A stretch of DNA of 64,000 bases from Acytostelium subglobosum LB1. Taxonomy: Eukaryota > Evosea > Eumycetozoa > Acytosteliales > Acytosteliaceae. Below the pieces are notes generated by a model. The model saw nothing but the letters and a program-made list of their open reading frames with translations. It was not told the origin of the DNA and did not search any database. The DNA is taken from positions 65,272-129,271 of the forward strand of contig NW_012236517.1 of NCBI RefSeq assembly GCF_000787575.1, written 5' to 3'. A program made the translations under genes and the position numbers. The stretch's first letter is position 1. Every line of letters begins with the position of its first letter. Shown piece after piece: positions 1 through 64,000 of this stretch.

Positions 1-596
1 TGGAGCGACATTGGGAAAGATCCTGGGCTAATTGTGTGACATATGTCACCCTCCAACTTGATAAGTGATGGTGGGAAACCGCCAGCTTTAACCAACTTGT
101 CCATAGGGTAAGAACCATAAAACGTCAAAGATGTGAGAGAACATGGTAATGATCCCACGAAAACTTCTTGTCTAAACTTATAACCAAAAGTCAGAGAGGT
201 GATTGATGACGGAAGCGAACCAGGCGGAATCGGTTGATTGAATGATTCACCAAAGGTTAGTGATATTAGAGATGTTGGGAATGTACTTGAAGTAATAGGT
301 TGATTGAACCATTTGCCAAATGTGAGCGTTTTGATCGTTGTTATCGACAGTGCCGTGATATCCTGATTGAATTTTGGGTGGAACATGAGCTCCCTAACAT
401 ATTTTTGATATCGAATTGTATCGCAGCTTGTGACATCCTTCACGAGTGTGTTCCCCATTCTAAACGTTGATGTGTTGAGAAGCACTGAGAAGAGTTTCTT
501 ACATGTCATTCCCAAGCATATCATGTCCAATTTTTCAGACACATTCGAGAATATCTTGGTGATGATGTTCAATGGGATTGTTGTGCTTGTGCTCAT
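1..596 (-). CDS. FNIP-repeat protein, 5' part (cut by window edge)
   Basis: Reading the minus strand from an ATG at 596 gives an open frame to the window edge, about 198 codons. The first 45 residues look like an F-box-type leader (IPLNIITKIFSNVSEK, then CLGMTCKKLF). After it come dictyostelid FNIP-type repeats of about 22 residues, for example FGESFNQPIPPGSLPSSITS and FGKWFNQPITSSTFPTSL. FNIP proteins are an expanded dictyostelid family, thought to serve in protein-protein contacts, often as F-box substrate adaptors; substrates are unknown. The gene continues left of the window, so total length and C-terminus cannot be given. The family call is firm; the F-box reading of the leader is weaker. 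Confidence 0.85.
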   Translation of the reverse strand, partial: MSTSTTIPLNIITKIFSNVSEKLDMICLGMTCKKLFSVLLNTSTFRMGNTLVKDVTSCDTIRYQKYVRELMFHPKFNQDITALSITTIKTLTFGKWFNQPITSSTFPTSLISLTFGESFNQPIPPGSLPSSITSLTFGYKFRQEVFVGSLPCSLTSLTFYGSYPMDKLVKAGGFPPSLIKLEGDICHTISPGSFPMSL

Positions 597-1077
597 TGTA
601 TCTGTAGACTTGCAATATCTATCTTAAGGCAAACAAAACTCAGACCATGAGAGCCACAACAAATTTTATGAAATGGCGACAAATTGCATATTAACGTAAC
701 GTTCTGTTCCCACCTTTTCCAAAGAGATGACAAATGTCATGGTAAAATTTGTATGTATAATGATTAGTATCAACAATATATATATCTAATAGATAATTAA
801 ATAGAATAATAATAAGATGACGTTCACTAATTCGTTCATTCTTTCTTGTTGTTCAGAGTGAACAGATAATAACTTATTATCTCAAATGACTCGACAAAGC
901 TGAAAAATGGGGTGATAGACCTTTTCTTAGGTTCTGAGGACTTGCTGTGCTGGCTCGCAATTTTAGCAACTTTGAGAGCTTTTGGAACTAATAAACACAA
1001 TCCTCTTTATTATTGTGTGTAATAATTCGTACAAATACAGTTAGAATATTATATAATATATATATATATTAATAATA
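597..1077. other. intergenic, divergent promoter region
   Basis: AT-rich spacer between the leftward FNIP gene and the rightward beta-helix gene, so it probably carries both promoters. A TA-rich run lies at about 1050-1077 just before the ATG at 1078. No gene or RNA was recognised. Confidence 0.5.
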
Positions 1078-2867
1078 ATGAGATTAAGTTCAACTTTAAC
1101 ATGGTTGGCATTATCGCTGACCATTGTGTTGGCAGTCGTTTCTGCTCAAGATAATAACAACATTTACAATAACAACAATACTTGTTATGTCTCAAACACA
1201 GTGACAAACTGTCAGACAGCAACATCCAACATAACCAATAACATATGTCCAAGTGTATCTGATTGCTGGACATTGATGGTTGGTCCACTCAGAAGAACAC
1301 TGACCAACGCAGTTTACATCAAGGTACAGCCTGGCGTCTATTCTGAAGAGACAATCATCTCAAACTTCAAGAGTGTGATGCCCTCTCTTGAGATCTCTGC
1401 TGTGGACCCATCTGACCGTCCAGTTTTGAATATTAATGTTGTAAGTATTAATTTATCAACAATGTGTTTGAGACAACGTTGGTGTCATAAACTAATCAAT
1501 ATAAATATATATATATATATATAATAGCAATCCTTCATCAACATTGATTTGGCTCAATACACCAATCCGATCAATGTCTCCCTCCTTGGTCTGATCATTG
1601 TGGATAATGTTGGATCCACTGAGAAGGATATGATCAGGGTCCAGGCCGACCCACAGGCTACCATTGGCACCTCTAATTTCACCTTTATCAACTCTACCAT
1701 CACAAACTGCAACAGGACCTCTTCAGGCTACTACTACTACAGTCCCTACTCCTGTCTCAATGTTAAGAACTTTAATGTTGTGATGAGAAGATCCTCCGTG
1801 ACCAACTCGACTGCATTATCCAACCGTATGTATTTCCTATTCATTCACACAGATTAGTCCTGCCTTCCTTACACTTTATTTTCTAGCTGTCGTCTCACTG
1901 AGATCCGAGAAAGCAGTTGTCGATCACTCCAGCTTCACTGACAACACCGGTACCTCTCTTCGTTTCGATGGCAACAACTTTGGTTCGTTGCATCTCAGCA
2001 ACTCCAAGTTCGTCAACAACATTGGCGCAGCATTCAAGTTGGACGAAATGGGCTCACTCGCCAAGGTCGAGGTAGATAACTGTGTGTTCCACTCCAACAG
2101 TCCAAACATGGGACCAGGCTATGGTGGTGCAGTCTACATTGGCTCTTCATCCTTCAACGTCAACTACATCTTTAAGAACAATGTATTCTCCAATAACACA
2201 GCCTCCAGTGGGTCCGCTGTCTACTCCACAACCTCAGGCAGCGTTTCATTCCAGAGCTGTAACTTTACAAACAACCATGGTGATATGGGTACCATTGTAA
2301 GTGATGTCTTCGCGATCCATTCATCCAGTTCATTCGTACTCATCCTAACACTACCTCCTCAATCCTCCAGTACATCTCGACATATTCCTACTCTGGTGCC
2401 TCTCTTGGTCTTGTTGGCTCTCAGTTTATGAACAATCATGGTACCTATAATCAAGGAATTGATTTGTACTATAACAATCCCATTGATATCGAGGGTGGTA
2501 TCTTCCATACCCCAAGAGAGTAAGTGTTCATTCATTCATCCTAACGACCTTCAACATTAAGATTCTAACCTTCATTCCCCACCAACAACATAGACCAATG
2601 TTCGCCGCCTTCCCAACAAACTCATTGGCCACTGTCTCCATGTATGTTGAGAGCTTCATGAGCTGCAAGACCACTGATCAGTCTGTGTACGTTGGCGAGG
2701 ACTCTGGCTGGGCCTGTCTTCAGCTCTCCTACAACGGTGACTCATCATCCTACAACAATGACGATGGATACACTCTCTACATCTGGCAGGCAATCGTCTC
2801 TTCCATCATCCTTGGATTGACCTTCTTGGTTTCAATCGGATGTATCGTTCGTGAGTTGCTCAAATAA
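1078..2867 (+). CDS. secreted/type I membrane protein with beta-helix-like repeats
   Basis: Five exons (1078-1440, 1528-1825, 1887-2296, 2371-2519, 2594-2867) join in phase with GT-AG introns to give about 497 residues. The N-terminus is a signal peptide (LTWLALSLTIVLAVVSA), followed by an Asn-rich stretch. The middle has the spacing of pectin-lyase-like right-handed beta-helix proteins: short strands ending in Asn-rich turns such as FTFINSTITNC, NSKFVNNIGAAF, NNVFSNNTASSGSAV and FQSCNFTNNHG. One hydrophobic segment near the C-terminus (AIVSSIILGLTFLVSIGCIV) ends in a short basic tail, so it is likely a single-pass surface protein. Many N-x-S/T sites fit a glycosylated ectodomain. The family is common in dictyostelids but its function is unknown; a polysaccharide-binding or adhesion role is only a guess. 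Confidence 0.85.
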
Positions 2868-3013
2868 GTTGTTGGCGGATGACCGTGCTAAGTGGTAGTT
2901 GACGGTCAGTCACTACCTACCATCCAATAACAACTAACTCTCTTTGTAATAAATACGACATGTCTACAACAAGTTGTGAGCCATGGATAAATACTTGTTT
3001 AATAACATTATCA

Positions 3014-5228
3014 TCATTTGTTTCCTTTGACTTTGATTGATTGTCTGTAGCAGGCAATGATTGATTGGATCGTCTTGTTTGTTTGGTATGTTTTGTTTGA
3101 TTGTATTCCTTTGATGTCCAATTTTGCACCAATATCCACCAAGTACTCCAACATATAGGTGTCTGAACTATCAATAACTTGTCTACTTAATGTTGTTATA
3201 GTACTTTGTAATAAAGTTGTACGTTGTCTCTTATCCAGTCCATTGAGTATACTACCCAACATTGAGATATGTCCTCTATTAACTGCTATTCCAACCAGTT
3301 CCTCCAACTGTCCATGTCCTGAATAGATTGGACATATTGAATGAAGGAACTCAAACATTGGAGTGTTGCCAAGGTCAACAGCAGTCTTTTTCAAAGAGTA
3401 CCGATTGGGGATGTCTCTATGTTGTTTGTAGCAATGTTTGAGGTACTCAATTCTATTGAGATAGACGGCTCTCTCAATCATATTCAGTAGGAGCTCATCA
3501 CGATCTGCGCCAGAGGTCAGATGTTTGTAGGCACCTTCAAACACATCAATGTTGCTAAAATCACCAATCCTCCTCCAGTGGAATAAAGATGATATTTTTG
3601 CCAAGGACTTCTCCAACCTTGGTGATAAATCGCCGCCCAAGGAATATGCCAACATCAGCAGTCCAGACTTTTTGAATATGCCAGGTCGCAGACTGATCAA
3701 TCTGTGGATCAATGGTATGTCGCGAATTGAAACAGCAGCCAATGCAACCAGGTAAGCCCACTGATCACTGATGTAGCTGCATTGTGTTTGAAGAACGTAG
3801 ATGCATAGGTCGAGGTCAACAATATTGAGGTGTGTGAGCCACGGGAATATTCTATTGTTCTTTGACAAGAGGAAGTTGATGCAGTCCATGTCACCAAGGA
3901 ATAAAGGTGTATTGGAACCATCATCGAAGCGGGTCGATATGAAGCTCTTATCATTGAGATAGCGGACCACCTGTAGTCCATTGGAGTGATTATCACATTT
4001 CGCAAAGAAGTCAAACAATTGACCGTTGCAAGGTGAGCTTGGGAATCTAGAGAGATTGTTCCTTGGAAGATATTCAATCCAGTAGCCAACCTGTACCTTT
4101 GCCTGAGTGACAGTTCCATGCTTCACAATGATGTTGAGTAGGTTTGAATCGTATCCCCACAGTTCGTTAAGATATGGTATGAGAAGGCAATCACCTGTCT
4201 TAATGTAGGTCTGCTTGACATAGTCCTTGCACATTTGTCGTGCTGCCAGTTTGGCAAAGATCATCCTGGACTCATCTCCAATGTCGATCAACTCCTTCTC
4301 AATATGTGATGATAGTATTACATTTGCTCTTGTAGTTGATATTCCCAATGATTGTTCAAGCTGTGATAGTTCCTGTGTTCTTGGTGTATCAACTTGCAGA
4401 AGCTTGTGATTCTTCAACCTTTCAATGTGTTCCAGTTGTTGAGTTGGTGTTGCATTTGGAAGTATGTCGAATTTGGAATCAGCAATGTGAGATAGATCTG
4501 TAGTTCTTCCAATCAACAGATCAATGAGTGTTGTATCACCAGTCATAAGAATGTTGGTTGGTGATTCAGACTTAGTTGCACAGGCCTTGATCCTATTCAC
4601 AAGTTGCTTGGGGAAGTTATTCTCATCCAGTACAAAGTTGATGGTGGAAGATGAGCGTGTAGAATATAGGTAGTTGGCCACACTCTCTGATTCCTCCAAC
4701 AGGTAACCAACATTGAAGAATCCAGTATCAATCAAGTACTTTAACATTATAAACTTCTTGTTTTGCACTGCATGCCAGAGTACCTTATTCTCATACTTGA
4801 ATTGTATTGGCTTGGTCTGCAGTAACAGTGTTTGAACGATATGGAAGTTGTCTCCTTTGACAGCAATACACAATGCTTCTTGATCTCGAAAGTAGCATTG
4901 ATAACGTGTATATCTTATCGAATGTGTTATTGTCAATGGTCAGTCCACATATCGCAGACATACTGCAGACTGATGCAGATAGATATAGGTTGTGTTTGAG
5001 ACGATCGTGTATCAAACCAATGTGACCGGCCATAAGAATGTCTTGAATATCGGTCCAGTGATGATATTTAGTCTGGCATAGAAAGTCAATAGATGATAGA
5101 TCAATGTTTCGTCCCCATTTGTACATTGAGGCGATATTAACAGTACGTTGATATTTAGATAAGATGGTTCGAACTAGTGTTCGGTTGGTCAAGACCTGGA
5201 AGAAAACACTTTGTTCAGTTGATGACAT
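3014..5228 (-). CDS. dictyostelid ankyrin-type repeat protein (frame change near N-terminus)
   Basis: The main open frame (4936 down to 3014) and an overlapping N-terminal frame (from the ATG at 5228) together give about 711 residues of the dictyostelid ankyrin-type family. The start resembles that family (FFQVLTNRTLVRTILSKYQ), and the body has helix-turn-helix units such as ALCIAVKGDNFHIVQTLLL and ALAAVSIRDIPLIHRLISL. The two frames are joined if a 79-bp intron 4885-4963 is spliced (donor GTATGT, acceptor TTTCGAG, phase 1). That intron is no more AT-rich than its flanks, so a one-base frameshift (mutation or assembly error) is a real alternative. It is divergent from the two ankyrin-type genes to its right. 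The binding partner is unknown. Confidence 0.75.
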
Positions 5229-5801
5229 CTTTTAAATGTTGACTTGTTTGGTGTAACACTACAGATAGAGATAAGAGTTGAGTTGGCAAACAATTCAAAG
5301 ACGCTTCAATATTGATGGAAATGAATCAAAAGGTGGAGCGGTTCTTGATCAACTTTGGTGAGAATAATGGTGGAAATGTAGTTGATAAATGTTTAGGAAT
5401 ACTTTGGGTCTGGATATGTTGATTGATTGACTGTGATTGATGAATATGAATGATCTAGATGCGTCTTTATACCAGAGTGAAGGGTGACGACACTACTTGG
5501 AAGTGAGAACTGTACGTCCAAGTTTAACAGATGCTTATTCATTGTTCATGATGTATCACTTTCATTCAATGATACAATATAATTATATTACTTATTTGTT
5601 TGGATATTGATGATCATCAACAAACACTTTGAAAGTTCAGGAGGTTTCCCTCATCATTGTTTGCCTCATTTACAGTTTCTGTAGACAGGTGTCACAATAA
5701 ACAATAATGTCACGTGTTCTGCCTCTTGATTTACTATTACTTCAATATACATATATATCATCATAGATAGATAATAGAGATAACATTGAAACAATCAAAC
5801 A
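5229..5801. other. intergenic, shared divergent promoter of ankyrin-type genes
   Basis: Spacer between two head-to-head ankyrin-type genes. It holds AT-rich stretches (about 5570-5600 and 5735-5790) but no recognisable coding or RNA gene. Confidence 0.5.
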
Positions 5802-7850
5802 ATGAGGGACACAAGTTGTATTAATGAAGTGTTCCACAATCACTTGTTGTGTAAACTTATCTTTGGTCATGTTCATGCCATGCATATTAAGTGGTTGAGC
5901 ATACCAACGCCTCGTGTGACATCACCACCACCGACCGATGATGTTGATGGAGTCCTACGAATCATCGAAGTGATGAAGGGTGCCGAGTTGTTCAAGGGTA
6001 ACCTTCTTGAACTACTGCAGTTCAACGTCACCGAAACGTTCATTAAGGAGTTTGACAGAGTTGCCTCCATCTACCCACCCAACGTCAGTCTGTTGACATA
6101 CGCCGCACACTACAACAACACGGTGGCCTTCAATCATCTTAGACGCCATCCGAACATGTACTACGATCCCAAGTATTTCCCCAATCTGATCACCAAACAT
6201 GCCAACATCGACATGCTCCAGGGCTACCTCGCTGACGTTCCCGACCTCTGGTTACCAATCAATTGCATACCATCGTCGGTGGACACTGGAAACGTGCAGT
6301 TTGTGCGTCTGATGCTTCAACACTATGGTGGCACCATTAATCTGGAAGAATACAACAATTGTCTCGACCAAGTCAAGTTCACTCGACGTGGTGTCGATGT
6401 GAGCATGCTCAAGATGCTTCACGAGGAGTTCAACTGTCTTTACAGTTTGACCAACCTCTGGCTGTCGGCACTGAAGCACTCGGCAAAGTGTAACATGTTG
6501 GACAGTGTCCAATACATCCTTGACAACATTCCCCAGGTGGTACGCAAACAGGGAGATGAGAAGGAAGGAGACAAAGAAGAAGATGATGATATCATGGATT
6601 ATCAGATTCTTGAGAAGTGTCTCATGAGATGTGCCAAGATAGGAAATGTCACCATCTTCCAAGCGTTCGCCAAGTCAGCAGTTGGCATCAAGTATCTCAA
6701 AAAGAAGAACATCAGCGAGATCATTGACGAGGCAGCCGACCGTGGTCAAGAGGCATTCATCAAGCATCTGTTCAAACATCATGTAGGCAATGAGAATATC
6801 ACGACTAGGTGTGAGGATAAGCTCCGCGACCTCTTGGAGGCGCCACCAGCCGGTGGCTCAATGGAGTTGGCCAAGCTTCGCCCAACACCCTTGGCTGCAC
6901 TTCGCAACGATGACATCGTGTCGCTCGAGTCGCTCTTTGACAAGTTGGATGTGCTGGAAAAAAAGGATTGCCTGAAGATGTCCGAGTCAATGGCAAGGTT
7001 CATATCCAGTCCGCGTGCCACACCGTTGAAGTTCCGTGGCACATCAATCTTGAACATGGTGAAAGCTGTGGGCAAGACTGGCAGCAACATCAACGCCGAC
7101 ATTGTGTGCGAGTTCATCAACAATTGCCAACACAAGTCAACCAGCTCACTCTACAGCGCCATGAATACCGCGGCCGGCTTCTCTTCAAAGATGATGCAGC
7201 TGCTGCACACCAAGTTCAACACAGATTACGAAGCCTCTAATCTTTTGAAGGCAATGAAGAAGAAGTGCCGCGAGACCATGACTCTCCTCTTCGAATGCCT
7301 GGACAAGAAAGATATTGAAGCCGAGCATTCCCTCAAGAAAGCAATGTTCAGTTATATCGCCAATGCACCATTGGAGGATGTGATCTTCTTGCTGGACAAC
7401 ATGGACCATATCAAGAGCAACATTGAAATCTGTGAGTGGGCGGTGTGCAACAACAGAGTGGAGGTGTTTGAGTATGTGATCGGTCTGTTCACAACCGAGC
7501 AGTTTATGAAAGATACTGTCATGGCCGAGCTCATTGACCAGGCTTTTACGAAGAACAAGCCCAACCTGGTTCGCATACTCCAACAACGCTTTGAAACAGA
7601 GGAGAACAAGCCATTGGTGAGACCAACACTGGGAATACTCCTGGTGTGTGGCGAGTATGATGCATGTGACTCGCTTGAGTTCTACTTCAACTCATCGTTA
7701 TTTACCAGCATGCCCAGTCTGGATCGTTTGAGGTCGCTTTACTCCATCCAGCATCACACCTATGATCACGCCACACACAGAGTGATCAACTTGTGCAGTG
7801 ATTATATCAAGAGGATCACACCAGACCAACATCTGTCAACTCAAATGTAA
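5802..7850 (+). CDS. dictyostelid ankyrin-type repeat protein
   Basis: A single uninterrupted frame of 682 codons starts at the ATG at 5802. The N-terminus (EVFHNHLLCKLIFGHV) is the leader typical of this dictyostelid family and precedes degenerate ankyrin-like units, e.g. KHANIDMLQGYLADVPDLW, ADRGQEAFIKHLFKHHVG and NNRVEVFEYVIGLF. An acidic/basic low-complexity insert (DEKEGDKEEDDDIMD) lies near residue 255. No catalytic domain is visible, so it is probably a scaffold. It is followed only 138 bp later by a relative in the same direction, which suggests tandem duplication. Its coding GC is clearly higher than the spacers on either side, as for the other genes here. Specific function unknown. 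Confidence 0.85.
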   Translation: MRDTSCINEVFHNHLLCKLIFGHVHAMHIKWLSIPTPRVTSPPPTDDVDGVLRIIEVMKGAELFKGNLLELLQFNVTETFIKEFDRVASIYPPNVSLLTYAAHYNNTVAFNHLRRHPNMYYDPKYFPNLITKHANIDMLQGYLADVPDLWLPINCIPSSVDTGNVQFVRLMLQHYGGTINLEEYNNCLDQVKFTRRGVDVSMLKMLHEEFNCLYSLTNLWLSALKHSAKCNMLDSVQYILDNIPQVVRKQGDEKEGDKEEDDDIMDYQILEKCLMRCAKIGNVTIFQAFAKSAVGIKYLKKKNISEIIDEAADRGQEAFIKHLFKHHVGNENITTRCEDKLRDLLEAPPAGGSMELAKLRPTPLAALRNDDIVSLESLFDKLDVLEKKDCLKMSESMARFISSPRATPLKFRGTSILNMVKAVGKTGSNINADIVCEFINNCQHKSTSSLYSAMNTAAGFSSKMMQLLHTKFNTDYEASNLLKAMKKKCRETMTLLFECLDKKDIEAEHSLKKAMFSYIANAPLEDVIFLLDNMDHIKSNIEICEWAVCNNRVEVFEYVIGLFTTEQFMKDTVMAELIDQAFTKNKPNLVRILQQRFETEENKPLVRPTLGILLVCGEYDACDSLEFYFNSSLFTSMPSLDRLRSLYSIQHHTYDHATHRVINLCSDYIKRITPDQHLSTQM

Positions 7851-7988
7851 AACCTACATCCAATCAACAATCAACCAATCAATCAATTGATCACTAACAT
7901 TACCTGATTCATTTCATTCAATCAATCAAACAGGCGAGTAGAGTACAAGCTAACAACAACAACTAATGCCCAACATGCTTCGCCAAAG

Positions 7989-10118
7989 ATGGAGAAAGCG
8001 TTCCACTTGGTATTCAATGATAAGAAGTTGGGTATGCGAGTGATGGACCAGATTGGATATATCTTCAAGTCATTGGGCTTGGAGGATGAACATATCAAGG
8101 GTAAAGATTTGCTCAACAAACATTGTCTGAATGACTACATCCTTTACGGTGCGACAGAATGGTTCATCAAAGCATACTCCGCATCCAACTTTGCCAACAT
8201 CGCCTATATGAACGATTCTCTGTTGGAGGAAGCGATGGCCAAGTGCGACCCGCGCGCAGTGAATGTCCTAATGGCCAACCCATACATGTCGCTCAAGCCC
8301 GATCTACTCACTTCATACTTTGTTTGGAACGCGTCGAGCTGCACCAGTCCAGAGTGGGAGAGGATGTTTGATGAATTTGTCAAGATCACATGCCAGACCG
8401 CCCAACTTGATATCAGCAAGTCCAACCTGTCACTGGTCAAACACCCATCATTCATACGCAAACTGATTGAGAGCGGAACCATATTCAAACAATTCAAAGG
8501 CAGAAATTCCTATATTGAAAGCCTTGAACGGTCCTGGCTTAAGGAGAAACCATGGTCATTGGAGATGCTTCAACTGATGATGCAACACTCGCTCTTTGCT
8601 CCAAAGGGTCAGGTACGTCTGCTGCTAAAGGCCATCGAGCTTGGTATCACACCCATCGTCAAACATCTGGTTGTCGACGGCAACCTCATTCAACAAATAT
8701 TGGATAATCCCGAAAGGTCGATGTGTGTGACTGCAGAGGAGCTTATTGATCATTGTTGCGAGCAAGGACGTCTTGAGTACCTGGAGATGCTACTCAAGGT
8801 CATCCCACAACAGACATATACGGCTACCGAGGACAACTCCAATGAACCGGGTATTGGACTGCGTCAGCCTTTCCTCTCGGCGGCCATGAATGGACATCTT
8901 GCCGTTGCTGAGAGGTTACACGCAATCATTCTCTCTTATGGTCCTAGCGACTCGTCACATGCAATTGACGCGATCACGGATGTTTTGTCCAATGGACACC
9001 TGGATATGGCCAACTTCATCCTCAACATCCTTTCGTCCAATCCCGAGCGCTGTGCAAAAGACACTCGCTACATCGATGTTGTTCATGAGCGCATCTTGTC
9101 GATTGAGTTGATCGATCGAATGTTGGCACATCCCAATCTCAAGTGCAGGTTTAACGGTGTGCTTGGCAATGCCATTGCCTCGGGAAACAAGGAGGTGATC
9201 AACATGTTGATGGGAACACTTCCAGAAACAACTCCAATCAAGACGAACTATCGAGAGGCTCTTGAACAAGCGGCAAAGATCGGAGATGTGGACATGATCA
9301 GTAGGATCTTGGAGCACAAACCAAAGTCCAGTCTCACCTCTACTCACATGTGCCTTTTGATAAAGCAGATAGGCCTTCCCGATAGCAAGGTGACAGAGGA
9401 CGTTTTCATCGAGTTGGTCAACAAAATGGATGGTGGACCAGGGCAGTCGTCATCAACCCTATGCTCTTTGTTGTTGGCTGCAACGAGCAATGGTTCACTC
9501 ACAATCATCAAGTTCATCGTGGAGAAGATGTCAACCTTTGAAACAGGTGATCCCAATAGCGCAGTGCACAAGATAAGCACTTACAGCATGAAGGAGATTA
9601 TCGACTCTTGTATCGAACGTGGCGACATTGAGTCAATGGAATATCTGATCCAGGTGGCCATGAAAGTTTCAGCCACAGCCAACAAGAGGGGATACAAACA
9701 TAAGATCAGCGAGCTCTTCACTTTGCCATCGTGTAACATATCGATTCTCACACATCTCTTTGACAAGGGCTACATCACAGTCGATAACCCCAAGGACAAT
9801 ACCGTGTCATCTCTGGTGGACTGGGCCTGCAAGTATGGAAAGTCGGACATTATTCGTCTAGTGTACCAGCGTTGCACGACACCGGTACAGCTTAAGAGAC
9901 ATCTTCCATCGCTGAATTATATTTATTTGGCCGCAGCTGAGAACCATCATGAGGTGCTCACTTATCTGTTTGAAGGTGATGTCAATGGTGGTGAGCCATC
10001 ACCCTTCAAACAATCCGAGGTCAAGTTGGACATGAATCGCATGCTCCGATCAATTCGTGTCAATGCACTAAATAATGGCTACCTCAAGATCATCTCATTG
10101 ATTGACCGATTGTTATAA
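7989..10118 (+). CDS. dictyostelid ankyrin-type repeat protein
   Basis: Intronless frame of 709 codons. The start is taken as the ATG at 7989; nearby upstream ATGs at 7966 and 7975 are out of frame. Ankyrin-like units run throughout, e.g. AAMNGHLAVAERLHAI, SNGHLDMANFILNIL, ERGDIESMEYLIQVAM, YGKSDIIRLVYQRC and NHHEVLTYLFEG. It lies 138 bp behind a paralogue. Unlike that gene it lacks the NEVFHNHLL-type leader and begins MEKAFHLVFNDKK, a common alternative in the family. A closely similar but truncated copy of its last 260 or so codons sits at 50225-51052 on the other strand. A DNA transposon is inserted 37 bp after its stop codon, so its 3' end formation may use element sequence. Confidence 0.87.
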   Translation: MEKAFHLVFNDKKLGMRVMDQIGYIFKSLGLEDEHIKGKDLLNKHCLNDYILYGATEWFIKAYSASNFANIAYMNDSLLEEAMAKCDPRAVNVLMANPYMSLKPDLLTSYFVWNASSCTSPEWERMFDEFVKITCQTAQLDISKSNLSLVKHPSFIRKLIESGTIFKQFKGRNSYIESLERSWLKEKPWSLEMLQLMMQHSLFAPKGQVRLLLKAIELGITPIVKHLVVDGNLIQQILDNPERSMCVTAEELIDHCCEQGRLEYLEMLLKVIPQQTYTATEDNSNEPGIGLRQPFLSAAMNGHLAVAERLHAIILSYGPSDSSHAIDAITDVLSNGHLDMANFILNILSSNPERCAKDTRYIDVVHERILSIELIDRMLAHPNLKCRFNGVLGNAIASGNKEVINMLMGTLPETTPIKTNYREALEQAAKIGDVDMISRILEHKPKSSLTSTHMCLLIKQIGLPDSKVTEDVFIELVNKMDGGPGQSSSTLCSLLLAATSNGSLTIIKFIVEKMSTFETGDPNSAVHKISTYSMKEIIDSCIERGDIESMEYLIQVAMKVSATANKRGYKHKISELFTLPSCNISILTHLFDKGYITVDNPKDNTVSSLVDWACKYGKSDIIRLVYQRCTTPVQLKRHLPSLNYIYLAAAENHHEVLTYLFEGDVNGGEPSPFKQSEVKLDMNRMLRSIRVNALNNGYLKIISLIDRLL

Positions 10119-10147
10119 CAGAATCAACATTAATTAATTATTATCAA

Positions 10148-10155
10148 TAAATTCC
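10148..10155 (+). repeat. target site duplication, left copy (TAAATTCC)
   Basis: The eight bases TAAATTCC directly abut the left inverted repeat and recur exactly after the right one (15575-15582). An 8-bp duplication is the length made by P-superfamily and hAT transposases. Confidence 0.93.
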
Positions 10156-10176
10156 CAAGGGGGCCCTACTCCTGAG
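10156..10176 (+). repeat. left terminal inverted repeat
   Basis: Twenty-one bases starting CAAGGGGGCCCTACTCCT match the reverse complement of 15554-15574 with one mismatch (position 19). It includes the palindrome GGGCCC. Presumed transposase binding/cleavage end. Confidence 0.93.
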
Positions 10177-10484
10177 AATCAATAAAGTTACGCGGAGTTA
10201 TTCTCGAACTTCATCTTTAGGTTGCCCAGATTTGTTTGGCTATTTTTTTCAATTGCACAGACACATCATGATCTTCATTGACCAACATTAATTAAATACT
10301 AAACTACTACTACTACTCTTCACTGTAATATTAATATTAGAATTATTAATCTATCATCCTTGTTCCGTTCTAATTGATAGCGGTGTTTCTCCCTCATAGT
10401 TGTCAATCAAGTACGTGCACTAGGCTGTTCAAACGTTGGTCGGGAGTGGACTTCCCCTTCCCCTCGACCAATAACTGAGCAACG
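10177..10484 (+). promoter_or_regulatory. left subterminal region and presumed transposase promoter
   Basis: About 300 bp between the left inverted repeat and the first ATG of the transposase gene (10485). It is AT-rich with a TA-rich stretch at 10290-10350. It also contains AATAAA at 10181, which could serve the ankyrin-type gene ending at 10118. No clear repeat of the terminal motif was found inside it. Confidence 0.45.
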
Positions 10485-13400
10485 ATGGACAATAATAATA
10501 ATAATAAAAACAATAGCAATAATAACAATAATAACAATAATATAAGTCCAACCAATTCACCTCCAAGTAAGTAGACGCCTACAGACAGCATGCATTCAAT
10601 CAATTGATGATATATATTAATACCATGATAGAAAAAGCTCAGAAACAAGACAAGGAATCACCTACATTTACACCATCGACAGAGGAAATAGCAAGATTAT
10701 TGCACTTGTTGGTTATGTATGATATCTGCTTATTACATTTGACATTGTCGCCATTCTAACCTGCCAGTTAACTGTTCAATTCATTTAGACCTTTCAGACA
10801 TACTTTGAGTTCACGAACGACCCTACTGATACAGTACCTCACGATATACTCAAACAATTTGCGTGTAAACATGGTCTCGATGAACGCAATCTCTTCAGAT
10901 ATATTGGACACACGTATAAAGACATCTTGTTCTGGACTGGACCAAAGAGGAAAAAGAAATATTTGTTTAGAGAAAAGGTATTACTTTCAGCTGTAGCGAA
11001 TGTATCATGACCAATGAGTAACAATACTAATACACTCCCTATTTAGAACCCGACCACTGTTCATAACTTTGTAGACTGCAGAACAACAAACTCTGCCACC
11101 ATCTCATCTACGACATCATCGATGGATCATGATGATTGGATGCCCAGCAACGTAAGTCCTGCCTTCACAGTGATTAATGAAATGGATGGTATATTAACAC
11201 TGTCATATATATATTTCTAGGATGGGCCCATGGACATGCAGAATGACAGCTTGTTAGACACAGTGGACCAACAGAAAATACTCATTGACGAGTTGAGGAC
11301 TCATAATGACGAGTTGAAGACTCATAATGACGAGTTGAAGACTCATAATGACGAGCTGAAGACTCATAATGACGAGTTGAAGACTCATAATGCAGAGTTG
11401 AGGACTCGTAATGCAGAACAGAAGACACTCATTGACCAGTTGGAGGATACAATCAGGAAGCTTACCATAGAGCTGAATGATTTGATGTCCGTAAACCACA
11501 CCGACGTACTACAGAAGGACTTGAGCATGCGTGGATCCGTATTATCTATGTTTGACACCTTCCAGGCCAGCCAAGTCAAGTACATCATCAGACAGGACCC
11601 AGCCACAGCAATCAAACACGTCCACCAATTCTACAAAGGGAATGGCCCCACTGTCAACAACAAGGCATTGTGGTACACCGAAGATGTCCGCCCCAGTGGA
11701 CCCAAATTATGCCGAGGCATGTGGATCACCTCACCCTCGTCGTCAGCGTCTGCACCACATATCAACACTATCTTTGGCCTAGTACGTCATGGGTATCATT
11801 GGACAGTTGGAGATGCTAGTTACAAATCAACTGCGATCTTCAACTTCAACGCACAACAATTCTTTGTTTGCGGTTCTGGAAAGGCAGTTGCCACTGGTCG
11901 GCGCGCATCTATGTGCGATGATTGCATATCGTTCAGCGAGCGAGCACGGAAAGAGTACTCCAACTACAAGAGGTCCAAGCCCTATCTGGATTCCCCAGGT
12001 GATTCATGGCTCACCAGTAATTACAAACTGACGATGGTTGACCCACTGGTAAAGACCATCACCAGCCTTCTTGCAGACAAAGAGAGTGCAAAGAAGCTCA
12101 AGGAGAGTCTATTCTATCAGATTGTCTACGATCAGTTCAAGTCATGGTCCAACCCCCACGGCGCCCGATGGTCACAAGCCTCGATTGACTACTTCCAAAC
12201 ACTGCTGCACAATCATGGAAAGAAGTTACTGTCACTTTATGTTGGATCCAGACGGGACGTGGCTGATCTTGGAGTTGGAGGTGTACCTGCGCCCAGTCGT
12301 TCAACTCTTCAGGCCAAGACCCAAAGCGCGGCCGTCAACATGTACGACAACAGGACCCACAAGCGCTTCAAGGCCTTGCAAGCAACCGTTGGGCCTGACT
12401 GTCCTCAATTTGGCTTCGTTGCATACGATGAGATTGACATCTCCAAGGGTCTCATTATCAGAAACACCAACTTTGGCAAGGAGATGATCGGCTTGACTAC
12501 AGGGCCTGTCAACCAAGAGAATATTGAAGCCTACCTCAATGATCTCCCCTCGGTTACCGAGAAGCTTGCCACCAAGGTTCTACAGTTCTTCTATGTGTCA
12601 CTCCAGGGCCATATCTCAATCCCCATCGCGCGCTTCCCGACCAATGGCAAAGCTACAATTACTGTTGCAATCAACTGCATCAAGTATTTGATCGGAGTAG
12701 CTGAGAGGTACAACATCCGCATCATTACAGGCACAAGCGACAGCCATGACACACAGAACATAGTTCCCACTCAGATCAAGAATTGGCTAATGGAGCGTAG
12801 TCAATCACCTGTGTCCACTCAGATAACTATCCTGCCATCGCCATCCAACCTGCCATCGTCGTCGACCATTCAATCGCCAACCGCGCTGTCGACCATGCCG
12901 TCGATCAATCATTCGTCCACGCCGACTACCATTCAATCGCCGTCAACCGATCAATCGCCGTCAACCATTCAATCACCGTCGACCATTCCGTTGACCAATC
13001 ATTCGTCCACGCCGACGACCATTCAATCGCAGTCGACCAATCATTCGTCCACGCCGCCGATTACTCAATCGCCAACCGCGCTGTCGACCGTTCAATCACC
13101 GTCGACCATTCAATCGCCGTCAACCATTCAATCACCGTCGACCATGCCGTCGACCAATCATTCGTCCACGCCGACGACCATTCAATCGCCGTCAACCGAT
13201 CAATCGCCGTCAACCATTCAATCGCCAACGACTCTGCCCCCTGCCTTCACCTACAACCACATTTACGACTTTATTCATATAGTCAAGAACCTGAGAAACT
13301 TCTTTCTCGGCCCTGTTCCACTAAATGGACCCGATGGAGAGATCCACTTACGTCCACTGTTTGAGTTGAACACCACCCAGATTCGGGCATTGCTTATCCC

Positions 13401-15381
13401 CGATGACATTCATCCCAGCGACAAGATGAGACTCCAGTCAGTCAAGAATCTCATGTCCAGGAAGGTGACCAAGCACCTGCGAGAGCGTGTACCTGGTTCC
13501 TATCGATACCCTGAGAAAGATACCAAGGATACAAGGTGCTATGGAACACTTGGACTCAGGTTCGACAGTGAGACCACAGCTCAGTTCACCAAGTGGTCTC
13601 AACTCATGGACAAAGACGACGAGGGGTGGTTCGATGTTATGAATATGGACTTCGAGTTTAGTAACCTACACGACCAAGAGCCTGAGTCACATCACTCTGA
13701 TGGTGCCCCACCACTCGAGCAGTCAATCAACATCGGAACATCTGTCCAGTCCGTCAGTCCCAACACTCTGAGCGTCGAGCAGTATGAACAGAAGTTGCAA
13801 GACTTGGCAAAGATCTTCTACTTGAAGCGTGTCTTGACCATCCGCCAATTGAGTTGCTACAAGAAGTCCGCCGGCCGAACACTCAAGATGTGCCCTATAG
13901 ATGGATGTCAGGCCATCTTCTCGTACGATACCTGCTACCAGACACACGTCAATGACGACACTGCACACTCCCTTTTGAGGATTCCTCTCAACTCCGACAA
14001 GGATCAGGCCATTTCATCATTGAAAGATGAGTTCAAGAGGCTCATCCGCGACATTACTCGAGACGAACGCATTTGTCTCCCTGCCAACAATCGCATCAAG
14101 ATCATTCTCCTTGACACAGAGACAGCCAGCTTCGATAAGGGCTCACTCATCGAGGTCTCCGCTCATGAGCTCGCGACGAATGAAGTTTTCTACTCGCTCG
14201 TCAACCCCTTAGCCAGATTCAGCAATGGCGCCATCAAAGCACATGGCATACACCCAGCCGACGTCAACGGATGCCCCTATTGGGATACTGAGGGAGAGAA
14301 GTTCTTTTCATGGCTCAGAAGACACGCCGACGATCACTCAAGAGTGTACATCCTTGCTCACAACAGTGCATTCGATCTGGGTGTCATGGTTCAGTCATCA
14401 CTACGTTCTGGCCTGACGTTGGAATCATTCCCGCCCAATGTATACTTCCTCGACACCATCAACATTCTGAAACACCACAAAGACAAGTTCAATCTTACGC
14501 CACAAGTTGGCATCGAGCCACAGGGCAATGCTGTTGAACTGCACCACGACAACCAATCAGATGACGTGCTCCAGAGCAATGAGGTGTCCTCCGACCAACA
14601 TGACGACACTGATCACCAGTTATCCAACGATTACGTCAATCATTTCAATGGCTCCAGTAGCGACGACGACAGAGATTTCAGTGACGACGACGACAGTGAT
14701 TATTGTGACGACGACAGTGGTGACAACGACGACAGTGGTGACAATAGTGATGTCGACCGTCGTGTGTCAACAGTTCCAGCAACCCCACGACCAGCTGTCA
14801 ATAACGAGATCACTTCTGATGACACACCTTCCAAACCTTCCAAACTATCCTACAGTTTGGACAACGTTACGCGTGCTCTGAACATTGGCAACGTCGATAC
14901 GGCCATGCTATCGAGACATCGCTCCTCCTATGACGTGGTGGTCCTGTATCAGGTACTAGACAAACTGCGCCAACTTGCAGACCGTGACCTGTCGACATTG
15001 TCTTTCCTTCAGAAGGTGGCCTTTCGTTTGCACTCAAATGCCAAAGTCCTCCGTCTCCATTGCTTAGAATATTTGAAGAAAGACACAGACCTGACCACCG
15101 AGATGATACAGGAGCTATATGAACTCTCGCCAAAGACTACCCGTTCCACAAAGACCACTCGTTCCACAAAGACCACTCGTTCCACACAGCCAGCACCTGC
15201 TCCGCAACCGCCCGGTGATGTGATTAATTCAGAGAGGTACTTGGCATTTATGAGTTTCAAAGTGAGCGAGATGAAGGCCTTGCTCAAGGCAAGATCTTGT
15301 CCGTTCAAAAGTGATGAACTCAAAGCTCAATTATGCTACAGACTCTATCTGAAAGAAGATATAGCGGCGCCTACCAAATAA
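10485..15381 (+). CDS. P-element/THAP9-like transposase fused to DEDDh exonuclease and SAP-like domain
   Basis: Five exons (10485-10566, 10632-10711, 10789-10977, 11047-11151, 11221-15381) give about 1,538 residues; the donor at 10712 (GTTATG) is the least certain. Order: Asn-rich start; a small basic domain (FACKHGLDERNLFRYIGHTY, possibly winged-helix); coiled coil with tandem heptads (THNDELK); catalytic core with first Asp in VAYDEIDISKGLII (about residue 555), second in TGTSDSHDTQN (about 659), a Ser/Thr/Pro/Gln-rich insert, then IYDFIHIVKNLRNFF and GWFDVMN as in THAP9-like proteins; C2H2-like finger (CPIDGC...H...H, about 1043-1068); DEDDh exonuclease (DTETAS about 1117, HNSAFDLG about 1199, HRSSYD about 1385) split by an acidic insert; basic TTRSTK repeats; SAP-like end. 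A typical QDxLExFF motif carrying the third acidic residue was not seen. It likely cuts and pastes this element; the nuclease's role is unknown. Confidence 0.85.
11299..11403 (+). repeat. tandem 21-bp repeats encoding coiled-coil heptads
   Basis: Four to five near-identical 21-bp units coding for THNDELK followed by diverging THNAELR and TRNAEQK units. Heptads of this kind predict a parallel coiled coil, matching the leucine-zipper position between DNA-binding and catalytic parts in P-type transposases. Confidence 0.85.
12823..13236 (+). repeat. in-frame Ser/Thr/Pro/Gln repeat tract inside the transposase core
   Basis: Repeated units around STIQSP and NHSSTPTTIQS, with the DNA unit close to TCGACCATTCAATCGCCG, fill about 140 codons between the second catalytic Asp and the IVKNLRN motif. 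The repetition points to slippage or unequal exchange. It would be a disordered linker. Confidence 0.85.
14644..14760 (+). repeat. acidic Asp/Ser tract within the exonuclease domain
   Basis: Runs of GAC codons (SSSDDDRDFSDDDDSD and on) form the core of a roughly 110-residue insert between exonuclease motif II (HNSAFDLG) and the final H-x4-D motif. Low complexity, length probably variable. Confidence 0.8.
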
Positions 15382-15553
15382 ATATATATGTTGACCACTT
15401 TTAATAATTAATTAATTAATTATTAAGTTAATGCCAAAGTGATTGATTGAGTGAGCCAGGTGATTGAGAGGTGCATGGGTTTATGATTTGGCGGGAACAA
15501 TTCAGTTTGAGAATATTTGAAAAACTCGTTGTCGTAAATAGTGACCGTCCTTA

Positions 15554-15574
15554 CTGAGGAGTAGGGCCCCCTTG
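15554..15574 (-). repeat. right terminal inverted repeat
   Basis: Reverse complement reads CAAGGGGGCCCTACTCCT plus three bases, matching the left end with one difference over 21 bases. It is followed at once by the second TAAATTCC. Confidence 0.93.
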
Positions 15575-15582
15575 TAAATTCC
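15575..15582 (+). repeat. target site duplication, right copy (TAAATTCC)
   Basis: Exact match to 10148-10155. Removing the element and one copy would restore an ordinary AT-rich spacer. Confidence 0.93.
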
Positions 15583-15942
15583 TTCTCCTCACCATTGATT
15601 CATTCGACCGACTGATTGATACCAAGAATTAAATCAGAGTATGTGAAGTTCATAAGGATGGTTATGAGTTGTAATGTTAATGATTGAATGGCAACGAATT
15701 AGACAAGGTGACGTTTCTACCCTTACCCTACCTTTACTCTTGCCTGATATGTTAGATTGTTCGACTAACACCACATATTTGATAAGATTGATGACAGCTT
15801 GGGTCATTGGGAGATGAATGAAAGATAAATGAGAGAGACTGCCAACTACTCACTTCACTTGTATATGTAGTCAGTCGTTAACAAAGTTATACAAAGCCAG
15901 ATGGACCGTATAAAAGACAGGTCATTAGAGACCCTCGATACA
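15583..15942 (+). promoter_or_regulatory. spacer with TATA box for the papain-fold-like gene
   Basis: AT-rich spacer after the transposon. TATAAAAG at 15909-15916 is a good TATA element about 27 bp before the ATG at 15943, so that ATG is preferred over the in-frame ATG at 15901, which would lie upstream of the box. Confidence 0.5.
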
Positions 15943-16644
15943 ATGTCCCCTGCATCATCTTCCTTTATTTTTAAAGTAAGTCTTCATATCTTTAACCTGG
16001 CTACCTACCTACTTACTTAGCAATCTCTCTAGCCCCACGATAAATCAATGACAGATATCACTCGTATTCCTGATCGCCCTGCGAATCCCAGTGCTGAGTA
16101 CCTTCAGAATGAAGGCCAGGTATACCTCCTACGATACCCAATGCTCACCGGAACGGCCCACCACTTCTCGGTGATGATCGACCTCCGGGCCCAGTCCGAT
16201 GACCTCAATGTGACAGGCTTGGAGTTCCACCTCATCAAGGGAGACTCTCAATCCGAGAAGGTCCGACTCTACTACTCCTATCGGACCAGGGGAAGGAACA
16301 TCTACAATCCCATCAATGTGGGAAAACTGGGTCAAGTCCTCCAGAATGACGCCTGTCCATATGGTCCAGTCCAGATCCTGCAAGACCACGAGATTGTAGC
16401 CTGGGTCAGCCTCAGATTCTCCAACTTCATCAAATCGTACTGCCACCAAGATAACCACTGGGGTGTCCAATGCAACTGCCAGACGTTCGCAAGGAGTCTC
16501 ATTGGTGACTTAGGTCTCCAATGGCCAGCCGATGTCCAAGTAACAAGTGTGGAGTATCCATGGGTGATGCAGTGGGCGGAGCACTTCAACAAGGGAAGGG
16601 TCAGATCCCACCGGTCTACCTCCAAGACCTGCTCCTTGATGTAG
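15943..16644 (+). CDS. papain-fold-like (LRAT/NlpC-type) cysteine hydrolase candidate
   Basis: Two exons (15943-15975, 16033-16644) make about 214 residues; an in-frame ATG at 15901 would add 14. Key motifs are a His in a strand (TAHHFSVMIDL) and, 90 or so residues later, HWGVQCNCQTFARSLIGDLG, an N-C-x-x-F-A helix. A His before an Asn-Cys motif in this order resembles LRAT/H-rev107 and other permuted NlpC/P60 proteins, in which His and Cys are catalytic; that link is inference. A second member of the same family lies at 42816-43454, with the same H-Y-S, L-x-x-H-L and NCHQFARRL positions and a similar final HWP. Enzyme activity and substrate unknown. There is no signal peptide, so a cytosolic protein. 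Confidence 0.65.
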
Positions 16645-18646
16645 CCATGTATGAACCGACAAGTTGGTCATCTGTGTTGGCAACATTCGTGGATCACCTC
16701 TGTCTCCATATGGCTATCCATCAGTGACAACAGCTTCTATCTCCAACTAGACATGACTGTCCGCCATCCTTCCAAGTTGACGAACCTATTTATCCGACTA
16801 GATTGATAAACTGTGAAGTGACGAGTCCTCATATTGACCCAATAAACGCATCGACAGCAATTATATCTAACAATGCATCGTATGACTTTAATGATGGGAT
16901 GTTGTCATGTAGCTTATAAGGTCAAATGGGTGCAGACGGATCGCCCTTTGACCATCCAAGATCTTTTTTTGGTTTGGGTTGTGAATGGGCACACCCATTC
17001 AAAATGACCATTGGACTTGGGAATGTGGAGTGAGGAACCCTGTTGTTGCTTTGTTGTGGCTTTGATGATCTAATCACCTCATTGTTGATCAGATATATAC
17101 AGAATAGTACTATTCCATCATCATCATCATCTTATTTATTATAAACACTCTAAAGTAGTATAGTTTAGTCTCGTTAGTTAGTTACATTTATTGGTAAGTC
17201 CCCTCAAAAATTACATCATCAGCCAAACAGGCAGGGACAAACAACAGCAGGATTATTTAGAATGAACAGGATCAGTTGTCGATTGATGATGATGCGATTG
17301 CAGTTCATTGTGATAGACGACTATTCATATTCAGAATGTCCATCTCTCTCTCTTATCACTCTAGAGGCGAATACAAACATACAACCTCTGCTTTCCTGTC
17401 ACAGTAGTAACTATTTGTCATTAGTGCCATTCACCTTTACTAGTACACAAACTTGAACAACTACATCTTATTTTGTGTAAACAACAACACCCTATGAGAT
17501 AGATAGGATCACCAATGTAACATCCAATCAACTGCACCCGCCCCTTAATTAATTAATTAAGTAATTCTCCACCCAGGGTGATGATGAATAGACTTCTTTT
17601 GGTCATTTAGCATAATGAACCCTTATCCATCTTGTCTAAATGGTCTGTCATTCAGTCAGTCACACATGACACACCACACAACATTCATTCATTCATTCTT
17701 TCTTTCAATCAATCAATCAATCAATCAAACAATCCAATTCATTCATTCATCCATTAATCCATATCCATCGCAACCAACAACAATGCTGCTGACCATCTTT
17801 GATTAGCCTAAGACCAACAACAACCCCCATCTATCGATAAATAATTAAAGTAACGACATGTGTATTAGGGATGCTGGAAACATTCACACTCTCACACACA
17901 CACACGCACGCACTCACCTTCAACACAAACACAGTGTCAGGTGGAGACGATCGTCAGGCCCAACATTTCTCACTCACCCACCCACAAACCAACTAACCCA
18001 CCCCAGCCACACCCACCACTCTCAACTCACCATTCATTCATTCTTTTTGTATTTGTTTGTTGTTGTTGTTGTTGTCTCCAATCCTATCTGAGCTTGACAA
18101 AGGTCGTCATCAACAATCAATCAAACAAACAACACATCGTCTCACCCCTAATATTGTGTGTGTAACATTATATTATAATATCATTGTATTACCATTTATC
18201 TGTTTCAATTCCATCAATCAATCAATCATTCAAACACATAATCACTCAAAAGAGAAGAGAAAGAGATAGAGAGATTGAGAAGAAGAAGAAGAAGAAAGAA
18301 ACATAGTCAAGACACTAACACTCAGGAACATTGTTCTCAAAAGTAATACCTCCCCTCATTCATTCATTCAATCATTCAATCAAGCAATCAATACATTTAC
18401 CAAGTTCGAATTGCAGCATTATTTATACACATCGATGTCGATACATCACCAACCTTCACAATCATCTACAACAACAACAACGAACCGATCAATAGTCTGA
18501 CGACGATCTCGACGAATATAGATAGATTTAGAATTACATTATACATTACGAATACGACATCAACTCAACCAACAAATAGAATAAGCACCAACAACAACAG
18601 CATCAGACAATTACAACATCTACTATACAGACAGCAGTTATCAACA
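16645..18646. other. 2-kb noncoding stretch, 3' UTR then long promoter/5' UTR
   Basis: No convincing exon on either strand. The first part is 3' UTR with AATAAA at 16840. Two small inverted repeats follow: GGTCAAATGGGTG facing CGCCCTTTGACC (16920-16953) and GAATGGGCACACCCATTC (16984-17001). From 17600 on it is built of CATT/CAAT repeats, CA-rich and AGA-rich runs, typical of a long dictyostelid regulatory region or 5' UTR of the Sec7 gene at 18647. Confidence 0.5.
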
Positions 18647-21460
18647 ATGTTGGAACGCAACTTACTAAAACTACAAATTGAAAACCACCTGAAGCATCAG
18701 CTACAGCAGAGGCATCAAACAGGTCCAATTGGTTCAGTATCATTGCCAATATATACACCGACGCCGACGCCGACACCGACGCCGACTCCGACACCGACAC
18801 CGACACAAACACAGCCATTGTCGACAACAGGTTATAGTAGTAGCAATCCTCCACCAATCGCTCCCAGACAGGACATACAGCCTTCGAGCACACCGCCTTC
18901 ATATCCACCTCCACAGCCACCTCATCTAACACAGAAACAACAACAACAACAACAACAACATCAACAACAGCAACAAATAGAACAACAAATACCAGTAATA
19001 GTATCAACTGTTACTACTTTAGATACAATAGTAGAGGACGATTTCCAAACAATATCAACCTCAACTTCATCGGCAGTAGCAGTCGACGAATCATTCATGT
19101 CAGAGACACCATTTACTTCACCAAAGAGTCTGCCAGATGGTGCAGACCACAAGAACTCACCCGTTCCAACTTCAGCCAAATCAATGTCGTCAACAACCAA
19201 CAGCAACAATGTGACTGTTACCCAACAGCAACAGCCACAGCCACAACAACAACAATTATTACCAACACCTCCACTCTCACCAGAGGATTACTCAGATCGC
19301 TGGTCAGTGCTGCATCACAAGATGAAGACGGTCGACAACCGCCTTGACCCAAAGCGTGGCTCCATCCTTATGGAGCATCTCAGTGAAATGCACAAGCAGG
19401 CGACATCGCAGGTTATTGTTGGCGAGGAAGAGGTGCACTCAGAGTGCAAGGATTCAGACGATACCAACTCGGTCAGCAGCGCGCACCCACCAAACGACAC
19501 GGTTGTATTGGCCGGCATCAAACTCTTCAACGAGAAGCCCAAGAAGGGAGTTGACTATTTCATTACCAATCACTTTATCGAGAGAACTTCTGCCTCTGTG
19601 GCTGAGTTCCTACATACCTGTATTCTACTCAACAAACGTTCTATTGGCGACTATCTTGGCGACAGGTAAGTTCTTGAAATGTTGTTGACATACTCTTAGC
19701 TCAATCAACTCACACACATCTCTCCCTTCACTTCATTAGTGAGCCATTCTGTATTGAGACACTTGAAGCATTCATTGCAAGGTTCAACTTTAAGGATTTG
19801 GACTTTGACATGGCGTTGAGACAACTGCTATACTGCTTCCGACTACCAGGTGAGGCGCAAAAGATTGACAGAATCGTTCAGAAGTTTGCCAATCAGTTCT
19901 ACAGAGATAACCTATCCAATGGAATATTCGAAGATCCTGGTATGTGTACTTTACATTACATCATCTCATTGTTGACCTCACCATACTTATCATCCATCAT
20001 CTTAATCAATCAATCAATCAATATTAGATGCTGTTTATATATTGGCGTTTGCAATTATACTGTTGAATACAGATGTACATAGTCCGGTTATCAAGTCAAC
20101 AATGACCAAATCAAAGTTTATCAAATCACTGACTCGTATCAACAATGGAAAGGACCTACAACAAGAGTATCTAGAGGATCTCTATGATAGAATCTTGTCC
20201 GATGAGATCAAGATGGACCCAGCACAGTAAGTTGTTTGTGTGAATGATCCTTTACCTCTATCCCGACCCTCGCTAACCTAACCATTCCCATTCCATCACC
20301 CTAGAGCACAATTCCCCTATGCAGTAAAGAAGGGATGGTTGTATATTCGTGGTAAGGGAAAGGTAACGGACAAGTGGAGTAAGAAGTGGTGTATCCTTAG
20401 TGAGGGATCATTGTACTTCTTTAGAAAGCCAACGGACACTATACCCGTAAAGTACTTGCGTCCAACCGTGATCACTCCGCAGGGCAAGGAGGTGAAGGGA
20501 AGAAAGCATTGCTTCATGCTCAATCACTCCTCGCCCTTCTCCGAGTTGTTGAGCTCCAGCGGCAACGACAAGACCGAGCAGCTACTTGCTCAACTCAAGC
20601 TCAGAGACACCCAGAAGGTTCCTCGCTTCTGGGACTCGGTGGCTGAGAAGATGGGCGATGAGCTCATCCCTCAGACCAACGCCATCCGACTCGAATCGAT
20701 GCAGGTCGAGGTCTTGGACACAGACTCTGTGTCTTCGGTCGACACCTCCTTCTCTGACGCCTCGTCTGCCTACTGCGAAGAAGACATGTCCAGTTCACTG
20801 TCGTCAAGCTCGTCCTCGCCCAACTCCCCACTCTCATCGTCAGTGCCAGGTCAGGGAAACCAGTATCTCGATCCAAAGAAGAAGGGATTCTCACTGAGAT
20901 TTGGCAAGGAGAAGAAGCAGCAACTGCGACAACAACAACTGCAAGGTCATCAGGAGAGTATGGCGTCTGCCACAGCTGGACCAAACAAGTCACCAAACAA
21001 CCATCACACAAACAACATCAACAACAACAATAACAGCAACAGCAACGGCTACCAGACACCAAACCATTCACTCACTCAACCACGACCAACGACACCAACC
21101 AACTCCAAGCCTGCAACTTCATTGATACGCTCGTCCAGCATATCAACATTCTCCACGCCCAACCCACTCAACGAGTCCACAGGTTCCACCAACAGCAGCA
21201 GTACAACCATCTCCAACTCCTCCAATGCCACCTCACCACTCAAGACATCATCCACACCGTCCACATCCACAACATCTACCACCAACAGCAGCAGCAGTAA
21301 CAGCAACAACAGTAACATTGAGCAACAGCTATTGAAACTCCAACAAAAGATGGAGAAGTCTAAGAAGCAGACCACATGTCTGCTCAGTGCCGAGAGCAAG
21401 CGCGAGATGGAGTCTTGGACCAGACTAGTACTAGCTCAGTTCCAACAACAGAAGCATTAG
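18647..21460 (+). CDS. Sec7-PH domain ARF guanine nucleotide exchange factor
   Basis: Four exons (18647-19665, 19740-19939, 20028-20226, 20305-21460) give about 857 residues. The first 240 residues are low complexity (a PTPTPT run, poly-Gln). A Sec7 domain covers about 285-490: GIKLFNEKPKKGVDYFI at the start, the catalytic loop FRLPGEAQKIDRI with its glutamate finger (in exon 2), and motif 2 LAFAIILLNTDVHSP (exon 3). A PH domain follows (VKKGWLYIRGKGKVTDKWSK onward) and seems to be split by a long Ser/Asn/Thr-rich insert before its final helix (MESWTRLVLAQFQ). It should load GTP on ARF-family GTPases at membranes marked by phosphoinositides, as cytohesins do. It lacks the ankyrin repeats of some dictyostelid Sec7 proteins. 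Confidence 0.92.
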
Positions 21461-21842
21461 CACTGTAGGCACAGACCACAACTTATATATTTATATTATA
21501 TACATCACTATCATCAACATCATCCAATCAATTCATATCAATATCAGTAGTAATAATAGTATCAACCATACAATGGCAGTCCATTATTTATTGTTTAGCG
21601 GATAGACCTTTGTAGAAGGTAGTTGGGCTGCAGCGATGAACAACTTGAACACCCCTTCCGCTTCCAGCTATCCAATACAGTCACCGCCAACTTCCAATCA
21701 CACGCACATATATAGTAGTTGTTGTAAATTACACCATACCATTCCAAACCCAATAAAGGTTGTCCAGCATCCAAGATGTTGCTGGGTAACAATTACAAAT
21801 CAATCAATCAAATGTCTGTCTAGACAAACGAATGACGTTCAT
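21461..21842. other. convergent 3' intergenic region
   Basis: Lies between the 3' ends of two genes that face each other. AT-rich, with TA-rich sequence after 21480. Nothing else recognised. Confidence 0.5.
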
Positions 21843-22681
21843 TCATGGGGAGTTTAGGAATTGATCGATCACGTTGGATAGAGTAGTGATTGGAGATTCG
21901 GCATAGTTGAACTGGGCAGCATTGTATCCAAACTGTTGTGCTGCATGGACATTTGCCAACTTGTCATCGATGAATATGAACTGTGACTTGTTCAAAGGTC
22001 TGGCCACCTCCAGCAATAATATGTGCTCCCAACACTTTTGGAATATCTCTTGTTGTGGCTTATAACTGTCGACCATGTACGACACGATCAATCTCTCTGT
22101 GTCAGGGAATGCCTTCAAGAACATCGGATCACTGTCACGTATATAATTGAACCAATCCTTGCCATGATTCGAAAGGATGAACATGCTTAAAGTCGTAGTA
22201 ATAGTATGTTAATAAGGGCATTCATTACATAGATACAAGTGATACTCTATCATTCATACCTTGTACCGCTTTCTCTAAGTGTATTGACATATTGAAGACT
22301 GGGAGGGTTGCTGTGTAGCTCCTGTCTGGTCTGTTGAACGAAACTGTCGAGCAGCTGATCATCCATAGTCAACCCAATGTCATGGGCAACATCTTGCCAG
22401 AACTGTCTATCGGTGTAGTTGGCATCTATCCTTATCCTAGACCAATGTGTCTTTAAAGACTTGTTGAACACGTCCATCTTGGAAGGCATATTGTCTTGTA
22501 CATATTGTGTTGCAAAGGTGTACTGCATATCATTGGCAAGTACACCTCCGCAATCAAATATAATATACTTCTTATTGTTGTTAGACATGTTATTATTACA
22601 ATTAGTGATTGATGTTATTGTAACAATAATGAACATCAACAACAACAATGTGTGTGTTGTAGTTGTAGTAAATCTGATCAT
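21843..22681 (-). CDS. HAD-superfamily hydrolase with N-terminal signal/anchor segment
   Basis: Two exons on the minus strand (22681-22260 and 22185-21843) make about 254 residues. HAD motifs are all present: motif I IIFDCGGVLAND, motif II FILSNHGKDW, motif III Lys in SYKPQQEIF, motif IV FIDDKLANVHAAQQFGYNA. The helical cap between motifs I and II marks subfamily IA, closest in feel to YihX/epoxide-hydrolase-like phosphatases. The second position after the nucleophile Asp is Gly rather than Asp, as in the FDxGGV variant group. The first 27 residues (THTLLLLMFIIVTITSITNC) are hydrophobic, suggesting secretion or membrane anchoring. A downstream ATG at 22588 (MSNNNKKYIIFD) would give a cytosolic form. 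Substrate unknown. Confidence 0.88.
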
Positions 22682-22958
22682 TTCTATCTCTATGAACTCA
22701 TGATCATGTGACCAACAATAGTCTTCAATGATTGTAACAAGAAGAGTACATCAAGGTTATTAAGTGATGGGTAAGGGTATGGTAAGGGTAGGGTAGTGAC
22801 CTTGGACCCACCCTAACACTTCCAGGTGTTGCTCAATCAACTCTCTGATGGGTAGTTTGAGCGGGGAGGGTGTTGCAATGTTGTATTGTATTACTATATA
22901 TCTATCCATCCAGTTTGATGGTTGTTGACTCTATTACTACTACTACTACTACAAAGCA

Positions 22959-24895
22959 CTACTTCATCTCCTTGATTGGTACAGACTCCAACCATAGACC
23001 GTGTAGAGTATCGTACAGATTCTTGGTGACGCTGACCTTGTAGGGTGTTGGGTTGCTTGGTCTAAGATGGTCTTCCCGGATCTTGCCCAACTCTGACAAA
23101 CAGTAGGTACGTATGTCGGACAGACTTGGAAGTGGCTCACAAACGACACCTTGGTCAAACACCTTCTTGTGAAGATTGACGACGGAGGATGGTGTGACAA
23201 GCACTCTCTTCTGCTCCTCGAATGGATGCAAGCACATCACTCTCTTGCCAGCCTCTGGGATCTCATCTTGCACGTGTGCCGCTGAACCATTGTCCTTGTC
23301 ACCGTTGGTGTGGTGTGGCTGGATCACCAAGAGGTCGACCAGAGGATGGCCAGCCTCTCCAAAGATGCGGTAGGCAAGCTTTCTGCCTGGCAGTGTCACC
23401 TTGCTCGACTCTTGTGAGAGCTTAATACGTGGCTGTCCATTGATCTCCACGAGCTTGTACACACAACCAAGTGCTGGCTGTGCCTGGCATGTGACCAGAT
23501 TGGTTCCAATGGCAAACACATCAATCTCATGTCCTTGACGATTGAGTGCATTGATTGTCGCCTCATTCAGATCATTACTGGCCACAATCTGCAACTTGTC
23601 AAAGTAATCAATGCCATACTTTTGTCCAACCTTCTTGAACATCTTTCTGCTCTCTTTTGACAAGTATGACAAGTCTCCACTGTTTTTATAAGCGGGCAAT
23701 TGTCAGTTACTAATCATTCAATCATCATTATCGATTGGGTCCAACAACATACCTGTCAAGTCTAATACCAACACCTTGGTAACCAATCTCATGAAGTGCC
23801 AACGAGACACAGAGGAAGTTGGGTACACCAGAGTTGAGTGTGTCATAAGTGTCGACAAGGGCAAGGAATCCCTTGGGGAATGTTCTGGCATATGCCAAGA
23901 AGGCGTACAACTCTGAAAGTACTGTTGTCTTGAATTCGAGCTCATCTCTGTACTTCAGTGCCAGCTTTAGAAGGTCATGAGTCTTTCCATTCGGATCGAG
24001 GACAGTTGACTCTGGGAGGTCATCAATCGCTAAGAATATGTTGAGTGTTAGTGAGCGAGCTAGCGAGCGGGTGTCAAAGCATCGACTTACAATGATAAGA
24101 TGTGACAAAGCTATGTGCATGTGTACCACGAACGGGAACACCAAAGAAGCAATGAGCAAGGACGTTGCTGGTACCATCAGCACCACCAAGGTAGGCATAA
24201 CGTGATGCTGACATGGCTCCATCTGGACCTTGAGCTCTGCGCAGACCAAACTCTAGCATGATCTTGTCCTTGCCACAGGCGAGTCTGTGACGGGCAGCAT
24301 TGGTTGCGATCAAACTTGCAAAGTTGACCAGACAGAGCAGGGTAGTCTCGAGCAGTTGGCAGATGGCCAGTGGACCCTCGACACGAATCAGAGGGATGCG
24401 AGGGAACACGATTGAGCCCTCCTGGATGGCGTAGAGCGACACCTTTGATGCGTCCAGCTTGGAGAGGTACTCGAGGAAGCCCTCGTCACAATCGGGCAAG
24501 ATCGATCGCACATGCTCAATCTCGGATTGAGTAAAGTGGAAGTCGGACACGAAGCGAATCACCTCCTCCAGACCGGCAAACACGGTGAACTCGCCACCAA
24601 ACGGGTTCTTGCGGAAGTAGAGATCAAAGACGGCAGGGTTGTCGTGACGGTGATTGCGCCACAAACTGTAGGCCATCGTTATCTGATACATGTCTGTGAG
24701 CAAAGGTGTGACGAAGCCATTCAATGGCTTCAGACTGCCCTGCTTCTCCTCGTCCTGATAGACATAGTTGACTGTTGTAGCGCGCTTTAACTCTCTTGAC
24801 TTTACATGACTATGTGAGCCTGCCAAGTCTGCATTACTAAGTTTTCTCTTTAGTGATGTAACTGGTGTTGTTGTCGTTGGCGTGTTGCTTGACAT
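22959..24895 (-). CDS. nicotinate phosphoribosyltransferase
   Basis: Three exons (24895-24091, 24029-23753, 23679-22959) give about 600 residues. It should make nicotinate mononucleotide from nicotinate and PRPP with ATP, the first step of the Preiss-Handler NAD pathway, in the cytosol. Family landmarks: [15 protein letters not shown] near the start, [55 protein letters not shown], and across the second splice [17 protein letters not shown], all expected near the substrate-binding site. The N-terminal 55 residues (Thr-rich, then Lys/Arg-rich) are extra compared with animal enzymes. Length is a little above the usual 530-560. Both introns preserve reading phase and highly conserved motifs cross them, so the gene model is firm. 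Confidence 0.95.
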
Positions 24896-25484
24896 CTTAT
24901 TATTATCTCTTTATATGTATATTATGTTTAAGTTCAATGTAATAATAATAATAATTATGTCTGTCAGAAGTCAAAAGATCATCGAGAGAATTAATATCTT
25001 CTTCGAAGAAGTGTGTGTTTTCGAGTTTGTTCACCCTGAAGATGCGATCATCAGGTGTGGTGTCACTTTTAATTTATTGGATTGATTTATTAATTTAATA
25101 TTGATGGTATAGTTCCAACAATCTTGGTTCATCAGGTGATTGTTCACTTGTTTTTTATTGATCAAAACGAAAGAGATAATAATAACCTCTCAATTTGATT
25201 ATATTAATATTAATTACAAATTATTTGATGATCGGGGATCGCAATAATGTTGTAAGTGGGTGGTGGGGTGATGGAAGGAGGGTGGTTTGAGCATTGGCTC
25301 ATCAACAATAGTGTGAATGAGTTGATAGTGAATGAGCAGTGATAGACAGGACACTGTAGGGAGATAGAGTGAAGAAAGAAAAGAGATAGAGATAGAGTGA
25401 ATAGTAGAGTAGTAGTAGTAGTCACTAATGTTAATGCTAACAACATAAAAATATCATATCACAATCACTTTATTAAACTAAAAC
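24896..25484. other. divergent promoter region with small ORF and palindrome
   Basis: Spacer between divergent genes. It holds a 14-bp palindrome CTTCTTCGAAGAAG (24998-25011) and an isolated 42-codon ORF (24957-25085) beginning MSVRSQKIIERIN that I could not connect to anything. The last 250 bp are purine-rich (GATAGA, GTAGTA repeats). Confidence 0.45.
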
Positions 25485-27074
25485 ATGGACAACAACTACA
25501 ATAGAATAGTCATAGGAAGAATTAATAATAATCAATTGAGTATACCAGATAACTTATTACGTTTTATATTAAGTTTCTTAAAGGATACTGTTAGACATCA
25601 TGAGACAACATGGAATCCATTGGCTGCAACATCTTTAGTCTCTACATATTGGATGACACGTATTGCCCCAAGATCAATCAACTCTCTCTCACTACTGGAG
25701 TATAATCTACAGTTCCTACACCAGTTCCCAGAGTCAGTGTGTCGCATGATAACCGGTGGCAGCACGACACAACAACAATACAACAACCGACAACATCTGA
25801 ATAATATAAGACATATGTTCAATCTGAACAAGTTGACCATCACCTTTGACCCCGTCAACTCGGCACTGACTCGCATGTCTCGACAGAGCTTCGTGAACAT
25901 GGTCCGCGAGATAGACATCAACAACGTCTGGTGTCTTTCAATCACCTCCATCACACTGGTCAACATCTCGGGCGGTGACCAGCTACGCTTCTTGCCTCTA
26001 CTCGTCAATCTAGAACGCCTTCGAATCTATCTCATAAACTACAATCGCATCGCCATCAACTGGAACCACATGGTCAAGAACAATCCGTCGCTACAACACA
26101 TCTCTATCAAGTCGTCGTCCAAGACCATCCAGCTGATGGACAGCATCGACATCTCGTCCATCCCCGAGAGGATCAGCTCCTTCTCATTGTCGGCCAGCAT
26201 GATCGGCGTCAAGAACAAGATTGTCAGCAGTATGCGCAACAATCTCAATCTGCGCAAGCTCTACCTGGACAGCATCGTCATCAACTACCAAGGCCTGGCG
26301 CTACTACTACCCACGCTGGTCAACCTCGAGGATCTCGCCTTGATACATATCTACAATCCGGCCAAATGGATGCACATCAATCGTCACGTGCTCAGTGGTC
26401 TGACCCATCTTCGTCGTCTATCAATCGATCATATCATACCAGAGCCAGGCATGACCATACCACCTCAAAACTACAACATACTCTATGAGGAGCTGATCCT
26501 TTTATCCAGTCAATTGGAGCGTTTAAAGTTAAAGAATCTAGAGCTGGACCTAACGCAATTCCTGCCAATCCTCAGCTCAATGACGAAGCTGCAGCGTCTC
26601 TCCATCGATGACACGAGCGATGAGATGGCCATGGTGCTGGATGCTCTCTGGCAACCTTCAAGCCTCAACAAACTATCGATCAACTCTAGTCGTACGCTAC
26701 TTCCAGCGATCGGCACACTAATTGAAAGGACCAAGACGATCAATCACCTGTCCATATCAAACTTGGCACCAGATGACAGTGAATCACTTGTGCCCAGTCT
26801 CTTGATGAACAGGTCGCTGGCAGAGCTGTGTGCCGATCATCTCATGGACCAACAGGATCGTCTACCATTCGTCGTGCACAACAAGTCTAAATTCCAGGCC
26901 AAACAACAGTCCAAGCATCATCACTATGAGAACACTCTGTTGCAGAGGATGTTCTACATACTTCAGAAGCATCAAGTACCTGCCAACGATGACGATGTTG
27001 ACCCCATCATCCCGCCAATCACTGGCGTCTCTACTACCATACCAACCCCAATACAAGGTGGACACAGCTTCTGA
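25485..27074 (+). CDS. F-box/leucine-rich-repeat-like protein
   Basis: Intronless frame of 529 codons from the ATG at 25485. An F-box-like helix pair opens the protein (LSIPDNLLRFILSFLKD, then ATSLVSTYWMTRIAP). The rest shows irregular leucine-rich repeats, for example LVNLERLRIYLINYN, LNLRKLYLDSIVIN, LTHLRRLSIDHIIP and MTKLQRLSIDDTS. Such proteins would present substrates to SCF ubiquitin ligases, with the repeats binding the substrate; this is inference from architecture. The last 70 residues are polar. Two other intronless genes of the same general layout are at 51349 and 53025, but similarity between them is weak. It is unusual here in having no intron despite its length. Confidence 0.7.
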   Translation: MDNNYNRIVIGRINNNQLSIPDNLLRFILSFLKDTVRHHETTWNPLAATSLVSTYWMTRIAPRSINSLSLLEYNLQFLHQFPESVCRMITGGSTTQQQYNNRQHLNNIRHMFNLNKLTITFDPVNSALTRMSRQSFVNMVREIDINNVWCLSITSITLVNISGGDQLRFLPLLVNLERLRIYLINYNRIAINWNHMVKNNPSLQHISIKSSSKTIQLMDSIDISSIPERISSFSLSASMIGVKNKIVSSMRNNLNLRKLYLDSIVINYQGLALLLPTLVNLEDLALIHIYNPAKWMHINRHVLSGLTHLRRLSIDHIIPEPGMTIPPQNYNILYEELILLSSQLERLKLKNLELDLTQFLPILSSMTKLQRLSIDDTSDEMAMVLDALWQPSSLNKLSINSSRTLLPAIGTLIERTKTINHLSISNLAPDDSESLVPSLLMNRSLAELCADHLMDQQDRLPFVVHNKSKFQAKQQSKHHHYENTLLQRMFYILQKHQVPANDDDVDPIIPPITGVSTTIPTPIQGGHSF

Positions 27075-27177
27075 TACAAGTATGAGGTGCAACAGTGATA
27101 TTAAATGCATCACTGCTTCATATATATATGTATTGTACAATCAAAAAGGGATCGTGTCTTACAATCTCTCTCTTCTC

Positions 27178-30100
27178 TTATGATGATGTTGATGATGATG
27201 TTGTCGTAGTTGGGATAGGGATAGGTACGTTTGCTGCTTCTTGTCCTTGCTTTAGCTCGTAGAATAGGACATAGGCCTCTGGCGATCTAACTGATGACTC
27301 ACTGATTGAATAATATGAGGAGTCACTGACCATAAACCATCGGTCTCTATACTTTACGCTGGCAGTGTAATGTCCTCCACCCATTCCACCCATGTGATTC
27401 TATAGTCGTAGCGAGATTGGTTAGTATCCATTGACAATCATTCAACCAGACATGATAACATACGGAGACGGCGTAGAGTTGATAGATTGGAGGTATACCG
27501 GCTTTGTTCAACACCCATCTTGACAGGTCCAGATTGTCCAGTGGGAAGTCTATGTATGCGTTGATCTTTTCATGTCTCTGATTGTACTGGAAACGCTTCA
27601 GATGTATGATCAGGAATCTTGGTGTCTTCCAGATCTCAAGTTTCTTTGTTCCCTGTGATTGATTAAGTGATTGATTGATTGAGTGAGTGATGGAGTGAAT
27701 GGTACCTTGGATTGATTGAGTGGACTTACTTCATTGTGTTGCTTGCAACCTGGACAGAACCAGGTATCGTTGGGACCTAGCTTCTCGTTCTTGGTGAACA
27801 GACTGAGACAGTCGTTGAGGTTGATCTCTCCTCGGCGTTGTGTCTTGAGTGCCACAGTTTGATCCTGCTTGACCAGGTGATGATTGTCCAATGATTCACT
27901 GTCCTCAAAGAAGGGCAATGCCTCTGGTCTCCAATCGATGATAATATTGTTGCATCCTTCACTCCAGAACTTGGGCTTGGTGAACACCTCCTTGAGTGGC
28001 GCGCCATCACACGTTATAACGCATCCTGTGCAGCCATTGGTACATCGATCACAGACATTACCATATCCATTGGCGGTCTTCAATACAAATGGATACATAT
28101 ATTCATTCTCAGACTCATCGTCTGTGATTGAGCTATTATCATCGTCCGTTGCCAACTGACTAACATCTGGATTGGAGAAGTTCTCTGGTGTGCTAACAGG
28201 GCTGTCCTTGTTATCTTGGTGACCACCGTTTGTTTGTTTGTTGGCTGCAGTAGTTGTTGTCGTCGCAGATGTTGATGTTGGTGCTGCTGTGGTGGTTGAG
28301 GAGTGCGCTGACACCAGGCTCTCCTTGGATGAGCGATGGACGGCTGAGCGCCATCCTTTCTTAACTCGATGTCCAACTCGCTCCCAAACCATACGATAGA
28401 TGTCCTTGCAGGTGACTTGGGAGAACTTGCACAGTATGACGAATGGGATGAGCATCAGGTCCTTGTGTCTGCGATGCACGATATGTAGACGTGACACCTC
28501 TTCACCCGATCCTGGCGGCAGCTCGTAGGCAATGAGTGTCTCGCGCTCCTTGATAAATGAGAGCAACTTCTGATCGCTCAAGAAGGTGTAGATCCTGTTG
28601 TTGAAAATCTCTGCCAGTGCGATGCAGGTGGATGGGATGCCCGTCAGCATGGACAGCTCAATTCTCAGTGTCTGGACATAATCGCGTCTGTTCAGTTTGA
28701 TACAATATCTTATTGGTGCCATTGCATTGTTTAGACTATAGACGCCCTGTGCATCAGGTCCAATTGGTCCAACTGGCTTACACCTATACAGCAATATCTC
28801 AAACAGTCTATCGTTGGATATAGGTATTGGCAATGTAACAAACATGAATGGATCGAATGTAATGCTGACCTTTGAGCACTTGCTACACACCAACGTACTC
28901 TTATATTGTCCTATGTTTGAATGGCGGGCGGAGTTAGTACCGGTGAGAGGCACATGCTCATGCTTTCAATCATACATACCTTGGAACAGATCAACTACAA
29001 CTGATTGATTCCTCCTGAGATGATTGTCCCAGTATTCGGATGCCACGATGGAGTCCTCCCTTGGCTCCTTGGGGTCCTCCTTCTCCTCGATGTATGGCTT
29101 CTTGAGCACTCTGTTCATGTCCTCGTGCAGTCCATCGAGCAGGAATGAGATGAGCTCGTGAGAGTCCTGTTGTGAGTAGCCACTGAACTGTGGCGCATAT
29201 CGACCAATGATCCACTTGAGGTTCTTGGGTGCAATACATGATGAGCCCGACCACATGTCACGCATCAACTTGCCGTAGATCTCGGCAATCTGGCCCTTCA
29301 TGCCCAGTGGATTGACCTTGTTGATGTCACTCACGTAGCGGCCAGAGAGGAAGAACTCGGTGAATGGCATTGTGTGTGACAGACACTGCAAGGCAGAGTT
29401 CATAAAGCATGTGTTGCCAAGGTTGGTCAGACCGCACACACCTCTATGCTTGGCCAACTGTTGTGAGGGGTCGGCGACATAGGTGGCGGAGGCGGGCGCG
29501 GAGGATGAGGCAGCCGCACCAACACCCGAGGGATGGGCTTGCGCCGCATCCTTCTTTGGCGCCAACTTGCCCTTGAGCTTGCTAAAGAATCCACTTCGAT
29601 GCTCATCACTGCTGGCGTGGAATGAGATGACGTTCAGACGATCAAACTTTAGGTCTTCCAAACTGATCGTATTCTTCTTCAACTCTTTCAACTTGACATT
29701 ACGATGCTTGCCAATCGTATGTCTGTACATCACCAGCTTGCTTGAATCCGCACGTTCCCTTGCAGCATAAACTCTCTAATGTACTCAGTGGGGACCTTCG
29801 ACTCCTCTGAATGATAAAGTCATAATGTTGACTCTTTGGCTGTGTCTGTTGTGCTTGTGGCTGTACCTGTGTCTGTGGCTGTGGTTGTGATGGACTGCTT
29901 TCAGTTCCATTTAGTGTAGCATGGCCATTCGATTGACCATTGACATTGTGATGATGACCATTGGTGGATTGTGCTGGAGTGGGGACGGACTGAGGTGGCG
30001 GAGCGATCAGGTTGTGATTGTATCTATGCACGTATTGCAACATGATGATCACTGGATGTACCTCTACCACTCGCTCATTCTTAATGCCAACCTCTATAAC

Positions 30101-30616
30101 CGACCTCTTGATCTCTGGACCGCCACCATACAGTCGATGCAGATGTTGCCAAGCAGCTTCTGGTATGATCTCGTAGTCATCTCGTTCGCGAACTGTCACT
30201 GACAGTATTGGCAGTGTCTCTGAATCGTCACGCTCGATCAACGACCTGTTGTTGATAGGCTCTGGCGGAGGTATATCAAAGAATGAGTTGTCCGTGGCCA
30301 TGGATGCTGTGGTGGCGCTGTGTCCATTGACTGGTGCCGCTGGGATGGCGCCAGCAGAGTGATGGCCATCCTCCAAACCAACATAGTTCCTCCACGTTGC
30401 CATCCACTGAGCAGATATTAGGAACATGGATTGGCCTGTGACCAGCTTGTCAGCTGACCGCATCGCATCCAGTACCTGTCTCTTCTGATCCTGTCTACTC
30501 TCATTGATCTTGATCATCTTTATTCTCTCACTATCATCTCCACACTCTTTAATACCGCTACTATGATGTTGTTGTTGTTGAAGTTGTTGGTGATGTTGAT
30601 GCTCTGTCTCTAACAT
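27178..30616 (-). CDS. DUSP-domain ubiquitin-specific protease (USP4/11/15-like)
   Basis: Exons on the minus strand: 30616-29867, 29775-28980, 28910-27730, 27652-27464, 27399-27178, about 1,045 residues. It should remove ubiquitin from proteins as a cysteine protease. The Cys box is [20 protein letters not shown], the His box [34 protein letters not shown] crosses a splice and carries zinc-ribbon cysteines, matched by WFCPGCKQH. Upstream is a DUSP domain ([34 protein letters not shown]) and a ubiquitin-like part ([19 protein letters not shown]). A long low-complexity insert splits the catalytic domain. The reading frame changes near 29760-29870: a 91-bp intron (29776-29866) fits phase, but a one-base frameshift would keep a better ubiquitin-like fold. 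Confidence 0.9.
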
Positions 30617-31567
30617 CTTATTATCTCTATATCTCTATATCTCTCTCTTTGTCTGTCTGTCTGACTGACTTCCTTTGCTAGTTACACCAACTACTCCTTG
30701 TTTCTGTGTTCGGTTGTTATTGGTTGTAATAGTCGTTGTCTATATAAGTATGAATATGAAGATGTCAATATGTATCTCTATCTATCTATCTATCTCTATG
30801 TTTATCTCTATTCTCAAACAAACATTAACAACAACAATAACAAAGATGATTAATTCAATGGATTGCAATGTTGTTGTTGTAGTTAGCCCATCCATCCATC
30901 CAACTCATCATCGACAACCTTCAACATCACATGCTATTGGTCTTGCAAGCAAGCAATCAAGCATGTCTCACTCCACAACAACAACAACAACAACAATGTT
31001 GTTGTAATGATGAGATTCAACTAGTTAACTTCTCAATACACATAATGTGAAGTGTGTGTCTGTCTATCTGTGGTTGTGTGTTGTCTGTGCATGATCAGAG
31101 AGAGTATATGGTGTGAACACTGTTGTTTGTTCACTCACTCTTTCACTCTATTTGATTGGATTGTGATTGATTGATTGATTTGATTGATTGATTGGCAACT
31201 AGTGTCTATTTGTGGTCCACCGTGATCATATCTCAATTAACCTACATTTGACCTATTCTTTGTAATTGTGTGTGTGTGTATGTATGTATATATGTATGTT
31301 GTTTAGAAGTATTATATTAACATAACATGACCTGAAACTCTAAATGAATAATAATATCACCATATTGAAACAATGTTGAACCATTTTCAATGAAGTTAGA
31401 CCTCACAAGACCGTGAAGCTTTAATTAAAAAGTCAAACATTGTCAACAAAAACCTGGATCAGGGAAGAATGTTCCCAAACAGCAGCAGTTTTTTTTGCTG
31501 TCATTCTAAGGTTGGTCCAAAGATATAGAGACATAGAGACAGAGAGACAGAGAAGGGACAAAGAGAG
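30617..31567. other. divergent promoter region, low complexity
   Basis: About 950 bp between the USP gene and the B-box gene. It holds CTAT/CTCT runs near 30630-30810, CAACAA and TGTGTG repeats, and CAAT/TGAT tetranucleotides at 31150-31190. No gene seen. Confidence 0.5.
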
Positions 31568-33175
31568 ATGGAACCATGCAGCGATGATTTGATGGAAGTG
31601 GAAGATGGTCTTAAGATGTGTACTTTACACAAGAATGAGCAACAGAGTATTATATGTTATGAATGTCACGAGCTCATATGTCATGTATGTTTGGCCAGTG
31701 AACTGCACAACAAACATCACTTTGAACACTTGGATGATTTAAAGACACAATTCACCAATTCCAATAACAACAAGAGGACAAAGAGGATTGATGCCAGACT
31801 CGACTCACTCTGGGACACATTGCAAAGCCTGGCATTCTCCTACGAGACCCATCTTACCTCGCAAAGATCTGTCGCTAATCAGTACAGAGAGTTGCATGAG
31901 TTCCTAATGAGGGACGAGAGTCTTCTCATGAAGACGATCAATGAGAGTCTAGAAAAGACCAAGACATCAATCAACAACATCATCGATGAGATTGCCACGA
32001 TCAATGCACGAACAACTCACGATCTAAAAGACTACATTGTTGTCAATGGAGATGAAGATGATCAAGTTGATGGCAGAGTTGGAAAGTTGGTGCAAACGAT
32101 TCAATCATCAAAGTCAATCGATCAATTCATTGGCAAGTCGTTCAAGGAATGCGACGATATCCCCATGTGGGGTGATGGTCAGTTGATGGACTTTGTAAGA
32201 AGGGTATCACAGTCCACCCAGGCCATACACAATGTCATTGAGCCAATATGGGTCCAGTTTGATTCATACCATTTGGAGAGCGGTATTATGGAGCTCTTTA
32301 ATAAGTCTACCATCATTGAAGCTCCCAAACAAAAGACTGAACATGGCTTCAGGAACCACATCTTCTCATACTGGAATGACTCTTGCTCGATGCTCTCATT
32401 GGACACTGGTGAGTGGACTGTCTTTGATGATAAGTGCACACCAAGAAAGCGCATATTCAGATCGGTTGTATATGCCCGAGACAGTGTCTATGTGTTTGGC
32501 GGGGAAGGAACACCAAACACATACTCTCGCTTCTCACTCATCGATCAAAAGTGGCACAATGACCTGGAGATCATCGGTGTCGATGGTGGAGAAAGCATAT
32601 CAACATGCTACGATGGTGACAAGCACATCTACTTGGTCGGTGGATTCCACAACAACATGCTATTGGACCGAGTTGATTGTTTCAACATTGACACGCAGCA
32701 GTTCACGTCATTTGGAAAAATGAAGAATGCGACCCGATCATCACACACATTCATCCATGGCAAACTGCTGTTTGTCGTTGGTGGCTATGTTGATATTGAA
32801 TGCACAACCTCACTTGCCAACGTCTGGTCATTCAACCTGGAAACCAAGAAACGTGCCCTCTTCCTCAAGACTAATTTCAAACCGGAAGAAGTCCTCCAGA
32901 CTTGCTACGATGGAATGCACCATGCTTTCATTATTGGCGATGAGACCTCCCTATTGGTCGAGCTATGCAACGAAAGGAAGACCAATGAGATCTGCTTGAA
33001 CATCACCGATCCAAACTTGACATTAATCAATACCAAAACCCATGGATTGGTGATAGTGGATGGAGCTGGACACAACACCAGATACAAAGTATTGAAAGAT
33101 AAATGGGTATCGCTCAAAGACAACGACCCTGTGGAGGATAGGCATTCCTTTGGGACATGTTATATCTATCATTGA
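31568..33175 (+). CDS. B-box zinc finger protein with kelch-like repeats
   Basis: Single frame of 535 codons. A B-box-type zinc finger is at residues 18-55: CTLHKNEQQSIICYECHELI then CHVCLASELHNKHHFEHL, with the Cys/His ligands in place. A coiled-coil region follows (about 75-170). From about 285 on there are kelch-like repeats, e.g. DSVYVFGGEGTPNTYSRFSL, KHIYLVGGFHNNMLLDRVDC and KLLFVVGGYVDIECTTSL, which would make a beta-propeller. This combination without a RING finger is a common dictyostelid architecture; it probably works as an adaptor or scaffold rather than as a ubiquitin ligase on its own. No partner can be inferred. Intronless. Confidence 0.88.
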   Translation: MEPCSDDLMEVEDGLKMCTLHKNEQQSIICYECHELICHVCLASELHNKHHFEHLDDLKTQFTNSNNNKRTKRIDARLDSLWDTLQSLAFSYETHLTSQRSVANQYRELHEFLMRDESLLMKTINESLEKTKTSINNIIDEIATINARTTHDLKDYIVVNGDEDDQVDGRVGKLVQTIQSSKSIDQFIGKSFKECDDIPMWGDGQLMDFVRRVSQSTQAIHNVIEPIWVQFDSYHLESGIMELFNKSTIIEAPKQKTEHGFRNHIFSYWNDSCSMLSLDTGEWTVFDDKCTPRKRIFRSVVYARDSVYVFGGEGTPNTYSRFSLIDQKWHNDLEIIGVDGGESISTCYDGDKHIYLVGGFHNNMLLDRVDCFNIDTQQFTSFGKMKNATRSSHTFIHGKLLFVVGGYVDIECTTSLANVWSFNLETKKRALFLKTNFKPEEVLQTCYDGMHHAFIIGDETSLLVELCNERKTNEICLNITDPNLTLINTKTHGLVIVDGAGHNTRYKVLKDKWVSLKDNDPVEDRHSFGTCYIYH

Positions 33176-33356
33176 TGAATTAATTGGTTGATTAATTAAT
33201 TGATTGATGAATCAAGAAAACTCTAATAATAAATAATAATAACGACTAAATAACGACATATATATAATATGTGTTATAATTAATTACAATGAGGTTTGAT
33301 GTGATACATGACATGATCCATTTGTTGGATAGATGGGTGGGCCATTGTATCTCTCT

Positions 33357-34548
33357 CTATGAGCCTGCCTTTGTCTTGACCCAGTCGACATATTCATCCA
33401 ACAATACTGGCCATGCTCCATTCTCATCATAGTTTGATGCATCAGGTGCTATTGTCTTTACAAACTCTGGAGTATATGGATGGATGTAAGTCACATGACA
33501 TCCAACTACATGATTGTTGATTGAATAACTACTTACCGAATATTGATAACCATTGATCCATGTTTATACCTCTATAACTCTTTTGCTATAATATATTTGA
33601 ATGATTGAACGACAAGTTAGTACCATTCATTCGTTAAAAGGGGATCAGGACACTTACATGATTGGTCAGATAGTCAATCAATTGTGTGGCCTGCTCATAC
33701 TTTGGACATAATACCAGTGATATCATATCACAAGCATTGGCCAACTCCAATATCTTATTGTTCTCACTCTCCTTGGAAAACAGGAATGCAAACCTGTATA
33801 TCTCTTTAAAGTTATTGGCATCATCCAAGTCCTTCCTCAAGCTTGGTAGATGTGATTGAAGTTTAGCCAATGAGTCGATCCTAATTAATTTGAGTGAGTT
33901 AGCTTTGTCCACACCATCATCCATCATCAATCATGATCATACCCTAGTTCAGAGAGTCCTGTTACAAACTCTTGTTTGGTGAAGTATCCCATGCTTTTGG
34001 CTTTCAAATGCCATGCAAGTACCAACATTACAATCTAATAATGTGATCATTGAGATGTTAGAACAAATTTGAATCAAGTCCATAATCCATAAGGATACAT
34101 ACATCCTCTGGCTCTACACCTAGATCGGAGCATAACTGCACCACTCCATCTGGTCCGATCGAGTCAGTACCTTGTTCTCTATACTTCTCAAAGAATTCCT
34201 CCAGTCTTTTGGTCTTGTCCCCCGGTGTATCCTACATAGAAACGAGTGAGAATCATGTTGCCAATACCCGGGTCAAAGGGTATGTATACATACCTTATGT
34301 GTTGTAGTATCTACCGTTGTTGCATTATTGTTTGTAACTGATCGTGCTCTACTACTACCGCCGGATGTTGAAGATGGTCCGCCACCAGTTGCTGTCAACG
34401 TTGTTGTATGTGGCGTTACAGACGCAGGAACAGGAAAGTCAATCTCACGATCTATCTCACTCTTATTCTTTGATTTGGAATGTTTATTCTTCTTTGGTCT
34501 TTTATCAAGGTCCTTATCCTTATTCTTTTTTGATGAACTGTTACCCAT
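33357..34548 (-). CDS. DCN1-like protein, cullin NEDD8 ligase cofactor
   Basis: Six exons (34548-34294, 34231-34103, 34034-33943, 33880-33658, 33585-33537, 33466-33357), about 285 residues. The PONY/cullin-neddylation domain fills the last 200 residues: RLEEFFEKYREQ, VVQLCSDLGVEPEDV, VMLVLAWHLKAKSMGYFTKQ, ALFLFSKES-type helix, MDQWLSIF, and the C-terminal DASNYDENGAWPVLLDEYVD that recognises the cullin and the Ubc12 N-terminus in known members. DCN1 proteins promote NEDD8 transfer to cullins, activating SCF-type ligases. The N-terminus MGNSSSKKNK is a myristoylation consensus followed by a basic tract, recalling vertebrate DCUN1D3, which is held at membranes. The 85-residue linker is low complexity. 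Exon phases all agree. Confidence 0.93.
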
Positions 34549-35034
34549 TACTACTACTACTAATACTACTTTACAACTATGTTACTTATATTATATCTAT
34601 TTGTCTTTGTACACTATACTATACTATACTATATACACATAATTTAGATTGAATTGGAATTGGAATGATTGATGATTGAATGAATGAATGCCACTGTATG
34701 ACTCGGTGACACTCACACGGTGGTCTCGCGTCCAACATAACAACAACCAGAGTATTTTTGGAATTGCCCCCACTGTTGTTCGATCTTGAATCACCACCAG
34801 CCCACTCCGATGATGCTTGGTGCTGTGGATGAATGAATGAATCCAAACAACAACAACAACACTAGTCCTACAACAACTTGCAAACAGAAAAAGGATAGAT
34901 AATCATTACTTTATTGATTGACAGTTGATGTGATAATACGTGTGATGATAAAGAACATCCATCTATCCAATCAATTAATCAATGAATCAATGAATCAACC
35001 AATATTTAGAAGAGGAAAGAGAGAAAGAAGAAGT
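34549..35034. other. intergenic, 3' of the copper chaperone gene
   Basis: Noncoding between two minus-strand genes. It holds a TACTATAC repeat around 34610-34635 and CAT-rich runs. A 75-codon minus-strand ORF (34619-34846) has no codon or composition sign of a gene. Confidence 0.45.
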
Positions 35035-35404
35035 TTATGCTACAATGGATGACTTCTTGCCAGTCTTTTGAATGTTGGTCAAGAGCTCCTCAGCTGTCAA
35101 CTTTGTGCTGTCACACTTGACGATCTTCTTCTCGAGATCAATCTGAATGTTTGAAACTCCATCTATAATCATAGGAATGAATGATGTCAGTGTCATTGAT
35201 ATCAATGTTGTATCCTGTTTGTTTGATCAAGTGTTCACTTCTTCTTACCCAACTTTGAGAGGATGGCATTAACAGCCTTTGAGCAACCTCCGCAGGTCAT
35301 ATCAACATTGAATGTATGCTAAAGTAAAGACATGAAGAGTCGGGTTTTGTTTGGTCAATAACTCAAGCAATCATTACAATCAAGTAACTACATACGCTAG
35401 TCAT
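35035..35404 (-). CDS. atx1: ATX1-like copper chaperone
   Basis: A small three-exon gene: 35404-35396 (only MTS), 35318-35249, 35162-35035, giving 68 residues. The whole protein is one heavy-metal-associated domain. The metal site is MTCGGCSKAV (M-T-C-x-x-C) at residues 10-19, in the loop after the first strand HTFNVD. ILSKLDGVSNIQIDLEKKIV and the lysine-rich end complete the beta-alpha-beta-beta-alpha-beta fold. ATX1 carries Cu(I) in the cytosol to P-type copper ATPases of the Golgi. The lysine-rich C-terminal end (KTGKKSSIVA) fits docking to the ATPase domain. The tiny first exon is placed by the GTATGT donor and phase. Confidence 0.93.
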
Positions 35405-36576
35405 TGTTTAGTGGATTGTTGTTGTTTAATATTATAATATATATAGGGATACAGGAGAGTATTATTAATGAAAGTGAAGTGAACTGTTGTTTGTTGTTGG
35501 TTTGATAGTTCACCAAGTTGATCGAAAACCAAACCCACACAGATTCCCACGTCAATCTACAACAACATCACATCAACGACGACAACAACAACAATCAACT
35601 ACAAACACATGTCAGTCAGTCAATTACATTATCTGTACACATCATGATGATTGAATGAATAGTGGATGACATTGATTGATGTGTATGTTCACAACTTGTA
35701 AACAGACAGAGTGCCATTGGCAAATTAAAAACAAAGAAGTCTCTTCTTCTTCAACAAGGTTGGTCGTCGATACTGTCCATCCATCCATCCATCCAATCAT
35801 CAAACCATCTCATCCGTTTGATGAGACTAACGTTCAAACAAATCGATAGATAGATAGATAGGATCTCAAAGGATGTAGGGGAGTGTCTCCGCGATGCCGG
35901 GCCAATCAATGAGACGATCAGGGTGTCTTTGCCTCCCTATCCTATTACATCAATCAAAAAAAAAAAAGAATAAAAAATCTAACTTATCGTTTGAGTGAAA
36001 AAGGACCAAACCCGCAATACTACACTGAGTGGAATCATCACTACAACATTAATAATAGCTTTGTCCTTCTTCCTCCTACATACTAGTACATTCATTCATT
36101 CATTTACTGTTAACAACAGATACCTACAGTCAATCAATCAGTCAGTCAGTCAATCAATCAGTGATTTGTTAATCATTATTATAACAATCACACACACACA
36201 AGATAGAGAGATAGAAACTGTTCACACGACAGCCCAACAACACACCTCAAACGACCCCCTTGTTCATTTCTTCTTCTTCATTCAACTTCAGAAGAGTGAT
36301 AACGAGTATTATTATTATTATTAATAATAATTATTATTAGTGTGTGTTTGTACAACAACATAAGAAAGAGATAAAGAGAGTGAAAGCGTGAAGATAGATA
36401 GATATAGAGTGCGTACGAAGGTCAACCAACGCAACAACAACAACATCAGATAATACAAGCATTTTTCAGTAACAACAGTAGTAACAAGTAAACAGACGCA
36501 ATAGGAACACTTGTCATTATCATATATTTATTTATAAACATATATATAACATAATAATAATAATATATAGCACACG
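35405..36576. other. divergent intergenic region with a possible structured RNA
   Basis: About 1.17 kb upstream of both ATX1 and Mo25 genes. It contains GATA repeats (35845-35860), an A-run of 12 (35957-35968), CAGT/CAAT repeats and an ATT run near 36308-36340. The GC-rich, self-complementary block 35870-35943 stands out and is reported as a finding. Confidence 0.5.
35870..35943. ncRNA. possible structured RNA element
   Basis: A 74-bp GC-rich island in AT-rich spacer. Its ends pair (AGGATGTAGGGGAG with CTCCCTATCCT, two small bulges) and an inner stem pairs GTCTC with GAGAC. No known RNA class was recognised; strand is undetermined. Confidence 0.25.
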
Positions 36577-37927
36577 ATGAATATATTCTTTAATAAGAAG
36601 CAAAAGACTCCAGCTGAGCTGGTCAAGTCAATCAAGGAATGTCTATCATCGATCGAGAAGTCTGGTCCCAACTCAAAGTCATCTGAGAAGGTAATACAAT
36701 AACAGCAACAGCAGGACATGTGATTGATTGATTGATTGAATGATGAACATTGTTTGATTGACCCAAAATACAACATTATTATGATGTAGGCATTGGAGGA
36801 ACTTTCAAAGAGTATGCAGGACATCAAGAAGGTGCTGTATGGCGATGGCGAGCATGAGCCCAACGCTGAGCAATCAGCCGCTCTCTGCAATGAGATCTGC
36901 TCAAGCGATGTTATAGCACAATTGATCAACAATCTTGGCAAGCTCGAGTTTGAGGCCAAGAAGGACTTTGCTCAGATATTCAATCATCTGCTAAGAATGA
37001 AGAGTCCACGTTCAACCGTAGAGTACATTGCCAAGAATGCTGACATATTGAACTCTTTGGTCAAGGGGTATGTTCTCGCGAGCATTCAATCATCTCAATC
37101 AATCATCTCAATCAATCATCTCATCATCTAACTCAATTGACATACATAGATATGAACAACAAGACATTGCACTTAACTGTGGAACAATGCTTAGAGAGTG
37201 CATTAAGCAGGAGATGTTGGCAAAGGAACTTCTTTATTCACAGAACTTCTGGGAGTTCTTTAACTTTGTCGAGATGTCCAACTTTGATGTGGCATCAGAT
37301 ACGTTTGCAACATTCAAAGAGTTGTTGACCAAGCACAAGACACTGAGTGCCGAGTTTCTGGAAAGGAACTACGACCAAGTCTTTGAACGATACACAGTCC
37401 TTCTCAACTCACAGAACTATGTAACAAGAAGACAATCAATCAAGGTACGTACCTTCATTCATCATGATTCACTATTGATCGATCACATCACTCACTCATA
37501 CATACATCATATGTTCAATCAATATATAGTTATTAGGTGAACTGTTATTGGACCGTTCAAACTTTAATATAATGACCAAATATATAAGTTCAGCAGCCAA
37601 CCTGAAACTGATGATGAACCTGCTAAGAGATAAGAGCAGAAGTATTCAGTATGAGGCATTCCATGTGTTCAAGGTGTTTGTCGCCAATCCAAACAAGACC
37701 AAGCCAATCCTAGACATCCTGTCCAAGAACAAGGAGAAGCTGATAGTATTTTTAACGCAATTCCATACTGACAAGGGTAAGTTCATCTCTGTAGCCTCGA
37801 TCAATCATTCAATCAAAACATGTACTGACAAGACGACTATGACCACGCACTCACAACAGAGGAGGATCAATTCAATGATGAGAAGGCATTCTTGTTGAAG
37901 CAGATCCAAGCAATTCCAACTGATTAG
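36577..37927 (+). CDS. Mo25/CAB39 scaffold protein
   Basis: Five exons (36577-36690, 36790-37067, 37150-37444, 37530-37776, 37860-37927) give 333 residues, the normal length for the family. Mo25 is an armadillo-like helical scaffold that activates STE20-type and LKB1-STRAD kinases. Typical sequence: [20 protein letters not shown] at the start, [80 protein letters not shown], and [18 protein letters not shown]. These cover the concave surface used for kinase binding. All four introns interrupt conserved sequence and rejoin in phase, so the model is secure. In amoebae the protein is linked to cytokinesis and cell polarity. Confidence 0.95.
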
Positions 37928-38803
37928 ATTATATTTGATACAAACACCAACATCATCCATCATCACAACCATCATCGAATCACCATTCATCCATCCAATC
38001 CAGCAACAGCGGCCTCCCTCCAAATCATTTATCCAATTCGCATTTCAAATATGATTGTTTGAATGATCGTAATCATTCATTCATTCATTCATTCTCAAGT
38101 CTATACTGCTCCAACAACAAACATACAATCAAACAATCAAACAAACAAACAACCATTAACCAATGTTTTATTAATCACAGCATCACAACAAAGTGACCAT
38201 TCTTCTTCTATTCTTCTATCCATACATACCACAACTTTACAATAAAATAGGTATACAACAATAGCACCATTCATTGACAACAACAATCATACCATCTTTA
38301 TCTTTGCCAATTACCAAAGTGAGTGCCTAACAATACAATGACAAGGGTCACGACCTTTCCATTTCTGATGGAGGCTCTCTCTCACGCACAGTTGATTTTT
38401 TTGGAGATTTTTGTTTGAGTGTGCGTGATGGCCTTGATAATGTGTGTTGGCGTCAGTTTGATTCGATTGTGTTACTTATGTGGGAGGGTTCGCAGCGAGA
38501 GGCAGTGTTGCGTGGCTTGGACTATCCAAACTTGCGATTGTGTCAATCAATTAATCAGTCCTGTCAGGGTAGTCATTCAGTCACACATACTTATACATAC
38601 ACACACACACACACACACACACACCATACCATAATCAGCATTGTAGCACCATTATATATACATACATACTCACTTGTTATTACCTTTATTATTTAATTAT
38701 TAATATTGTTATAGCATATTGATAAACAGATAAATAGTTAAACAGTTAAACAGATAATATTAGTACAAGTAGTAGTAGGACTGGGATTTAGAATGACACT
38801 GAG
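37928..38803. other. intergenic with CA microsatellite and short uORF
   Basis: About 875 bp of CATT/CAAT repeats, a (CA)12 run at 38600-38624, and AT-rich sequence before the next gene. An upstream ATG at 38793 opens a five-codon ORF whose stop overlaps the next gene's ATG region. Confidence 0.5.
38600..38624 (+). repeat. (AC)n microsatellite
   Basis: Uninterrupted AC dinucleotide run of about 12 units in spacer DNA. Confidence 0.9.
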
Positions 38804-41800
38804 ATGAAAAAAGTATCATCGATCAATAGTTTCTTTAAGAGAATCAATCAATCTAGTTCGTCGTTGCCAGTGGGTGGCGTGTCGCCTGGCAGCGGAAACA
38901 CTGCACCATTGTCAAGCTCGACACAGGTCACTGGCGTGGAGTACGACCCCGAGGACAGCTTCTTCAGCACGACACCACTTAGCACGCCATCCTCATCGCA
39001 CAGCTCACTGCCAACGGTAGGCGGAACAGTCGTCGATCAACACAATGTGGATGGCGCGGCATCCTCCTCGTCTGCCGCACAGCCACACCAATCACAGCAG
39101 ACGATGGCCGTGTTTGCTGAGCAGATCTTAGCCGCCACAAACAACCTGGCCATCGATAACTATATATTCAGTCCGCGCACATCGCCCGCTGGTTCGCTGC
39201 GCGACGACGACGCTCCCAATGACTGCGCGGCGGACGAGGCAGAGCCACACGCACCACCCGAGGTGATCAAAAGTGCTTTGATCATCTCGACAGAGACCGT
39301 GGCACCCAATCACAAGCAACCGTACACGGCCTACAAGATCCAGGTCGAGACCAATCGCACAATGTACAACGTGTTGCGTCGCTACTCTGAGTTTCTCGAG
39401 TTTGACCTGAAGCTGCACGCTGCCTACCCGCTGAGTCGTCTGCCATTCCCGCCCAAGAAGACCTTTGGCAAGATGAACAATGAGTTTATCGAGCAGCGCA
39501 AGGACCATCTCCAGCAGTTCATGACGGCACTCTTCACCCATGCCACACTCGTTAATCTCCCCAACGACCCCCTCGTCGTAGCCTTCTTTGCTCGCAGCTC
39601 AACAGACATGCGTCATGACACTGTATCACCAATGCGAAACAATGGTCTCACAGCTGACGACCTTAGTATGTACTTATGTTGATTGTTAGATTGATTTATT
39701 GATCGACACTAACACTGCTCCACCTCATTAGTCGTCAAGTACATTATATCAACACTGCCATTCTGGTCGGACAACTTGGACTATCGCTCATTGTTGTCAT
39801 TGACAGAGACTTGCAACTATTTGATGAACACCGTGTCGCATTATAGTGATCTTTGGCGACGTCACTACTGGCGACAGTATAACGCACTGCACTTTGGTGT
39901 GTCGAGAGCGTGCTCTTGCTCAGCGGACCTTGGCGGCAACGTCGTGCCACCTCGTGATCGTAGCAACAACAATTCACGCCGCGACAATAGTCTGTCGGGC
40001 TCACAATCTGGTTCGCCCAGCCCATTCAACCACATCAACCATGCGTTCAACTCGCTCAACAGCTCGTTCAACAACATCAACAACCCATTCACGAGTATCA
40101 TCAAGCGCAACCATCAGAAGCAGAGGTCATTGGATCACTCATCGTCATCACTCAACAACAGCGGCTCAGGCATCCCCAACAACAACAACAACCACAACAT
40201 GTTGAACCAGTCATCGAGCAGCCTCAAGACATCGCCACACTTGGGCAACTCCCCAGCTAACAGTTCATCATCGCTCAACACCGACACTGTGGAGTACTCA
40301 AGACAACTGTTTCTTCAGATGCTCTCGGTGCATCATTATATACGCACGTCAGCCGACTCCCATCGCCTGTCCGACTGCGACTGCATGGCGCCCAAGTTCA
40401 AGGGAACGATCATTGGCATGCCCAACATCACCTCTTCATTCCTCCAATCATTCCACACCGAGTTCAAGGGTGCCAACAACCAGCAACCACACCAGAACAA
40501 GTTCCAATCGCTCACATCCTCAGCCGACCTTGACCAAAACCAACAACAACTACAGCAGCAACAACAATCCAATGGACTGCAGGTGTCTGGCGAGCGTCCA
40601 CCTCTGAGTATGAGTGCTTCGAGCGATCCTATCCACCTGTCCTCCTCCGTCTCGTCGACATCAGAGAGTGTGGACATTGACTCGGCCAGCAACTCAGTTC
40701 CACCAGCCAACTCAGCGCACACAACATCAACCACCACGTTCAAAGTGTCGCACATTGTGTACAATGGCCGTCTGCTGTGCGTCAGCACACAGGACTCGAC
40801 CAACCTGTCCAAGGAGGAGCGCAAGTACAATCTGTCACTGTCACACTTTGTCGTGTTGGTCTTCTCGCTGATTGATGAGGCCTCGTTCGAAGCCATTGGT
40901 GAATGGTACGAGGAGGTCAAGCAGATGTGTCCCGAGTCACCCATCATACTTGTCGGTCTGCAACGTGACCTGCGCGAGAAGGTGTCCGAGTCCAAGCCAA
41001 CAGTCTCCTATCAACAGGGCTTCCAACTGAGCCAGAGGATACCCAACTGCGTCGGATACTTTGAGTCACCCAGCGCTAGTGATGGTGTCGGAGGATGGCG
41101 TCTCTCTTTGCTCTCCGAGTTGGCATCACATCTCGTCAATCACTTCCGTCATGTGTTTGTCCAAAATGGCCACAACAACAACCACAGCAGCAGCAACAAT
41201 AAGAAGAACATACAGACTATCAAAACTAGCTTCCTCTCAAAGATATTCCCCAAGTATCCCGAGGAGGTGCTGTTCAAGACGCTGAACAACAATGATGGCG
41301 ATGTGGAGAAGTGTCTGGAGCTGCTTGCACAGGACTATGGCAGCTTTCTCGAGTCCTCTGAGGACAGGTCTCGCAAGTCCATGCAGATCAGACGTCAGAG
41401 CATTGACAAGAGCGTTGGAAGTGTCGTCAGCTCGTGGGTGTCACCGCCCACCAGCTGGAGCGAGAGTCCCAGCTCGCCACTGCGCCAGTCGGTCAAGATC
41501 TCCGAGAGCCAGATCAACTCTCTGGTAGAGAAGCTCAAGAAGAACTGCGACCAGTTTAGCAGAGGATTCCTACGCAAGAAGAACCAGTCGCAGGATCAGC
41601 AGGCCGAGATTGTATTGTCATTCCTCAGGGAGATGGGCACACAGTTGAAGTCCAGCCAAGTGTTCAGTCCACACGTACAGAACGGCGAAGCCGACGAGGA
41701 CCTGACCAGTCTTCCACTGTCCGAGATTGAGAACCATCTCTACACCACAATCTACAAGGCAGTGTTTGCCACTAGCGAGTCCCTGGAGAAGGATGAGTTG

Positions 41801-42524
41801 CTGACCGATCGCATGAACAAACTTGTGTTTGTCGAGCCACAACACCTAGAGATCAATGAGATGCACTGGAACAAAGACCTTTGGACCGCTGCCGAGAGGG
41901 AGCTGTTGAATCTCAACGAACTGTCCTCGCCCTCACAGAAGTTGGAATGTATTCTTAACTGTTGTAAAATAATATTGTGTAAGTATACCTTGTGGCCGGC
42001 ACCCTCATCCGTCTGGCATAGACACTAATCATTACTTCAACCTTTACAGTCCTGTTGTCCAACTCTGAGAGTCCTGGAGGTGCAGACGATTTCCTTCCAC
42101 ACTTGATCTATGTTGTCATCCATTCCAAGGTGCCTAACCTCTTCTCCAACTTTGAGTAACTATCAATCAACTCCCATTCATTCAGTCAATCAATCAACTC
42201 TAACATGTTACCTCTTTCCTTAACAGGTTCACATCCAAGTTCTGTAACACAGAGTTGTTGAAGATGGAGCGATATTACTATTTCACAACGTTTGGCATTG
42301 CAGTCACATTCATAGAGAACATTGATGTCAAGCATCTAAAGATTGATCCAGACGAGTTCAATGCTTATATGAGTGGCAAGAAGAAGTACGTACGCAGGGA
42401 TACATTGTCTAGCGATGATGCAGTTAGAGCCAAGATCATGCAAAGTATTGGTGATGGTCTGGAACAGAACACATCGTCTTCCCCAGCGTCTACCGCCACA
42501 GCACCATCATCACCAAGCAGATGA
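38804..42524 (+). CDS. PX/F-box/Rho-like/CUE/VPS9 multidomain Rab5-type exchange factor
   Basis: Four exons (38804-39665, 39732-41978, 42050-42155, 42227-42524), about 1,170 residues. Domains in order: PX (about 165-270: YKIQVETNRTMYNVLRRYSE, LPFPPKKTFGK); an F-box-like stretch (IISTLPFWSDNLDYRSLLSL, LWRRHYWRQY); a long Ser/Asn/Gln-rich region; a Rho-GTPase-like segment (VFSLIDEASFEAIGEWYEEV, SPIILVGLQRDLREK) with no visible P-loop, so probably unable to bind GTP normally; a CUE-like helix set (IFPKYPEEVLFKTLNNNDGD); and a VPS9 domain (LVEKLKKNCDQFSRGFL to VPNLFSNFEFTSKFC). VPS9 domains activate Rab5-family GTPases on endosomes; PX would bind PI3P and CUE ubiquitin. All splices keep phase. 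The combination is unusual. Confidence 0.85.
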
Positions 42525-42815
42525 ACTGGATGAAGTTAAACACAACAATAGTAATAGTAGTATAGTAGTTATGAGCGTAATAGCAACAAACAACAACAAT
42601 AACCCAATCAACCAATCAACCAGCAGCATCACTACATTGGCAGTACTCATCAGCACCAAGCAATGTATTGCTATCAAACAACAAGCGACATAGAGTTCGT
42701 TTGGATATGTTGGCAAGGTGTATGATGTAATGTACTATCATCATCACCTTGCACCACAATGTTTGTTCATTTGCCAATGAAGGACCCAACTATCCTTGGG
42801 ATATTTATTCATTCT
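42525..42815. other. convergent 3' intergenic region
   Basis: Just under 300 bp between two facing genes; CAACAA and AGTAG-type simple sequence only. Confidence 0.5.
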
Positions 42816-43454
42816 TCAAATCCATTCTTTTGATAATTCCGGTTGGTGATTATTGACAAATGGATTCAGCTTGAGACTTGGTCCATAACTTGATGTCCTT
42901 GTAGAAGGAGATCGCGGCCAATGGCTGTAGTCATCCATAATGGAGAGGTCATCAGGCCAGTGAAGGTGCAGAGTGGTCGCCAAGCGTCTCGCGAATTGGT
43001 GACAGTTGGTAATTGTTCCCCATTGTCGATTATTGTTACAGGGCTCTTTGATGAAGTTGGAGAAGACCGCAACTGTGTGTTCAGTGAACTCAATGAAGTC
43101 AAACTCGGTGGTTGCCCTGCCTAGAGGAACAGACTTGAACAGAAGGGGAGATGGGGGGTCCTTATTGTAGCGACAGTAATCGTAGACAACTTCCTGGGAT
43201 TCCTCCGGCTTCCTGTACACCAAGTGCATTAAAAGTCCAACAGGATTGGCAATGTTGGTAGTCTCACCGTACTAGTCCAATACAAGGGAATAGTGGCCAA
43301 GGTGGTCAGAAGATTCCAGTGGGAATTTGTAGATGAGTAGATATACTTGCATAGCCTTTGCCTCGTCGACGACAACGAGAGGGAACTCAGACATTCCTGA
43401 AGTGTCTTCATACCCAGGGGATTGTTTCTTAGACTTTGAATTTATGATACCCAT
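42816..43454 (-). pseudogene. papain-fold-like hydrolase paralogue with one in-frame stop
   Basis: One frame on the minus strand runs from the ATG at 43454 to the stop at 42816 (212 codons) but is broken by TAG at 43272-43274 (codon 61). Sequence on both sides belongs to the same family as the gene at 15943: QVYLLIYKFP then HYSLVLD before the stop, and LLMHLVYRKPEE, RQWGTITNCHQFARRLATTL and LHWPDDLS after it. The putative catalytic His and the Asn-Cys motif are both kept. A MGIINSKSKK start would fit N-myristoylation. No GT-AG intron that removes the stop and keeps phase is convincing. So it is a young pseudogene, a read-through case, or a sequencing error. Substrate unknown. Confidence 0.65.
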
Positions 43455-43787
43455 CTTATTCTTTATCTCTATCTATTTAATGAGCTTGGCTGCTAATATT
43501 AATATTCATTGACTTGCTGGATATAGATAATGACCAGTAATGGTGATGATTACCATCTATATCGTTTCACACCAACCAGTGTGAATGAAGACCTCCCTCT
43601 TTATTGAAATACTGAACTTCAATTCATTACAATGGAATTCCCAACAGATGGCAGTTGTCTGCATGATGATGACGGTACAGTGCTATCCCTCTCCATTAGC
43701 AATTTGAGGAGGTCGCCAGGTCTGATCCCAGGTGTCCAAGAAATTCATATGATATATACTTGATTGTGTTCGCACCATTCATTCCAA
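43455..43787. other. intergenic region
   Basis: About 330 bp between two minus-strand genes, including the presumed promoter of the papain-fold-like gene and the 3' end of the RED gene. Nothing recognised. Confidence 0.5.
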
Positions 43788-45623
43788 CTACTTCTTCTTT
43801 GAGGCAGCAGCTGGAGGGTCCTTCTCGAGAATGTTGTGATACTTGGCACCAGTTTCTTTAGCCTTCTCTTTGAATATCTTGTCGATTGCATGCATTTGAC
43901 TTGACAACTTTGATTTGTCATCCTTGCCAGTTTTCCTCTTCTTCTTTGCGGCTGCAGAATCGCCAGCCATCGCCTGCTTCAGTAATTCAAGTTCCTTTGA
44001 CTTCTCTCCCATCTTGTTTGTGAATCCTTCATAGTTACTGTGTGTAATTGAGTTGTAAGTAGGTCACATGCGTGTGGATGGACAGTGAATCAGAACATGG
44101 TGGACTTACGAATATGCTTCATTATAGCCATCTGACTCTTCCATCTTCCTCTTGATGCTCTCTGGTAATCTTTCGGAAATGTCGTCTTCAGAGTCGGACG
44201 TTGGGGGAGATTCAAGCATGAATGGTGCATTGTCCTCTTCTTGTCGTTTGTCAAACACATCATCAGTGTTTGGATAGGCCTCTTCATCATCGTCATAATC
44301 ATAATCATCCATGTTTGATGGTAGTGCAGGTCCTGCTCCCTGATCCTCTACCTCCTCCTCCTCGTCCTCATCCGATTGTGGTGGTCGCTGAGCTCCAATG
44401 AATTCACCATCTTCCATATCTTCATCCTTCTTCTTCTTCTTTGAATTGTTATTGTTCTCTTCCTCATCGCCATCGACACCAATTGGTTTAAACTCCTCAT
44501 TCTCCTCTTTATCATTGTGGAAATATGATTTCTTATCGTCCTTTTGAATCGCAATCTGTTGCTTTGGTTCGCAGACATAATCATCCGCGTCTGAGAATAT
44601 ACTGTGGTGAATAGAGTGTTCGTCAGTCAGTGAGTCTGAGCATTCCATTGACTTGGATTTTGATGATCCATCCACTTACTCATCATCTGATTCAATCTGT
44701 TGTTGATGATCTTGTTGTTGATGTACAATGGTAGAAGTTGATGTGGCACCAGCTTGTTCCTTGGATGCATGTGAATGTGTGTCATCTGATTGATTGCTCT
44801 GAGGTGATAATAATTTGGTCATCCTCTTTATGATTGATGTATCTACACGTCCTGATATTGTCTCCTACATGTATCAATGGGGTAAGTCAGTAACAGACAT
44901 CGGTGGGTTCACTCAATCAATCACGATTGATGTGATCTAACATACTCTTGGAGGCGGACAGTCATCCTTGCTGATTATAATGGTTGTTGGAAGGTATTGA
45001 GAGAAATGTGCATCGAGGTCAAAGACATAGTTCATCCTGCCAGGTAGGAATAGATCAGTGCTGTGAGTGCGAGTAGCGTTCTTCTTCTGTTCGCTACGCT
45101 TCATCTCGATGTATCTCTCTGCCTTGTAAATGGACTCTGCTAGTTTAGAGTGCAGTTGTACCTGTTTCTCCTTTGTCTGAGTGCGATTACTGTTGTTGTT
45201 GTTGTCATCTTGATGTGCAATGCTGCTATCTGTTTGTGTCTCACTGTTGTCGTTTGTGCCGGGCAGCTCATCTACCTCTCTCGCCCTGGCCAATGCCTCG
45301 AAATCCAGTCCACGAGGTCGTTGTCCATCCTCATCATCATTATGTTTCCTTCTCTCTTGAGCACGGTCTCTATAGTTTGGGTCGACATGCTTTGGAAACA
45401 GTTCAGCATTCTTTGTTGGTATCCACTTTCTCTTTGACTTTGAGGCATCATTTGCAACACTCTTCTTTAATGATGTTATTGTCGCTTTATTCGTAGCACT
45501 ACTACCACTACCAAACCGTTTACTAAACTCTTCATTGGTCAATGATTCTTCAGTGATTGATTGAGTCAGTGAGTGATTGTGAGTGATTGAATGACATGCG
45601 TACTTACTATTCTCTTCATCCAT
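43788..45623 (-). CDS. RED/IK-type spliceosome protein
   Basis: Five exons (45623-45608, 45547-44946, 44864-44680, 44601-44110, 44037-43788) make about 514 residues. RED family signatures: LTNEEFSKRFGSGS near the start, WIPTKNAELFPKHVDPNYRD followed by RAQERR, GLDFEALARAREV, MNYVFDLDAHF, PTTIIISKDDCPPP, then DTSIIKRMTKLL. RED (IK) binds SMU1 in the spliceosomal B complex and helps activation of splicing of short introns, which fits an organism with very short introns. The middle is Asp/Glu-rich, and the C-terminus is Lys-rich (AKKKRKTGKDDKSKL), probably carrying the nuclear signal. The first coding exon is only 16 nt; the ATG further upstream at 45779 is rejected because it reads through the first intron. 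Confidence 0.9.
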
Positions 45624-45909
45624 TGTTGTTGTACATGTATGATTATTATCTTTGAAGAGAATGAAGAATGAAGTTTGATTCGAAGTCTTGAATTGATTTA
45701 GGGGTGAACAATGATCCAACAACATTACCTTATTTGGAAATACAGATTGCTTGGTGACACACTTACAATGCGAAGACATTATCCTCCTTCATTCACATCC
45801 TCATTCATTCATCACTACAGGTAAATAAATAGAGGTAAAGAAAGTATTTATGTTTATAATACAAGAAAGTAAGTATAAATAAATAAATAAAAAGGAGTCT
45901 CAAATTCTA

Positions 45910-46606
45910 CTATGCTTGTTGCTGTAAGTATGAATTGTACTTGATGACCTCCTTGAGTACCAGTTCGATACATTGTTTGATGTTGTTGTTGGTCTTTGCA
46001 CTGGTTTCAATGAATGGACATCTGAACTCATCGGCCAATGCTTTGCCCTCGTATGCTGGTACCTGGCGCTCTTTCTCCATATCACTCTTGTTGCCAACGA
46101 TAATCATTGGAATACGCTCGGCATCCTTGGCCCAAAGGATCTTCTCACGGAGCTCCTTGAGTTTCTGGAAGCTTTCACGTGATGCAATACTATATATACA
46201 TACGAAGCCTTCGCCTACACGTATCGACTTGTCCTGCACGCCACTTGTGTACTCCTCCTGACCAGCCGTATCCAATATTTCCAAAGTTATCTCTTTGCCA
46301 TCTATGAAATGATCCTTCTTATAAGCATCCTCCACAGTTGGGTCATAGTCTGCTACAAATCTATCCGAGACGAATCGTATACTAATACTTGTCTAAGAGT
46401 TATGATTCCCAGAGTCAGTACATGAGCAAAGCTTATTGATTGATGGAGTGATTGATTGAGTGAGGTATATATACCTTTCCAACTCCGCCCTGTCCTAGCA
46501 TGACCAACTTGTATTGTTTGCCATTTATGAAGCCACATTCTTTCCTCTCACCAGTGCATGGTACTGACTTTACTACCTTCTTTCTCTTTGAAAGTCCAAT
46601 ACCCAT
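45910..46606 (-). CDS. Ras-like small GTPase, myristoylation-type N-terminus, no CaaX
   Basis: Two exons (46606-46475, 46392-45910), 204 residues. G motifs: P-loop GQGGVGK-T split by the intron, switch I YDPTVEDAYKK, switch II LDTAGQEEYTS, NKSD, and ETSAK. Switch I is of Ras/Rap/Rheb/Ral type. Compared with Ras it has about 30 extra N-terminal residues, MGIGLSKRKKVVKS, which match an N-myristoylation consensus (Gly2, Ser6) followed by basic residues. The C-terminus ends KYNSYLQQQA with no CaaX cysteine. It therefore probably uses myristate plus basic charge instead of prenyl for membrane binding. The catalytic Gln in DTAGQ is kept, so GTP hydrolysis should be normal. Effectors cannot be told from sequence. 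Confidence 0.92.
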
Positions 46607-47536
46607 TCTTGATTGAGTATGTATATATATGTATGTATATATAATAGGTATCTATTTTAAAGTTGGTAAGATGGCTGACTAGTCAATAACAACAACCTCA
46701 TAATAATAATTCATAGGTATTTCCATTGCCTTCCCTTCACCCAACTTACAGATAATAGATGACCTTCCAGTGATCCAGATGGTGGTGTTAATTGGTGTTG
46801 GCAGATACTGATCTTGAGTGGAGATAAATGGGTTGATGTTATTGTTGTTAACAATAGGGTGTTTGACTGATCAATGAGTTTGATTGATTGACAGGTGAGT
46901 AGCGATCAGATCGGGAGTGAAGATCTATTATCTCTATACTATATGTGTGCACTTGGAATGTAGGGGTGTTATGTTATGATTGATTGATTGTTTGATTGAA
47001 AAGATGTCCTTCAAACAAGTCCTCTCTTTGCTATCATCTTGACACCAAGCAATTCGAGCTAAACAACCTTCTCCTCTCCATTCATCATCCATAAATGGGG
47101 AATAGATTACTCTGAATAGAGAGTAACCCAACAATTTAAGAGGCCTCCTTGATTGTGGCGTGTGGATTGACACGAAGAACCCATTGGGTCCTGTCCTACA
47201 ACATCACTCACTTGCCGACCTCCCCACCAATTCAAGCAACCAATACACCACAACAACAAACACGAACACTGTTGAGATCCTTTCGCCCCACACCCCACAT
47301 CTCGACAGTGATCACTTCTGATTGATCATCCCACACACAGACTTGTCCCGAGGTCAATGTAGGTTTAATTTATGTCATCCTGATCATTGATATAATTACT
47401 ACATGAGTTGGTACCTGATTGGCTTGGTACCATCTTCTTATTCTTCTTCTTCTTTCTTCTTCGTCATCTTCTGTGAAGGCACATGACACACGATCACTCC
47501 ATCATTCATTGGATTGGGATATTTGTAGGGCCTAGG
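46607..47536. other. 930-bp intergenic region
   Basis: Noncoding between two minus-strand genes: AT-rich near 46610-46640, CAAT/TGAT repeats around 46975, and a C-rich, non-repetitive block at 47180-47360 with no ORF of note. Confidence 0.45.
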
Positions 47537-49944
47537 CTACCAATGGATGAGGTCGTCGTCTGGAGAGACACCAGCTGTTTGTTTGCCGCTAGTGTCGGAG
47601 AATGAAAATGTGTCGTCCAACAGGTTGTACTTGGCGGTGGTGCCATCAGGTGATGTCAGTGTAGTGGTGGTCAACGGTGATATCTTGATGGCTTGTGGTC
47701 GTTTACGTGCTGATGATGATGATGAGTTATTGCTATTGCTGTTTGGTTTGGTTGGTAATGTTGGTGTTGTTGGTGTTGTTGTCGTAGTTGATGATGATGG
47801 TGATGTTGGTATTGGTGGTAATGGAGCTGCAACACTCCTTCTATTATTGCTTATACTATTACTACTGAGATTGATGCTGTTCCTGTTGGATGATTGGTCA
47901 TTGCTTGATTGTGGAGGTGGTATATTGGATCCTGAGTTGGACAGTGGTTTGGGTGGAAGTGATGGAGGTGAAAGTGGAGGTGATGTGGCCTTGTTGTTGT
48001 AGTTTGAACCAAGTTGTGGCGTAGACGTTGATATCATTGAGTATCTGTTCAATGATGGCTTGGCTGGTAGTGTTGGCGGTACAACACTCTTTCTCCAATT
48101 ATCGCTGGCAGCTGTAGTAGATGCAGTTGTCGAGGAGGTGGTCGATGTTGGTGAGGTCGGGCCTGCCTTTGGACGTTGTTGATGTTGTTGAAGTTGTAGT
48201 TGATGTTGTAACAATAGTACACTCTGTCTGTTTAGTCTTGGCGGTGTCTCTGGTGCCTCAACAGACTCGCCACTGTATAACAATTGATAGTTCCTGATCA
48301 TATACTCGATGGTGGCATTGGCCTCGGTGATGGATTCGATGTCCAACTGGAGGGGATAGAGCATGTTGGGAGCCAATACTACAGCCAGGTTGCTCGACGT
48401 CATCTTGTTGCTCTGCTTGTTGGCCGAAATGTTGGACAGCATACCCAGTATGATCTTGCAGAGTGTTTGATTGCGGCGTGGCAGCGTCTTGAGGATTGAT
48501 GCCAACTTGTTCACAACTATCATGTTCTCGTGTGGTGGCAGCTGTCCACCACTCGCCTTCTCATCGCCAATTGAATCGACCACTGGCTGCACCAGAGGCT
48601 TGAACAGATCGTAGGTTAGCAGTGGTGTTGGCAACTCTCGAAGGAAGCACTTGATGAATGATGTGACCATGTGTGGATCCTCGATGCCTTCAAAGTCCTT
48701 CCTCGAGCCATTGTTGATGGCCTCCTTCATCTCGTTGAAGTGTCTCTGGTTTGCCGACACTCTGAAAAGGCCCTCTGTGGCCAGCGCGTGTGGACGCTCC
48801 AAGTACTGCACAGCTTTGTAAACAATGTTTGGCACCTCCACCTTGTCTCGCTCCTGAAGTGTCTCGAGTGATATGCCAAAGAATTGAGTCGCAGGCGATG
48901 ATGAAGATGATGTGGAGGAAGTCGCGACTTCTGGCGAAGTGAATGCACCTGATGATGAAGTCTTGAGCACTTGACGTTTCATGTTGTTGTTGTTTGTGAT
49001 CTCTTCGACCCTCTTCTTCTTCTTCTCGACAATGGCCGTCCTGAGCTTGGCAGTGGACAACTTTTGTCGCTCGATATTTGGCAAGATCGCACGGACAATG
49101 TCCAAACTCTTGGCAAAGTAGTCCTCGTAGACCTTGATGTAGTCGTAGACCGTGTCGACACTCTCGATGGTGACCTTATCAATGATGTCCTCGAAAATGA
49201 ACAATGACTCCATGGCAATGTCTGAGAATTGTTGATTGGCGATCTGGAAGTCCTGCTCCGCTTCCTGGATCCTCTCGGCCGTCGCCAGATTACGTCTCTT
49301 CAATGTCTTATAAGTTTCTGTTGAGGCATCCAGTGATATCCTTGCCTTCTCATATCTACCCTTTGCCAACTATGTGTTCGCGTGTGTGCGTGGCGAATGT
49401 TAGATTCGTCACAACCTTGCCTGGATCACTCACGTGATACCTACATTCGCATCCTTCAGTTCATTCTTTAGATGTTCCTGCCATTGGTTATACAAAGTGG
49501 AGTTGATACCAGTATCCTAGATTGGATTGATTGAATGTGAGGATTGAGTGAGTGGATGATTCCATGAATGTTTGATTGAATGTTTGATTGGTAACATACC
49601 AAGGTTGTTCGAAGGATCTCAAACTGATTGTGCATGTCACCTAGGATAGTGAAGGTTGGACCGAGGATTGCAGCGCTGGACGAGGTGTGACCCTCTTCTT
49701 GCAGTAGTTGATTGCCACACTCACTGAAACAATCGGCCAGCGAGCAGTTGTCAGTGATCAATGCTTGATGTGCCCTCGACTGCTTTGCCAGACGACCACT
49801 GAAATCCTTTATATTATTCCTAATGTCCTCCAGTGACTTTGTCTTTATCCTATAATCCGGTAACTCTACCAACGAGTCACGTTTACCCATCTTCTCCCTG
49901 ACCGATACCTTGGCCTCTCCGACCACCTTATTTATCTTTTTCAT
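47537..49944 (-). CDS. BAR-domain RhoGAP protein
   Basis: Three exons (49944-49600, 49516-49445, 49369-47537) give about 749 residues. The first 290 form an all-helical BAR-type domain (KINKVVGEAKVSVREKMGKR, LADCFSECGNQLLQEEG, then AERIQEAEQDFQIANQQFSD), which senses or makes membrane curvature. The RhoGAP domain follows (about 325-510): PNIVYKAVQYLERPHALATE, GLFRVSA with the arginine finger, TSFIKCFLRELPTPLLTYDL, and MTSSNLAVVLAPNML. The last 240 residues are Pro/Ser/Thr/Asn-rich with many PP-containing motifs likely to bind SH3 domains. It should switch off Rac/Cdc42-like GTPases at curved membranes. The donor at 49444 (GTAGGT) is non-ideal but phase is kept. Confidence 0.92.
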
Positions 49945-50224
49945 ATTATCTCTTTCTTTGAGTGATTATTATGTTTGTATATGTATAATAGGGCAGGGTG
50001 TCTATTCAACAATGTTTGACAAGATTGATTTTTTTGGTGTAAGATTATGTGAGTTCGAGGCCTGCAAAAAATCAAAGGTGGCTCGATTTTGCAAAAACAA
50101 CCTATCTTGAGACCCACCCTTGGTCCGACACCTTGTATGATGCCATGCCATTGTCCAATGTCCAACAGATCGTCAACAACCCCAGTTGACATTATGTAGT
50201 CTGTCAACTAAACCCTGGGTAGTA
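49945..50224. other. spacer with nested inverted repeats
   Basis: Short region rich in inverted repeats at its right end: AGTTGACA facing TGTCAACT (50184-50209) and the perfect palindrome CTGGGTAGTACTACCCAG (50215-50232). They sit at the edge of the truncated ankyrin-gene copy. Confidence 0.6.
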
Positions 50225-51052
50225 CTACCCAGTGGGTACACATATCCTATCCCGTGATAATATCGACCAATCATCGACCCAATCAATCAGTGAAACAATG
50301 AATAAATAAATTGATCGGAGCATGCGATCCAAGTCAAACTTAACTTCGGCGCGTTTGAAGGGTGATGGCTCACCACCATTGCCATCACCTTCAAACAGAT
50401 AAGTGAGTACCTCGTGAAAGTTGTCACCAGTGGCCAAATTAATATAGTACAGCGAGGGAAGATGTCTCCGAAGCTGTGCCGGTGTCGTGCAACGCTGGTG
50501 CACCAGACGAATAATGTCCAACTTTCCATACTGGCAGGCCCCGTCCACTAGGAATGACACGATGTTGTCCTTGGGGTCATCGACTGTGATGTAGCCCTTG
50601 TCAAAGAGATGTGTGAGGATCTTGGTGCTACACAAGTGTAGATTGAAGAGCCTGCCGGTATTGTATTTAAATCCACCTGTTGCTGTGACTTTGATGGCCA
50701 CCTGGATCAGATACTCCATTGACTCGATGTCGTCTTGTTTGATACATGTGTCGATAATCTCCCCCATGACGGGAGGGTTTATCATGTGCACTGCGCTATT
50801 GGAATCACCTCTTTCGAAGGTTGACATCTTCTCCACCAAGAACTTGATGATTTTGAGTGAACCAATGCTCGCTGCTTGCATCAACATAGAGCCTAGACAT
50901 CTATACGACAGATTGGGCGCATCATCCATTATATTGGCAAACTCGTTGAACACGTCCTCTGTCACCTTGCTGTCGGGAAGGCCTACGTTTTTCATCAATT
51001 CGCACATGAGAGTAGTGTTGAGAACGTACTTTGGTTTGCGCTTCATGATCAA
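50225..51052 (-). pseudogene. 5'-truncated copy of the ankyrin-type gene at 7989-10118
   Basis: An open frame of 275 codons whose sequence matches the 3' third of the ankyrin-type gene ending at 10118. Shared stretches include GLPDSKVTEDVF, IIKFLVEKMSTFE (IIKFIVEKMSTFE in the parent), ILTHLFDKGYITVD, RHLPSLYYINLA and YLFEGDGNGGEPSPFK. The copy lacks about 440 N-terminal codons and the last repeat is shortened (MLRSIYLFIVSLID against MLRSIRVNALNNGYLKIISL). No ATG in a promoter-like context is evident; the first Met is inside a repeat. It is in opposite orientation, 40 kb away. The frame being still open suggests either a young copy or residual function. Confidence 0.8.
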
Positions 51053-51348
51053 GCGGTGAAGATCATTTCATATATTCTCATGCACAAACATATGTTTCAA
51101 TCTCCACCGCTAAAGTACCTTATAACTTCATTTGCCAAACGCTTATGTAGTATGTGTATTAGTATTGATCAGTTGATTCTGGCTACCCCCAAGAATAGGC
51201 CACCTCATCACACTTAGACATCAGGACAAATGAATAGAGATAGGCACTTAATTGACTCACCGTGTATTGTCAAGAACATCACAATATCACCCTCCTTGCA
51301 TGCGACGATGCCACAGCGATCTGTGACGTGGATGTACACGGCTGGGAC

Positions 51349-52710
51349 ATGCACCAAGCCTCCCCTCTCTTGCCCATCCCTATTCAACGCAACATCCTGC
51401 GATATCTCCTCCATGAGCACCATCATCAATGCATGGCAACCGTTGCGTTGGTCTGTCGCCGGTGGTTCAACATGGCCTCCTCAGAGCGTGTGGACGTGGT
51501 CATTGACAGGTCACTGGCATTTGTCCACTCGGTCATCATCAGGCGGCAGCTGCTCTTTCGGAACATTGATCGACTGCATCTGGGCGAAATGCCAATCGAT
51601 GATGAACAACAACAACCTGCTCCCATCGCAAACGACTGTGTCTTGGATACATTCTACCAGGCGATTCGATCCAATGGCATCAAGGTTCGCCATCTCTCCA
51701 TTCAAGGTGTCCGATGGCGTTGCTCATTGATCGGTCCAGACACATTCAAACACGTCACCAAGCTATCGCTGTGTGGCCGCCAGGAGTTCCTCGAGTTGGT
51801 CGCACATATGCCGTCACTCCACTCCATCAAGCTTCACACAATGTCCGACATAAGCATCTGCGAATGGACTCATTCGGGACATGCTTGTCTTGAGCATCCA
51901 AACGATCCCTTGCTTGAGCTCGTCAGCAGACACAGCAACATCACATCTTTGACCGCGACTGTCGGTATATATCCCCCGGTCGAAGATCCCGATGATATCC
52001 ACCACTACCCTCCATTCTACACAGCGGACCACATCGCCAATGCCATCCTTGACAAGGCCAATGTCACCAAGCTGACGCTCAACTCTCCAATCACCGAGGT
52101 GTCACTCTTTAACTCATTGTTGGCAACACAGCGATTCATACATCTTGACATTCCAATGCTGGATACCAACGAGACCGGCAGCAACAGCTGCCAAACAGTG
52201 GCGCTGATCGAGCATCTTTGTTTGCCATCCTGCCCACTTGTCTCTTTGTCAATGAGGGTGGCGAAACCGCCACTGGATCCCATCGACTTGCTCCCTCCAG
52301 AACATCCTGTCGATCTCCAGCTGATGTACAGCGAGCTGGACAGACTGCCTCGACTGCTGCCACCTGACTCTGCCCTCCGTGCATTGACCCTGGACAACCT
52401 GTTGGACGCGTACAGCACAGATCTGTTCGTCTTGATGCGACGCAATCGCACCATCACACATTTGACATTCGCCAACCTCTCCATCGACACTGAGAAGCTG
52501 GAGTGCCTCAGCAACGTGTTGCTGGCGACCAACGAAACAGGTCTCCGTCGTCTGACGCTCATTGCCAATCGCCTTGATACCGAACAGCCAGTGTTTATGC
52601 AAGCGCTACGCATCAACACCACGCTCACTCGCTTGGATATTGTCAATGACAACATCGACATTGATGAGGACATCCAATCCAAGCTGGACATCATGCTCCC
52701 GGTGGAATAA
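51349..52710 (+). CDS. F-box/leucine-rich-repeat-like protein
   Basis: The frame is open from about 51262 but the first in-frame ATG is at 51349, giving about 453 residues. An F-box-like start (SPLLPIPIQRNILRYLLHEH, then VALVCRRWFNMAS) is followed by leucine-rich units such as HMPSLHSIKLHTMSD, RFIHLDIPMLDTNE, RNRTITHLTFANLS and NTTLTRLDIVNDNID. Likely an SCF substrate adaptor of the dictyostelid F-box/LRR group; substrate unknown. Intronless. The start could instead lie in an unrecognised upstream exon, since coding-like sequence extends 5' of the chosen ATG (HHNITLLACDDATAICDVDV). Coding GC is high compared with the weakly similar gene at 53025. Confidence 0.7.
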   Translation: MHQASPLLPIPIQRNILRYLLHEHHHQCMATVALVCRRWFNMASSERVDVVIDRSLAFVHSVIIRRQLLFRNIDRLHLGEMPIDDEQQQPAPIANDCVLDTFYQAIRSNGIKVRHLSIQGVRWRCSLIGPDTFKHVTKLSLCGRQEFLELVAHMPSLHSIKLHTMSDISICEWTHSGHACLEHPNDPLLELVSRHSNITSLTATVGIYPPVEDPDDIHHYPPFYTADHIANAILDKANVTKLTLNSPITEVSLFNSLLATQRFIHLDIPMLDTNETGSNSCQTVALIEHLCLPSCPLVSLSMRVAKPPLDPIDLLPPEHPVDLQLMYSELDRLPRLLPPDSALRALTLDNLLDAYSTDLFVLMRRNRTITHLTFANLSIDTEKLECLSNVLLATNETGLRRLTLIANRLDTEQPVFMQALRINTTLTRLDIVNDNIDIDEDIQSKLDIMLPVE

Positions 52711-53024
52711 AGCAACACAGTCGGCAAGCATGAGTGACACTGTTGACTTTATAGTTTGGCGGGCTGGAAGGGTGTACGAAAGGGTGCCAAGCTCATTTTT
52801 ATTGGATAGATAGTTTCAAATATTGTATGGTAATATGGATATTCGATTCCCTCATACTTTGTTATCCAGTCAACACGAACTACTAACATTTGATAATATG
52901 GTAAATTACAATATTAACCTGTTATATGTAAAGGTTAATATTAATGTTAACCTTTGGTATGCTAAGATTAACTATAATGTTAACCTTTTAACTTATGCTT
53001 TATTGAATGAAATGGGGCTATCGG
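52711..53024. other. convergent spacer with AT-rich inverted repeats
   Basis: Between two facing genes. Four imperfect copies of a TTAACCT-containing unit occur at about 52913-52992; AGGTTAATATTAATGTTAACCT (52931-52952 or so) is a near-perfect palindrome. Confidence 0.6.
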
Positions 53025-54455
53025 CTATCGGCTGTTAAGATACCCGCACATCCAGAGTGTATGATCCAATTTATCGAGATTCTGTAGAAATCTCTCATCA
53101 CTAATCATGCTGTATCTGTTGATTTGCAATCGAAGAGATGGCTTGAGTCTAGCTGCTTCAATAATGGATCCAAATGACATTGGGTATGTGTAGCTTTGAG
53201 GGGAGAAAGATTCTATGATATCCATCTGGATAAGATTAGATTGTTGAATTATGTTGATAAGACTTTGGTTGATAATGGATTCGTGCTCCCCATTGAAATC
53301 GTTTCCCATTTGATCGAGGTTGAATCGAAGAAATTTAATATGATTTTGATCTTTGCTATTGAAGCAGTTGGAGAAAAGAGAAAGTTGGCCCAATCTGACT
53401 GATATAGGTTTTCTTTGTAAAGAGAATGATAGATGTTCAAGAGTTTGAATTGAGAAAATGGCATCGATTGTTGGTTGTGTGAGGTTTACTTGTGCCAGTG
53501 TCAGACTTGTTAGAGCCATGAATTGTTGGAGAATTTGGTCGAGGCGTGGTTGTAAAATCTCACTATCACTATCTTCATTTTGGAGCCACTGTTTTGTCTC
53601 CTCCAAAATGCCAATCTTCAAGTCAATGAGGGTATTGTTAATTGGAAAACTAACTGAATGGTCGTCCATTGTTTGTGTAAAGTAGAGCTCCAAGCTTTTC
53701 AATAAAGGTCCAAGAATGAGAGAGAATGAATGAAATGGGTGCACATACAAACATATTGATTCGAATGGAAGGCGACACAACTCTTGACATTGTTCTGGTG
53801 TCATGAACATACATCTATCCATAGTGCTGCTGGGCAAAATAGCTATTCTTGGCACCTTGACCTTTGATGAAAGGAATGAATAGTTTTCGTATCTGTTCTC
53901 GTAGTTGTACTCAATGGTGATGCTCGTAATTGAAAATTTTTGAGGTTGAGAGCCTAAAATAAGTTCGAGCAAGGCAATGCCCTCACTGTCACTGTCAATG
54001 TCAAGATGAATGGGAACGGCCGAATTGCCAATAGCTTTGATAAGTTGCTCCACTCTCTCAATTGTTGTGTCACACATTGTGTCCTTGCATCTGATTCTTA
54101 CAGACAAGGACTGTAGATTGACCAAGTACAATGACAGATCAGAAAGAAGTGATAGATTTGTGTATGTCTCAAAACCAGTGGCATCGTCCAATCGCGTGAA
54201 TTGAGTTATATCAAGGTTTATCTTCGTGATGTTTGAGACTCTGTAATCGTTTGAGCAAAGCATTTTGAGAGCTTCAGTATAGGATACCAATGTAAAAGAG
54301 TCTCTAACTTTGTTGATAAATATAGCCCAATTCTTGCAGACTAATTTTAGTTGATTGCCAAAGTGATCATTTGCTTCAGCGTCATCAATGATTGTTATCC
54401 GATCATTTATGATGTGCTCTATAATCCTCTTGTATATATAATTAGGTAATGTCAT
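53025..54455 (-). CDS. F-box/leucine-rich-repeat-like protein
   Basis: Intronless frame of 476 codons from the ATG at 54455. The N-terminus has an F-box-like look (LPNYIYKRIIEHIINDRITI, then LKLVCKNWAIFINKVRDS). Irregular leucine-rich segments follow: LYLVNLQSLSVRI, PFESICLYVHPFHSFSLIL, LKSLELYFTQ, ALTSLTLAQVNL and IQTLEHLSFSLQ. Its composition is clearly more AT-rich and Asn/Ile-rich than the neighbouring F-box gene, so the two are not recent duplicates. Probably an adaptor of an SCF ubiquitin ligase, by architecture only. It ends near a spacer shared with the convergent F-box gene at 51349. Confidence 0.65.
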   Translation of the reverse strand: MTLPNYIYKRIIEHIINDRITIIDDAEANDHFGNQLKLVCKNWAIFINKVRDSFTLVSYTEALKMLCSNDYRVSNITKINLDITQFTRLDDATGFETYTNLSLLSDLSLYLVNLQSLSVRIRCKDTMCDTTIERVEQLIKAIGNSAVPIHLDIDSDSEGIALLELILGSQPQKFSITSITIEYNYENRYENYSFLSSKVKVPRIAILPSSTMDRCMFMTPEQCQELCRLPFESICLYVHPFHSFSLILGPLLKSLELYFTQTMDDHSVSFPINNTLIDLKIGILEETKQWLQNEDSDSEILQPRLDQILQQFMALTSLTLAQVNLTQPTIDAIFSIQTLEHLSFSLQRKPISVRLGQLSLFSNCFNSKDQNHIKFLRFNLDQMGNDFNGEHESIINQSLINIIQQSNLIQMDIIESFSPQSYTYPMSFGSIIEAARLKPSLRLQINRYSMISDERFLQNLDKLDHTLWMCGYLNSR

Positions 54456-55077
54456 AATATTGTTATTGGTTGGTTAAATAAATTTTCTTCTATATATGAG
54501 TGAGCTACTTGTTCTGTCTGTGTGTCTGTGAGTGCCAAGCCAAAGCCAACTTCTTTCTTTTTATTTTATTTATTATTTATGTTTATTTTTCGTTTTTTGT
54601 CCCATGGGCGGGCCGATGCGTCTGGTCGTCCATTCTAAGACGACATTGTTTATTGTTTCTACACATGTCGAACCATGCAAAAACGACCAAACAAAGAATA
54701 AGATAGTTATAATTAAACTCTCACAATAATATTATGTTACAACTTCATTATTGTGAGTCTAGTAGAGTAGATCTCTCCAGATGTAGAAATTTCCTTTTTT
54801 TTTTTTTTACTTTAGTATAACAAACAACACTCAACCACTCAACTTGTAAACAATCAACCAGACTTGACTCGATTACTGTCTGGTCAAGCATTATTAGAGT
54901 TGTTGTTTTCCTTCAAAAGGACATAAAATTGAACAGACACAACACCCTTTCGTACACTTTCACACCTCTTCAAGTGTTGTTGATGTTATTGTTGTTGTTG
55001 TTCTTTGCAAAGACAGTAACATCCAACATTATTGTTATTACAACAACAAATACATACAGATACATATAAATATATAA
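54456..55077. other. divergent promoter region with oligo-T tract
   Basis: About 620 bp. It holds T-rich DNA at 54550-54600, a run of about 15 T at 54793-54808, TTG/TTA repeats near 54970-55000 and CAACAA before the ATG. Oligo-T is a usual core-promoter element in dictyostelids. No gene. Confidence 0.5.
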
Positions 55078-55668
55078 ATGTCTTTAACATTAGAACTATA
55101 TAAAAAGAATAAGATTGTATTTGATAAAGAGAGGAATCTTGTGTTTCAATCAATTATCAATCATAATCATGATGAGAAGTATATAATATGTAGATTGGAA
55201 ATATCTTATGATGTTGATTGTCCTGATCTACCAGAGACATCAGATGTCAACAATGACAATGACAATGATGACGATATCGATGATGATAACGATGATGATA
55301 GTGAACCTAAATCACTTTATACTCAATTCTTAAACAATCGATACGAGAGGATGTCACCAAGATATGTGTTGGTGTCCACTGCACTGCCCTATCACAGTCA
55401 CATCATGTCATGGTACGAATCACATCTCGAGTCACTTGCTAAATACTTTAATCAGAGCAGTGGAGGCACATTGAAACTCAGGTACAAGGCCAAGTGTCTG
55501 GGTGGCGGCATCATGACCATCAATCATTCTCAAAAGACACTCAAGACATATGGCACCAGCTATGGCTACGGTGCGCCCGACATCAACACTGTTCGAGAGA
55601 TCCTGAATCGTACCAATCAGTGTAACTACCTACTCGATGTCACAATCACCGATGAAATAAGAGGATAA
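55078..55668 (+). CDS. phosphohistidine phosphatase (PHPT1/Janus family)
   Basis: Single exon of 196 codons. The C-terminal 110 residues match the Janus/PHPT1 fold: RYVLVSTALPY, a His in SWYESHLESLAKYF at the place of the catalytic His of PHPT1, KCLGGGIMTINHSQKTLKTY (family CLGGG motif) and GTSYGYGAPDINTVREILN. PHPT1 removes phosphate from protein histidines without metal. The N-terminal half is an extra strand-rich part (FQSIINHNHDEKYIICRLEI) plus an acidic Asn/Asp run (DNDNDDDIDDDNDDD) that is not in the 125-residue animal enzyme. The insertion seems to split the first strand of the domain from the rest. Cytosolic, no signal peptide. Target proteins unknown. Confidence 0.85.
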   Translation: MSLTLELYKKNKIVFDKERNLVFQSIINHNHDEKYIICRLEISYDVDCPDLPETSDVNNDNDNDDDIDDDNDDDSEPKSLYTQFLNNRYERMSPRYVLVSTALPYHSHIMSWYESHLESLAKYFNQSSGGTLKLRYKAKCLGGGIMTINHSQKTLKTYGTSYGYGAPDINTVREILNRTNQCNYLLDVTITDEIRG

Positions 55669-55988
55669 TAGTAATATCGATCACATGGTTAAACAAAGAC
55701 TTCTTCCTCCTCTTTGTTGTCTTTGTCACTTCAGAGGATGGCAGTCATCCATTCATTCATTGGATGAGCGCAGAGGATTCCAAGCCAAGTAAAGCAAGCA
55801 ATGGACATTGCTTGGACAGCCACATATATACACACGCAAAGGCATTCCTAACATTGTATAGCAACTCCGCCAGCAATGCAGTAGTAGTAGTGCAGATTGA
55901 TTATATTACATTTAATAAATAGTAGTAGTTACGTGACCAACTGGACGACATCCATGGATGTCACGTGTAACAACGATCTTTCTTCTTC
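55669..55988. other. convergent 3' intergenic region
   Basis: About 320 bp between facing genes; CATT repeats and AT-rich sequence with AATAAA at 55914. Nothing else seen. Confidence 0.5.
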
Positions 55989-56873
55989 TTAGGCAACACG
56001 AGTGAACAACTCATGTGCAGCCTGTGGAGCACTCTTCCTAATGGCAATCTCAAATCGACAATGAACATGTGTCTCATTACCAGTGTTTCCAACGATCACT
56101 GGCCACTTGTACTTTGATGGAAGTATATAATCGCCTGCTGCAAAGAAGTGAACTGTTTGAGTAAGTGATAGAGATAGAGTTAGTGAGTGATTGGAATGAT
56201 TCCAGTTTGATTGATACATACTCTCTCCCTTGACAACCTCCATGATGTCGAAACACTTGTCATATGCAGACATGTTGAACTTCTCTGCCATCCTCTTGAT
56301 GATCTCACGTGCTGTTTCGGCTGAGGATATCTTGATGCTCTTGAAGTTGCCACCTCTGTAGTATATCTTGACCACCTCGGTCATCTCGGCGTTGGGCGAG
56401 ACGGGTGGCGGCGTCGCGTCCTTTGATGGCTTGGAAAGGATCTGCGCCACGGCGTTGTTCCTCTCGTTCAGCTCCTCCCAGATGACGGGCTTGCCCTCGG
56501 AGGCGGCCACCATCTCCTTCTGGAACCATCCTAGCGCCAGATCGTACGGCGAGAACTTGTTGAGGTCGCCCAAGTAGATGTCGGCGCCCTGGCGCACCAT
56601 CCACAGCGCCAGCATATCATAACGATTGAGCACGAGTGAGTGCAGCGGGGTGACGCCTCTCGCGTCCTGTGCATTGATGTCGGCGCCTCTCGCCACCAAC
56701 AACTCTATCGCCTGTTTATGTCCACGTGCCGCTGCAATATGCAAAGGTGTCGTACCCTTATCATACTCCTTCATATTAATGTCCACTCCACAATCCAACA
56801 TCTCTCTTAATTTCTTCAGATCATTGTTTCCAACGGCCTTCATCAATTCGTAATCATATTTTTCCAAAACCAT
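55989..56873 (-). CDS. ankyrin-repeat protein with RA/ubiquitin-like C-terminal domain
   Basis: Two exons (56873-56222, 56137-55989) make 266 residues. The first 110 residues are canonical ankyrin repeats: YELMKAVGNNDLKKLREMLD, GTTPLHIAAARGHKQAIELL, ARGADINAQDARGVTPLHSL, RQGADIYLGDLNKFSPYDLA. After a Pro-rich linker, residues 170-266 look like a Ras-association/ubiquitin-like fold (VVKIYYRGGNFKSIKISSAE, then TAREIIKRMAEKFNM, FDIMEVVKGE joined by the splice to TGDYILPSKYKWPV). This suggests an effector that binds a Ras-type GTPase through its end and another partner through the repeats; the RA call is by pattern only. Unlike the ankyrin-type proteins at the left of the window, these repeats are close to the general eukaryotic consensus. 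Confidence 0.8.
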   Translation of the reverse strand: MVLEKYDYELMKAVGNNDLKKLREMLDCGVDINMKEYDKGTTPLHIAAARGHKQAIELLVARGADINAQDARGVTPLHSLVLNRYDMLALWMVRQGADIYLGDLNKFSPYDLALGWFQKEMVAASEGKPVIWEELNERNNAVAQILSKPSKDATPPPVSPNAEMTEVVKIYYRGGNFKSIKISSAETAREIIKRMAEKFNMSAYDKCFDIMEVVKGESMYQSNWNHSNHSLTLSLSLTQTVHFFAAGDYILPSKYKWPVIVGNTGNETHVHCRFEIAIRKSAPQAAHELFTRVA

Positions 56874-57345
56874 TATTTCTTATTATTATATTATTTGTTT
56901 GATTGTTATATTATATGTATGTACAAGTTAGAGTTATTAATAATAACAGTGATAAGTGATAAGCCATTCCTTTGAATGGATTGACACCTTTTGGTTTTGG
57001 TTGATGCAAAATTATCTGAAAAACGGGACTCAATGGTCCTTTTTTGGTCCATCAAAACTCTTCCAATGATCACCCCACTGGGCTAAAATTATGGTTTGAA
57101 CAATCCCTCATAAATAGTGATCGAACTTCATTAAAAGGACCAAAGGTTACACGCCCGTAAAGTTCTGTCAATCACTTTTTATCGGGCCTTGCAGTCAGAG
57201 TATGATTGACTGAGTGATTGTATGAGAGAGTACTGAGTATAAATGGTCAGTTTCCAACAAGAGTCAATCATGTCATTCAACAATAACCTTAATAAGCTCT
57301 TCCAAACAATATACCTACCTTGCCTACTTACCCTACCTACCTGCC
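56874..57345. promoter_or_regulatory. divergent promoter region with TATA box
   Basis: TATAAAT at about 57238 lies some 105 bp before the ATG at 57346. An upstream ATG at 57270 opens a short ORF that overlaps the main start in another frame, which could lower translation. Confidence 0.4.
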
Positions 57346-58188
57346 ATGGATTATCCTCTTAGCCTACCATACTACAACGCGACTTCCCAGAGCCAAAGCA
57401 CCCCTGTCCAATACTACTCAGTCGAAGAGATAACCTATAATTCTTGGTACCAACCAACACCAACGTCCATCCCAGAGTCCTTTGACCACCAACCATTCCA
57501 AGATCAGTGTCAACCGATTCCATACCACCAACAACAACAGCAACATCTCTTTGCCAACCAAGATTACCTGTCCACTCCTCTAAACATATGCCCAGTTGTG
57601 GCCACTCATTCTGTACCATCATCTTATGAAGGAATCCTACCAAGTGTTGCCGAAGGCCTCTTTGACATGGACGAGTCTGCTCAAACAATGTCCTGTGAAT
57701 CCAACCAAGAGTATGACTCTAGCCCTGTCTCCAGCCCCCCTTCAAGTCCTCCAAGTTCTCCAACGTCATCGGACAGCTCTGGCACTGAGGGACCAATGGT
57801 CATCAGCTTCTCGGACATGTGGAATTTGACTTTGCATGAGGTTGGCGAGGAGTATAACATATCCACGTCAAAGTTGAGTAGAAAGTTCAAACCATTTGTG
57901 AAGGACCTCAAGGTCAAGAAGGCCCCCTTCTTGGCCGGTAACAGTGCGGTGAGACAAACAATCGATTTGGTATTCAACGCCAATAAGAAGACTTGGTGGC
58001 CCTCACGCATTATGAATGCCAGGAGAAAGTCGATGGAGTTCCATGTCAATGCCAGGAAGGTTGTGTTGTCCAAGGAGACCATCCGTGATCACCTCTTTCA
58101 ATTTTTCTCGGGTGATGAGTTCAGAGTGACACGCGGCAAGCTCAAGGCCAGAGGTACCTATGCCAAGCCATCATCACCATCATCATAA
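57346..58188 (+). CDS. unknown protein with conserved-looking basic C-terminal domain
   Basis: Intronless frame of 280 codons, not recognised. The first 150 residues are low complexity: Tyr/Gln/Pro/Ser-rich, then a PVSSPPSSPPSSPTSSDSSG run. The last 115 residues are different: FSDMWNLTLHEVGEEYNIST, SKLSRKFKPFVKDLKVKKAP, AVRQTIDLVFNANKKTWWPS, RKSMEFHVNARKVVLSKETI. This part is basic, probably mixed alpha/beta, and could bind nucleic acid. The arrangement of a disordered, glutamine-rich front and a compact basic end recalls transcription regulators, but no known DNA-binding motif is visible. A TATA box and an overlapping upstream ORF precede it. Confidence 0.7.
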   Translation: MDYPLSLPYYNATSQSQSTPVQYYSVEEITYNSWYQPTPTSIPESFDHQPFQDQCQPIPYHQQQQQHLFANQDYLSTPLNICPVVATHSVPSSYEGILPSVAEGLFDMDESAQTMSCESNQEYDSSPVSSPPSSPPSSPTSSDSSGTEGPMVISFSDMWNLTLHEVGEEYNISTSKLSRKFKPFVKDLKVKKAPFLAGNSAVRQTIDLVFNANKKTWWPSRIMNARRKSMEFHVNARKVVLSKETIRDHLFQFFSGDEFRVTRGKLKARGTYAKPSSPSS

Positions 58189-58440
58189 GACTTCTTGAGA
58201 CTACTACTCCTACTACAACTACAACTACTATGTATAAAGTGATTTACTAAAAGTACAACCTGTTTGTCCAAGACTGAGGGCTGGGGGTAGGGTTGGGGGT
58301 GTCGGGGACTGTGGCTAGGGCTGAGGCTAAGGCCTTGGACCAAGTATGTGTGGAAGGTGGGAGTGGAGGTTGTCTGGTCTATTGACAACCTTGTATGGGA
58401 TAGGATGAGTGAAGATGGCGATGGAGATATTGTGGATTGT
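58189..58440. other. convergent 3' intergenic region
   Basis: Facing 3' ends. Contains an unusual G-rich run (GGGCTGGGGGTAGGGTTGGGGGTGT region, 58280-58330) but no gene. Confidence 0.5.
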
Positions 58441-59199
58441 CTAAATAATGAGTTTGGACCTGTTGTTGTAACCAGTGATGTCGTCGTAATCAGCCTCTGC
58501 TCCTGTTGTTCGCTTGAACTTGCCACCAATCAGACAGAGCTCCTTCAGCTCAGCCTCGACCTCAAGCTCCGTCATATCGGCAACGACGCGCTTCTCCTCG
58601 TGGCCACCATCTTGTGACGACTTGTCACATACGATTCACGATGTGTCACCATGACTCATACATTCTATCATTGCTGAGTCATCATCCTGGAATCTACAGA
58701 ACACTATTCCATGTTCCATCTAATCAGTATATATACATCATTCATAATACACTAATAAAGCGGGCATTCTATACATTATACAGTTATACATATATATATA
58801 TCTATATTTGTTATAATCTGTTTCATCGTTTGTGTTAGTACTCATCCAACCATTCATTCATTCATTCATTAGTCTCATGCTGGGACTGCTTACCATATCT
58901 CGCGTAGATGGCGGGTTCAATACCATGTCCCTCACGTACCACAACTGGTAGCTTTGGATTGACCTTCTTCAGCTCTGCATAGTTCTTTGTGATAAAGTTC
59001 CTGTTTGTTGGATTGAATGATTGAATGAGTGAATGAATCCAAGAAGATTGTTTGGTTTGGGATGATGATGATCATCAACTAACCTTAGTCCATCACTTGC
59101 AGTGGCAGTCTGACAGAAGTGAACTCTAATCTCAAGAAGATTCTGAGACAATAGAGTCTTCCATGCTATCCTTTGTTGTTCGTCTAATGTCGTTATTTT
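58441..59199 (-). CDS. ndufa2: complex I subunit NDUFA2 (B8), first exon not located
   Basis: Three exons (59199-59084, 59000-58894, 58610-58441) give 130 residues and rejoin in phase. The sequence is that of the complex I B8 subunit, a thioredoxin-like protein on the mitochondrial peripheral arm: LSQNLLEIRVHFCQTATASD, FITKNYAELKKVNPKLPVVV, REGHGIEPAIYARY, and VVADMTELEVEAELKEL. The end (IGGKFKRTTGAEADYDDITG) is longer than in animals. The first listed exon starts with an AG acceptor in phase 0 (KITTLDEQQRIAWKTL) and an in-frame stop lies just before it, so a short 5' exon with the ATG must lie further upstream (beyond 59400); I could not place it. The intron in between is polypyrimidine-rich on the coding strand. 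Confidence 0.85.
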
Positions 59200-60017
59200 C
59201 TACGTTTGTATGAGAGATGGTGTAAGAATCACCGAAGACAAGACTACTTTATAATTAGTCTGTATATTCGTTTGTTTGGTCGCGAGTTGTAGTAGAGGGG
59301 AGAGAGGGAGAACGAGAGAGAATGAGAGAGAGAGAATGATAACAAAAAAAGAGAGAGATAAGAGAATAGAAGTAGAGAGAGAGAGATAGATACACTGATG
59401 GTTAATTCATTGTGTTCATTGTGATGAATTGATGTACCTCATGACCAAGACCATACACGACCGACAAGGTGTTATTGATGTGATGGTTAATTGATGAGTG
59501 ATGCTTGATAGATAGAGAGACTAATCTTATGTGTATGTAATATATGTATGTATGGATAGTGTCAATAGACTGGTTTGTAGTGCAATGAATAAGTTCCTGT
59601 TTGTTTGAGGAGCAGGAATGATGGAAACAAAGGGTATGTGACAGCACTCCTCTCTGTCTCCCACTCTCACTCACCCATCAACAATCAAAATCAAACAACA
59701 CCCTTACACCAATCACTCAATGATGGGGTTCGTGATGGGGAAGGGCGACATACTACAGTACGATGAAGATTTGTAAAGGTACAGTACCTTCACCTTCGGC
59801 AAAATACATCAGTGGGCGACATCATCTGGGCATCATCAAGATACCACAGCAAATGATTACCAGGTTCGAAGGACCTGTTGATCTCTCACTAACTAACTGT
59901 GTTGTTGACAACCAATGTTGGGCATCCAAGGGTATGGGTCAAACGATTCGTCTTTGTATTGGGCACAGGATATTGTTATAAATAAATAAGTTGAAGTTGC
60001 TGAGAGATAATTAAAGG
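59200..60017. other. NDUFA2 5' region and spacer
   Basis: On the plus strand 59295-59395 is an almost pure purine tract of GAGA type. The missing NDUFA2 first exon should be somewhere beyond it. A 72-codon plus-strand ORF (59763-59981) reads reasonably well but stands alone. Confidence 0.45.
59295..59395 (+). repeat. GA-rich (polypurine) tract
   Basis: Mostly GAGA/AGAG units over 100 bp, broken by a few T and an A-run. It is probably intronic to NDUFA2, where it reads as a CT tract. Confidence 0.8.
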
Positions 60018-62514
60018 TTATCTATAACAAAACAAATCGTTGATGATGTTCTGGGTAAAGAATGGGTGGTTCAGTGCCTCCCGCGCTGATATCCTCTTGG
60101 CGGGGTGGTACTCCAAGAGTTTCGATGCCAGATCAAGGAACATATTATGATCCGGGTGGAAGTAGGTCTGAGTGCGATATCGTGTTAATCATTCAATCAA
60201 TCATTAATCATAAGTATACACTACATACATTGAGTTGCTTCAAAGTGTACACCTTCTCAATACTCTTGTTATCAAGTTCATCTGTCTTCCAATGAAGACA
60301 TGAATCACCACCTGGATAGTACTTCCTATGAATGATGACGATTGTTGTCTTAGTTAGAGTCCATACCTCCATCCATATTGACCAACAGTAACTTACTTTG
60401 AATCGATAGTCATGCTCTGGGGCAATGGTCCAATCACTTTTTCCATCATCGCAAGATGTTGACGGTTGTTGTGCGTGTCAAAGAGTGTGGAGCCAATGTA
60501 GAGCTCGACAAGGATGCAGCCCACACCCCACAGGTCGCAGGGATAGGACCAATCGTAGCCCAGGATGATCTCGGGTGGACGGTATGGCCTGCTGCACACC
60601 ACAGACGTGTGGTGCTTGTAGTCAAAGGTTGCACCGCCAAAGTCGATCAGCACAATGTCTGTCTGGTCCAGATGGTAGTACTCGGAGCCATCTACGCGGT
60701 CCCCTCTACTCTTGCTGCTCTCTGCTCTAGCGGGGCCCGCACTATTGTTGTCCGTGGTGCTGGTTGGCACGGCCTGGTCCGGACACTGAATGGGCATCAT
60801 TGTGTCCGACACCGTATAGTTTGAGTTCTCCAGCAGGATGTTCTCTGGCTTCAAGTCGGTATGAATCAAGGATATCTTGTGCATCGCTGGTGGGAGAGAT
60901 GGGATGGATGGATGGGAATGAGTCCAGGATAGAGATGAAAAGATAGAGGGAGAAGGAAAGGAGAGAGAGAGAGAGAAGTGAGAGCTGTAAATATGGTATC
61001 AGCCTCTTGGTTGCTGTTTGATGTTCTTACTGTGGATGGCGGTAAGAAGTTGCTTTGATATCCTCTGGATATGCGACAGAGGTAGTGGCTTATTATGGTT
61101 CTTCTTGAGGAAGTCGTATAGACTCAGACCGTATCTCTTGAACACAAGGCAGATATGATCCTTGTGTCGGAACCAATGTAAGAGTCTTACGCAGTGACTG
61201 TCATACAAGTGTTGTTAGTTGATTGAACCAGGGTGATAGGATTGATTGATTGAGGGACAACATACAAGTTCTGATTGGTCATGCCATTCCTCTCCAATGA
61301 GTTGAGGATGTCGATCTCGACCATGGCGTCCTCACTGTACTTCTTGACGGCGCGCACAATCTTGATGGCAACGGGCAGCCTTGTGTTCTCATCATAGCAT
61401 TCCACAACAGTTGAGAAAGTACCTGTTCCAACAATGCTCTCAACCTTGTCTGTGTTCGCCATTGAATAAGTGAGTCAGTATGATGGGCGGCGAAGGATAA
61501 CATAGCCAACTTACATCTATCGTTCAAATACTCGCCAATCTGAGCTCGGTAGTAATTGTTCTCATCGTCCCATGTTGGACGCCTGAGTACGACGTCAGCT
61601 TGTTGATACCTAGTACTGCTGCTGCTGTTGCTGTTGCTGTGATGATTATGATTATGATGATGTTGCTGTTGTTGTGATGGTTGATGATGATGTCTTGATG
61701 AATGATTACCACGTCCATTAGTCGTGTAATAACTCGATTGATTACGATAATGTTGTTGATGTTGATGTTGATTATGATAGTGATGTCTGCTGAATGGTGA
61801 TGGTGAGGGTGATGGTGATCGATGCCTCCTATATTCATTGCCAGAGGTGGGCTGATAGTGTCGACTACTACTACTACTACTGCTACTATTATTATTATTG
61901 TTGTTGTAATAATAACTATCATTGTCCAATCTAGTTCGTTTGGTTGGGTCCAATACATGATGATTATGATGATTGTTGTTGTTTGAGGAGGTGACTACAC
62001 GCTGGTCACCACCATGTCCATGTCCATACCAACTGCCGCCGCCACCATTACTACTACTGCTGCTGCCTCTATTGTAACTGCTCCTACCAACTGTGCTCCC
62101 ATTACTACTACTACCAACGACACCTTCACGATCCGGTTGTCTAGGGTAATCATATGATCTATTGTTGTTATTGTTGTAATTGTTGTTGCTATTTACATAA
62201 CTATCGTTGTTGTTGTGATATCCATCATCATATTGCTGTTGTTGTTGATGATGCTGTGAATACTGTTGGTAGCCTCCTCTAAATGATGAGGAGGTATAAC
62301 TGCGATCATAACTATTATTATAATTATTTCTACCTCTATTATTATTGTTATAATAATTGCTGTTGTTATTGTTGTTGTTATAATTATTGTTATAATTATT
62401 ATTACTATTGTTATTGTTGTTGTCAATCTCTCTACCTCTATCTCTATCCTCAAATGATCTCATTCTCTTCTTATCCTTTTGAGTAGTTGAGAGTGAAGAG
62501 GAGTATTGATACAT
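60018..62514 (-). CDS. LAMMER/CLK-type dual-specificity protein kinase
   Basis: Six exons (62514-61515, 61449-61266, 61197-61031, 60886-60397, 60325-60229, 60167-60018), about 695 residues. The front 320 residues are an Asn/Ser/Arg/Tyr-rich disordered region. Kinase motifs: GTGTFSTVVE (Gly loop), VAIKIVR (Lys), IHTDLKPENILL (catalytic loop, with Thr where most kinases have Arg/Cys), VLIDFGGATF (DFG), SRPYRPPEIILGYDWSYPCD, and QHLAMMEKVIGPLP, the variant of the EHLAMMERILG signature that names the family. These kinases phosphorylate SR splicing factors. An insert with Asp/Ser/Pro sequence lies between the catalytic loop and DFG. The Arg/Ser-containing front fits nuclear speckle targeting. All intron phases agree. 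Confidence 0.93.
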
Positions 62515-62970
62515 ATTCTATCACTTATAAAGTGATTGAATAATATATATATAATATATGTTTATGTTATAATTATAATTAGTTACACAACGGTTGCATT
62601 TCTATTATTATTCTATTCTTTATCAATTAACTAAACTATATATATTATGTATATGTTTACATGTAGTATATGTATATATTATAACTATCAAGTTGTAGGT
62701 CCAACAACAACACAAGTGTTTGGGAGAGTGAACACAACCAGTCTACACAACCCTCGTTTGTTTTGTTTGCTTTGCAGGGTTGTGTTTTGGAATGAACTTT
62801 GACTTCAAAGCTGTTCTTTGTGAACAATTTCAAAGAGCCACACGTGTCATTGGGTTCTCAGCTTCACCAATCAATCAATCAATCAAACACATCAATCTTG
62901 TTCAATCACATTATTACAACATCAGTCAATATACATATATACATATACTTATTAATATAACAAATATAAG
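62515..62970. other. divergent promoter region
   Basis: AT-rich, 455 bp, with TA runs at 62540-62580 and 62635-62690, then CAATCAAT repeats close to the TMEM208 start. No gene. Confidence 0.5.
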
Positions 62971-63565
62971 ATGGGTAATCAAGGAGCAAAGAAGAGAAAG
63001 CAACAGAATGAGAAGGAGATTATGAGATTACAGATTGCTATATTATCAGTTAATGTAGTATATATTATTTACAGATATTGGTATCATGGTGATACTTTCA
63101 CTCTTTCAAACTACTTCCTCTATGCTGCTACTGTAATCTTGACTGGTATACCATATCTACTCATTAGTACAATGGCCAAAGTAACCAATAATGCTGAAGG
63201 TGAACTCATAGATGGTGGTGCTGACCTCTCTGCCAAAGGATTGGTCGAGTATGTATACTTATACCAATAATGTATTTGATTGATTGATTGATTGATACTA
63301 ATAATGTTATGTACATTATAGGTATTACTTTGATTCGATTTATATATCATTGTTGGTATTGTTATTGGGATTGCTGTCGGATAAGGCATTCTTGATATTG
63401 TTGGTGATACCTGGCTTTGCTGGATACCAAATCTGGGTCAAGTTCCTTGGTCCTTGGTTCTTCTCTGGTGACAACAAGGAGACAGAGTACGTAGAGTCAA
63501 AGTCAAAGAGACAAGAGAAGATGGAGAAGAGAAGAGACCAGAATAAAGTACGTTACGTCAGATAA
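62971..63565 (+). CDS. TMEM208/SND2-like ER membrane protein
   Basis: Two exons (62971-63248, 63322-63565), 173 residues. Start MGNQGAKKRKQQNEKEIMRL is basic; then come hydrophobic segments (IAILSVNVVYIIYRY, SNYFLYAATVILTGIPYLLI, YISLLVLLLGLLSD, AFLILLVIPGFAGYQIW) and a Lys/Glu/Arg-rich tail (KSKRQEKMEKRRDQNK). Order and length match TMEM208, the SND2 component of the SRP-independent pathway that brings tail-anchored and other membrane proteins to the ER. The conserved VIPGFAGYQIWVKFLGPWFF region is the best landmark. The intron splits a Glu codon and keeps phase. The gene is divergent from the LAMMER kinase. Confidence 0.9.
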
Positions 63566-63794
63566 TGTAACAACAAGTTCATCATCATCATCAACATTCC
63601 CAACTCCCACACGCCCAATGGTGTGCCATCAAGATATTCTCAAACGATTGTGATTGGCACTGATTGATCAAAAATATCTTTCGCTCCATCTTACGCAAGA
63701 CCAAGTGATTCAACTCAATCATATCTCCATTCAATAATCAGTCAATCATTCAATCATTCAATAATATATACACACATACATACATACATATACA

Positions 63795-64000
63795 ATGATC
63801 AATCAATCAAGATCAATCATATTGTTGGCAACAATCATCATGTTGATGATGAGTGTGCAATTGAGTGAGGCCAAAACTCGCACTCGTACTAGACCATTGG
63901 ACCCAGCTTGTACTCCACCAGACTTGGAAAGACTGAGCCTTTATATCAACAACACTGTGGCTTCTTATGGCTATTGCGAGGGCACTGAATGGGCTTTCTC
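63795..64000 (+). CDS. secreted protein, 5' part (cut by window edge)
   Basis: From the ATG at 63795 an open frame runs off the window (68 codons). Residues 6-26 (RSIILLATIIMLMMSVQLSE) are a signal peptide, with a likely cut after SEA. The mature start KTRTRTRPLDPACTPPDLER holds the first of at least two cysteines (also GYCEGTEW), suggesting a disulphide-bonded secreted protein. Not enough is visible to name a family. Confidence 0.7.
   Translation, partial: MINQSRSIILLATIIMLMMSVQLSEAKTRTRTRPLDPACTPPDLERLSLYINNTVASYGYCEGTEWAF

Follow-up and report, generated by a model that had tools for sequence, protein, structure and literature searches.

We analysed a window of 64,000 nucleotides from Acytostelium subglobosum LB1 (assembly GCF_000787575.1, contig NW_012236517.1, positions 65,272 to 129,271 of the forward strand); all positions given here are relative to the window. 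It contains a transposon with boundaries at 10156 and 15574 that looks intact, with inverted repeats at its ends, a target site duplication on its flanks and one predicted gene:

10148 to 10155, no strand: left copy of the 8-bp target site duplication, TAAATTCC, identical to the right copy
10156 to 10176, forward strand: left terminal inverted repeat, 21 bp, CAAGGGGGCCCTACTCCTGAG, matching the opposite end at 20 of 21 positions
10485 to 10566, forward strand: predicted exon 1, with ATG and a GTAAGT donor; the frame is stop-free across the five exons
10643 to 10716, forward strand: predicted exon 2, GT..AG borders, frame kept
10789 to 10977, forward strand: predicted exon 3, N-terminal region, GT..AG borders, frame kept
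11047 to 11151, forward strand: predicted exon 4, GT..AG borders, frame kept
11221 to 15381, forward strand: exon 5, one uninterrupted frame that encodes the transposase core, the finger, the exonuclease and the C-terminal part
15554 to 15574, reverse strand: right terminal inverted repeat, 21 bp, matching the opposite end at 20 of 21 positions
15575 to 15582, no strand: right copy of the target site duplication, TAAATTCC, identical to the left copy

The initial annotation of this stretch had described 21-bp inverted repeats with one mismatch and an exact 8-bp duplication, and we found both as described: the repeat reads CAAGGGGGCCCTACTCCT(G/C)AG, the ends differ at one position, and TAAATTCC stands on both flanks. 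By a rough estimate, such a repeat pair with its duplication is expected about 5e-7 times by chance in 64 kb. The genome search with the 21-bp ends that had been proposed as a check returned two sites in the 30.7-Mb assembly at up to three mismatches, both of them the element's own ends. Inside both ends, at 10199-10210 and 15504-15515, there are inverted copies of a 12-bp sequence that differ at one position (TATTCTCGAACT / TATTCTCAAACT); the pair is placed roughly like the subterminal repeats of the P element, yet occurs at chance level (E 0.71). Upstream, an ankyrin-repeat open reading frame (ORF) of 709 aa occupies 7989-10118, and its stop lies 29 bp ahead of the target duplication, so that the insertion is just downstream of this ORF. 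This neighbouring gene, poly-Asn tracts and short introns give the host the look of a dictyostelid amoeba.

The assembly contains one full-length copy and, at C49:1260625-1261036, a relic of the element's 3' part that is about 410 bp long. Over 414 aligned columns the relic differs from the element by 10 substitutions and 5 gap columns, and its coding part carries two single-base insertions. It spans the SAP-like end and the 3' region, and lacks the exonuclease, the core and the right terminal repeat. The relic shows that related sequence was formerly present elsewhere in the genome; it says nothing for the presence of the fusion described below at another site. On one side the relic is bordered, by eye, by a palindromic repeat with ends AGTACGGAATCCGGT (relic and repeat together: L025, about 3620-4270). 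This 15-mer occurs at seven places in the assembly, two of them beside the relic, while the same 15-mer read backward, used as a control, occurs at none.

The five-exon model, with GT..AG borders, gives a predicted protein of 1,536 aa. The initial annotation had one long gene, with a protein of 1,538 residues. Exon 5 is an open frame of 1,386 codons, within which the ORF at 11230-15381 encodes 1,383 aa; residue numbers below refer to this ORF. Third-position GC in five pieces of the ORF is 0.54-0.67, similar to that of four other ORFs in the window (0.53-0.63). Early in the long exon, at 11245-11454, is a run of repeats spaced at 21 bp and encoding THNDELK-like units, which is probably a coiled coil. 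No Pfam family exceeds its cut-off in the N-terminal region (exon 3), and the first 170 residues of the predicted protein have no THAP match at E <=10. THAP is present in animal members of the P superfamily and is not regarded as necessary for every member.

The transposase half of the long frame contains the following features:

12367 to 12753, forward strand: P-type RNase H N-terminal domain (PF21787) with D400 and D504, profile match at ORF residues 380-508
12802 to 13254, forward strand: Ser/Thr/Pro/Gln-rich low-complexity stretch between the second Asp and DxxH, borders approximate and set by eye
13264 to 13299, forward strand: YDFIHIVKNLRN, with the [C/D]xxH signature (D680, H683) as defined in PMC8230255
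13624 to 13644, forward strand: GWFDVMN block with D802, recognised by eye
13891 to 13968, forward strand: C2H2-like finger, C-x4-C-x12-H-x6-H, recognised by eye

Against a cut-off of 24.6, PF21787 scores 24.4 bits in the whole ORF, 27.1 bits in a 433-aa piece holding the core and 29.2 bits in a search of the genome, in which nothing else in the assembly matched at E <=0.1. One reversed and one shuffled version of the core gave no match at E <=1. The signature described for the Drosophila P-element protein consists of D230, D303, D339 of the [C/D]xxH motif and E531, with D444 also conserved and essential (PMC8230255). When assigned by eye, D400, D504, D680xxH683 and D802 follow the order of D230, D303, D339 and D444. 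The spacings are longer here: 104 residues between the two Asp, compared with 73 (P element) and 70, and 176 from the second Asp to DxxH, compared with 36 (P element) and 40. The second difference is due mostly to the Ser/Thr/Pro-rich stretch of about 150 residues. From D680 to D802 there are 122 residues, compared with 105 in both the P element (D339-D444) and human THAP9 (D414-D519).

Taking D802 of the GWFDVMN block as the counterpart of D444, an assumption made by eye, the spacing in P and THAP9 (87-94 residues after the Asp) predicts the third catalytic residue at 889-896, and there is no Glu in that interval. The nearest are E850, E853 and E934, and the catalytic Glu could sit elsewhere. 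Pfam scans of the whole ORF and of its pieces gave no match to the GTP-binding or RNase H C-terminal models, and the part of the insertion domain that we recognised, by eye, is the GWFDVMN block only. A need for GTP and a 17-nt staggered cut are further marks of the P superfamily. The finger resembles those of YY1 weakly and locally (E 0.21 in a search of PDB sequences). As read from profiles and motifs, then, the N-terminal half of the transposase is P-like, and the C-terminal half is without a recognisable P-type profile.

An 8-bp duplication fits hAT transposons as well as P elements. As far as PMC3985635 describes them, P families are without the hAT dimerisation domain, which the hAT families of that clade have. 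This domain (PF05699) is absent among the 23 families listed for the whole ORF at E <=10. The element is like the P element and THAP9 in its 8-bp duplication, inverted repeats, P-type RNase H N-terminal profile and D / D / DxxH / D order; the profile, the duplication and the order speak for the P-superfamily-like identity proposed in the initial annotation, while the GTP-binding insert and the third Glu were not recognised. Unlike them, it has no match to THAP, GTP-binding or RNase H C-terminal models and no placed third Glu, and it carries a large low-complexity insert, an extra finger and a DEDDh exonuclease in a predicted 1,536 aa.

The exonuclease half of the frame has these parts:

14107 to 14958, forward strand: DEDDh (DnaQ-like) exonuclease, PF00929, with D962, E964, D1049, H1230 and D1235
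14503 to 14829, forward strand: low-complexity insert within the exonuclease, residues 1092-1200, mostly acidic, omitted in the joined-piece profile run
15247 to 15297, forward strand: SAP-like stretch, sub-threshold

RNase_T (PF00929) matches the whole ORF at 30.6 bits, over its cut-off of 24, with the match ending at profile position 125. When residues 1092-1200 were omitted and the remaining pieces joined, the score rose to 42.3 bits and the match covered positions 2-164 of 164 with all five motif residues included. The full-profile match thus supports H-x4-D (H1230, D1235) as the last motif. For the exonuclease sequence read backward there was no RNase_T match. In the NCBIfam library of bacterial and archaeal models, the joined piece matches bacterial DnaQ/PolC best (E 1.1e-10), with all such matches far under the cut-offs for naming; among PDB sequences it matches RNase T only, always at E > 0.3. 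The SAP domain (PF02037) named in the initial annotation reaches 15.6 bits, below its Pfam cut-off of 23.9, and we rejected it.

The other part of that description, a DnaQ-type nuclease in the transposase protein, agrees with our results: PF00929 is over its cut-off, and DTE, HNSAFD and H-x4-D lie in one frame with the core. Each of the motifs it had listed (AYDEID, GTSDSHD, YDFIHIVKNLRN, GWFDVMN, the finger and the three nuclease motifs) could be located. It had named the lack of any significant P-type RNase H or exonuclease profile as fatal to its reading; both profiles exceed their cut-offs, PF21787 as a piece and in the genome search, though it stays just short of its own in the whole ORF.

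Related DDE transposons provide two precedents for such a fusion. The exonuclease of KolobokD is of the DEDDh type and is described as resembling exuperantia, TREX and ERI1 and as degrading DNA intermediates from their 3' end; Kolobok duplicates a 4-bp TTAA target (PMC9587614). Our element is like KolobokD as a DDE transposon that encodes a DEDDh exonuclease with a proposed action on 3' ends, and unlike it in the 8-bp duplication that replaces TTAA and in an exonuclease that scores best with DnaQ/PolC (in the bacterial and archaeal library). In Dada, some transposases contain a DnaQ-like DEDDy exonuclease between the second Asp and DxxH, for which cleaved 3' ends were the suggested substrate, and the elements with definable ends are located in small RNA genes (PMC3706591). 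The likeness to Dada is a DnaQ-like exonuclease within the transposase of a DDE transposon; the difference is that the domain here is DEDDh and follows DxxH, whereas that of Dada is DEDDy and precedes it. The insertion site is unlike that of Dada too: no Rfam family reaches its gathering threshold in the 64-kb window.

Among the papers listed by full-text searches of a largely open-access literature, judged by titles and the beginnings of abstracts, we recognised none that describes a P-superfamily element with an exonuclease. The initial annotation knew of no P-type transposase with a proofreading-type exonuclease; this stands for the P superfamily as searched and does not extend to the sister superfamilies of Dada and KolobokD. 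Since those two are published, the fusion is a P-superfamily addition to a known theme.

Searches for relatives covered a large protein collection, viral contigs, prokaryote genomes and PDB sequences. In the protein collection the core region gave no match at E <=0.001 among the 8,000 candidates with the most words in common, the exonuclease region none at E <=0.01 among 53 candidates, and the DxxH region none at E <=1 among 65 candidates. Viral contigs and prokaryote genomes scanned with parts of the element yielded no relative. We assume that eukaryotes are thinly represented in these collections, so the absence of matches is no proof of uniqueness. Among PDB sequences nothing matched significantly, whether the query was the whole ORF, the DxxH part, the core or the exonuclease, and two AlphaFold models built without an alignment have mean pLDDT of 32.4 and 39.0, very low values that make them unusable.

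As a possible source of the domain within the assembly, we compared it with five of the nine other places that match RNase_T (L015, L016, L017, L020 and L021; the remaining places are L018, L019, L023 and L024). The one place that aligned across the exonuclease domain was L015 (27% over 131 residues, E 2e-9), which is a bacterial-type DnaQ and lies on a Chlamydiae-like contig. Among the other four compared, the best scores were 24.6 bits, at E 0.006, and 21.9 bits, at E 0.025, with the motifs unaligned. As far as these comparisons go, the host's own exonucleases were set aside as the source. L015 itself aligned with the host's L020 (E 8e-4) and gave no alignment with L021. The similarity to L015 is a lead towards a bacterial-type domain and no proof of where it came from.

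One contig of the assembly, C32 (502 kb), carries bacterial-style genes by eye, among them lysyl-tRNA synthetase-like, pyruvate dehydrogenase-like and DnaQ-like genes (L026, G000:C32:50001-60000, for example 6009-7025). Of the 66 prokaryote loci that match the pyruvate dehydrogenase-like protein, 53 are chlamydial by name; the best match (79%) is titled Verrucomicrobia and the next (75%) Parachlamydiales. Judged on this one 10-kb stretch, the contig is likely to be from a chlamydial symbiont or a contaminant.

Taken together, the ends, the duplication, the continuous frame, the P-type N-terminal half of the RNase H and the complete set of DEDDh motifs are all present in the sequence. We give even odds to the interpretation that the element is a P-superfamily-like cut-and-paste transposon whose transposase is fused to a DEDDh 3'-5' exonuclease that would process 3' DNA ends. 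The uniform third-position GC and the published transposons with exonucleases also speak for it. Against it stand the PF21787 score in the whole ORF, the unmatched GTP-binding and RNase H C-terminal models, the interval 889-896 with its missing Glu, the single full copy and the failure to find a relative in which conservation would show. Cutting by the P-element transposase leaves 17-nt 3' extensions on the element ends (PMC7776569), from which, by geometry, we infer that the donor flanks would be 3'-tailed as well. Trimming of long 3' overhangs at excision sites, one of the roles that the initial annotation had suggested for the nuclease, is plausible. In the mechanism we propose, the transposase would cut at the inverted repeats and insert the element with an 8-bp stagger, and the exonuclease would trim 3' single-stranded DNA arising in excision. 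Its likeliest substrate would be the 3' tail of the donor flank, provided that cleavage within the repeats is staggered as it is for the Drosophila P element; once the tail is trimmed, the broken donor site could be rejoined. The exonuclease would need to be kept off the element's own transferred 3' ends. If the stagger is that of the P element, each donor tail would hold the palindrome GGGCCC, and one may speculate that the tails pair and leave flaps to be trimmed. We consider doubtful the fuller version of this scheme, in which the DEDDh domain chews the donor-flank 3' tails so that little or no footprint is left, the tails pair through GGGCCC, and the exonuclease perhaps lies within the RNase H fold before the third acid.

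Other explanations have to be weighed against this fusion with a role in end processing. The exonuclease could have been captured as a passenger, replacing or disrupting the transposase's C-terminal half; in that case the element would have landed recently, be catalytically incomplete and perhaps have been moved in trans, and the nuclease would have no role in transposition. The unmatched RNase H C-terminal and GTP-binding models in the Pfam scans, the Glu missing at the expected spacing, and the single full copy with one relic speak for this. We nevertheless think it unlikely, with roughly one chance in a handful, as the 4.1-kb frame is free of stops, the recognised motif residues are intact in both halves, and the assembly offers no candidate helper, whether sought by the same ends or by PF21787 at E <=0.1.

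Rather less probable is an exonuclease embedded in the RNase H fold, where it would belong to the insertion domain and be followed by the third catalytic acid near the C-terminus. No third acid was found ahead of the exonuclease, Dada offers a precedent for an internal position (there between the second Asp and DxxH), and about 140 residues lie beyond the exonuclease, with E1280 among the candidates by eye; but no RNase H profile matches this C-terminal part, and the predicted structures are unusable at the pLDDT values given above.

The nuclease might also act on RNA and shield the element from RNA silencing, like ERI-1 trimming small RNAs. ERI-1 is a SAP plus DEDDh protein, and the DEDDh domain with a SAP-like end is reminiscent of it. 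Against this, the SAP match is sub-threshold, the host protein that looks ERI1-like by eye gave no alignment over the domains, the best models are DnaQ/PolC, and the sole PDB matches, to RNase T, are not significant. Some DnaQ-fold enzymes cut RNA, so the likeness to DnaQ/PolC is not decisive here, and we regard an RNA substrate as very improbable. That two adjacent genes or an assembly join simulate the fusion is hardly credible: the gene model is predicted only, but an uninterrupted frame of 1,386 codons spans both halves, and both lie within a single pair of ends and duplications.

Were the fuller scheme of donor-tail trimming true, we would know of no earlier P-superfamily element that brings its own DNA end-repair activity. 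Provided that the fusion works, P-like elements would be the third related DDE superfamily with an acquired DnaQ-fold exonuclease, beside Dada and KolobokD, and repeated acquisition of this kind would indicate a common need for 3'-end processing in DxxH transposases. The metal-binding residues of the exonuclease would give a handle on what removes the long 3' tails left by P-type cutting.
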